Shown here: positions 1 to 46,808 of the stretch, one piece after another
Position numbering within the stretch: position 1 is the first letter of the stretch
Layout: the number at the start of each line of letters is the position of its first letter
Position numbers and translations under genes: made by a program
DNA from: Candidatus Omnitrophota bacterium
Lineage (GTDB): Bacteria; Omnitrophota; Gorgyraeia; Gygaellales; Profunditerraquicolaceae
Reading direction: 5' to 3'
Assembly: GCA_026387265.1 (NCBI GenBank)
Contig: JAPLLZ010000033.1
Coordinates: forward strand, 1 to 46,808
Length of the DNA: 46,808 bases
Notes under the pieces: generated by a model
Seen by the model: the letters and a program-made list of their open reading frames with translations, nothing else
Told to the model about the DNA's origin: nothing
The model's database searches: none

Positions 1-1237
<1,237 letters not shown>

Positions 1238-1389
1238 AATCTTAAATTATACCTTTCTTCTGAAACTACTATTATCCACAGCATAAATTTATATTTTTAT
1301 ATTATCATGATTTAAAACCGGGTCAAGGTTATAGTTGACAATGCTTTTGGGGAATGTTATATTTAAAGCACAAATTTAGGGCAATTCTT

Positions 1390-1462
1390 GGGGCTGTAGC
1401 TCAGCTGGGAGAGCACTTGCATGGCATGCAAGGGGTCAGGAGTTCAATCCTCCTCAGCTCCA
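1390..1462 (+). tRNA. tRNA-Ala (GGC anticodon)
   Basis: GGGGCTG acceptor pairs with CAGCTCC; anticodon arm CTTGC-ATGGCAT-GCAAG; T-arm AGGAGTTCAATCCTCCT; CCA not encoded. Confidence 0.93.
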
Positions 1463-1500
1463 CATTAATTTTTTTTGAATAAACGGAGCTAATATAGATT

Positions 1501-1570
1501 AGGAGTTTCCGCCACAAATCGTGGCGGATCCGCCAAGTAGTTTGGCGGACAATCCTCCTCAGCTCCACCA
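1501..1570 (+). repeat. partial duplicate of the tRNA-Ala 3' end (T-arm + acceptor + CCA), T-loop interrupted by a 42-nt tandem palindrome
   Basis: CAATCCTCCTCAGCTCCAC at 1550-1568 is identical to 1445-1463; AGGAGTT at 1501-1507; insert 1508-1549 consists of two 21-nt units TCCGCCA-N7-TGGCGGA. Confidence 0.85.
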
Positions 1571-1629
1571 AATTTTTACGACAAGCAAAATATCTGATTA
1601 TCACACCAATAATTTTGTATTCAAAATTT

Positions 1630-1712
1630 GCCGAAGTGGTGGAATGGCATACACGTCGGTCTCAAAAACCGATAAGGGCAACCTTGTAAGGGTTCAACTC
1701 CCTTCTTCGGCA
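1630..1712 (+). tRNA. tRNA-Leu (CAA anticodon)
   Basis: GCCGAAG/CTTCGGC acceptor; anticodon arm TCGGT-CTCAAAA-ACCGA; long class II variable arm; followed by a T-run. Confidence 0.92.
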
Positions 1713-1767
1713 TTTTTTCTACCCAATCGATCCTTAAAGCTCTAGGTTAAAGCTAAGTCCGCTCATT

Positions 1768-3966
1768 TTACTGTTTATTGAATACTTCTTTTAAAATTGT
1801 TTTGGCAATATTCCCGGCTAGAATCCGGTTACCTTTATCTGTACAGTGGCCGAAATCTCCAGCAAACATATCTGTAAAATACATTCCCGAGCCATCCCGT
1901 TTAACCAGATCTTTAAATATTTTTTCATTATCCACAAAAATAATTCCTTGATTATCACTTCCAAATATATTCTTTAACAGCTCCAGATTACGCATAGGAT
2001 ACTGCACACAGACCAATCTTATCCCTTTTTTATCTAAAATTGCTTTAAGTTTACGGTAATTATTCACGGTAACCGTAGAATAATATTCCGACCTGATCAT
2101 GTTTGCCTTTTGGGCATATTTTTCTGCCAATGCTGATTTACCCGTCTCTACGTATAATGTAGACATTGCTCCGGACACCAGGTCGTTTTTGGGGTTTATC
2201 TCTAAAGCTTTCTTAAACAAATCTTGAGCCTGGGCAAGCTTACCTTGTTCTTGATAAATCCAACCTAAACCAACGCATGCCCGGTCGTTTTTAGGGTTTA
2301 TCTTTATCGCTTGTTTAAAAGCCTCTTCGGCTTGAGCAGGTTTATTTTGTTTCCGATAAAACCATCCTAAATCCACATAAGGATGGTCATTTTGAGAGTC
2401 TGATTTTGTGCTTTGCTTAAGTAATGCCTCCGCTTCGGGAATCTTGCCTTGACCCTGATAAAGCCAATGCAAATCAATAGCCGCCTGGGAATTTTTGGGA
2501 TTTAGACCTACAGCTTTCTTATAAAATTCTTCAGCCTGGGCAAGCTTACCTTGTTCTTGATAGAAATGTCCTAATTCATAGTAGGCGCGGTCATTTTCAG
2601 GGACTAATACGATCACTTGTTTAAAAGCCTCTTCAGCCTGAGCAAATTTACCCTGCTCTTTGTATAGCTTACTTAATTCAAAATAAGAGCGGTCAATTTT
2701 AGGAGCTAATTTTATAACTTGTTTAAAAGCCTCTTCAGCCTGAGCAAATTTACCCTGCTCTTTGTATAGCTTACCTAATTCAAAATAAGAGCGGTCAGCT
2801 TTAGGAGCTAATTCCCTAGCCTTGTTGAGCAAAGCTTCCACCTTAGAAAGTTTCCCCTGCTCCCGATAAATACGGCCCAATTCAAAGTTGGCGCGGTCAT
2901 TTTCAGGGGCTAATGCAAGAGCTTTTTTAAAAACCTCTTCGGCTTGAGCGGGTTTTCCCTGCTCCCGGTATAGATTACCTAATTCAAAATAAGCGCCTTC
3001 ATTTTGAGGATTTAGGTCTATGGATTTATAGAAAGAATCTTCGGCTTGAGCAAATTCCCCCTGATGTTGATATAAAAGCCCTAACTCAATATACACATAT
3101 TCGTTTTGAGGATTAAGCTCTATAGCTCTATTAAAAAAAGACTCAGCTTCAGAAAGTTTCCCCTGCTCCCGATAAATACGGCCCAATTCAAAGTTGGCGT
3201 GATCACTCTCAGGAACTAATGCGATCGCTTTTTTAAAAACCTCTTCGGCTTGAGCGGGTTTTCCCTGCTCCCGGTATAGATTACCTAATTCAAAATAAGC
3301 GCCTTCATTTTGAGGATTTAGGTCTATGGATTTTCTAAGAGCATCTTCGGTGGAAATTGATTCAGCATAAACCGGCCTTAACCCTATACTTAAAAGATAC
3401 GCTTGAACTTCTCGGGTTAGCTGTTTTTCTGCCTTAGTTTTAGAAGCTCCTATTTCCTTAGCTTTATTAAGAATATGCAGCCAGAGGAGCCGGGTTAATT
3501 TATAAGTCCTAAGGGAACTAAGAAAAAGTATTGCTTTTGAATTAGTGATGGCCATATAGGGAGTATTCTCTCCTGCGTCATTTATCCCCATCATTACCAC
3601 TACCATATCCGGCTGATATTTGGTAAGATTAAAATCAATTTGCTCTAAAAGTTCCTTGGTCGTAGCCCCCTTAACCCCCTTGTCAATTACGCTAAATTTT
3701 ATGCTTGATCTATATTGAGTTAGCGCATCCTCCAGAAAAACAGGATACCCTCCTGCCGTAGTAGACTCACCCACGCATAGAATACGGTAAGCGCCTTTTT
3801 GTTTGATTGATTGCAGATTACGCTGCTCTTGGATAGATAACATGACAAATCCACCCAAGCGCAAGCTGATTTCCAACAGCACTAGAAACAAAAATACCCC
3901 GAATAATATCAGGGCTATTTTTCTTCTACAGGTAATTTTAGGCTGGGATAATTTTTTCTTTTTCAT
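1768..3966 (-). CDS. SGNH/GDSL-type hydrolase with a long TPR array inside the catalytic domain
   Basis: N-terminal TM; RILCVGESTTAGG (block I), MVVVMMGINDAGE (block III); about a dozen 34-aa TPRs; C-terminal AGDFGHCTDKGN (block V DxxH). Confidence 0.8.
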   Translation of the reverse strand: MKKKKLSQPKITCRRKIALILFGVFLFLVLLEISLRLGGFVMLSIQEQRNLQSIKQKGAYRILCVGESTTAGGYPVFLEDALTQYRSSIKFSVIDKGVKGATTKELLEQIDFNLTKYQPDMVVVMMGINDAGENTPYMAITNSKAILFLSSLRTYKLTRLLWLHILNKAKEIGASKTKAEKQLTREVQAYLLSIGLRPVYAESISTEDALRKSIDLNPQNEGAYFELGNLYREQGKPAQAEEVFKKAIALVPESDHANFELGRIYREQGKLSEAESFFNRAIELNPQNEYVYIELGLLYQHQGEFAQAEDSFYKSIDLNPQNEGAYFELGNLYREQGKPAQAEEVFKKALALAPENDRANFELGRIYREQGKLSKVEALLNKARELAPKADRSYFELGKLYKEQGKFAQAEEAFKQVIKLAPKIDRSYFELSKLYKEQGKFAQAEEAFKQVIVLVPENDRAYYELGHFYQEQGKLAQAEEFYKKAVGLNPKNSQAAIDLHWLYQGQGKIPEAEALLKQSTKSDSQNDHPYVDLGWFYRKQNKPAQAEEAFKQAIKINPKNDRACVGLGWIYQEQGKLAQAQDLFKKALEINPKNDLVSGAMSTLYVETGKSALAEKYAQKANMIRSEYYSTVTVNNYRKLKAILDKKGIRLVCVQYPMRNLELLKNIFGSDNQGIIFVDNEKIFKDLVKRDGSGMYFTDMFAGDFGHCTDKGNRILAGNIAKTILKEVFNKQ

Positions 3967-4035
3967 AAAAATTAGTTTTGCATTCCCCCTATAAAGTAAC
4001 GGCCTTTTTTATTATACTACTTTTTTTACTTACTG

Positions 4036-4638
4036 CTATTTAATATACTCAAAGATTGCCAGGTAAATACGTTTAGCAATCACCTGATAACCACGGGCGT
4101 TAGGATGGAAAAAATCGCTTTTCATCGCCGGGTTAGTAATAATTTTATTTAACAGGACCGGAACAAATATCGCTTTTTTCTGCGTCGCTAATTTCTTAAA
4201 CTCCCGCCGATACTCCCGAAAAAAAACTCCCGCGCTGATATCTACTAAAGCTACCATCGCCCCCTTGGCCTGAATACGGTCAATAATCTCTGCTAAATTC
4301 CTCACCGTGTCTGCCCGGGGAACTTTTTTAAGGAAATCATTCCCGCAGAATTCTACAATCACTAAGCGCGGATCTTTATCTAAAACATCTCCTTCCAGGC
4401 GTTCTAAGGCCTCAAAGGTAGTATCTCCATCTACCCCGGCATTAATCACGGGTAAATTTACTAATTTCCCCAGGGCTGTAGGGTAATCTTCTCCCTGATT
4501 AGCTCCATAGCCGAAAGTAATGCTATCTCCAAAACAAATAATGTTGGCTCCTTTAGCATTAACATTACGAATTTCCGGTTTTGCGCAACCGCATAAACAA
4601 ATTAATAAAACAACGAAAATAAACTTAAATTTTTTCAT
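4036..4638 (-). CDS. SGNH/GDSL lipoprotein, TesA-like esterase
   Basis: Lipobox LLICLCGC; GDSITFGYG, GVDGDTT, VEFCGNDFL, DFFHPNARGY. Confidence 0.85.
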   Translation of the reverse strand: MKKFKFIFVVLLICLCGCAKPEIRNVNAKGANIICFGDSITFGYGANQGEDYPTALGKLVNLPVINAGVDGDTTFEALERLEGDVLDKDPRLVIVEFCGNDFLKKVPRADTVRNLAEIIDRIQAKGAMVALVDISAGVFFREYRREFKKLATQKKAIFVPVLLNKIITNPAMKSDFFHPNARGYQVIAKRIYLAIFEYIK

Positions 4639-5692
4639 ATTTTAACCGGAGCTGGCCACAAGCCGCGTCAATATCTTGCCCTCGCTCACGCCTTAACGTT
4701 ACATTCAGCCCTGACTTAATTAAATATTGCTTAAAATAATCTATCTGCGCATCATCCGGAGGAAAAATTTTCGATTCCGCTACGCAATTTGCGGGGATTA
4801 GATTAACCTTGGCCAGCCTTAAATCCTTTAATAGTTTAACTAAATTCCCCGCTGCAACAGCATCGGCGTTAACTCCCTTAATTAAGATGTATTCAAAGGT
4901 AATCTGCCGGTTAGTTTTAGTAATATACTCCTGACAGCATTTAATTAATGTTGCCAGAGGATATTTATTATTTACCGGCATAAGTTGGTTGCGTAATTTA
5001 TCCACCGCAGCATGCAAAGATATGGAAAGTTCTACCTGCAAATCCTCCTGAGCCAGTTTTTTAATTCCAGGGATAATCCCGCAGGTAGAAATAGTAATTC
5101 TTCTTGCTCCGACATTAAAAGCATCCGGAGAATTAATAATCCTAATTGCTTTGAGCAGATGATCATAATTATCCAAAGGCTCACCGGTGCCCATAAACAC
5201 AATATGGGTAAGATTGCCTATGGAAGTATTATTTTTTAGGTAAAGCACTTCATCTAAAATTTCACCGGCTGAAAGATTGCGCTTAAATCCTTTTTGCCCG
5301 CTGGCACAAAAACTACAGCCAAATTTACAACCAGCCTGCGAGGAAATACATCCCGTAGTTGAGTGCAGGCGGTTGGCAGTTTTTCCGGTGCTTGCCCGCT
5401 TGACCATAGGAATATTCACTGCTTCTACCAAATTTTTATCTGCTAATTCGAAAAGGAACTTGGTTGTCCCGTCGCTGGATTTCTGCGTATCTGCCAGATG
5501 TAAACTTAAGATCAGGTATTCTTTAGCCAATAACCCCCTTAAAGAAATAGGCAGATTACTCATCTGGCTAAATTCATAAACACCTTTCTGGTAAATCCAA
5601 TTAAATATACCGCGGGCATGATATTTCGGACTACCCCAGGAGAGTAATTTGTCTTCCAGTGTTTTTAGGTTTAATTCTTTGATATCCTGCAT
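4625..5692 (-). CDS. rlmN: 23S rRNA/tRNA adenine C2-methyltransferase
   Basis: 355 aa; SQAGCKFGCSFCASGQKGFKRNL radical SAM motif, GTGEPLDNYD, RRERGQDIDAACGQL. Confidence 0.96.
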   Translation of the reverse strand: MQDIKELNLKTLEDKLLSWGSPKYHARGIFNWIYQKGVYEFSQMSNLPISLRGLLAKEYLILSLHLADTQKSSDGTTKFLFELADKNLVEAVNIPMVKRASTGKTANRLHSTTGCISSQAGCKFGCSFCASGQKGFKRNLSAGEILDEVLYLKNNTSIGNLTHIVFMGTGEPLDNYDHLLKAIRIINSPDAFNVGARRITISTCGIIPGIKKLAQEDLQVELSISLHAAVDKLRNQLMPVNNKYPLATLIKCCQEYITKTNRQITFEYILIKGVNADAVAAGNLVKLLKDLRLAKVNLIPANCVAESKIFPPDDAQIDYFKQYLIKSGLNVTLRRERGQDIDAACGQLRLKYEKI

Positions 5693-5702
5693 CTATAACA
5701 AC

Positions 5703-7206
5703 CTATCTTCTTAGTTGCTCTTTATCAATTTTACCGGCGCGGTTTTTAGGAAGCGTGGAACAAAACTCAAAATAATGCGGAATCTTAAAGTGCGCCAGGT
5801 GCTGGCGTAAAAAATAACGCAAATCTTCTACAGAAATATTTTTACCTTCTTTCATTACCACAAAGGCCTTGGGCACTTCTCCTCTTAATTTATCGACTAT
5901 TCCCACTACCGCCGTCTCAGCAATATCCGGATGTTTTTGCAAGCTGGCTTCTACCTCCGGCTCAAAAACAATTTCGCCGCCAACTTTAATCATTTCTTTT
6001 TTCCTGCCGACAATATAAAGAAATCCCTGCGCGTCAAACCTGCCTAAATCTCCGGTATAAAACCAACCATCACGAATTGACGCCTGGGTCAAAGCCTCAT
6101 CCTTAAAATACCCGGCGGTCACCACCCAGCTTTTTACGGCTACTTCGCCAACTGCACCCACAGGCAATTCCTCTGCGGAATCAGAAAATACCTTTACTTG
6201 AATCCAGGGAGCCGGACGACCAACACTTTCAATATTTTTTGACCCCATCGGTAAAACTACAGTCGGAGCATTAGTCTCCGTCAACCCCCAACCATTTAAT
6301 AAACAGGCCTGCGGGCAGAATTGCGCAAACCTGCGTAAGGCCTCCGGAGAATTTGATGCGCCAAAAGTAACAATCCAACGCAAGCTGGATAAATCAAATG
6401 TCTCAAATTCTTTCAGCTGTAAAAGCGCATAATACATCGAGGGAACAATCCAGAAAAAATTAACTTTATAATTCTGGATATTCCTTAAAAAATCCAGCGG
6501 CATGAACCGCTCCATCAACACCAGGGTTAAACCAAAAGTAATCGTGTTCTGGATATAAATTAAGCCTCCTGAATGTGAAAATGGTAAAGCGCATAACGCT
6601 GTATCCTTGGGCCCCAAATCAGAATTTACAAAAAAAGACATGGATTTCGGCGGAGCATCCAGTTGAGCGAAACTAATCAAAACCCCCTTGGGCTTACCAG
6701 TTGTCCCTGAAGTATAAAAAATTATGGCGCAGTCATCTTCCTTAATCTGAACCTGAACCGGCTGGCTTGTTTGCGCAGCTAACAGCTCTTCAAAACTTAA
6801 AGCATGTTCATCTTTTGACTGACAGGAAATAATATTTTTTAATAAAGGAAGTTTAGCTTTAAGTGTGGCAAACGAAATATTCGCTTTATGCTTGGTAACC
6901 AGAATTTTTGCTTCAGAATGGCTCAAGCAGGAAAGTATCTCATCTTCCGTAAGCATGAAATCTAAAGGCACGCTGCAGGCACCAATTGACCAGGTGGCCA
7001 GGTAACTTACAATATATTCCGGCCAATTAGGAAGATAGATGGCTACTTTATCGCCAGGCTGCACTCCCAACTTAAGCAATGCCTGGCTAAAAGCAAAAAC
7101 TTTATCTTTTAATTGTACAAAGGAAATTTGATCCTGACGAAAAATAACCGCGGGTTTCTGCGTATACTTTTTGGCACACTCTTCTAGGACTTTAACAACA
7201 TTCACT
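5703..7206 (-). CDS. AMP-dependent acyl-CoA synthetase/ligase
   Basis: YTSGTTGKPKGV, GWGLTETNAP, FYTGDLG, GRKKEMIKVGGE motifs. The listed ATG at 7271 lies in an intergenic palindrome; a GTG start near 7206 (VNVVKVLEECAKK) is more likely. Confidence 0.88.
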
Positions 7207-7283
7207 CCGCACCTTCTTGTGTACGAACACAACACCCGCGCAATACCAGTCTGCGCGGGGTGTCTATTCAATTGTTTTGTTCA

Positions 7284-8792
7284 TCAGAATCCATACCAAT
7301 AGTTAACCAATGGCTTACCTTCTTCAGACTGATCGATAATCATACTCTTAATGCGGACATATTCCAGAAAACCTTCTTTTCCTAGCTCTTTGCCAAAACC
7401 GCTCTGTTTAAACCCCCCGTATGGCAATTCGTTATAAAACATGCCATAAGTATTAATCCAGACTGTCCCGGCATTTAACTTTCCGGCTAGCTCTTGCGCT
7501 AAATATAGGTCTTTGGTCCAAATGCAGGCGGCCAAACCAAAATCTACGCTATTGGCTAAATTTGTCGCTTCATCGGAACCGGAAAATTTATGAATCAATA
7601 CTACCGGCCCAAAAACCTCTTCTCTGAATATATGCGAATGCACTCCGACGTCTACTAATACAGTCGGCTCAAAAAAATAACCGTTTTTTAGTTCCGCATT
7701 TTCCGGAATTTTACCGCCACAAACTACCTTGCCGCCTTCTGCTTTTGCTTTTTCAATATAGGCAATTACCTTTTTACGCTGGGCATCACTGATTAACGGG
7801 CCCATCTGCGTTTCGTGGTTATCCGCCAAACCTAATTTCAGGCGCTTAGCTTTCTGCACAAAACTTTCCAGAAAACTATCGTAAATTCCCTCCTGGACAA
7901 AAATCCGAGACATCGCTGTACACATCTGCCCTTGATTAAGAAAAATGGAGGTCAAAGAACTATTTACCGCTACATCCAAATCCACATCATTAAAGATTAA
8001 ACTAGCAGATTTACCTCCCAACTCCATGGTCATTTTCTTTACATTTTTGGAAGAATACTGCAGAATTTGCTTTCCTATCTCGGTACTACCGGTAAAAGAA
8101 ATCATATCCACCCGCTTATCTTCGCAAAGCGCCTGGCCAATCTTGGCTCCACTACCATTAATCACATTAAATACTCCTGCCGGCAGCCCGGTAGTATGGA
8201 TAATCTTGGCCAGCTCTAAAACCGTCAGCGGCGTCAGGCTGGAAGGTTTTAAAATAATGGTATTGCCTGCGGCTAAAGCGGAAGCTAATTTCCAACAGGC
8301 AATTAAAAGCGGGTAATTCCAGGGAACAATCAAAGCTACTACCCCCATCGGCTCGCGGAGTATCTTGCCTTTTGCCTCCTCAGATACGCTTAGTTCTTCA
8401 CTATTCAAATAATCAATAAAATTATTGGCGATAAATTCAAATGTTTTAGCGCTGGAAGGAATATCCATAAAGGTTGTCTCTTTAATCGTCTTACCGGTAT
8501 TTTGCATTTCCAGAGATGCCAGTAACTGCGCATTATCCAAAATTCCCTGGGCAATCCGGAAGATAAAATCTTTACGCTCAACTAAAGAAAATTGCGGCCA
8601 GGATCCCTGGTCAAAAGCATTCCGGGCGCTGGATAAAGCCAGCTCCAACTCGGTTGGCGAAGCTAATGAAACTTCCGCAATTACTTTACCGGTTGAAGGA
8701 TTAATAATATTCTGCTTCTCCAGCGTTTCCATAAATTGACCATTAATATAAAGCGGATATTTAGAAATCATCTGTCCTCCTTCGCCCGCCAT
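7284..8792 (-). CDS. NAD(P)-dependent aldehyde dehydrogenase (true start probably MISKYPLYINGQF near 8771)
   Basis: FTGSTEIGK, MELGGKSASLIF, NQGQMCTAMSR, EEVFGPV. Confidence 0.93.
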   Translation of the reverse strand: MAGEGGQMISKYPLYINGQFMETLEKQNIINPSTGKVIAEVSLASPTELELALSSARNAFDQGSWPQFSLVERKDFIFRIAQGILDNAQLLASLEMQNTGKTIKETTFMDIPSSAKTFEFIANNFIDYLNSEELSVSEEAKGKILREPMGVVALIVPWNYPLLIACWKLASALAAGNTIILKPSSLTPLTVLELAKIIHTTGLPAGVFNVINGSGAKIGQALCEDKRVDMISFTGSTEIGKQILQYSSKNVKKMTMELGGKSASLIFNDVDLDVAVNSSLTSIFLNQGQMCTAMSRIFVQEGIYDSFLESFVQKAKRLKLGLADNHETQMGPLISDAQRKKVIAYIEKAKAEGGKVVCGGKIPENAELKNGYFFEPTVLVDVGVHSHIFREEVFGPVVLIHKFSGSDEATNLANSVDFGLAACIWTKDLYLAQELAGKLNAGTVWINTYGMFYNELPYGGFKQSGFGKELGKEGFLEYVRIKSMIIDQSEEGKPLVNYWYGF

Positions 8793-8825
8793 AAATCGTG
8801 GCTGGCTGCGGAGGATTTCGCTAGT

Positions 8826-9833
8826 TCAAGACTTATGGTGCTCAATCTTTACCTCCCGGAATAGGGCGAACAGCCGGTTAAAAGGAACATACCATTTGGA
8901 AAGCTGACCCATTTGGCCGCTTAATTTCATTTTACCCTGGGTAACCGCTACAAAAGAATCCAGCTTGCCTAAAAACACCTGCTCCCATACCGGTGCCGGA
9001 GCAGAAATCATAAAAGGCGCATCGCTATCTGTATCTAATTTTACAATTTTACCTTCTTCAAAATTAAATTTATAAACTTCGCTTGTGCCATCAAGCTTAA
9101 TCGCTAATTTTACCGTAAGCCCTAACTCTTTACCCTTTTGAGCGATAAATGTATCCTGATTCACTAAATCCACGATTGCCTGGATATGCTCCCGGCTAAA
9201 CATCTTGTAGGCCGGCTGATTACGTTTTAAATCATCTTTTAAAGCAGTATCTAAATCATCTAAAATATCTTTATCTAACAGCCGGGCAACTGCAGCACTT
9301 TTTACTGCTTCCTCCAACGCTTCAGTAATCGCTAAAGCATCCTGAAATTTTTCCGCAATCGCCACTGTCCCGTGATTTTTTAAAACCACTAAATTATTTG
9401 TTTTTAGTGCGGCAATTACCGGCTCAGTCTGTGTTACCGTCGGAGTTTCCTGAGGAATTACCGGAATATCCCCCAGGTAAAATTTAGTTTCAAAGCTCAT
9501 CGCTTTAAGTGTTTTAGCCACCGCAAAATACCCGTTAATTAGTGGCGGATGGCAATGTATAACCACTTTGGCAGAAAAATTTTTATAAACTAAACTGTGC
9601 AGTGGTAATTCCGAGCTGGGTTTAGACTCTCCGGCAAACTTACCATCTGCTAAATTTACCTTAACAATATCGCTTTCTTTTAATTGACCTAAGAATGATC
9701 CACTGGTAGTAATTAAAATATTCTCCTGATCTAGACGGCCGCTGATATTGCCAGACTTAGCCACAGCCAAACCTGCCTCATACAGCCTTTTACCCACCTG
9801 AATTATTTCTGCGCGCAGCTCTTGTTCAGTCAA
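8826..9833 (-). CDS. class II aldolase/adducin domain fused to a C-terminal SCP2-like domain
   Basis: SGNISGR, SSELPLH, VVIHCHPP, NHGTVAI zinc aldolase motifs; C-terminal ~110 aa SCP2-like (VAVTQGKMKLSGQMGQLSKW). Confidence 0.8.
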   Translation of the reverse strand: MTEQELRAEIIQVGKRLYEAGLAVAKSGNISGRLDQENILITTSGSFLGQLKESDIVKVNLADGKFAGESKPSSELPLHSLVYKNFSAKVVIHCHPPLINGYFAVAKTLKAMSFETKFYLGDIPVIPQETPTVTQTEPVIAALKTNNLVVLKNHGTVAIAEKFQDALAITEALEEAVKSAAVARLLDKDILDDLDTALKDDLKRNQPAYKMFSREHIQAIVDLVNQDTFIAQKGKELGLTVKLAIKLDGTSEVYKFNFEEGKIVKLDTDSDAPFMISAPAPVWEQVFLGKLDSFVAVTQGKMKLSGQMGQLSKWYVPFNRLFALFREVKIEHHKS

Positions 9834-10748
9834 TTAAACCCCCAGATAGATATGTTCAGTAATTAATTTTGCCGGCGTAACATCAAAAGCCGTATAGTAT
9901 GCTTTCACTTCCTTAGGTGCTAAATACATTCCCTGATAAATTTTCAGTTCATCGTCCGGGCGGATTTCAATTTTAATCTCTTTACCAGTCTTTAATTTTG
10001 ATGCCGGGGGACAGATCGCATAGAAGGGAATCTTAAAATATTTAGCGACTACAGCAATCTGATAAGTGCCGATTTTATTGGCAATATCCCCGTTTAAGGT
10101 CAAGTGATCCGCACCTACAATAACTTTAGTAACTTTACCTAATGATAACAGATACGCCACCATATTATCGGTAATAATCGTTACATCAAAACCTGCGCGC
10201 ATAATTTCCCAGGCAGTCAAACGGGAGCCCTGCAGATATGGGCGGGTTTCCGTAACATAAAAGCTTATTCTTTTACCCTGCTCCTTGGCAAGCTGAGCAA
10301 TCAACGGCATTAATCCGCTAATATTACAGTGTGTCAGAATTACATCCCCATCTTTAAGCAGTGCGGCAGTTTGATGTGCCTGCTGGATGCGCTTACCCTT
10401 AAGCATCTCTAAAAAGCCTAAAATACTTTTCTCTAAAGGTGCGCCGCTTTTTTCCATCCCTAAAACCATCTCAGTTAAGAATTTAAAGGATAATGTCGGA
10501 CGGGTAGCATTAATCGCCTCAGCTACTTTGGCTAAATTTTTATTCTGCCGTTTACTCAAAATAAAAGTATACATCACCAAAAGCACCTGGCCTACAGCGC
10601 GGGTTTTCATTTCCTTAATCGCCTTACAAGCCTGCTGATAGTTCTTGGCCTTAATATAGGTAAGCTTCTGGGGAAGTTGTGTCTCATCCAGAATATAAAT
10701 CGTATTACCTTTTAATTGTATCGGCCAAAATAATGGAGAAAATTTCAT
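9834..10748 (-). CDS. MtnA/eIF2B-alpha family sugar-phosphate isomerase-like protein
   Basis: DVILTHCNISGL (catalytic Cys region), IVGADHLTLNGDIANKIGTYQIAVVAKYFKIPFYAICPPASK (catalytic Asp region). Confidence 0.8.
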   Translation of the reverse strand: MKFSPLFWPIQLKGNTIYILDETQLPQKLTYIKAKNYQQACKAIKEMKTRAVGQVLLVMYTFILSKRQNKNLAKVAEAINATRPTLSFKFLTEMVLGMEKSGAPLEKSILGFLEMLKGKRIQQAHQTAALLKDGDVILTHCNISGLMPLIAQLAKEQGKRISFYVTETRPYLQGSRLTAWEIMRAGFDVTIITDNMVAYLLSLGKVTKVIVGADHLTLNGDIANKIGTYQIAVVAKYFKIPFYAICPPASKLKTGKEIKIEIRPDDELKIYQGMYLAPKEVKAYYTAFDVTPAKLITEHIYLGV

Positions 10749-10859
10749 TTAAACTCCCTTAAATTCTTTATTACGGGTGGCACGTAGGCGGGTCACCTGC
10801 CGCGCGCAACGTAAGTGAGCACGGTAGGGTGCCGCAGTGACAGGACCCGTAATTTTAAT

Positions 10860-11609
10860 CTACTTTCCTTCTAACTTCTTAACCAACTCCAACGCAATCT
10901 TAATTAAATTACTCTCTGCCATATAATAAAGCGGATTCATAAAACCCATTTCACCGGTAATTACATTATCACTTACTGCTAATATTGAGCAGGCTTTAAT
11001 ATTATAGGTCTGACAAATCGTTAACAGGGTTGAAGAAACCATATCCACTGCGCGGGCGCCTTCTTTACGCTTAGCTTCCACCAACTCGCGGGTTTCCCGC
11101 AATAAAGCATCCGTAGTCCAGCTCTTACCGCGGTGTATAGTTAACCCCATACCCTGGCCAATCTCAAATAAAAGGTCAGAAAGCTTTTTATCACTTACTG
11201 TCTTAAAATCTTTGTCTACATAATACGGAGTTACTCCATCGCCGCGGATGACCTCATCCACCACAAACAAATCCCCGACTTTAATATTCTCATCCATTGA
11301 TCCGCAGGTACCGACGCGGATAATATTCTGAATACCGGCATTACACATTACTTCCGTAGTAATCGAGGTATCGGTAGAAAATCTCCCACCGTTAATGCCA
11401 GTAACCTTAATGCCTTCATAAGTACCGGTATACATCGTATACTCCATGAATGAAAAATTCTTTACCGGCTTTTCGATTTTTTTCATTAATACATCCAGCC
11501 GATCACGCGGACCAGGCACAATTGCATATTTACCTACATCCTGCGGCCTCAACTGCACCATCTCCGTCAAATCTCTTCCTGTTAAATGAACATTCTTTTG
11601 CATCTGCAT
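10860..11609 (-). CDS. nucleoside phosphorylase (uridine/purine phosphorylase-like, PNP_UDP family)
   Basis: IVPGPRDRLDVL, NIIRVGTCGSM, AVDMVSSTLLTIC, AVSDN. Confidence 0.87.
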   Translation of the reverse strand: MQMQKNVHLTGRDLTEMVQLRPQDVGKYAIVPGPRDRLDVLMKKIEKPVKNFSFMEYTMYTGTYEGIKVTGINGGRFSTDTSITTEVMCNAGIQNIIRVGTCGSMDENIKVGDLFVVDEVIRGDGVTPYYVDKDFKTVSDKKLSDLLFEIGQGMGLTIHRGKSWTTDALLRETRELVEAKRKEGARAVDMVSSTLLTICQTYNIKACSILAVSDNVITGEMGFMNPLYYMAESNLIKIALELVKKLEGK

Positions 11610-11629
11610 ATTATAATCTCCTTCAATGA

Positions 11630-11702
11630 GGCCACGACTTACGGAACGACAGTGAACGTAAGGCGTCTGGCCGAATTGAACCCGCCACGCCTTGTGGCGG
11701 GT
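11630..11702. repeat. bipartite hairpin element, family A copy 1
   Basis: GGCCACGACTTACGGAACGACAGTGAACGTAAGGCGTCTGGCC, then GAATTG, then ACCCGCCACgccttGTGGCGGGT; paralogous to 28425-28502. Confidence 0.85.
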
Positions 11703-11706
11703 CTTG

Positions 11707-11847
11707 TTATTTAAACGATACTGCGTCTGCGAACTTATTCCAACGAATACGTAAAAATTCTAGAGAATTTTTGTGTATCTTATGAGTCGGAACCTCCCCA
11801 TAAACATTTTCAAATTTTAGCGGACCTGCCACATCGGCACCCACCAA
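11707..11847 (-). CDS. unlisted small ORF (46 codons, TTG or GTG start) or coding remnant downstream of the Shedu-like gene
   Basis: Reads LVGADVAGPLKFENVYGEVPTHKIHKNSLEFLRIRWNKFADAVSFK*; starts 11 nt after the Shedu stop; no family recognised. Confidence 0.35.
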   Translation of the reverse strand: MVGADVAGPLKFENVYGEVPTHKIHKNSLEFLRIRWNKFADAVSFK

Positions 11848-11857
11848 ATGTTCTATT

Positions 11858-13193
11858 TTAAAGCTCCTTTAACCTACGTATCAAAGAAATAAGGCTACGA
11901 AGTAAATCATCATAAGTAAATAAATTAATTGGGCCAAGATCACGCGACTTAAGTGCATTAAGATGTTCCAACGAATATTTATTGTCTCTACCAGCGATTA
12001 CAATACCATAAATCTTGCTCACATTCTCAGACTTTAAACCAATACACTCCATGCAGGCCATATGGTGGTGTCCAATATGAATAAGCCAACTATTAATTTG
12101 ATCAATAGCATGTTGAAATGGCGCTGCTATGCCACCGTCTTTTTTTCAACAATAAGGTATTTGTTTTCTCTAATTCAATTAACAAAAGTTCATTTTTTTG
12201 ATTCCGAATAACTATATCTGTTTTATTTTTAGTTAAAATTGGGGCCTTGTAAAATATTTCTTTCGGAGAGAATTGTTCTAGAAGTATAGGATTCTCTTGA
12301 ATAAATTTTTGCAGAACTTCTTCCTCGGGCTCAGAATTAAGCAATGCAGATAATTTTTTAGAAATCTCCTCGAGTACAGCTATTTCATATAATTTTGTAA
12401 ATGATACTTCTGGTTTATTTGTAAATACCTTCCCCAAAAGTGCATGTAAATTTTCCCGAATATATTTAAATTTAAACTCTGCTTTCCCACATTTACATTT
12501 CTGTGTTTCTGGTAAATCACCATACCACACAACCCCCCTAGCTTCTTCTTTCCCGTCTTTTTCTAAACCAGCATATGCTCTTATTTGATCTTGGCAAACA
12601 TTGCACTTAATAGTAATTAACACTTTTTTATAAGCCAAGGGGTTACTGCGTATCGCTGCAATCTGGGGTTCTGAAAACAACGGAGCCTTCGCATATGCAA
12701 AAATCAATTCTCCGATACATAAATCTCGTTCATCTTTAGTTAATACAACTCTATAACACCCTGGTTCTTCTACTGTTGGATTGATATTCGAAATTTCGGG
12801 AATAAAAATAAACCAAGAAGTATTTTCCTTAGACATAATAAGACAATCACCAGGTTTACTTAAGCCCGAATTTGAAGTTTCAGTAACTGGTCCTTTTTCA
12901 ACTGAAAGCACTGCTATATCAAATTTCATTATTTCTTTACTTTTCGGAGAAAGAAGACGAATTTTAAAAGGCCCATGGTTTAATGGATCAAATATTGCGA
13001 AGACAAGTTTAAAGTTATTAAGATCGAGGGGGAAAATATAGGAAATTATAACTTTCCCCAATCCCAATATATTATATTGGTTAGCAATAGGATCTCCCCT
13101 TGAAATAGAATTAATCCTTTCGCAGGCTCCAAGAAAAGCAGCTGGAGGTACATTTGTTTTCGAAGATATGTTGTCCATAATTATTAATGTCAA
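11858..13193 (-). pseudogene. Shedu-like (DUF4263) nuclease with zinc-ribbon-like N-terminal region, split by a frameshift at a T7/A7 run
   Basis: ORF 12102-13193 carries CNVC...CKCG and LQKFIQENPILLEQFSPKEIFYKAPILTKNKTDIVIRNQKNELLLIELEKT; ORF 11858-12061 carries KIYGIVIAGRDNKYSLEHLNALK...INLFTYDDLL. Deleting one base of 12140-12146 joins them through ...KKDGGIAAPFQHAIDQINSWLIHIGHHHMACMEC... Confidence 0.72.
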
Positions 13194-13214
13194 TCTAGAT
13201 ATTCACTAAAAATA

Positions 13215-14127
13215 CTAAAGAGCAAACAGCTTTGCTAAATTACCACCCAAGATATTCTGCTTCTCCTCCTGGGTCAAATCTAAATCATTAACCGCCTTAA
13301 TCCCCACGGAAACATCCTGCTTAGCCGGCCAGTCGCTGCCCCAAAGAATTCGCCTAGACCCCATTAAGTCTAAACTTAATAAAAAGTTGGCGCGAGTTGC
13401 ATCACCGCTAGTATCCACATAAATATTCTTAAAATAATCTGACGGCAGGCCTTGCAGGTCTTTAACAAAGTTCATCCCGCGCAGCATTTGATATGTTGCA
13501 TCAAAACGCTGCTTTAAATAACAGATTGCCCCGCCAAAATAAGCAAAAATAAATTTCACCTTAGGATACTGCCTGAAAACATCCGACATTAAAAGCTTAC
13601 CCGCAGAAATAGTCGTATCAAAAACATATTCAATCACCGGGGTAAGCAAAGGGTCTTTGACCCGCTCAAAACCTATCGGATTAACAATCTGGGAATGGAT
13701 GAAAATCGGTAAGCCCTGCTCCCCTGCTACCTTATATATAGGCATGAACATCTTATCATCTAAATAAATACCATTATAGCTTGAAGCCAGAGAAATTGCC
13801 TTAAATCCCAACTCTCCCGTAGCCCGCTTTAACTCTTCCACCATATCAATAGAATTATCTACCGGCAAAACTGCCGCTCCGATAAATCTTTTTGGGTAGG
13901 CTTTTAAAATCTTGGCAACATTATCATTATAAGTATGCGCCACCTGGCTGATACTGCCGATCTTTAAATGCGCATCAGTAGTCGGATAACTTAACACGGC
14001 CACATCAATGCCGGCAGCATCCATCATTTTAAGCTGCGCCTCAATATCCCCCCAGCCTTTATGAAAAAAGTGGGAGTTAGAGATTATCTCATCCGGTAAC
14101 CAGTGGCTGTGTGCGTCAATCAACATT
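13215..14127 (-). CDS. amidohydrolase family 2 (ACMSD/decarboxylase-like)
   Basis: MLIDAHSHWLPDEI, FIHSQIV, DTSGDA, ILWGSDWP. The listed upstream start (14162) falls in a palindromic repeat. Confidence 0.82.
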
Positions 14128-14134
14128 AATGCTT

Positions 14135-14379
14135 GCCCCGTTAGAGATAGGAAACGCTTCAATTAATCTTTTAGATAACATTCCCCATCCTGTTTTTAAA
14201 TATTCTTCTCTGGTAAACATTTTCTCTCTTTGTGTAACTCTCAAATATATTAATCCAAGTATTACTCTATTTTTATGAAGCGTTTCCGCAGTCCAATAGT
14301 TGTGCCGACACAAAACTTCTTGTACTTTTTGCACTTAATTACGTAAGCATATACTATGAGCCGTAATCTCTAACGGGGC
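14135..14379. repeat. 14-bp perfect inverted repeat (GCCCCGTTAGAGAT / ATCTCTAACGGGGC) flanking ~217 bp
   Basis: Arms 14135-14148 and 14366-14379; inner pair GAAACGCTTC (14151-14160) / GAAGCGTTTC (14277-14286). Confidence 0.85.
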
Positions 14380-14786
14380 TCTGTGCTCCTTAATATCCGC
14401 TGGGTCATTTCTTTTTCATAAAGCGCTTTAAACTCTGCCAGCGCCCGACGGCCAAGCTCTTTGGTAATTAATCTCTCAATCGCGTTGAGCTTAACATCCA
14501 GGAAAATAAATTCCGGATTTGTCCTTAAGCCTTGATACTTTAACTCCAGGCAGGTCTTTTCTTTGGCCGAAATATATTCCTTAAATTTATTTACCAATTT
14601 TTCCAGTTCAGCTTTTTCATGCGGTAAATACGCACCCATCAGCGTATTTTCGATTTCGTGCAAAATGTCTTTATCGATATCTGTTTGAGTAAATTTGCGC
14701 TCATACTTATCAAACGCCTCTTTAGTCGTTTTGTACAACCAAAGAAAATAACGCTTTTTCAGATTCCGCACATCCAAATTATCCAT
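14370..14786 (-). CDS. hypothetical alpha-helical protein
   Basis: 138-aa ORF MDNLDVRNLKKRYFLWLYKTTKEAFDKYE..., same strand and spacing as the operon; stop codon TAG lies in the CCCCGTTAG repeat arm. Confidence 0.6.
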   Translation of the reverse strand: MDNLDVRNLKKRYFLWLYKTTKEAFDKYERKFTQTDIDKDILHEIENTLMGAYLPHEKAELEKLVNKFKEYISAKEKTCLELKYQGLRTNPEFIFLDVKLNAIERLITKELGRRALAEFKALYEKEMTQRILRSTEPR

Positions 14787-14835
14787 ATTTACCTCCCATT
14801 TATTTCGCTTACAGCTTAAAACTTATAACTTACGG

Positions 14836-15612
14836 CTATTTCCCCGGGTGCTTCTGCTGGAATGGAATAACCGGAGCAGTCCAAGGTGTTGTTTGATTAA
14901 TTACCGCAATCTCTAAAGGACAAACATTCGCCGGTTGGGTCAAAGCAAAACGTACGGCATTCTCAATTGCCTCGGTCGTCATTAAACGCGAAGTATCATT
15001 GGTAATTTCCTGTAATTTGCCGGTTAAGTCTGTATCAGTTACTCCGGGCAAAATTGAAGTTACCTTGATTCCCTTATCGCGCAACTCCCAGAATAATGCT
15101 TTAGAAAATGCTCTTAACCCAACCTTGAGGGAACTGTAAACAATAAAATTTCTCGGCAAAGGATCACATAGGGTTGATCCAGAGACCATATTAATAATCG
15201 CTCCACTCTTATCTTTGATCATATCATTGATCACTAAACGGATAAGCCGGACATAACCTAAATAGTTGGTATGGGCTAAACGTTCGAAATCTTCAATCGG
15301 CTGATCCTGAAAAGGATACTGGCTGGATACCCCGGCATTATTAATCAGGATATCAACCTGGCCAAACTTTTTCTTAACGCTGTTAACTAAATTCTCCAGA
15401 TCTTCAAGTTTAGTAACATCACAAACCACCGGCAGAACCTGAACCTTAAACTTAGCGGCAATTTCTTTGGCTGTTTCCTCCAAAGCCTCCTGGCCACGGG
15501 CGCCAATCACTAAATTTATGCCTAAGCTAGCGGCAGTGCAAGCAAGCGCCTTGCCAATACCGCGGCTGGCACCGGTAACAATCGCTGTTTTTCCCTTTAA
15601 GTCTACACTCAT
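14836..15612 (-). CDS. SDR-family ketoreductase
   Basis: TGASRGIG, NNAGVS, GS...YSSLK motifs; likely start MSVDLKGKTAIV near 15612. Confidence 0.88.
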   Translation of the reverse strand: MSVDLKGKTAIVTGASRGIGKALACTAASLGINLVIGARGQEALEETAKEIAAKFKVQVLPVVCDVTKLEDLENLVNSVKKKFGQVDILINNAGVSSQYPFQDQPIEDFERLAHTNYLGYVRLIRLVINDMIKDKSGAIINMVSGSTLCDPLPRNFIVYSSLKVGLRAFSKALFWELRDKGIKVTSILPGVTDTDLTGKLQEITNDTSRLMTTEAIENAVRFALTQPANVCPLEIAVINQTTPWTAPVIPFQQKHPGK

Positions 15613-15635
15613 CACTCCTCCTTGTTTACCTAAAC

Positions 15636-15720
15636 AACACCGCCGCAATTTTCGCAGCATGGCGAACACCGGCGCAATTCAAATAAACTCCGGGTGCCCC
15701 CATACTAAGCGGCGGGTGTT
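15636..15720. repeat. palindromic element family B (copy 2), nested inverted repeats
   Basis: AACACCGCCGC...GCGGCGGGTGTT outer arms; inner TTCGCagcatgGCGAA then ACACCGGCGCAATTC...CCGGGTG. Confidence 0.75.
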
Positions 15721-16841
15721 ATATTTTTATTACCAATCAAACCGCTAAATAATAACAAAACTAATAACCCCGTACCAAAAATAATAAAACCTAAAGTAAA
15801 ACTTTTCTGCATAATCAAGCCGCCTAAACTTACGCCCAGGCCGCCGGAAATAAAACGCACCCCGCTATTTAAGCTAGCCGCCTCATTTAACAGCTCCGCC
15901 GGTAAATCTGTAAGCATCGTAGCCAAACCCACATGGTTAAATGTCCAGCTTAAGCCCCAGAAAATCATCACCAAGCCCAGCATGGCTAAGGGCAACTTTA
16001 ACAAAAGCAAAAAAATACAGATAATCATGCCCAAAATACCCAGGCCGACTACTTTTTGCCGACCGGCTTTATCCGCCAGGCTACCACCTAAAAATTCTCC
16101 AAATATACCACTTAAGCTGGTTAAAGTAATCAGCATGCTAATGGTAAACTGATTTAATAAGAACTGGGTGGAAAAATAAACCCCCAGCCACTGCTGTACG
16201 GCATGATAAATCAAGCTGACTAAAAAGATATAAATAAAAATTCGGATTACTTTTTTATCTTTAAAAGCCTGCAAATATCCAAAACGAAACCGGCTTAGGT
16301 CTTCTTTAAAAGTCGGCAGGCGAAAATACATGACCACCCACAAGAGCAGCCCGGCAACTGCCGGAATGATAAAAATCAGCCTCCAGGGAATTAACCCGCT
16401 TAAAAATAATCCCAGCAAAGAAGCAACAAAAGTAGAGCCGAAAAATATCCCGACATAAGTTCCCCGGTTCTCCTGACGGATATGTTTAGCAATCAGAATT
16501 AAGCCCAGAGGAATTACCGAGGCGCCGAAAATCCCCATTAAAAACCTGGCCCAAAAAAGCATCTTAATATTTAGCGCAAAACCGGCTAAAAGATTAGCCA
16601 GCGAAAATAAAAATATGCAGATTAACTCAACCCGCCGCGCATCAAAAGCACGCACCAGCGGCCCATAAAGCAATGCGGCCAGGCCGTAAGGAAGCATATA
16701 GAGCCAGATTATTTTACCGACGATAAACTGAGAAAGAGCAAACTCTGCGGCAATCGAGGGAATTAAAGCTGCACAGGCAGCGACATTAAAGGATAAAACC
16801 GATCCCTCTAAGCAAAATATGGCAAATGTGGTTTTTTTCAC
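15705..16841 (-). CDS. MFS transporter (probable exporter)
   Basis: 378 aa, multiple TM segments; GGSLADKAGRQKVVGLG. Confidence 0.88.
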   Translation of the reverse strand: MKKTTFAIFCLEGSVLSFNVAACAALIPSIAAEFALSQFIVGKIIWLYMLPYGLAALLYGPLVRAFDARRVELICIFLFSLANLLAGFALNIKMLFWARFLMGIFGASVIPLGLILIAKHIRQENRGTYVGIFFGSTFVASLLGLFLSGLIPWRLIFIIPAVAGLLLWVVMYFRLPTFKEDLSRFRFGYLQAFKDKKVIRIFIYIFLVSLIYHAVQQWLGVYFSTQFLLNQFTISMLITLTSLSGIFGEFLGGSLADKAGRQKVVGLGILGMIICIFLLLLKLPLAMLGLVMIFWGLSWTFNHVGLATMLTDLPAELLNEAASLNSGVRFISGGLGVSLGGLIMQKSFTLGFIIFGTGLLVLLLFSGLIGNKNITPAA

Positions 16842-17326
16842 TTGCCGGCTGCAGTTTCAATAACTTTCTTAAAAATCAATAAATTATCTTTAGAATGCTT
16901 ATTAATGAAACCTTCTACCTGCTCATCGCTGAATTTAGCCTGAGCATCCATTTTAAAATGCTGAATCCAAGTCAACTCAACACCATCTGGCTTGGGCGTA
17001 TATAGCCAGATAATCTTCATATACTCAAATGGAAATTTGGGCTCATGACGTTCTGAATAAGTAAACCCCGTTAGAAGTCCCGCGGCGCGGGGCGCCACTT
17101 CTAATGGGGTAAACAAGTTATCCTTAAACAACAGCCTCCAGGAAACCCAGGATTTATCTTCATCATCGGTCAGCCGGAAGGTAATTTTATTGGCTTCTTT
17201 TTTCAAAATTTCGGCTTTTTTGTATTCACTACCAAATAACTCTGTCCAGCGGGGAATATCATTAGAAATGTCAAAAACTAAATCATAGGGTGCGTTGATC
17301 AATATCGAATTACATGTATGCCCCAT
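16838..17326 (-). CDS. SRPBCC polyketide aromatase/cyclase (TcmN-like)
   Basis: SILINAPYDLVFDISNDIPRWTELFGSEYKKAEIL...WVSWR...PFEYMKIIWLYTPKPDGVELTWIQHFKM resembles TcmN ARO/CYC; overlaps the MFS gene by 4 nt. Confidence 0.85.
   Translation of the reverse strand: MGHTCNSILINAPYDLVFDISNDIPRWTELFGSEYKKAEILKKEANKITFRLTDDEDKSWVSWRLLFKDNLFTPLEVAPRAAGLLTGFTYSERHEPKFPFEYMKIIWLYTPKPDGVELTWIQHFKMDAQAKFSDEQVEGFINKHSKDNLLIFKKVIETAAGK
17061..17114. repeat. palindromic element lying in frame within the aromatase/cyclase gene
   Basis: GTAAACCCCGTTAGAAGT (17061-17078) ... ACTTCTAATGGGGTAAAC (17097-17114), 15 of 18 positions complementary; encodes LFTPLEVAPRAAGLLTGF. Confidence 0.82.
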
Positions 17327-17348
17327 TTCTCCTCCTTCATTAACTTGT

Positions 17349-17447
17349 TCTTTTAGATTAATTTATACGGGATGACTGGGGTATTTTTGCAGCGCGTCAG
17401 CGCAAAAAAATACCCCAGTCAGACCGTGAATTATTAATCTAAAAGAG
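17349..17447. repeat. long near-perfect inverted repeat at the 3' end of the PF04199 cyclase gene (possible terminator)
   Basis: Inner TGACTGGGGTATTTTTGC / GCAAAAAAATACCCCAGTCA; outer CTTTTAGATTAAT / ATTAATCTAAAAG, the latter being the last codons of the gene. Confidence 0.8.
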
Positions 17448-18234
17448 CAACCACTCTGGCCCAGGCTGCGCCAGTATTTTTTATACGTATCGGAAAACAA
17501 AGTATTTTAAAACCAAAGTTCGGTAAGTTTTCCAGATTCGCCAGGCGTTCAATATGGATAAATTCTTTTTGCCGGCCGTAAAAATGCGCCGGATAAAATG
17601 TTTTTGGGTCTTTAGTTTTAAGAAATTCTGCCAGCATAAACCGGTATGGCCGGTCAATCCCCATCGTGTCTACGCCAAATATTTTAATTCCTTTATCTAA
17701 AAGATACTTAATTGCTGAGGGGTCAACTCCGGGGTAATCCGCAAAATATCTGGCTTGTCCATATAACTTATCCGCACCAGTATGCAATAACACAATATCC
17801 AAAGGCTTAAGCTGATAGTTTATGGTAGCTAAGGCTTCCCGGATATCCTGCTCCTTAATTACTTCGTTGGGCTTCTTGTGGCGAAAGTCAAGCTTTACGC
17901 CTGGCTGATAACAATATTCTAAAGGAATCTCATCGGCGGTTTTAGCAGGCCGGCCTTCAGATTGGGAACCGTAATGAAAAGAATAGTCCAGATGCGTGCC
18001 GATATGCACCGGAGCATGCACAATTTCTAAAGACAAAAACTCTTCCTCCGGCAACTCTTCTTTCTTGATAATCCGCTGACCGAGAATATATTTAATCTTG
18101 CCCAGGAAAGTTTTCCCCATAATTACCCGGTTAAATTTTTCTACCCCGGCTTTATGGGTTACTCTTTCGATATCGACCTTGTGCACCTCAAAAGCGGTCT
18201 CATCAATAGGTAAGCTTAGATCAATGATCTTCAC
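17434..18234 (-). CDS. cyclase family protein (PF04199, kynurenine formamidase-like)
   Basis: IIDLSLPIDE, HIGTHLDYSFHYG (HxGTHxD), DIVLLHTGAD, GVDTMGID. Confidence 0.87.
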   Translation of the reverse strand: MKIIDLSLPIDETAFEVHKVDIERVTHKAGVEKFNRVIMGKTFLGKIKYILGQRIIKKEELPEEEFLSLEIVHAPVHIGTHLDYSFHYGSQSEGRPAKTADEIPLEYCYQPGVKLDFRHKKPNEVIKEQDIREALATINYQLKPLDIVLLHTGADKLYGQARYFADYPGVDPSAIKYLLDKGIKIFGVDTMGIDRPYRFMLAEFLKTKDPKTFYPAHFYGRQKEFIHIERLANLENLPNFGFKILCFPIRIKNTGAAWARVVALLD

Positions 18235-18467
18235 TTGGCTATTTTCCCCTCGATATTGCTGACGATATCATTAATCGTGGAATTTTTAGTAATCTCTTTC
18301 GGGCTAAGCTTGACGCCAAAGGCTTTTTCCAGAGCGATCACCGATTCCACCATTTCCGTTGAATCCACTCCGATACTATCAATCAAGGTAGATTCGTCTT
18401 TTAATTCCTCAATCTTAACTTTCAGAAGATTACTTAATACTTCTTTTATTTTTGTCTTCGTATCCAT
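18231..18467 (-). CDS. acyl carrier protein
   Basis: 78 aa; IDSIGVDSTEMVESVIALEKAFGVKLS with the phosphopantetheine Ser region; overlaps the downstream cyclase by 4 nt. Confidence 0.92.
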   Translation of the reverse strand: MDTKTKIKEVLSNLLKVKIEELKDESTLIDSIGVDSTEMVESVIALEKAFGVKLSPKEITKNSTINDIVSNIEGKIAK

Positions 18468-18509
18468 TTATCCTCCTGCCACAATATAAATTATTAATAA
18501 CATTTAATT

Positions 18510-18585
18510 TTTGCGGGTGACGCCTGAGATGCTTCGAGCCAACTTTGGCGAGAAACGCTCAGGTGGCATGACCCGCAAAATTTAA
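18510..18585. repeat. hairpin element family C
   Basis: TTTTTGCGGGTGACGCCTGAG...CTCAGGTGGCATGACCCGCAAAA. Confidence 0.75.
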
Positions 18586-18591
18586 ATTTGT

Positions 18592-18642
18592 ACTGCGCTA
18601 CCTAGCGCACACCGGCGCAATACCTTTAAGCGCCGGGTGTCT
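18592..18642. repeat. palindromic element family B (copy 3)
   Basis: TGCGCtacctAGCGCA then ACACCGGCGCAATACCtttaaGCGCCGGGTGT. Confidence 0.82.
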
Positions 18643-18646
18643 TACC

Positions 18647-20150
18647 TTATATTTGCACTTCACCCTTAGTGGCGGCAGCTTCCCACTTACCTACTCCATC
18701 CATAACATCTTTAAAACAAAGTTTGGCTAGCGGATCAAAGTTGCTCTCCATAATTCTATTAATTCTGCCGGGCTTTGAAAAAAATTCACGCATACACCAG
18801 GAACCCAGCCGGCCTAGGTCTTCGGTGGTCAAATGATCCGTGGGAATAACCGGATGTAAAAAATCCCACTGGCTGAAATCTACTTTTTTAGGATCAATCC
18901 AGTGCTTCTTTAAAGCAATCCTCCACATTGGAGAATTCGGAGCAGGAGTTACATAACCTACCCACAAAACATCCGGATCAACCTGATCAGTAAATTCAAA
19001 ACGCTGTTTTACAATCTCTTCAGTATCATAATCAAAACCCATCATGATATCGGCAACAATCGCAATATCATTGCGGCGGAACATATCAATGGTTTGCTTA
19101 ATCTGATCGATCGTTATGCCTTTGGCGATTTTCTTTAACTCTGATTGTGTGGTTACTTCAATACCAAAAACACCCATGAATAAACCGTTCTCCTTCATCA
19201 GAGGCAGGATGGATTCGCAATTTACCCAATCAATCGCCCGGCCTAAAGATACCCACTTAATCGGATTATTCGATGCTTTTTTAAGTTCACAGAACTTCTG
19301 CACTCTTTTAATTTGCCGCTTTCTTAAGTTCGCAAAACTTTTGCACTCTTTTCGGATCAACATTAAAATTATCATCCTGAATCACCACAACTTTAACTCC
19401 GTACTTTCTATGTAAAAGATTTAATTCTTCCATTACTCTTTCCGGAGATTTAGCGCGCCATTTCAAAAAGTCCGAAGGCGAACGCGGATCAAACTGATCC
19501 CACTCATAACAAAAAGTGCATGCTGAAGGACAGCCACGGGAAGTAACCATATCCACAAATGGTTTCCAATAGGTATGGCCGACATATTTATCCATCGGGA
19601 ATAAATCATACGCCGGCAAAGGAAGTTTATCTAGATCTTCCATCAGCGGTTTATGCGGGCCCATAACAATTGCCCCATCGATGCGGCTGGTTACTCCACC
19701 CACATCTTTAAGCGGTTTATTCTTATCAATTGCCTCAATCAAATCTCCAAAAGATTCCTCTTCCCCCATCACCACAAAATCAACTGCCGGATTTTCTTCT
19801 AAGGTCGGTACAGGCATCGCCGAATACCATAACCCACCCAAGATTATTTTGGTTCTGGGCAGTGCTTTTTTAATCCCTACTGCCGCATCTTTAAAATGGC
19901 GCAGGACTCCGTATCCGCCATAACCATGCAGCTGCTCCCCCATCACCACAACATCAGGATTCTTAGCCTTTACCTGCTCTACTAATTGCTCCATCGGTAT
20001 TTGATCAGCTTTACCATCAATCACCGCGACATCTTCATAACCTCTTTCCCGGACATAGGCCGCCCAGTGCGCATACAGTTGATTTGGAGAGCGGTGTATC
20101 CCATGCGTTGCCCAGGCGCCGACTTTAGGCATCACAAATAATATTTTCAT
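18647..20150 (-). pseudogene. B12-binding radical SAM protein (BchE-like superfamily) disrupted by a 43-nt imperfect tandem duplication
   Basis: ORF 19308-20150 (N-terminus, CPSACTFCYEW) ends ...KRVQKFCELKKAAN; ORF 18647-19375 restarts KRVQKFCELKKASNNPIKW. 1504 nt minus 43 = 1461 = 487 codons, so removing one copy restores one frame. Confidence 0.85.
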
Positions 20151-20162
20151 TTAATTCCTCCC

Positions 20163-20300
20163 TTTAAACTCTAAACACTAAACTCTAAATCCTAAACAAA
20201 CCCTAAATCCAAAACTCGAATTCTAAAAACCAATGTTTTGAATTTTTAGTTTATAGTTTCGAGTTTGTTTCGAGTTTAGGATTTCGTGTTTAGGATTTAA
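20163..20300. repeat. long AT-rich imperfect palindrome built of CTAAA(C/T)CC-type heptamers, family D copy 1
   Basis: AAACTCTAAACACTAAACTCTAAATCCTAAACAAACCC...GTTTCGAGTTTAGGATTTCGTGTTTAGGATTT. Confidence 0.85.
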
Positions 20301-20305
20301 CATTA

Positions 20306-21535
20306 TTATGCTTTCTCTACCACCAACACGGAATTAATTCCGCCTCGTCCGCGTGAAATAATCAACGACTTATTTATTTTATATTCCCTGGACTCTTTAG
20401 CCACATAATTTAAATTATTTTGAGCCGGTTTATCTAAATTTAATGTTGGCGGGACTAAGTTATGCTCCATCGCCAAAAAAGCAATAATCATATCCAATGC
20501 TCCGGAAGCACCCAATAAATTTCCAAACATGGATTTCGGGCAACTTACCGGAATTTTCTTTAAATTGTTTCCAAAAACCAATTCCAGAGCTTTAATTTCG
20601 GAATTGTCCCAAAGCTCAACTGCCAAGCCATCTAAACTAATATAACCGATTTCTTCGACTGTTGCTTTCGCATCACTAAGTGCCATCTTAATCGCCCGGG
20701 CCAACTCTTTTCCGTCGCTGGCACAATTAATCCTATTTACTCCGTCGCAAGTAGTGCCATATCCGCTGATTAATCCTAAAATATTTGCTTGGCGATCTTG
20801 AGCACGCTTAATACTTTCCATCACCACAATCCCTGCGCCTTCGCCAATTACAAAACCACTGCGTGCCTGATCAAACGGACGATAAGCTGCTTGCGGATCA
20901 TTATTATTCTTGGATAATGCGCCATAGGTATTGCAACATAATAAAGCATAAGGAGAAACCGGCGCTTCCATTCCCCCGCCTAAAATCATATTTAGTTTAT
21001 TTTTAGCTAAAACTTTCCGGGCATAACCCAACGCCATCAAGGAACTGGCGCGATCACTGACTACGGTTTTACTAAACCCCTTAATTCCATAATAAATAGA
21101 AACCTGTCCTTGAGGAGCCGCCGGAAACCAGGCGCTGGCCATATAAGGAGAAACGCCTTCCCGGCCTTCCAAATATAAATCTCTTAATTCAGTCTCTGCA
21201 TAAAGCCAGCCGCCAATAGCGTTACCTAAAAAGATACCGACCAAATTAGGATCTTCGTTCTTAATATCAATCCCGGCATCCTGCAAAGCCAACTCCGCCG
21301 CCACCAGCGCCATATGTGAAAAAGCATCAATCTTCTTCAATAATCTTTCCGATATGTGGCTATACTTTTCTAAGTCATCAATCTGCCCGGCGATATGCGC
21401 AGGATAAAGGCTGGCATCAAAACGCGTAATCTTTTTAATAAATGAACGGCCGCTTTTAATATTGGCCCAAAATTGCCGCTTGCCAATCCCCGAAGGGCTA
21501 ACTACCCCGATACCTGTAACTGCTATCTTTTCCAC
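20306..21535 (-). CDS. type II PKS ketosynthase beta subunit / chain-length factor
   Basis: KS fold; SAWFPAAPQGQVSIYYGIKGFSKTVVSDRASSLMALGYAR, with the active-site Cys replaced by Arg; SLDGLA and MFGNLL where the catalytic His residues would be. Confidence 0.88.
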   Translation of the reverse strand: MEKIAVTGIGVVSPSGIGKRQFWANIKSGRSFIKKITRFDASLYPAHIAGQIDDLEKYSHISERLLKKIDAFSHMALVAAELALQDAGIDIKNEDPNLVGIFLGNAIGGWLYAETELRDLYLEGREGVSPYMASAWFPAAPQGQVSIYYGIKGFSKTVVSDRASSLMALGYARKVLAKNKLNMILGGGMEAPVSPYALLCCNTYGALSKNNNDPQAAYRPFDQARSGFVIGEGAGIVVMESIKRAQDRQANILGLISGYGTTCDGVNRINCASDGKELARAIKMALSDAKATVEEIGYISLDGLAVELWDNSEIKALELVFGNNLKKIPVSCPKSMFGNLLGASGALDMIIAFLAMEHNLVPPTLNLDKPAQNNLNYVAKESREYKINKSLIISRGRGGINSVLVVEKA

Positions 21536-21597
21536 CCAGATCTTCCTTTCTATTCTATCTATTATACCAACCCTTTTTAAGGAAGGGCTAGATCCAT

Positions 21598-22866
21598 TTA
21601 TCCACTATACCTTTTAAAAATAAGCGAAGAATGTATCCCGGAAAAACCGCTTGAGGTTTTCATAATCATATTGACCTTTTTTTGGATTGCCTGATTAGGA
21701 ATATAATACAAATCGCATTGTGGATCTTTCTCCTCCTGATTTATCGTAGGAGGCAGAAAAAAAAAAAAAAAAATCATTGAAACAATGGTCATCTCCACGG
21801 CATTAGCCGCAGCCAAAGGATGCCCAATCATGGATTTAAGCGAGCTAATCGGCAGCTTATAAGCATAATCCCCGAAAATCGCCTTATAAGCATTACTTTC
21901 AAAAATATCATTCATGCGCGTGCTTGAGCCGTGGGCATTAATATAATCAATATCCGTAGGCAAAACATCAGCATCTTTTAACGCTAAGCCAATACAAGTT
22001 TCCATCGCTCGGCCATCGCTGGGTAAATCCGTCATATGGAAAGCATTGCAGCTGGTGCCAAAACCTAAAATTTCGCAATAAATCGGCGCATTGCGTTTTA
22101 AAGCGTGATTTAATTCTTCCAAAACCAAAATCCCGGCACCTTCCCCCAAAACAAACCCGTCCCGTTTATTATCGAAAGGGCGTGACGCTTTTTGCGGGTC
22201 ATCATTATGTACCGATAAAACATTGACTACATCAAAAGCCCCGAAAGTAATCGGGGTAAGCGGTGCTTCGGCTGCCCCGCAAATCATTACATCCTGTTCT
22301 CCGTCTTGAATACTCTCTAAACCAAATCCTAACGAATCTGTACCAGCGGTACAGCCGGTAGAAATAGTATTACAGTTACCTTTTAAACCGTAACGTGCAC
22401 TAAGCTCAATGGAAGGAGTATTAAACATTGCCGCATCATAAAGATCCGCGCGGACCAAAGCCGGATTAATCGGCTGCTTACCGTCTTCAGTAACCAAAGC
22501 AAACTCTTCCTCCATATATTTTGTCCCACAGATAGCGTTAGCCAAACAAACACCAATACGCTGGAGGTTTTCTTTAGAAAAATCTAATTTACTATCTTCT
22601 ATCGCCATTTTACCGGCGGCTACGCCAAATTGCACATAGCGGTCCATGCGCATAACCTCTTCATGGCTTAACCCTAATTTAAAAGGATCAAAATCCCTGA
22701 CTTCGGCGGCGATCTTAGTATTAAAAACGGAAACATCAAAACCATCAACTAAACGCACTCCGGATTTACCTGTAGAAAACCCCTCCCAGGCATTCTTTTT
22801 ACCAATGCCATTAGGTGAGATTACTCCAATACCAGTGACCACTACTCGTCTTTTTTCCATATCCAT
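21598..22866 (-). CDS. type II PKS ketosynthase alpha subunit
   Basis: NTISTGCTAGTDS (Cys), INAHGSSTRMND (His), SLKSMIGHPLAAAN (Lys/His); followed by the CLF-like gene. Confidence 0.92.
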   Translation of the reverse strand: MDMEKRRVVVTGIGVISPNGIGKKNAWEGFSTGKSGVRLVDGFDVSVFNTKIAAEVRDFDPFKLGLSHEEVMRMDRYVQFGVAAGKMAIEDSKLDFSKENLQRIGVCLANAICGTKYMEEEFALVTEDGKQPINPALVRADLYDAAMFNTPSIELSARYGLKGNCNTISTGCTAGTDSLGFGLESIQDGEQDVMICGAAEAPLTPITFGAFDVVNVLSVHNDDPQKASRPFDNKRDGFVLGEGAGILVLEELNHALKRNAPIYCEILGFGTSCNAFHMTDLPSDGRAMETCIGLALKDADVLPTDIDYINAHGSSTRMNDIFESNAYKAIFGDYAYKLPISSLKSMIGHPLAAANAVEMTIVSMIFFFFFLPPTINQEEKDPQCDLYYIPNQAIQKKVNMIMKTSSGFSGIHSSLIFKRYSG

Positions 22867-23003
22867 TTAAACTCTAAATCCTAAACTCGAAATCCTAAAC
22901 AAATCCTAAACCCAAAACTCAAAATTTAAAAACGTTAGTTTCGAGTTTCGAGTTTATAATTTTGGGTTTGTTTAGAGTTTAGTGTTTCGTGTTTAGGGTT
23001 TAA
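22866..23003. repeat. long AT-rich imperfect palindrome, family D copy 2
   Basis: TTTAAACTCTAAATCCTAAACTCGAAATCCTAAACAAATCC...GGGTTTGTTTAGAGTTTAGTGTTTCGTGTTTAGGGTTTAAG. Confidence 0.85.
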
Positions 23004-23598
23004 GATTATCCTCCTTTGCTCTAGTCACCTTAAAAACAATATTGCCGCCGTCCGGACAAGTGACCGTGTCAATGGAATCCGGATTAGGCATAAAGAAAAA
23101 TTTAGCTCCAAAATTTAAAGCAAACAGCGCCGGGAAAGCAGTATGAAAAGCTGCGCCACAAAACCCGGGAATACATTTTAACCCCTGCGTTTCCCATTTA
23201 TCCCCTATCTTATACCCAAAGGCACATTTACCTTTTGCCTGCACTACTTCTAAAGTCATTTTTTTAGGATTCGGGCCTTTGTGATCTGGGTCACGCGGAA
23301 TAACTTCCAGCTTGCCCTGCTTATCTAAAATCTCAGCCTTAAACTCGAGCTTGCCCCCATCAGGACAGATAACTAATAACGAACGTTGATTATCACGAAA
23401 CCCGAATTTTGCCCCAAAGCTTAAAGCATAGACAATTGGAAAAAGAGCATGCGCCAGGCCCAAACAAAAATGTTTGGGTGCGTGCGTAAAATCTTCTAGA
23501 ATAATCTCATCTCCGATTTTATAGCCGTGGTAACACTCTCCCATAACCTGGGTAACAGTAAGCTTTAAGCGCGGAAAAGGTGTTTTTACTTCATCCAT
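22993..23598 (-). CDS. tandem-duplicated TIGR04076-like protein
   Basis: Two ~90-aa repeats, each GxCxxGYKIGD...C...A(L/F)FP...ALxFGAKF...CPDGG. Confidence 0.65.
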   Translation of the reverse strand: MDEVKTPFPRLKLTVTQVMGECYHGYKIGDEIILEDFTHAPKHFCLGLAHALFPIVYALSFGAKFGFRDNQRSLLVICPDGGKLEFKAEILDKQGKLEVIPRDPDHKGPNPKKMTLEVVQAKGKCAFGYKIGDKWETQGLKCIPGFCGAAFHTAFPALFALNFGAKFFFMPNPDSIDTVTCPDGGNIVFKVTRAKEDNLKP

Positions 23599-23600
23599 TT

Positions 23601-24605
23601 TTAAACCAGCTCCTTAGTTCTTTGAATTAAATCTTCTTTACTAAAAAATCTACGGTTGGCTTCCACTTCATGCACCATTTCCACTAAAATTTTATTCAAA
23701 GGCAATTGCAGATTATGCTCCTGCCCCAGGCGTACAAATTCACCGTTAATATAATCAATCTCCGAAAGCTTACCCCGCATGATACTTTGCAATATTGATC
23801 CATACAACGGATCCTTACTTAAATTCCTCATTAAGCCTGAAAAAATCTCCGCCGCATGAACGCTGGGCATAGAAGTAAATTTGGTGATATTCTCTACCGG
23901 AAACCCAGGTAGAGAAACTAAATCTATGCCGATTTTATCAAAAGCTTCAAAAGCCTCTTTCCAGATAGCGATGCTGATCCGGCTAACCGTTAAATCACTA
24001 AAAACGTCCTGCATGCTTTTGCCTAGAATGGCCGGCAGGCAGTTATTGGCATTTACAAAAATTTTTAAATACTTCATCCCCTGGATATCCTGGCTGATAA
24101 TCGTCGGGAATGCCTTATCCAAAACTAAACTTAAAGCAATCAACGATTCAGTAGGATGGGAATTAAAAAAGTTGCCGATTATCCAGCTGCCTTCGAAATT
24201 ATGCACCACTTTGCCGGGCTCAAAATTAGTGGCGCCAAACATAACAATGCTAGAAACAATCTTCTCAGGCGGAAGATACTTTGCCGCTATTTTATCTGCC
24301 TGCACACCATTTTGAGTAGTAAGTAATAAAGAGCTGTGCATCAAACGAGCGCTGTCTGCCAGCGCCGAATCGATATCTTGAGTTTTAGTGGTTAAAATTA
24401 CTAAATCCGGGATATAGTTTAAGGTTTCGGCGATGCTTACGCGCACCGACCGATTGCCCCTAACCCCGGAGATAATAATACCATTGTCATTAATTGCTTT
24501 CACACTGGGGCCGCGGCCAACTAAAGTTACTTCTTCACCTTTTTGCTTAAGATAACCTGCGACTAAACAACCAATGGCTCCGGCGCCAATAACCGCAATA
24601 CGCAT
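23601..24605 (-). CDS. ketopantoate reductase-family (ApbA/PanE) dehydrogenase
   Basis: MRIAVIGAGAIGCLVAGYLKQKGEEVTLVGR; LTTKTQD; TTQNG; C-terminal ApbA-type helical domain. Confidence 0.85.
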   Translation of the reverse strand: MRIAVIGAGAIGCLVAGYLKQKGEEVTLVGRGPSVKAINDNGIIISGVRGNRSVRVSIAETLNYIPDLVILTTKTQDIDSALADSARLMHSSLLLTTQNGVQADKIAAKYLPPEKIVSSIVMFGATNFEPGKVVHNFEGSWIIGNFFNSHPTESLIALSLVLDKAFPTIISQDIQGMKYLKIFVNANNCLPAILGKSMQDVFSDLTVSRISIAIWKEAFEAFDKIGIDLVSLPGFPVENITKFTSMPSVHAAEIFSGLMRNLSKDPLYGSILQSIMRGKLSEIDYINGEFVRLGQEHNLQLPLNKILVEMVHEVEANRRFFSKEDLIQRTKELV

Positions 24606-24874
24606 TATTTTTTAATGTTTTTTGGAAAACCGTACTTTTTATAATCAAACCCATTCTGGCCAAGCAAACGAATCATCATGCTGTAGAATGGGGAGGGAAC
24701 ATCGGAGAAAAAAGCAGCCACCACATCCTGTTCTTGCACACAAGATGCACTACGTTTAACCGCAAACTCTTCAGCCTGACGCTTAACCACGGATTCGGCA
24801 ATATGGCGGTGAAAAACAGGAATCTTGGAAATTAAAACTTTGAATTTATTTTCCGTTTCAGCTTCCCAAATCAT
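24605..24874 (-). CDS. small PCP_red-like protein (resembles the C-terminal domain of light-independent protochlorophyllide reductase subunit B)
   Basis: MIWEAETENKFKVLISKIPVFHRHIAESVVKRQAEEFAVKR pattern; overlaps the downstream gene by one base. Confidence 0.5.
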   Translation of the reverse strand: MIWEAETENKFKVLISKIPVFHRHIAESVVKRQAEEFAVKRSASCVQEQDVVAAFFSDVPSPFYSMMIRLLGQNGFDYKKYGFPKNIKK

Positions 24875-24909
24875 TTTTACTTTCTTTAAAACCTGCTAAG
24901 AGCTGTTTC

Positions 24910-24962
24910 TATATAGTAAAATTTTACTATATAATTTTAGTTAAAATGGGCTTTTTTGTCAA
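24910..24962 (-). promoter_or_regulatory. sigma70-like promoter with adjacent palindromic operator upstream of the PKS operon
   Basis: Minus strand: TTGACA (24962-24957), 17-nt spacer, TAAAAT (24939-24934), then perfect 24-bp palindrome TATATAGTAAAATTTTACTATATA (24933-24910). Confidence 0.82.
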
Positions 24963-25018
24963 GGGAATTAATCACCTGACAAATAGAATATAATCCGATA
25001 CTTTTACTCTAAAATAAC

Positions 25019-25534
25019 TTAAATTTTCTTAATCAGTGAGCTCAAAAAACTGGATTCAGCATGTAACAGGCAAAGATTATGCTCCATAATCCGAAGCAGC
25101 GGCAAAGAATTCTTAAGCTTTTTGGAATCCGACATCTCTCTTATTCCAGAAGATATTTTAGCTAAGATTTCTAATCTTTTTTTAAGCCTACGCCGAGCTA
25201 GGGCAGGTTTCATAAAACTTAAAAAATACAAGCTAAGATCCAAAGTAAACTGCGGACGTTTAAAATCTAAAATGTTGCGGTTAAGCAGTAATTCAAAACG
25301 TTTTTTACCTTTAGCGGTTAAGCCGTAAACAAGGCGTGGCGGCCTTTTGCCTTTTATAACTGTATGCTTGGCCAACAGGCCTTTTTTTTCAAGAATTCTT
25401 AAAGGATAATATATTGATTTTAACTGGACACCGGCGAACAAAGCAAGGATTTCGCGGACTTTAACTTTAATTTCATAACCATGTTTTGGGCTTTGCCGCA
25501 GCAGACCTAATAGGATTAACTCCTGGTCAATCAT
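25019..25534 (-). CDS. PadR-family transcriptional regulator
   Basis: [24 protein letters not shown]...[17 protein letters not shown]...[18 protein letters not shown]. Confidence 0.85.
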
Positions 25535-26478
25535 CCTGTAACACCCATTGCCCTAAACTTCTTATACCTGGACTTAAGTAATTCCTCTTTACTCAACACA
25601 TCCAATTCTTTAAGATTCCTGACAATTACCTCTTTAACGTTGGCGGCGATTTTCTGCGCATCCCGATGCGCACCTCCTAATGGTTCCGGGACAACTTCAT
25701 CAATTAAACCCATTTTTAAAAGATCCGGCGCGGTAAGCTTTAAAACTTCCGCCGCCTGCGAGGCTTTGGCGCCATCTTTCCAAAGAATTGCCGCGCAGCC
25801 TTCCGGAGAGATAACAGAATAATAGGAATTTTCTAAAACTGCCAGCCGATCCGCTACTCCCACTCCTAAAGCACCACCTGAACCACCTTCTCCGATAACC
25901 ACTGCTACGATCGGAACAGCAAAGCTTATCATTTCCCGTAAATTAAGCGCAATCGCATGTGACTGCCCACGCTCTTCAGCCCCAATCCCCGGATATGCTC
26001 CCGGCGTATCAATAAAAATCACAACCGGCAGACCAAATTCTTCCGCCATTTGCATTACCCGTAGCGCCTTACGGTAACCTTCAGGATGAGCACAACCAAA
26101 ATTACGTTTTAAGTTTTCTTTTGTATCCCGGCCCTTCTGGTGGCCAATCACCATAACCTTCCTTTTATCTATTTTGGCCAGGCCACAGATCATTGCTTTG
26201 TCATCGCTAAACAGCCGATCACCATGTAGCTCTACAAAATCGGACATAATCATACTGATATAATCTAAAGTATACGGCCGCTGGGGATGCCGGGCAAGCT
26301 GAACCTTTTGCCAGGCAGTAAGATTAATATAGGTATCTTTCTTTAATTGCGCCAACTTATCATCGAGCTTTTTAATCTCAGAGGACAAATCAATCTTTTT
26401 TTCAACCATAAAAGATTTGAGCTCTTGGATTTTTTTCTCTAACTCCACAACTGGTTTTTCAAAATCTAGTCCGGCCAT
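25531..26478 (-). CDS. accA: acetyl-CoA carboxylase carboxyltransferase subunit alpha
   Basis: 315 aa; [67 protein letters not shown]. Confidence 0.96.
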
Positions 26479-26483
26479 AAGTA

Positions 26484-27299
26484 TTATTCAATTATAGTAA
26501 CTTCTGTGCCTACGGGGATAATTGTATACAACTCTTCCACCTCAGCATTACTCATACGCACACAGCCTTGAGTAACCTGTTTACCTAATTCTTTCGGTTC
26601 AACCGTCCCATGAATCCCATAACCTGCTAAATCAAACCCCATCCAGCGCGTACCTAAAACATTTTCCGTGCTTTCCGGAGGCACTACCGCGCCGGCCTTA
26701 AACCAGGTGGGGTTGGCAAGTTTATTCACAATTTTAAATGTACCTACGGGCGTAGAGTTATTTTTCCCCGTGGATACAATATAAGTTTTGATTATTTCTT
26801 CATTATTTTTAAGCAATAATATGTTTTGGGATTTATCCACTAAAATATTAAACGGCACACTCCAAATTTTAATCTTGCGTCCGGGAATGATTAAAGAATC
26901 GTTAATATTATTGCTTTTCATAAGAAGTTCAGTGGTAGTTTTATGCTCGCGGGCAATTTTATTTAAGGTGTCTCCCGGACGGATTTGGTAAATTATACTT
27001 TTGGGAGTAAGTACGGGAGAAAATAACAATTTAATGTTAATATCTTCTGTTTTCTTCTGCCAGTCCATTACTTCCGGGGATTCCGGAAAATCATTTACTA
27101 ATTTTTGGTAAAGTAACTTTGCTTCTAGAATGCTGCCCTTGGCTTCAAGTTGGCGCGCTTGAGCCGATAAGGAACGTACTGATGAATGACTGACTGCATG
27201 CGCAACCTTATTTATTTTTTTACTGCTTAAAAGAATGGCCATGCCGGCAATCGCCACCACGACGATAATTAAAATTAAAACTATTTTTTTCACTTCCAA
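26484..27299 (-). CDS. LysM-domain L,D-transpeptidase (YkuD)
   Basis: N-terminal [21 protein letters not shown] Lys[25 protein letters not shown]. Confidence 0.92.
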
Positions 27300-27316
27300 C
27301 CCCCTATTCGTTTTTC

Positions 27317-27766
27317 CTAGGTCCGTAATACCAAAGCAATTACCACGCCTAACAATAAACCCACAATTACTTCTACCGGAGTATGGCCGATAAGTTCGCG
27401 CAAGCGTGTCTGTTGAATTTTACCACGCCAATAGATATCCTCCATAATCGTATTTAAAATACTGGCTTGCTTGCCTGTAGAGCGGCGTACTCCCTGGGCA
27501 TCAAACATAACAACAATCGCAAAAGCAAAAGCCAGGGCAAAATAAACGCTGTCAAACCCGCATTCTAAGCCGATACTTGTGCCCAAAGATGCCGCCCCAG
27601 CTGCATGCGCAGAAGGCATTCCTCCGCTTCCAATAAATAAACGGAAATCAAACTTCTTCTTACGGAACACCCCAATTACCACCTTAATCGTCTGGGCAAT
27701 TAACCAGGCGGAAATAGTGGACATTAAAATCTTATTGCGGTATATTTCGGTAAAAAATTCTTTCAT
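27317..27766 (-). CDS. divergent PAP2/DUF212 family membrane protein
   Basis: GGMPSAHAAGAASLGT, FDAQGVRRSTGKQA, LRELIGHTPVEVIVG. Confidence 0.87.
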   Translation of the reverse strand: MKEFFTEIYRNKILMSTISAWLIAQTIKVVIGVFRKKKFDFRLFIGSGGMPSAHAAGAASLGTSIGLECGFDSVYFALAFAFAIVVMFDAQGVRRSTGKQASILNTIMEDIYWRGKIQQTRLRELIGHTPVEVIVGLLLGVVIALVLRT

Positions 27767-27798
27767 TGTTCTTTAGGTTTTGCCGGTTCCGCATAATC

Positions 27799-28377
27799 CT
27801 ACATAGACTTACCAGGAACAGGTGTAACTTCAATCTTTACTTTTTCAGATGTTAAATGCCCATCCTTAATTAGAAAACCGCGGTTACCCTCTATCTGCCA
27901 CCCAGCACCTTTACGCTTACTAGCTTTTAATTCCTTGATCGCCTTCTTTAATTCCGCAACCGAGCCCATTTTAACCTTAAACTGTTCATTCTCCACATAA
28001 ATACGTTTATGAATATCAATAAGCGCCCTGTTCTCCGCTTTCAATATCTCAAATTTAGCATTTATATCTCCAAGTTCGTCCTGGATTTTTGTGTTTTCCT
28101 GAAAAAAGCGCCTTATTCTTCCTTTGCTGGCAATTAAGTAGGCCTTGAGATTTACGTTTCTCTGCGTTAATTGCTCATTAAGCTTTTGCTCTTTCTCCAG
28201 TTTCTGCAATAGGTTTTGTTTCTGTTGAGTTAAGACGGAAATTTCACTCTGCGCCTGAGTTAAATTATCCTCAAGCCTAAATCTTGCTCTTAGTTCGCTT
28301 GCATACCTGATTACACTAAAAATAGTGATTCCTAATAACAAAATGAGCGCCAGGTTCTTAATCGTGTCTTTGGTCAT
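27799..28377 (-). CDS. membrane-anchored coiled-coil protein of unknown function
   Basis: N-terminal TM and long heptad-like region. Confidence 0.65.
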   Translation of the reverse strand: MTKDTIKNLALILLLGITIFSVIRYASELRARFRLEDNLTQAQSEISVLTQQKQNLLQKLEKEQKLNEQLTQRNVNLKAYLIASKGRIRRFFQENTKIQDELGDINAKFEILKAENRALIDIHKRIYVENEQFKVKMGSVAELKKAIKELKASKRKGAGWQIEGNRGFLIKDGHLTSEKVKIEVTPVPGKSM

Positions 28378-28424
28378 AGGGTTATATTATATATTCCCCC
28401 ACCTAAAAAGCAAGGTATTTTAAT

Positions 28425-28502
28425 GAAGCCACAACTTAGCGAGCGACAGCGAAGCTAAGTTGTTTGGCCGAATTAATCCTTGACCGCTAAGCGGTCAAGG
28501 AT
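28425..28502. repeat. bipartite hairpin element, family A copy 2
   Basis: GCCACAACTTAGCGAGCGACAGCGAAGCTAAGTTGTTTGGCC, then GAATTA, then ATCCTTGACCGctaaGCGGTCAAGGAT. Confidence 0.85.
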
Positions 28503-28565
28503 CTACCTTAAAACGCGGTTAGATTACCTATCCCTACACGTCTATTACCTTAAGAGGGGGTAAAC

Positions 28566-30102
28566 ATGATCGCTAAAACTTATAGTTTTGGGTTATTGGG
28601 GCTGGAAACCTATCCGGTAGAGATAGAAATTGATGTCACTAACGGTTTACCGGTAATCAACCTGGTTGGGCTGGCGGACACCGCAATCAAGGAAAGCAAA
28701 GAAAGAGTGCGTTCAGCCATTAAAAATTCGGGATTCCAATGGCCCGTCCAAAGAATAACCGTAAATCTGGCCCCTTCTGACATTAAAAAAGAGGGTGCTT
28801 GTTTTGACCTAGCCATTGCCCTGGGTATTCTAGGAGCAACCGGTCAAATTAATAAGGACTGCCTTAAAAGCTACTCCTTTCTGGGAGAATTATCATTAGA
28901 TGGACAATTGCGGCCGGTTCATGGCGTGCTGGCCATAAGCTTAACTTTGGCTAAATCCCCAATTAAAAACCTTATTCTCCCTGAAGAAAACGCTCAGGAA
29001 GCAGCAATTATAACCGAAATCTCTGCCTGGCCGTTAAGAAGCTTAAAAGAAGTAGTGCAATTTTTAGCCGACCCTCAATCCCGGCAACCTCTAAAATTAG
29101 AGATTAACCAGATTCTTAAGGACAGTGGAAATTACACTCTGGATTTTTCCGAAGTTAAAGGCCAATTTTTTGCAAAAAGAGCGCTGGAGGTAGCAGTATC
29201 CGGAGGGCATAATATCCTTCTTATGGGACCTCCCGGAGCAGGCAAGACTATGCTCGCAAAAAGAATCCCCACAATTATGCCGGATTTAAATTTGGAAGAA
29301 GCTTTGGAAGTAACCAAGATCCATTCAGTAATAGGAACATTACCCCCAGGAAGGTCTCATGAGTATCCGGCCATTCCGTAGCCCACACCATACTATCTCA
29401 AATATTGCCCTAGTTGGAGGCGGCTCAATTCCGCAGCCTGGCGAGATAAGCCTGGCACATCAGGGCGTATTGTTCTTGGACGAACTTCCCGAGTTCCATC
29501 GCGATTCCTTAGAAGCACTAAGGCAGCCGCTAGAAGATGGTGTTATACGCGTGTCTCGGATAAAAAAATCCCTTACCTTTCCTGCTTCCATTATGTTAGT
29601 AGCCGCAATGAATCCCTGCAAGTGCGGGCGCTATTACGACCTTAAATCTTCTTGCCGGTGCTCAACGAGCGAAGTTTATAAATATCGCTCTAAAATATCC
29701 GGACCTTTGTTAGATAGAATAGATATTCACATTGAGGTACCGGCGGCAAAGTATCAAGAACTGTCCAGTAATTTGCCTGCTGAAAGTTCGGCACAAATTA
29801 AGGAAAGGGTTAATAAAACACGCGCAATTCAAAGGAAGCGGCTTAAAAATGAAGGTATCATGTGTAATGCTTTAATGAATCATAAACAGGTGAAAAAATT
29901 CTGTGTTTTGGGTAAAGAGGAAGGCGAGCTACTAAAATTGGCAATGGCAGAGCTGAATTTTAGCGCTCGCGCCTATGACAAAATATTGAAAGTATCCAGG
30001 ACGGTCGCGGATTTAGCGGGAAACGAAGATATCAAAACAGAGCATCTTTCAGAGGCAATACAATATAGAACTTTGGATAGAGAAATTACAGGAAAGGTGT
30101 AA
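28566..30102 (+). pseudogene. comM: YifB/ComM-family Mg-chelatase-like AAA+ protein split into two overlapping ORFs
   Basis: ORF 28566-29381 ends [18 protein letters not shown] 29359-30102 begins [15 protein letters not shown]; ComM normally reads through this junction. Walker [11 protein letters not shown] is in the first ORF. Confidence 0.88.
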
Positions 30103-30129
30103 TTTCCTATTATCTGTAAGTTTTGTGTG

Positions 30130-31377
30130 TCATGGCGATTTTACCATTTTTATAATTTTAGGCAAGTATCCAGAATTATAATTGTAGTAGTAGTAAAATA
30201 TATCCGGATACTTTCTTATAAGTTTTATGCACGCCTTTGGCATAGCATTCAATGTTGACCGACAGCTAGAATTTATTTTTTTAGACAAAAATAGATCTTT
30301 CTTATAATTAAAGTAAACCTCGGATTGGTTAGCGGGCGTTAAAGCATGCAGCTGAGTATATATCCCCTTTGATTTTAAATAGTAAGATAAAATCTTGGTA
30401 TGATAAAAATCTGCTGGTGTTTCAAAAGGAAATAAATAAATAAAAGAAGCCACAACGCTTTTAATGTACTTTTTTGATAAAAATAGTGTTTTGATTGCTT
30501 CTTCAATAGTAAATCCTTTCTTTATTTTCTTCAATATTACATTAGAACCCGACTCAACTCCGTAATATATTGATTTACATCCGCTTTTTGACATTGTACT
30601 GAGTAATTCTTCATCGATTAAACCAACTCTGCCATAGCAATCCCAGGTTATGTTGGGCATTTGCGATCGAAGCAATTTACAAAATTCAAATACTCTTTTT
30701 TTGTTGATCACAAATATTAATTTTATTTCTTCCACTACTGAATTCAGGTCTCTATAAATAACTTTTTTTGGAGATACCGGACGGCTATCGCAAAAGGTAC
30801 ACAAATAAGGACAACCAAAAGAAGTAAAGATCGGAAAGTTATTATACCGCCAAATGTTATCTATACGCTGATATGCCGGAGTATCGGGTATATTCAAATA
30901 AAACCCCTTGTAGTAGTTGCTTACTATATGATTGTTTTGTTTATAAACTAACCCGTCAATATCATTTAGCCTATGGCTACCGGCTTGGATCCTTTTAATG
31001 AGTTTGGGTAAAACACCAACCCCGCATCCTTTTATTATGAAATTAACGAAATTGAATTTAGCGATTATTTCTTCGGCAACTTCTGTCGGCCCTACACCTC
31101 CTAAAATAATAATTTTTTTAGGGAATCTCTTCTTAAGTTTATCTAAAGCACCGATTACATAGGGAAGTAAATCTGACCAGCAACCAATGGCAACGATATC
31201 ACTTGAGTCGCTTAAGAAAGAATAAAGCTTATCTAAGTCATAGCCATTTTTATAGAATGGATAAATTTTAAGGTCGAACTTGAGATTCTCTTTTTCTAGC
31301 CCAGAGGCAAGATAAAGGGCTCCTAAAGGGACGCCGCGAGATTCATATTGAAACTGAATAAGGGTAAAATTATCCAT
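30130..31377 (-). CDS. radical SAM protein with B12-binding-like N-terminal domain
   Basis: TSFGCPYLCTFCDSRPVSP (CxxxCxxC); GGVGPTEVAEEI; YYGVESGSNVILKKIKKG. Confidence 0.87.
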   Translation of the reverse strand: MDNFTLIQFQYESRGVPLGALYLASGLEKENLKFDLKIYPFYKNGYDLDKLYSFLSDSSDIVAIGCWSDLLPYVIGALDKLKKRFPKKIIILGGVGPTEVAEEIIAKFNFVNFIIKGCGVGVLPKLIKRIQAGSHRLNDIDGLVYKQNNHIVSNYYKGFYLNIPDTPAYQRIDNIWRYNNFPIFTSFGCPYLCTFCDSRPVSPKKVIYRDLNSVVEEIKLIFVINKKRVFEFCKLLRSQMPNITWDCYGRVGLIDEELLSTMSKSGCKSIYYGVESGSNVILKKIKKGFTIEEAIKTLFLSKKYIKSVVASFIYLFPFETPADFYHTKILSYYLKSKGIYTQLHALTPANQSEVYFNYKKDLFLSKKINSSCRSTLNAMPKACIKLIRKYPDIFYYYYNYNSGYLPKIIKMVKSP

Positions 31378-31513
31378 TAGATTTTGATAAATTAAAATTT
31401 AATTTTTGAAAGTTTCCAGCGCTGTCGTCGGCCGGGCGCAAAGCCAAGAGATTTAAGTTAAACATATCGCAGAAGTTATTCCATACCGTTGCCTTGGCCG
31501 TAATTTTGGCCAT
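31370..31513 (-). CDS. unlisted 47-aa ORF between two radical SAM genes
   Basis: MAKITAKATVWNNFCDMFNLNLLALRPADDSAGNFQKLNFNLSKSNG*; its stop (AATGGATAA) overlaps the ATG of the downstream radical SAM gene; below the 60-aa cutoff of the supplied track. Confidence 0.45.
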   Translation of the reverse strand: MAKITAKATVWNNFCDMFNLNLLALRPADDSAGNFQKLNFNLSKSNG

Positions 31514-31530
31514 AATTCGCAGGGTGTTTT

Positions 31531-32505
31531 TTATACAAAGTTTTCTAACCTATCTTCTAGTTTAAATGCTTTTAAGGTATGCCCTAAACAGCCTCCGGAA
31601 CAATAATCCAACCTTAGGTATTCACACCGTAAACAACCGTTAGTTGCGCCTACTTGACGGAAAGCCTTAAATTTTGTTTGGTAAAACTTAATCACCGCCT
31701 GTAAATCTTTAAAATCAGTTAGTTTCTTATTCCACATTCTGGATGTCGCAAAACAATGCCACAATTTTAAATCCGGTCCTACATCAATCGGTGGCGGACA
31801 ACTAGAAATTAATGTGGTTCTCAACCGGATAAGCTTCCCCAACTGTTCATCAGTAAAACTGCACAACGTAAAACCGCAATCAAAAGTAAATGAAATACCC
31901 GTCAAGCGATGTTTTTCAATAAAATTCACTATTTTTTCGGAAACTTTTGGATAATCTGCAAGCTCAATGTACTTATTGTTACCGCCAAATATGGGAACAG
32001 CCATACCTAGTCTTATAATTTTTTCAAGATTGTATTTTTGTATAAAATCTACCAGAAAATCCAGATCATTATCTAACTTATAGATATTAAAACCTAACCT
32101 CATCCGCTTACGCAGTAATCCGGCAGTTCTGTTAATGATGGACCACTGCTTTTTGGTATAACTTTCCGGTGAATTGAGATTAAGCAGCACATTGCACTTA
32201 CGCGCCTGGATTCCTTTGAGGAATGTAGAATTATCTCTATCCATTAATCCATTGGTAAATATGGTTACGCCTAATCCTGCTTGAATAACCATGGCCATTG
32301 CTTTTTTAAATTCAGGGTGCAGCGTCGGCTCTCCCCCCAAGATTCCCACGCGAGTTTCTTTGGATTGTTTCAAAAAATCAATGATTACGCTTAATTCTTT
32401 TAATTTAATATAATTAGGATGCAATTTTTTTTCTAATGCCGGCTCTTCCTTGGCAAAACAATAGGGGCAACTTTGATTACAGAAATTAGTAAATAATATA
32501 TTCAT
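31531..32505 (-). CDS. radical SAM/SPASM-type protein
   Basis: MNILFTNFCNQSCPYCFAKEE (CxxxCxxC); C-terminal NGCLRCEYLRLDYCSGGCLGH. Confidence 0.88.
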   Translation of the reverse strand: MNILFTNFCNQSCPYCFAKEEPALEKKLHPNYIKLKELSVIIDFLKQSKETRVGILGGEPTLHPEFKKAMAMVIQAGLGVTIFTNGLMDRDNSTFLKGIQARKCNVLLNLNSPESYTKKQWSIINRTAGLLRKRMRLGFNIYKLDNDLDFLVDFIQKYNLEKIIRLGMAVPIFGGNNKYIELADYPKVSEKIVNFIEKHRLTGISFTFDCGFTLCSFTDEQLGKLIRLRTTLISSCPPPIDVGPDLKLWHCFATSRMWNKKLTDFKDLQAVIKFYQTKFKAFRQVGATNGCLRCEYLRLDYCSGGCLGHTLKAFKLEDRLENFV

Positions 32506-32682
32506 ATTTCCCCCATCAGAAACATAAACTTATTAACTTCTCAAACTACACAATCACTTTTTAAATCAATGTTTCTATGCTATCACACATAACTAGGTTT
32601 TAAAATATCTTGTTTGGCCTAGAAAGGTTACCAACAGCCAACATTACGCTACCGCTATTTAACCACCAAAGATAAACTACGC

Positions 32683-33270
32683 TTAACATTCAGGTGCTTT
32701 TTTTTCAATGATTTTTTTTGCATAAAAAATACGGAAAACGCAGCCGATATGTGTAAACAAACCAATACTCAATAAAACAAAGGTAAGCAGGTCATATTTT
32801 AAAAACCATACTGGTTTAATGGCTGCCCCGATCAAACCAATGATTAAAACTATATTCCTGTCTGCCATATCCCCGATTGCCGGCCAATCATGATCATCAA
32901 TGGGGACACACATAGCGGCCCTGGCTTTGGCAAAACTGATTAAAAGCGAACCGGATAATGCGAAAAATGCCTCCAAAGGATAACCTCCCAATACAAATCC
33001 AAAATAGAAGATTACCTCTCTGTATCGATCAACTAACGCATCTATATAATCTCCGAATTTACTCGCCTTCAACGCCAAGCGGGCACAGGCTCCATCCAAT
33101 AGATCAAAAATCAGCGAGATCGACGCCAATAACGCTGCCCATAAATATGATTCTTTTACAATAAAAACTGCTGCAATCAAAGCAGGCAATAGTGATAAAA
33201 GGCTTATCCAATTGGGATGAATGTTTATTTTTTTACAAAGACTAAAATAAGGATATTTCAATAACTGCAT
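32683..33270 (-). CDS. CDP-alcohol phosphatidyltransferase family protein
   Basis: FDLLDGACARLALKASKFGDYIDALVDRYREV (CDP-OH-P motif DG-AR-G-D-D). Confidence 0.9.
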   Translation of the reverse strand: MQLLKYPYFSLCKKINIHPNWISLLSLLPALIAAVFIVKESYLWAALLASISLIFDLLDGACARLALKASKFGDYIDALVDRYREVIFYFGFVLGGYPLEAFFALSGSLLISFAKARAAMCVPIDDHDWPAIGDMADRNIVLIIGLIGAAIKPVWFLKYDLLTFVLLSIGLFTHIGCVFRIFYAKKIIEKKAPEC

Positions 33271-33338
33271 CTTTTGAACTTCCCGTTTCGTCCTTTTGTA
33301 AGGTATTTTCTATAATAAAAACCTAACATAACCTCGCC

Positions 33339-33941
33339 CTAACTTTTTTGTACCGGTTGAATTTTTATAACACAAGACAAACCGGATACTTCTATCATCT
33401 TGTCGATTTTAAAACCCGTTTTATACAATAATGATCGGATTCCATCCTGAGAAAATATCCGGATAGATATCCCGTGCAAATAATGCATCATTTTATAACT
33501 GTAGCCCAGTATACTCCTCATCGGCACAAGAATAACCATAAAACCACCTGGCTTAAGATGCGCCGCCAAATTACTCAAAGCTTTTTCAGGAGAACGAACA
33601 AATTCTAAAGTTCCTAAACAAATAATTTTATCAAACTTCTGTTGAATCGAAAAATCCTCTACATCCGATATCCGCCCGACAATTCCTTTCTGTTTTACTA
33701 AATCAATCATCGAAGATGCTACATCTACGCAAATCACCTGGCATCCTTTGTTCTTTAAAATTTCTGCATAAATTCCCGGCCCGCTTCCGGCGTCTAAAAT
33801 ATGCTCATTTTTTTGCGCAGACAATAACGTCAAAACTGCCATTTTTTCTTTCGCTTTTATTGTTCTCCAGATAAAATTACACCTAATCGCTTTTTCATAC
33901 ATACTACTTTGATGATTAAAATGCTTCTCTATATTTTTCAT
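33339..33941 (-). CDS. class I SAM-dependent methyltransferase
   Basis: ILDAGSGPGIYAEILKNKGCQVICVDVASSMI. Confidence 0.9.
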   Translation of the reverse strand: MKNIEKHFNHQSSMYEKAIRCNFIWRTIKAKEKMAVLTLLSAQKNEHILDAGSGPGIYAEILKNKGCQVICVDVASSMIDLVKQKGIVGRISDVEDFSIQQKFDKIICLGTLEFVRSPEKALSNLAAHLKPGGFMVILVPMRSILGYSYKMMHYLHGISIRIFSQDGIRSLLYKTGFKIDKMIEVSGLSCVIKIQPVQKS

Positions 33942-35674
33942 TGTTCCATTTTAAAAATTTCTATAGCCTTCTTGCCATCAGGATAACAGATAACTTTAAC
34001 CGGCAATTTCTCCGGATAGAACAACCTGAACTTTTTATATAACTGGCAGTTAAAAGCGTCCCAGTCATATCCTCTTGATTCCGGCGACCAAAGACAATAA
34101 AAAACAACGTCTTTGGACTGCGCTAAATCATCTCCCCAGCAGGGAATAAACTTATTGAGACGTTTTTTTTCAAATAAATCCTGCCCTCTACGTTTTGCTA
34201 AAATGAAATAAAATTCAGCCGGGATCATTCTCCACTCTATGGCCGCCTTGGCACCCGATTTCATAAATAACGCGTCTTCAGAGAGAAACCTGGATACCTC
34301 TGCGCAACCGTAACTGTATGCTTTTAAGCTTCCTAAAGGAATTTTATTCAAATAACCAAAATAGCTTGATCCGTATATCCATATGCCAATAATCGCCGCG
34401 GCTACAGAATAAGGAATAAGTCTTTTAAATTTACTAAGCAACACACCGTAAGCCATCAGGATGCACAATGCCGGGGCAACCGCAATAATATATCTGTCTG
34501 CAACTTCGCTGATGAAACAAACTAAAAAAAACATCCCCCCTATCAACCATATTCTGACAACTCTAGCCAAGGAGGGATTTTTCTGTATACTTAAAAAACC
34601 AAACACCAAGGATATTAATAAAAACGGCTGAATGATCGGTCCGGCAAACCCCGGAGCAAATAATGAAAATGGATCTTCCGCCCAAAAAAGTAATATAAAT
34701 GCGTCTTTTAAGCGATCAATTGCATTCAGAATTAGATTATTATGAAAAAGAGATACAGAATGATAATATTGGCTGTGCACAAAATTTACCTTACCCCACA
34801 TAATTAAAAAAGGATGCAACGGGATGATGAATAATAAAATAGAATTTATAAAATCAATTTTTTTCATCCAGGATAATTCTTTTCTAAATACAATGCAGCA
34901 AATAACCGCTAAAATTACATATACCTGCGATGCGGTATACGTCCAAAAGGCGGCAATGCCTAATACAAAAAAAGATAAATAGAAATACTTATAACTTTCT
35001 TTTTTTATGGCTTTGGCAAACAATAAAAAGAATAGTGCCCCAAAACAAGGGGTAAGTATTGCGTTCACTCCTACCCGGGATTGAATAATATGCCAGGGCA
35101 AAATTGCTAAGAAAAAAGCAGACAGCAGGGCTGTTTTTCTTTCGCCTAATTCTTTAACTAATCTATACACAAACCATATCGTTAAGATCCCGATAATTAT
35201 TGACGGTAACCTTACAATTATTTCGGGATTTATAAACCATTTTGCAGAAACAACGGCAAGTAATGAAAATAATGCCGGAACCTTGCCATTTAAAAAAGTA
35301 ATCGGGACTCCGGCATAAGAAACAAAATCTTTATTCTGGAATAAAAACAGGGTTCTTAAGGTAGTATGGGCTTCGTCATGATTTAGGGGCAGGGTATTTA
35401 TTTTATATAACCTAAAAAATAAACCGATCAATAGAATAAAAAACAGGGCTATTGAGTATCGTGAAAATTGAAAAGTTAATCCTTTTTTACTAGGAATGAG
35501 CCAAAGGACTAAAACCAAAACGGTTGGCCAAAAACAAATTTGTTGAAACCGGTAAAAAATTGTGCCGGGCAGGCAAAAATCAGCTAAATAACTGCTAATG
35601 ATAACACCGGCAGTTATAACAAAAAATGCCAGTTTTTTTCTAAAATCGTTTACGATCCAATAATCATAAAACAT
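33938..35674 (-). CDS. glycosyltransferase family 39 / ArnT-like membrane protein
   Basis: RLYKINTLPLNHDEAHTTLRTLFL near the N-terminus and many TM segments. Confidence 0.85.
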   Translation of the reverse strand: MFYDYWIVNDFRKKLAFFVITAGVIISSYLADFCLPGTIFYRFQQICFWPTVLVLVLWLIPSKKGLTFQFSRYSIALFFILLIGLFFRLYKINTLPLNHDEAHTTLRTLFLFQNKDFVSYAGVPITFLNGKVPALFSLLAVVSAKWFINPEIIVRLPSIIIGILTIWFVYRLVKELGERKTALLSAFFLAILPWHIIQSRVGVNAILTPCFGALFFLLFAKAIKKESYKYFYLSFFVLGIAAFWTYTASQVYVILAVICCIVFRKELSWMKKIDFINSILLFIIPLHPFLIMWGKVNFVHSQYYHSVSLFHNNLILNAIDRLKDAFILLFWAEDPFSLFAPGFAGPIIQPFLLISLVFGFLSIQKNPSLARVVRIWLIGGMFFLVCFISEVADRYIIAVAPALCILMAYGVLLSKFKRLIPYSVAAAIIGIWIYGSSYFGYLNKIPLGSLKAYSYGCAEVSRFLSEDALFMKSGAKAAIEWRMIPAEFYFILAKRRGQDLFEKKRLNKFIPCWGDDLAQSKDVVFYCLWSPESRGYDWDAFNCQLYKKFRLFYPEKLPVKVICYPDGKKAIEIFKMEQ

Positions 35675-35677
35675 CGT

Positions 35678-36751
35678 TTATACCAAGTTTTGCAAAAAAT
35701 AATTGCAGATTATTTTATCATAAAGAAGATTTAATTCTTTCTTATGGTGTATTTGGTCTTCCTGTGTTTGCCTATACCAGATTAACTCATTTTGAGGCAG
35801 ATAATTGTGCAAATCAAGAAAATTAATATTAAGCTCCTTTAACGCACCAATGATATTTTCATAATTTTCTCGCTGATCAACATCATATTCACCTAAAGGT
35901 TTTAAATAAGGAAAAACTACAGCAAACAGAGATAGTCGGTTCCTATCGCAAATGTCTTTAATGCCAGCTAAATAATGTAGCCCTTCTTTCTTTTTTATGC
36001 TAAAACCTTCTTTTCCTTTCTGTAAACCTGATAGGTAGCTATTTAATCTAAGAATTATAAATCGGTAAAGATACGAATGTTGCGTGAGTAATTGATTCGG
36101 CATATGCCTCCTCATCAACTCGCTACTGGCATGAAAACTGCAGCGAAAAATTCCTTTTTCGTCCTTATAATAAACACTTGAATCGACATCAAAATCATTT
36201 AAACAGAAATAAATAATAACGGAATCTGGTTTAAAATGTAACCCCTTATTCTTTAAATACAAGTAGTAACGCCTGATATCATAAGCACCTACAGCTGCAT
36301 TCCAAACTTGGAATCTATACTTTAAATGTAGGGGCGGGCTTTGATTAAGCAAATCCTCCAAAAAAGTAACAGCAAACCCTTCAGCTATAGAATCGCCAAG
36401 GATTAAAATGCGGAAAACATCTTTATTCTTTTCAAGTTTATATTCTTTACTTACTAACCCGTGTGAATTAATTCCTTGAAAATTGGGTATATTTTCAAAA
36501 CCTAACACCGATGAATATTGCTTTCTTTGCAACATTGCGTTATCTATCCCACAATCGGTAGCTGCCTTATAAGAGGTGGTAACATATCCGATTTTTTTAT
36601 TTATCCGAAAGAACAACTCCAAAGAAAATAAAATACATATTGTTCCAATTAAAATGGCAGTTATTCTAAACAATATACGCTTTATTATCATTTTCATTAT
36701 CCACTGGTCATTTGAGTTATTTTTTCCCAACCTACTTCCTATAAGGTTCAA
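35678..36751 (-). CDS. membrane-anchored SGNH-hydrolase-like protein
   Basis: RILILGDSIAEGFAVTFLEDLL, VIIYFCLNDFDVD. Confidence 0.75.
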   Translation of the reverse strand: MNLIGSRLGKNNSNDQWIMKMIIKRILFRITAILIGTICILFSLELFFRINKKIGYVTTSYKAATDCGIDNAMLQRKQYSSVLGFENIPNFQGINSHGLVSKEYKLEKNKDVFRILILGDSIAEGFAVTFLEDLLNQSPPLHLKYRFQVWNAAVGAYDIRRYYLYLKNKGLHFKPDSVIIYFCLNDFDVDSSVYYKDEKGIFRCSFHASSELMRRHMPNQLLTQHSYLYRFIILRLNSYLSGLQKGKEGFSIKKKEGLHYLAGIKDICDRNRLSLFAVVFPYLKPLGEYDVDQRENYENIIGALKELNINFLDLHNYLPQNELIWYRQTQEDQIHHKKELNLLYDKIICNYFLQNLV

Positions 36752-38750
36752 GTAATTCCAGTAATTTAGGGCTTCGGGGATAGCCTAGCTGAACAGCCTG
36801 ATCGCAATGTTGGATGGCTAAGGTATATTCTTGGGCATAATAGTAGGCTAGAGCAAGATTATTGTGCGCGACAGCAAGAGCTGGATCAAGCTCTAGGGCT
36901 TTTTTAAGTAATAGGATTGCTTCCTCGCTTCTATTGGTAATTAAATAGGCATTTGCCAGGCCGACGCATGATTCTTTGGAGCCCGGGTTAAGCTCTAGGG
37001 CTTTTTTATAGAAGAGCACCGCATCTTTATCCCTCTGGGTAGCTAAAGCCAGATTACCGCAATAATAGTAAGCATCAAAAAACTCTTTACGGTTTAAACT
37101 AAGATAGAGAGTGCCAAGGGAGTCGTGGGCATATAAAAATCGCGGAGCAAGCTCTATTGCCCGAGCATACAATTCTAATGCCCCGTCTTTATCACCAAGC
37201 GCATCCTTTATACTAGCAAGATTAAAATATGATCCGACCTCTAGGGTCATCCAGTGAGCTGCCACAACCTTATTTCTATCATTGAGTAAATCCTTCATAT
37301 TAGCAAATTTAAAATATGCTCCTGTTTTTACCGCCATCCAGTTAGCTGCCGCAACTTTATTTTTACTATTGGTAAAACCGTTGGAGTCAGCAGAGTTAAA
37401 ATATGTCTCTGCCTCTTTGATCAACCGCTCAAACACCGCTGCTGCTTCCTGATTTTTACCCAAAGCTTGCCAAGCAAGCCCTAGGTTAAGATAACGGTGA
37501 TTAAATATGGGGTCATCCGGAGATCCCGGCTGTACATTTACTGCTTGCATAAAATCAAAAAGGGCTTGATGGTATTTACCTTGCCTCAACAAAACCTCAC
37601 CGCGATGGCTAAAAGCAACGGCAGTATCAGGATATTTTTCTAAAATATCATTCCACAAGCTTAAGCTGTCTTTCCAAGTATGGCATCTTTTCCAGGTGGC
37701 CGATCCCAAAGAAATAATTACTCCGGCCATAGCAATCACTAAAAAAGTTTTAAGCAAATAGGCGTGTTTTGTTTTTCCGGTATATAACCACAGATAACCT
37801 AGAGCAAGTAGATAAAATATCCCGATTACCGCAAGGTAAATGTAACGGTCAGCGGTTAATACATAATCTAACGGTAAGAAACGAATAACAGGAAAGACAA
37901 TCAGCAAAAAAATCCCACTGCCTAGAATTACTTTTTTTGTATACCGGATGGAGATAATTATAGCAACGACAAGAATAATCATCAGCACAAAAGAATACAA
38001 ATAAAACGGGTTATTTTTTATCTCAATATAAGGATATAACACAGAAAGCTTAACCGGCAACAAAAGCTTATTAAGGTAAAAGATAACATCGCCTGATGCT
38101 CCAAGAAGCTTAGTAAAAAAGCTAAATGAACTTTTAACATAAAAAGTCTGGGTTGGAAAGGAACCCAAAGAGGCAAGCAGCCCAAAAAGTATCGACAGTA
38201 AAAAATAGGGAATTTTTTCGATGAATGCAGCCGGATTTATTTTCCTGGAATAAAAATAATCCAGCAAAAACAAAACTAAAGGTAGGGTCATCGCCATGGA
38301 TTTTGATGAAAGAGCCAGAATAAACAAACCTAAACATAGAAAATAGTATTTTACCGCTTTGTCTTTTCTTAAGTAGTAAAGATAGCTAATTAATGCTCCT
38401 AGAAAAAAGAAGGCATAGAGTAAGTTTTTCCTCTCGCTGATCCAAGCTACTGATTCTACCTGCATCGGATGGATACCAAAGAGAATAGCAGTTATCCAAG
38501 CAACAGAAGCTCTACCGCTGATTAAATAAAACAACCAAAATACCAAAAGGCAGTTTAATAAATGCAGGATAAGATTAGTTAAATGGTAGTTAAACGGATT
38601 AAGTTTAAAAAAATGGTATTCCAATAGGTAAGAAAAAATTGTTACCGGCTGATAATGCGTGATAAAAAATGAGGTGGAAATATTTTTTAAATTTGTTAGG
38701 GTTATCGACCGAATAGCTTTATTTTCAGTTACATACAAATTATCATCCAA
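36732..38750 (-). CDS. polytopic membrane protein with C-terminal TPRs (TMTC-like)
   Basis: DDNLYVTENKAIRSITLTNL...HLTNLILHLLNCLLVFWL...WISERKNLLYAFFFLGAL; TPRs in the C-terminal third. The listed start is a TTG; the 5' end may be frameshifted. Confidence 0.78.
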   Translation of the reverse strand: MDDNLYVTENKAIRSITLTNLKNISTSFFITHYQPVTIFSYLLEYHFFKLNPFNYHLTNLILHLLNCLLVFWLFYLISGRASVAWITAILFGIHPMQVESVAWISERKNLLYAFFFLGALISYLYYLRKDKAVKYYFLCLGLFILALSSKSMAMTLPLVLFLLDYFYSRKINPAAFIEKIPYFLLSILFGLLASLGSFPTQTFYVKSSFSFFTKLLGASGDVIFYLNKLLLPVKLSVLYPYIEIKNNPFYLYSFVLMIILVVAIIISIRYTKKVILGSGIFLLIVFPVIRFLPLDYVLTADRYIYLAVIGIFYLLALGYLWLYTGKTKHAYLLKTFLVIAMAGVIISLGSATWKRCHTWKDSLSLWNDILEKYPDTAVAFSHRGEVLLRQGKYHQALFDFMQAVNVQPGSPDDPIFNHRYLNLGLAWQALGKNQEAAAVFERLIKEAETYFNSADSNGFTNSKNKVAAANWMAVKTGAYFKFANMKDLLNDRNKVVAAHWMTLEVGSYFNLASIKDALGDKDGALELYARAIELAPRFLYAHDSLGTLYLSLNRKEFFDAYYYCGNLALATQRDKDAVLFYKKALELNPGSKESCVGLANAYLITNRSEEAILLLKKALELDPALAVAHNNLALAYYYAQEYTLAIQHCDQAVQLGYPRSPKLLELLEPYRK

Positions 38751-38915
38751 GTTTATGAAATTATTCTTTAACGAAGGATAGAAAGAGGCGAAAACGACAA
38801 ATAATTAGATTGTTTTTTTTCACAGTTGAAATTTTGGCCTGCGGATTCACCTTAATCTTTTTCTGCAATTCTACTAAAATAAACCGGACTTAAAATTCCC
38901 GATTCATCATAAGAA

Positions 38916-39944
38916 TTAACGCGTGATTACTTCGATTACAGAGGTGGCGCTAGAGATAGAGCCTGCTTGGTCCCTGACGGTAAGAGTGGCTGTAAAATTA
39001 CGCGAACCGAAAGTGGTGCTCCAATAGGTATTTTCAGGATTTTTCAAAGTAGAAGTATCTCCATCACCAAAATTCCAAAGATAAGAAACGATCTTACCTG
39101 ATTTAGAGAATGACTTCTGCCCGGAGAAAGTTACTTTAAGGGGAGAATAACCTTTAACCGGTTTAGCAATAATCACCGCCACCGGGGGCTCTGATACTAT
39201 CTTAACAGCCGGCACTTCTTCAGCCGGTAAAGGCTTAACTTCTGCTACAGTAGTAGCAGACACAACGGGCTCTGTAGCGGATGTTACCACAGACTCATCT
39301 TTAGCCACAACCGGCTCCTGTGCGCTTGGAATAACCGGCTCCGGGGCAGGCGCGGGTGCAGATACTACTGTTTGAGACACAGAGGCCGCTTTTTGCTGCA
39401 CTTGGGCTTGCGGTTCAGGCTTAGCTTCAGAAAGCGCAGCCTCTACTATACCCTGGCCGCCTTTTTCTTCCACTAAATCTTTGGCAACATAAGCATCGAG
39501 TTCTCTTTTAAGCTTAGCTACACGCGCTGTTTCCAATGCTTCTTTCTCTTCATCCAACTTATCTACTCTGGCTTTATATTTAGGATTATGATTATATTTA
39601 TAATCTGTCACAGCTCTAAATGGCCAATTCAAAACTCCGCCTAAAAGCCCTAAAGCCATTACAGGAGGATCCCAAAAAAATCCTTTTAGGCGCGACTCAA
39701 TCTGATCCATCCGTTTATAATAAAACTCTACCTTAGATCTGCGCCGTTTAAAACGTTCCTTGGCCAAACTTAAATCTGGAAGGGTCTTCTCTGTGCCCAC
39801 AGTGTACTCTGTAATTGGCTTGCCATCATAACAAACCAAATAACCTTTCCCCCCAGAGGCATCAGATTTCTGAAATTTATAAGTAGCGCAACCGGATAAG
39901 ATAAATATCAAGAATAAAAATAGCAAAAATTTTCGCATGCTCAT
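38916..39944 (-). CDS. lipoprotein with C-terminal PKD domain
   Basis: Lipobox LSGCATY; KVTFSGQKSFSKSGKIVSYLWNFGDGDTS. Confidence 0.85.
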   Translation of the reverse strand: MSMRKFLLFLFLIFILSGCATYKFQKSDASGGKGYLVCYDGKPITEYTVGTEKTLPDLSLAKERFKRRRSKVEFYYKRMDQIESRLKGFFWDPPVMALGLLGGVLNWPFRAVTDYKYNHNPKYKARVDKLDEEKEALETARVAKLKRELDAYVAKDLVEEKGGQGIVEAALSEAKPEPQAQVQQKAASVSQTVVSAPAPAPEPVIPSAQEPVVAKDESVVTSATEPVVSATTVAEVKPLPAEEVPAVKIVSEPPVAVIIAKPVKGYSPLKVTFSGQKSFSKSGKIVSYLWNFGDGDTSTLKNPENTYWSTTFGSRNFTATLTVRDQAGSISSATSVIEVITR

Positions 39945-39995
39945 CTTTTTTTCCTTCTTTTTTATTTCGCTTCTTGTTGCTCCTACAGTATATGA

Positions 39996-40553
39996 TTACT
40001 GGCGCATTAAAGCAAGTGCTTCCGAGCGGGTCTTTTCATTTTCTTTAAAAATTCCGCGCACTGCACTGGTTACGGTCATTGTCCCAGGTTTTTTTACCCC
40101 GCGCATCGACATACATAAATGCTCCGCTTCAATAACCACCATTACCCCCAAAGGCTTTAATTTGCTCATCACAATCTCGGCAATCTGCGTAGTCAGCCTT
40201 TCCTGGACTTGCGGGCGACGAGCCAAAATGTCTACCACCCGGGCAAGCTTGCTTAAACCGGTAACCCGTCCATTTTTAGGAATATAAGCAATGCTGGCTT
40301 TGCCTAAAAAGGGGAGCAGATGATGTTCGCAAACAGAATACAACGGTATACCGCGCAATAAAATAATCTCATGGTGTTTCTGCTCTAAGATTACCTCTAG
40401 CTCTTTTTCCGGATCTTGCTTAATCCCGGAAAATATCTCTTCGCACATTTGGGCAAAACGACGCGGTGTTTCTAAAAGATCCTTTCTTTGCGGATCCTCT
40501 CCGATTGCCTCTAAGATCTGGTATACTGCTTTTTCAATTTTAGCTTTATTCAT
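39996..40553 (-). CDS. folE: GTP cyclohydrolase I
   Basis: 185 aa; [37 protein letters not shown]. Confidence 0.96.
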
Positions 40554-40636
40554 TTGGAAGTTCCTTAACTAAATAATAAAATTACTTAGGTATTATCTAA
40601 TGAAAACCCGCTTTCTGCAATAAGATTTATTAATTT

Positions 40637-40664
40637 GTAGAGACGCAAAATCTTGCGTCTCTAC
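40637..40664. repeat. palindrome GTAGAGACGCAAAATCTTGCGTCTCTAC, family E copy 1
   Basis: Near-perfect 28-bp inverted repeat; related copy at 45688-45715. Confidence 0.88.
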
Positions 40665-40685
40665 GTTATATTTGGCTGTTTGGAG

Positions 40686-42068
40686 TTATTTCCCAATACA
40701 AAAATCCATAAATATTTTATCTAAAAGATCCGTGGAAAAATCCTTCCCTAAGATTCCGTCCAAATAGGAACAGGCATCTTTTAAATTTTGCGTGATAAAT
40801 TCTATGGATAGTTTGTCAGCAAACATATGCCTGGCTTCATCAATTAGCTGCCGGGTATCCCGCAGGGCTTGGATATGCCTAAGGTTACTTACTAACGCAA
40901 GCTCCGGACCGGGCAACTTGCCCTGATAAACAAAACTATAAAGGGCATCCTCCAGGAGATTTAAATTTTTTCCTGACTTTGCCGCCAGCGTTATAACTCT
41001 GGGGAAAATCTGTACAATTTCATCTTTTTCAATACGCGCCTTTAAATCAATCTTGTTAATCACGGCAATGACATTTTTATTTTTCACTACCCTGATCAAG
41101 TCCCGGTCTTGCGGCTTGAGTTTACTGCTGGCATCAAATAAAATAACTACCAAATCAGCTGAATCAATTTGGTTGCGGGCGAGCTTTACCGCTTTTTTCT
41201 CAATCAGATTACGCGGCTTAAGAATCCCGGCAGTATCCACAATCCTTACCGGAATACCTTTGATATCAATGAGCTCTTCGATCGTATCGCGGGTAGTCCC
41301 GGCAACCGGAGTAACGATTGAGCGCTCTTTTTTGAGCAAGGCATTTAAGAGCGAGGATTTTCCCACATTAGGCTTACCGCAAATAACTACATGCAACCCT
41401 TCGCGCAGAATCCTGCCGCTATCGGCACTACTTAATAGCGCTTTTAACTGCGTATCAACATCGGTAATCCGGTGTAAAATTTCAGCCATATTTTGAGTTT
41501 GCGCGACTTCTTCAGGAAAATCAATATGTGCCTCCAGAATTACTAAAATATCCAATAGCCCCTGACGGATTTTATTAATCTCCCGGGAAAGAGCGCCACT
41601 TAGCTGGCTTAAACTTATTTTAAGCGCAGAGTCTGTCTTGGCGCGGATAATATCAATAACCGCTTCCGCCTGGGTTAAATCAATGCGGCCGTTTAAAAAC
41701 GCCCGCTTAGTAAACTCACCAGGGCTGGCCAGGCGGCAACCATGTCTAAGGATTAGGTCTAAAATTTTACGTAAAGACAACATGCCGCCGTGACAATTAA
41801 TCTCTACTACATCCTGGCGGGTATAGGATTTAGGGCCGCGCATAACCGTCAAGATCACCTCATCAATAATTTTATGTTCATCAACAATCTTACCGTAATG
41901 CATGGAATAACTTTTAAAATGCGTGGGCTTTTCTTTATACAGGCCCACAAATATTTTATTGGCAACAGCTAATGATTGTGCGCCGCTAAGGCGGACAATA
42001 CCAATTCCTCCTTCACCGGTGGCAGTAGAAATTGCGGCAATGGTATCCTGAAGGCTATTCTTTAACAT
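40686..42068 (-). CDS. mnmE: tRNA modification GTPase
   Basis: DTIAAISTATGEGGIGIVRLSG, CGKPNVGKSSLLN, C-terminal DKIFMDFCIGK. Confidence 0.97.
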   Translation of the reverse strand: MLKNSLQDTIAAISTATGEGGIGIVRLSGAQSLAVANKIFVGLYKEKPTHFKSYSMHYGKIVDEHKIIDEVILTVMRGPKSYTRQDVVEINCHGGMLSLRKILDLILRHGCRLASPGEFTKRAFLNGRIDLTQAEAVIDIIRAKTDSALKISLSQLSGALSREINKIRQGLLDILVILEAHIDFPEEVAQTQNMAEILHRITDVDTQLKALLSSADSGRILREGLHVVICGKPNVGKSSLLNALLKKERSIVTPVAGTTRDTIEELIDIKGIPVRIVDTAGILKPRNLIEKKAVKLARNQIDSADLVVILFDASSKLKPQDRDLIRVVKNKNVIAVINKIDLKARIEKDEIVQIFPRVITLAAKSGKNLNLLEDALYSFVYQGKLPGPELALVSNLRHIQALRDTRQLIDEARHMFADKLSIEFITQNLKDACSYLDGILGKDFSTDLLDKIFMDFCIGK

Positions 42069-43389
42069 CTCTGAATTCTCCGACTACAAATAATGAACCC
42101 GTGACTAAAATTAAATCTTTTTTGCCAGCTAGGCTTCTGGCTAAAAGTTTAGCTTCTTTTACCCCTGAGGTCAAATGTAGTTTTCTCTTAAAATATCCAG
42201 CCAGCTTAACTGGATCAGTTGCCCGGGAAGTTTGCGCACAGGTTAAGATTACTTCATCCGCCAAAGGATCCAGCGCTTGGCATATTCCGGCAATATCTTT
42301 ATCTGATGAAATGCCCAAAACTAAAATAAGCTTACGGTATTGAAAATTATTTTCGATTGCTTTCCTGAGAACCTGGGCAGAAGCGGAATTTTGCGCGCCG
42401 TCTAAAATCACCAAGGGGCCGGTCTGCACTACTTCACATCTTCCCGGCCAGACAGCCTGTTTGAGCCCCCGCCGTATAGCCTGCGGAGTAATCGAAATAC
42501 CGTAAACACTCAAGCCCTCCACCAACCCAATGGCCAAAGCAGTATTAGCTGCCTGATGCTCACCCAAAAGACGCAAACGCAAATTTTTGTAGTCATTGAG
42601 CAAACCTTTAATTAACAATCCTTTTTTGGGTATTGCATATTTTATCTGACGGCCTACTTCATAAAGCTTGGCACCAAATTTCTTGCATCGTTTACGAATT
42701 ACCCTGCTAGCTTCCTTAACCTGCGCAGCGGAAATTACAATTGCTCCGCTGCGCTTAATAATCCCGGATTTTTCCGCGGCAATCTTGGCCAGGGTATTTC
42801 CTAATTTCTGCACATGCTCAAAACTAAGCGGGGTAATCCCGCACACCAAAGAATCAGCCGCATTAGTTGCATCCAACCTGCCCCCCATACCTGTTTCTAA
42901 AATCACAAAATCAATTTGTTGGCGTTTAAAATATAAAAAAGCTAACGCAGTATAAACCTCAAAAAACGAAAGATACCCATATTTTGAACGCCGGTTATAT
43001 TTATTAATCAGAGGCCTTAACTCTTGAACTAAATGTGCCAACGCTACCTTAGAAATCATCCCTTCAAAATCTCCGCCTGTTTGCTTAGCCTTATAAACAA
43101 AAGGGCGCAGAATACGGATTCTTTCTCTGAAGTCATGCAGATGCGGTGAAGTATATAGCCCGACGCTAAAACCAGATGCCCTAAGCATATAGGCAACCAA
43201 AGCACAAGTCGAACCCTTACCTTTTGTCCCGGCAACATGAATAACCCGTAAAGATTTCTGAGGATCTCCCAGAACCGCTAAAAATTTCCGGATACGTTCC
43301 AGCTTAATTGTTTTCTGATAAGAATAGTTTAGGTCTTTTTCGTAATTAACGAGGGAATTTAAGTATTGCAAAACTTCCGGGTAGGTCAT
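42055..43389 (-). CDS. folC: folylpolyglutamate synthase / dihydrofolate synthase
   Basis: HVAGTKGKGSTCALVAYMLRASGFSVGLYTSPHL. Confidence 0.95.
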   Translation of the reverse strand: MTYPEVLQYLNSLVNYEKDLNYSYQKTIKLERIRKFLAVLGDPQKSLRVIHVAGTKGKGSTCALVAYMLRASGFSVGLYTSPHLHDFRERIRILRPFVYKAKQTGGDFEGMISKVALAHLVQELRPLINKYNRRSKYGYLSFFEVYTALAFLYFKRQQIDFVILETGMGGRLDATNAADSLVCGITPLSFEHVQKLGNTLAKIAAEKSGIIKRSGAIVISAAQVKEASRVIRKRCKKFGAKLYEVGRQIKYAIPKKGLLIKGLLNDYKNLRLRLLGEHQAANTALAIGLVEGLSVYGISITPQAIRRGLKQAVWPGRCEVVQTGPLVILDGAQNSASAQVLRKAIENNFQYRKLILVLGISSDKDIAGICQALDPLADEVILTCAQTSRATDPVKLAGYFKRKLHLTSGVKEAKLLARSLAGKKDLILVTGSLFVVGEFRDVKE

Positions 43390-43392
43390 ACA

Positions 43393-44949
43393 TTAATGCC
43401 TAAAATGCCTGATGCCTGTAGTCACCATCGCAATTTTATATTTATCACAAGCCGCGATAATATCCTGGTCGGCAATTGAGCCTGCGGGTTGAATTATGGC
43501 TTTTGCCCCGGCTTTATGCGCCCAGGATATTGCATCCGGCTTGGGGAAAAAGGCATCCGAAGCCAAACAGCAACTTTTACTGAATTTGGAAGATTTACTT
43601 TTAGCAATCATTACCGAATCTACGCGGGACATTTGCCCGGCCCCAATTCCTACGGTTTTAGTCCCTACCGCTAAAACAATGGCGTTGGATTTTACGTGTT
43701 TAGCAACTTTCCAGGCAAAGATCAAAGTTTGCATCTGGGACTTAGTAGGTTTTTTCTTCGTTACCACTTTAAGTTTATTAAGATCCAAGGTCAAAGAATC
43801 AGATGTCTCTAAAAGTATGCCGCCGCTGACCCGCTTCACCTGCAATTCATCCACTACGCCCCAATCACTTAATTCCAACAGGCGTAAATTTCTCTTACCA
43901 CTAAATAAATCTCTGGCTGCTTTTTCAAACCCCGGGGCAATAATGCATTCTAAGAATCCGCTTTTTAATATTAATTTAGCTGTCTTTACATCCATCTGCC
44001 TATTGAGTGCAACAATCCCACCAAAAGCCGAAAGCTTATCCGCTTTCCAGGCATCAAGATAAGCTTTGGACAACTCTTTATTTTCCGCCGCGCCACAAGG
44101 ATTATTATGCTTGACGATTACTGCCGCCGGATTTTTAAATTCTTTGGCCAGCTCTACCGCAGAATTAAGATCCAAAATGTTGTTAAAAGAAAGTTCTTTA
44201 CCCTGTAATTGCTTAACATTAATCAGGCCGGCAGACTTGCCTTTTTCTTTATAGAAAGCGGCTTTTTGATGCGGATTCTCGCCATAACGTAAATCCTGAA
44301 TTTTCTCAAAAGCGGCTATCAGTTCCGGCGGAAAATCTTCAGTGGTTTGTTCAATTTTAAAATGGCGGCAGAGATAATTGTAAATTGCCGCATCATACCT
44401 ACTGGTATGCCCATATACCTCAATACCTAATTGACGCATGAAATCTTCACCAAGACAGCCGTTATTTTGTTTAAGCTGGGCGATTACCTGAAGATAACGT
44501 TGGGGGTTACAAATTACCGCCACCGATTGGCAATTTTTGGCCGCAGAACGAAGCATTGCCGGCCCTCCGATATCAATATTTTCAATAACTTCAGCAATAT
44601 CCACTTGCGCTTTACGGATAACTTTTTCAAAAGGATATAAATTAACCACCAGCATATCAATCAACCCAATATTCTGCTCAGCTAATTTTTGCATATGCGC
44701 AGGATTATCGCGTAACGCCAAAAGCCCGCCATGGATCTTAGGATGCAGGGTCTTCACCCGGCCATCAAGCATCTCCGGGAAATCCGTGTAAGCAGAAACC
44801 TCAGTTACTGCAATATTATTTTCCCGTAATAACTTGGCTGTACCGCCGGTAGAAATGATCTCTACGCCAAAATTATTTAATTCTTTGGCAAACTCTACTA
44901 CGCCCAATTTATCAGATACACTAATTAATGCCCGTTTGACTTTAACCAT
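43393..44949 (-). CDS. purH: bifunctional AICAR transformylase / IMP cyclohydrolase
   Basis: RALISVSDKLGVVEFAKEL, STGGTAKLL, LRYGENPHQKAAFY, VKHNNPCGAA. Confidence 0.97.
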   Translation of the reverse strand: MVKVKRALISVSDKLGVVEFAKELNNFGVEIISTGGTAKLLRENNIAVTEVSAYTDFPEMLDGRVKTLHPKIHGGLLALRDNPAHMQKLAEQNIGLIDMLVVNLYPFEKVIRKAQVDIAEVIENIDIGGPAMLRSAAKNCQSVAVICNPQRYLQVIAQLKQNNGCLGEDFMRQLGIEVYGHTSRYDAAIYNYLCRHFKIEQTTEDFPPELIAAFEKIQDLRYGENPHQKAAFYKEKGKSAGLINVKQLQGKELSFNNILDLNSAVELAKEFKNPAAVIVKHNNPCGAAENKELSKAYLDAWKADKLSAFGGIVALNRQMDVKTAKLILKSGFLECIIAPGFEKAARDLFSGKRNLRLLELSDWGVVDELQVKRVSGGILLETSDSLTLDLNKLKVVTKKKPTKSQMQTLIFAWKVAKHVKSNAIVLAVGTKTVGIGAGQMSRVDSVMIAKSKSSKFSKSCCLASDAFFPKPDAISWAHKAGAKAIIQPAGSIADQDIIAACDKYKIAMVTTGIRHFRH

Positions 44950-44971
44950 TACCCATCTTTCTCTAGCTTAC

Positions 44972-45673
44972 TTATTTATTGAACCGGAAATTAACCAAGT
45001 CTGCATCCTGCATAACATAATCTTTTAATTCCAGCCGCATTTTTCCGGCCTGCTTAGCTTGTGTTTCTCCGCCGCTGGAAATAAAATCGGAGAAACTTAT
45101 AATTTCAGCACGGATAAATCCTTGTTGGATATCGGAATGGATAACCCCGGCAGCTTCCCAGGCAGTTGTGCCTTTTTTAATCAGCCAGGCGCGATTCTCT
45201 TTGTCCCCAACAGTCAGAAAACAAATATATTCGCTTTGCGCTAAAACTTTGGCTAACAGACCACCTAAGTCCTCTAACTCTTCTTTATTCACTACCACTA
45301 CCGGCTTAAGCGTCAATAAACCATAACCGGAAATAATTTCTTTTTCCGCAGCCGATAGGCCAATTGAAGAAATAAATTCTTCTTTTTCCAAAGCTGCCTT
45401 CATTTTATTTAAAATTATTTTTTCATTTTCTGCCGGAGCTTTCGTCAGGCGCGTCTCCACAAAATCCAGGTCCTGCAAGATCAAATCCATCTTGGATGCT
45501 TCCGGGACAATAATCACATCAGCCTCAAACGCCCCATCCTGGCCAACTAATTCTACTTGCGGGTAAGTTTTTTTCTTGGCCTTAACTAATTTATCCGCTT
45601 GATCAAGCCGGGTGTCCTTAACATTATGCTTGCCTAAAGCAATCTCGCTAATCGCAAATGCGCTTATTTTCAT
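44972..45673 (-). CDS. YchF-like protein lacking the GTPase P-loop (DUF933-type C-terminus)
   Basis: C-terminal WEAAGVIHSDIQQGFIRAEIISFSDFI...AKQAGKMRLELKDYVMQDADLVNFRFN; no GxxxxGKS/T anywhere. Confidence 0.75.
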   Translation of the reverse strand: MKISAFAISEIALGKHNVKDTRLDQADKLVKAKKKTYPQVELVGQDGAFEADVIIVPEASKMDLILQDLDFVETRLTKAPAENEKIILNKMKAALEKEEFISSIGLSAAEKEIISGYGLLTLKPVVVVNKEELEDLGGLLAKVLAQSEYICFLTVGDKENRAWLIKKGTTAWEAAGVIHSDIQQGFIRAEIISFSDFISSGGETQAKQAGKMRLELKDYVMQDADLVNFRFNK

Positions 45674-45687
45674 AGATGCTCCTTAAA

Positions 45688-45715
45688 GTAGAGGCTCAAA
45701 ATTTTGCGTCTCTAC
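45688..45715. repeat. palindrome GTAGAGGCTCAAAATTTTGCGTCTCTAC, family E copy 2
   Basis: Related to 40637-40664. Confidence 0.82.
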
Positions 45716-45733
45716 AAAATAATTAATTGAAGG

Positions 45734-46808
45734 TTATTCCAGGTAGGTGTAAATCTTGCCTTTGTAATTGCGCAATACATATTTACCCTTGGCCTGAGAT
45801 AAAATATAATTAGGCCCCACAGGGATTTTCCCACCGCCGCCCGGGCCGTCAATGACATAGGTCGGAACAGCATAACCGGAGGTGTGGCCGCGTAACTTTT
45901 CAATAATATTTATTCCGGTGGCTACCGGTGTACGAAAATGCTGCGTACCCCTAACCGGATCACACTGATAAATATAATACGGCCTAACCCTGATCTGCAA
46001 AAGATCATGCACCAGGCGTTTCATAATGAATGGCCGGTCATTAATCCCTTTAAGTAAAACAGATTGACTTCCTAAAGGAATACCGCTTTCGGCAAGCATA
46101 TCGCAAGCGTTTTGACAACGCTTAGTTATCTCTTTCGGATGATTAAAATGAATACTCATCCAAATCGGCGCATATTTTTTAAGCATCTGCACCAAATTTT
46201 CAGTAATCCGTTGCGGTAAAGTGACCGGAATACGCGTGCCAATTCTTAACAATTCCACATGCGATATCGCACGAATTTTTGAGATTAAAGATTCCAAAAC
46301 TTCATCTTCCAAGGTAAGCGGATCGCCTCCGGAAATTAAAACGTCGCGGATTTTGCGGTTGGCTTTAATATACTCAATCGCCGCGTCAAATTTGGTTTCC
46401 GGATTAACATCTTTTTCTTCGTGGTCCCCTACTAAACGCCTGCGGGTACAATGACGGCAATACATCGCACAATGATCCGTCGCTAACAATAAAACCCTGT
46501 CCGGATAACGGTGTACTAAATGCGGCGCAGGAGAATCCCGGTCTTCAGCACAAGGATCAGCCATTTCATGTGGAGAAACAGAAAATTCATCATTTACCGG
46601 CACAGACTGCCGGCGAATAGGACAATTGGGATCTTCAGCATCAATTTGGCTGGCCCAATAAGGAGTGATTGCCATCGCCAACCGGCCTTTAGCCTTATCA
46701 ATGCCCTTCTCCTCTTCCGGGGTAAGTTTAATAATCTGGACTAATTCTTCTTTGGTGCGAATCCTATGTTTAAGCTGCCAATGCCAATCTTCCCAATCCA
46801 GAGGATTA
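45734..46808 (-). CDS. kamA: lysine 2,3-aminomutase-family radical SAM protein (5' end beyond the window)
   Basis: LATDHCAMYCRHCTRRRLVGD, ISGGDPLTLED, YYIYQCDPVRGTQHFRT, VPTYVIDGPGGGGKIP; frame stays open to the window edge (...NPLDWEDWHWQLKHRIRTKEEL). Confidence 0.9.
   Translation of the reverse strand, partial: NPLDWEDWHWQLKHRIRTKEELVQIIKLTPEEEKGIDKAKGRLAMAITPYWASQIDAEDPNCPIRRQSVPVNDEFSVSPHEMADPCAEDRDSPAPHLVHRYPDRVLLLATDHCAMYCRHCTRRRLVGDHEEKDVNPETKFDAAIEYIKANRKIRDVLISGGDPLTLEDEVLESLISKIRAISHVELLRIGTRIPVTLPQRITENLVQMLKKYAPIWMSIHFNHPKEITKRCQNACDMLAESGIPLGSQSVLLKGINDRPFIMKRLVHDLLQIRVRPYYIYQCDPVRGTQHFRTPVATGINIIEKLRGHTSGYAVPTYVIDGPGGGGKIPVGPNYILSQAKGKYVLRNYKGKIYTYLE

Follow-up and report, generated by a model that had tools for sequence, protein, structure and literature searches.

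Gene content of the locus

The locus was analysed on the minus strand of the window, which is the whole 46.8-kb stretch of DNA considered here. It starts with accA, encoding the alpha subunit of acetyl-CoA carboxylase (25531-26478). The stop of accA overlaps by 4 bp the start of a gene for a PadR-like repressor of 171 amino acid residues (25019-25534), and the same 4-bp overlap is present in nearly all order-level relatives that were read. Downstream of padR lie a promoter, a perfect dyad and then the first gene of the putatively controlled operon (24605-24874). It encodes a DUF2621/PCP_red-like protein of 89 residues that matches PF11084 just above the cut-off and PF08369 (PCP_red) below the cut-off. 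This gene is followed by those for a ketopantoate-reductase-like protein (ApbA/PanE, 23601-24605), a TIGR04076 family protein with two repeats (22993-23598), a FabF-like ketosynthase alpha with the cysteine in its GCTAG motif (21598-22866) and a ketosynthase beta that resembles a chain-length factor, the active-site cysteine being absent (20306-21535). The block continues with a B12-binding radical SAM protein (18647-20150), an acyl carrier protein (18231-18467), a putative cyclase of PF04199 (17434-18234), a Polyketide_cyc2/SRPBCC-like protein just below the cut-off (16838-17326), an MFS transporter (15705-16841) and, as its last gene, a short-chain dehydrogenase (14836-15669). All operon genes downstream of the dyad are co-directional, and the block keeps its order in relatives. 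Ladderane-type cluster calls exist for Omnitrophota (PMC9902471), and a search of the open-access literature turned up no regulator described for the cluster at hand.

Several details of the coding regions were recorded. In ketosynthase beta, SDRAS replaces GCTAG, as in a chain-length factor. The radical SAM gene is present in this assembly as two overlapping frames of 280 and 242 residues, whereas relatives have a single open reading frame of about 486 residues; the split is either a frameshift or an assembly error. At about 21700-21800, a T homopolymer gives ketosynthase alpha a run of five phenylalanines (IFFFFFLPPT), possibly by a local sequencing error; the beta paralogue reads AMEHNLVPPT. 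Genes for an acyl-CoA ligase, an aldehyde dehydrogenase, a class II aldolase, an MtnA-like protein and a nucleoside phosphorylase stand in a row at 5703-11609, which we take to resemble a DHAP-shunt or 5'-deoxyadenosine salvage set. Elsewhere, in other genomes, the operon predicted to be under operator control begins with genes of this set.

The promoter and the dyad

On the minus strand, the -35 element TTGACA (24962-24957) is separated by 17 bp from the -10 element TAAAAT (24939-24934), which directly abuts the 24-bp perfect dyad TATATAGTAAAATTTTACTATATA (24933-24910). The dyad is a predicted operator by its sequence and conservation, and its conserved 18-bp core is ATAGTAAAATTTTACTAT (24913-24930). 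The original prediction had described this arrangement correctly to the base, and its positions for the genes on either side of the dyad (stop of padR at 25019, start of the first gene at 24874) are right as well. Its placement of the dyad over the expected +1 agrees with the predicted transcription start, relative to which the dyad extends from about -6 to about +18.

The hexamers score 11 of 12, the top value among 30 promoter-like sites in the 14 kb scanned. About as many such sites (31.4) are expected there by chance, so the hexamers by themselves are not significant and carry little weight; the case against a chance promoter rests on the dyad and its conservation. Among perfect palindromes with arms of at least 8 bp, the dyad is the only one in the window; when 200 windows were simulated, a 12-bp arm came up a single time. 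The window contains no further match to the 24-mer with 3 or fewer mismatches, and shuffles gave none. A search of the genome for further copies, as proposed originally, was also carried out: with up to 3 mismatches allowed, the 1.56-Mb draft genome contains the 20-mer core just once.

Conservation of the site and the regulon behind it

The 20-mer was present with up to 2 mismatches in 88 of the 128 genomes of the order, the reversed control pattern in 1 of 128. At the class level, the operator and PadR were found together in at least nine families more. Throughout the order and the class, the 18-bp core lies just downstream of a TTGACA promoter.

For an unbiased set, 80 loci were fetched solely via the first-gene protein and not by the motif. 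The 18-mer with up to 2 mismatches was found within 350 bp upstream of the first gene in 68 of the 80 loci, and the reversed control motif had at least 5 mismatches at its closest in the same loci. At seven of the 12 site-less loci (G051, G048, G054, G039, G045, G049 and G040), the first gene is preceded by the acyl-CoA ligase or by other operon genes, and in six of these seven the operator is at the head of the ligase. Two further rows belong to G130, whose site sits elsewhere. One locus (G082) has a version with 4 mismatches at the first gene and an exact site before its ligase, and the last two are G063, which has a scaffold gap, and G126, described below.

The site was then compared in 81 promoters, a set that is partly motif-selected, 68 of 80 being the unbiased count. 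The 18-mer was exact in 67 promoters, had one mismatch in 12 and two mismatches in 2, and TTGACA was exact in 79 of the 81. Information was 1.7-2.0 bits at core positions 1-18 and mostly 0.02-0.4 bits, near background, in the flanks. An AAATTT block located about 14 bp upstream of the core is less strongly conserved and suggests a secondary half-site. The gap between the -10 element and the core was 0-16 bp in 77 of the 81 promoters. Distances from the -35 element to the core clustered at 32-33 and 42-44 bp, about one helical turn apart, and the site therefore keeps its helix face. Genus relatives that have the site downstream of PadR showed an identical core. Both partners have diverged in two genomes of family f2 (G035 and G042), where the operator has 2-3 mismatches and PadR is 41-42% identical.

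All 119 oriented sites among all fetched loci head one regulon with a varying leading gene, which is the PCP_red-like gene at 70 sites, the acyl-CoA ligase at 47, and the aldolase and the nucleoside phosphorylase at one each.

Two unusual arrangements were seen. In family f37 (G419 and G274; loci L335 and L336), two operators 25 bp apart lie between the acyl-CoA ligase and PadR, with one gene intervening. Loci L315 and L316 come from two families (G412 and G182) and have a common layout of open reading frames and an identical 98-bp stretch with the variant ATAGTAATATTTTACTAT. This stretch is either a mobile element held in common or contamination.

Linkage of the site to padR

At 42 of the 119 oriented sites, PadR was encoded no more than 300 bp upstream, and at 44 no more than 700 bp. 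In G372, G389, G294, G223, G238, G195 and G419, padR is directly upstream of the operator and away from accA. Because the adjacency persists where accA has left PadR, PadR follows the operator and not only accA.

PadR orthologues were found in 105 of the 128 order genomes, and the PadR-carrying relatives bear the label Candidatus Omnitrophota. Among 61 genomes with accA intact, 41 have PadR and the operator, none has the operator without PadR, 10 have PadR without the operator and 10 have neither; these genome counts cover related genomes and not independent events. Within the order, PadR is present in every operator-bearing genome with an assessable padR locus, and the operator is absent in all ten genomes that have an assembled accA locus without PadR. 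In the four order genomes with an operator but without PadR, accA is missing (G027, G031 and G097) or cut by a contig end (G075). In the class, PadR was found in 37 of the 41 operator-bearing genomes tested, compared with 6 of 19 in which no operator was detected. Of the four class genomes with an operator match but no PadR, three (G289, G412 and G182, the fourth being G316) have the match in non-operon contexts, where it looks like chance.

In G126, the operon is kept 8 kb away (first gene 60%, ketosynthase alpha 75%, ketosynthase beta 74% identity). The region from comM to accA is intact on one contig with the operon, and PadR is gone from beside accA. The operator was not found either, the best upstream match having at least 7 mismatches. 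G126 is the informative case of co-loss, in which PadR and the operator have both been lost and the operon kept. Across the genomes, the co-loss amounts to about six changes; the tree behind this number is weakly supported, and its well-supported branches force only one of them. A comparison of phylogenetically independent pairs had too few supported branches and was powerless.

Ten order genomes have PadR but no detectable operator. Most of them are without the operon or are themselves incomplete, and G063 has an assembly gap at this place. Since these genomes keep PadR, it may have other targets. PadR and the operator are also unlinked in some genus members and are 42 kb apart on one contig in G020. 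Where genus members have a type II secretion cluster beyond PadR, the operator has remained beside the operon and is unchanged, the two lying either tens of kb from PadR or on a different contig.

The PadR protein and its likeness to known systems

The protein belongs to the PadR family, with a PF03551 match of 50.5 bits against the curated Pfam cut-off of 27. Its AlphaFold model (pLDDT 87) has the PadR winged helix and long C-terminal helices at 110-135 and 144-170, which is the C-terminal helical region of subfamily 2. The best PDB matches in Foldseek were Rv0047c (TM 0.69) and the DNA-bound PadR of Bacillus subtilis, 5x11 (E 7e-8). In the recognition helix, S40, Y42, Y43 and L45 do not vary in either of two alignments, which reach down to about 40% overall identity, and P44 is invariant in one alignment and nearly invariant in the other.

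The consensus operator of PadR is ATGT-N8-ACAT (PMC5428041). The half-sites of the dyad, TAGT-AAAATTTT-ACTA, are inverted and 8 bp apart, which is the spacing of a PadR operator, but they read TAGT/ACTA in place of ATGT/ACAT and only the inner GT/AC agrees. The single genomic site is downstream of padR and not at the promoter of padR itself, so there is no sign of autoregulation.

Compared with the PadR/padC operator system of B. subtilis (5x11, 5y8t), the winged helix, the C-terminal helical dimerisation region and the 8-bp spacing of the half-sites are alike. The two proteins share about 22% identity, the half-site is ATGT there and xAGT here, and the target is a phenolic-acid decarboxylase there and a polyketide-type operon here. 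LmrR of Lactococcus lactis with its lmrCD operator is alike in the family, in the inner GT...AC and in having the site at the target promoter. However, LmrR belongs to the short proteins of subfamily 1, has a 10-bp spacing in its lmrCD site and represses its own gene too, whereas the single site here is downstream of padR (PMC5428041). Similar in the kind of target is SrcmRII/CmmRII, a PadR-like repressor of the chromomycin type II polyketide cluster in Streptomyces, whose disruption raises production (PMC5992853). There, a PadR-type repressor stands over a KS/CLF/ACP gene cluster, as is proposed here, though in a Streptomyces host and not in Omnitrophota. Repression of a type II polyketide cluster by a PadR-like protein is already known (PMC5992853), and the exceptionally conserved Omnitrophota pair would add a new one to the PadR repressor-operator systems.

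A model for the control of the operon

We infer that the dyad is very probably the operator through which the adjacent PadR binds and represses the cluster, since this best explains the co-occurrence, the recurrent adjacency and the co-loss including G126. The original prediction that PadR represses the locus via the dyad stands well as regards control, which is supported by adjacency, co-occurrence, co-loss and the geometry of the half-sites; repression is the natural reading of the position of the site. A PadR dimer would set its two recognition helices on the TAGT/ACTA half-sites, 8 bp apart, and would sit over the transcription start of the KS/CLF polyketide-type operon. As the site lies downstream of the -10 element in almost all promoters, at the transcription start or early in the transcribed region, the bound PadR would block the binding or the escape of RNA polymerase. 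The ligand that would free PadR from the DNA is most plausibly a metabolite from the pathway of the operon or from malonyl-/acyl-CoA metabolism.

It is possible, though unlikely, that the dyad is bound by some other regulator (of the TetR, MarR or MerR type, for instance) that is conserved in the class and unlinked, PadR being a neighbour with the same phylogenetic history. Such a regulator would fit the several genus members that have other genes after PadR and the operator with the operon elsewhere, the departure of the half-site from the classical ATGT and the ten PadR-bearing genomes without an operator. However, in many families padR is repeatedly the gene that immediately precedes the operator, whether accA stands next to it or not, the operator was never seen with a loss of PadR where this was assessable, and no other regulator gene recurred beside the site in the loci read. 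That PadR binds the dyad as an activator or dual regulator is improbable. AphA (1yg2), there described as a virulence activator, is among the weaker Foldseek matches, but the site is downstream of the -10 element in nearly all promoters (by the 0-16 bp given above), and with a consensus -35 element no activator is needed. An action of the dyad in RNA, as a hairpin of the 5' leader affecting mRNA stability or translation, can practically be dismissed: the transcribed dyad does fold (-12.1 kcal/mol, z -2.9), but sequence changes within the core, such as ATAGTTAAATTTTACTAT and TTAGTAAAATTTTACTAT, occur singly and have no compensating partner, the majority bases flanking it (A/A, positions 0 and 19) are unpaired, the loop is invariant to the same degree as the stem, and no Rfam family was found in 24000-26000.

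The locus offers a candidate regulator-operator pair that is directly testable without culturing the organism, in a phylum with almost no genetics. With about one copy per genome, the 18-bp mark flags the head of a conserved and unexplained polyketide-type regulon in Omnitrophota. For the operator of a local repressor, it varies unusually little across the class, even in its spacer, and this eases the mapping of the regulon.

The ligand

A small aromatic ligand had been suggested to release PadR. This found no support here and rests on the name-giving PadR of the family, that of phenolic-acid decarboxylase. The conserved coupling of accA and padR would point just as well to an acyl-CoA or to a product of the pathway. 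Since padR overlaps accA and would gate a KS/CLF pathway consuming malonyl-CoA, we tentatively consider, as a long shot, that PadR senses malonyl-CoA or acyl-CoA/acyl-ACP. If true, an uncultured phylum would possess an analogue of the fatty-acid regulator FapR that has the PadR fold and acts through an operator nearly invariant across a class.

Genes adjoining padR in relatives

In several genus members (loci L060, L062, L074 and L075), type II secretion genes (ExeA-like, two for GspD, and GspE/F/G/K-like) lie between PadR and the operon. A small MerR/AlpA-like gene adjoins padR in the genus members L007, L011 and L044, and its promoters carry a related shorter dyad, TATAGTA-N2-TACTATA, just past the -10 element, for which PadR or the MerR-like protein is the candidate regulator. 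In other members of the family (L026 and L027), padR is followed by a MarR-like gene, and the promoter of this gene contains a AGTTAACATAGTTAA repeat that is probably the site of the MarR-like regulator itself.
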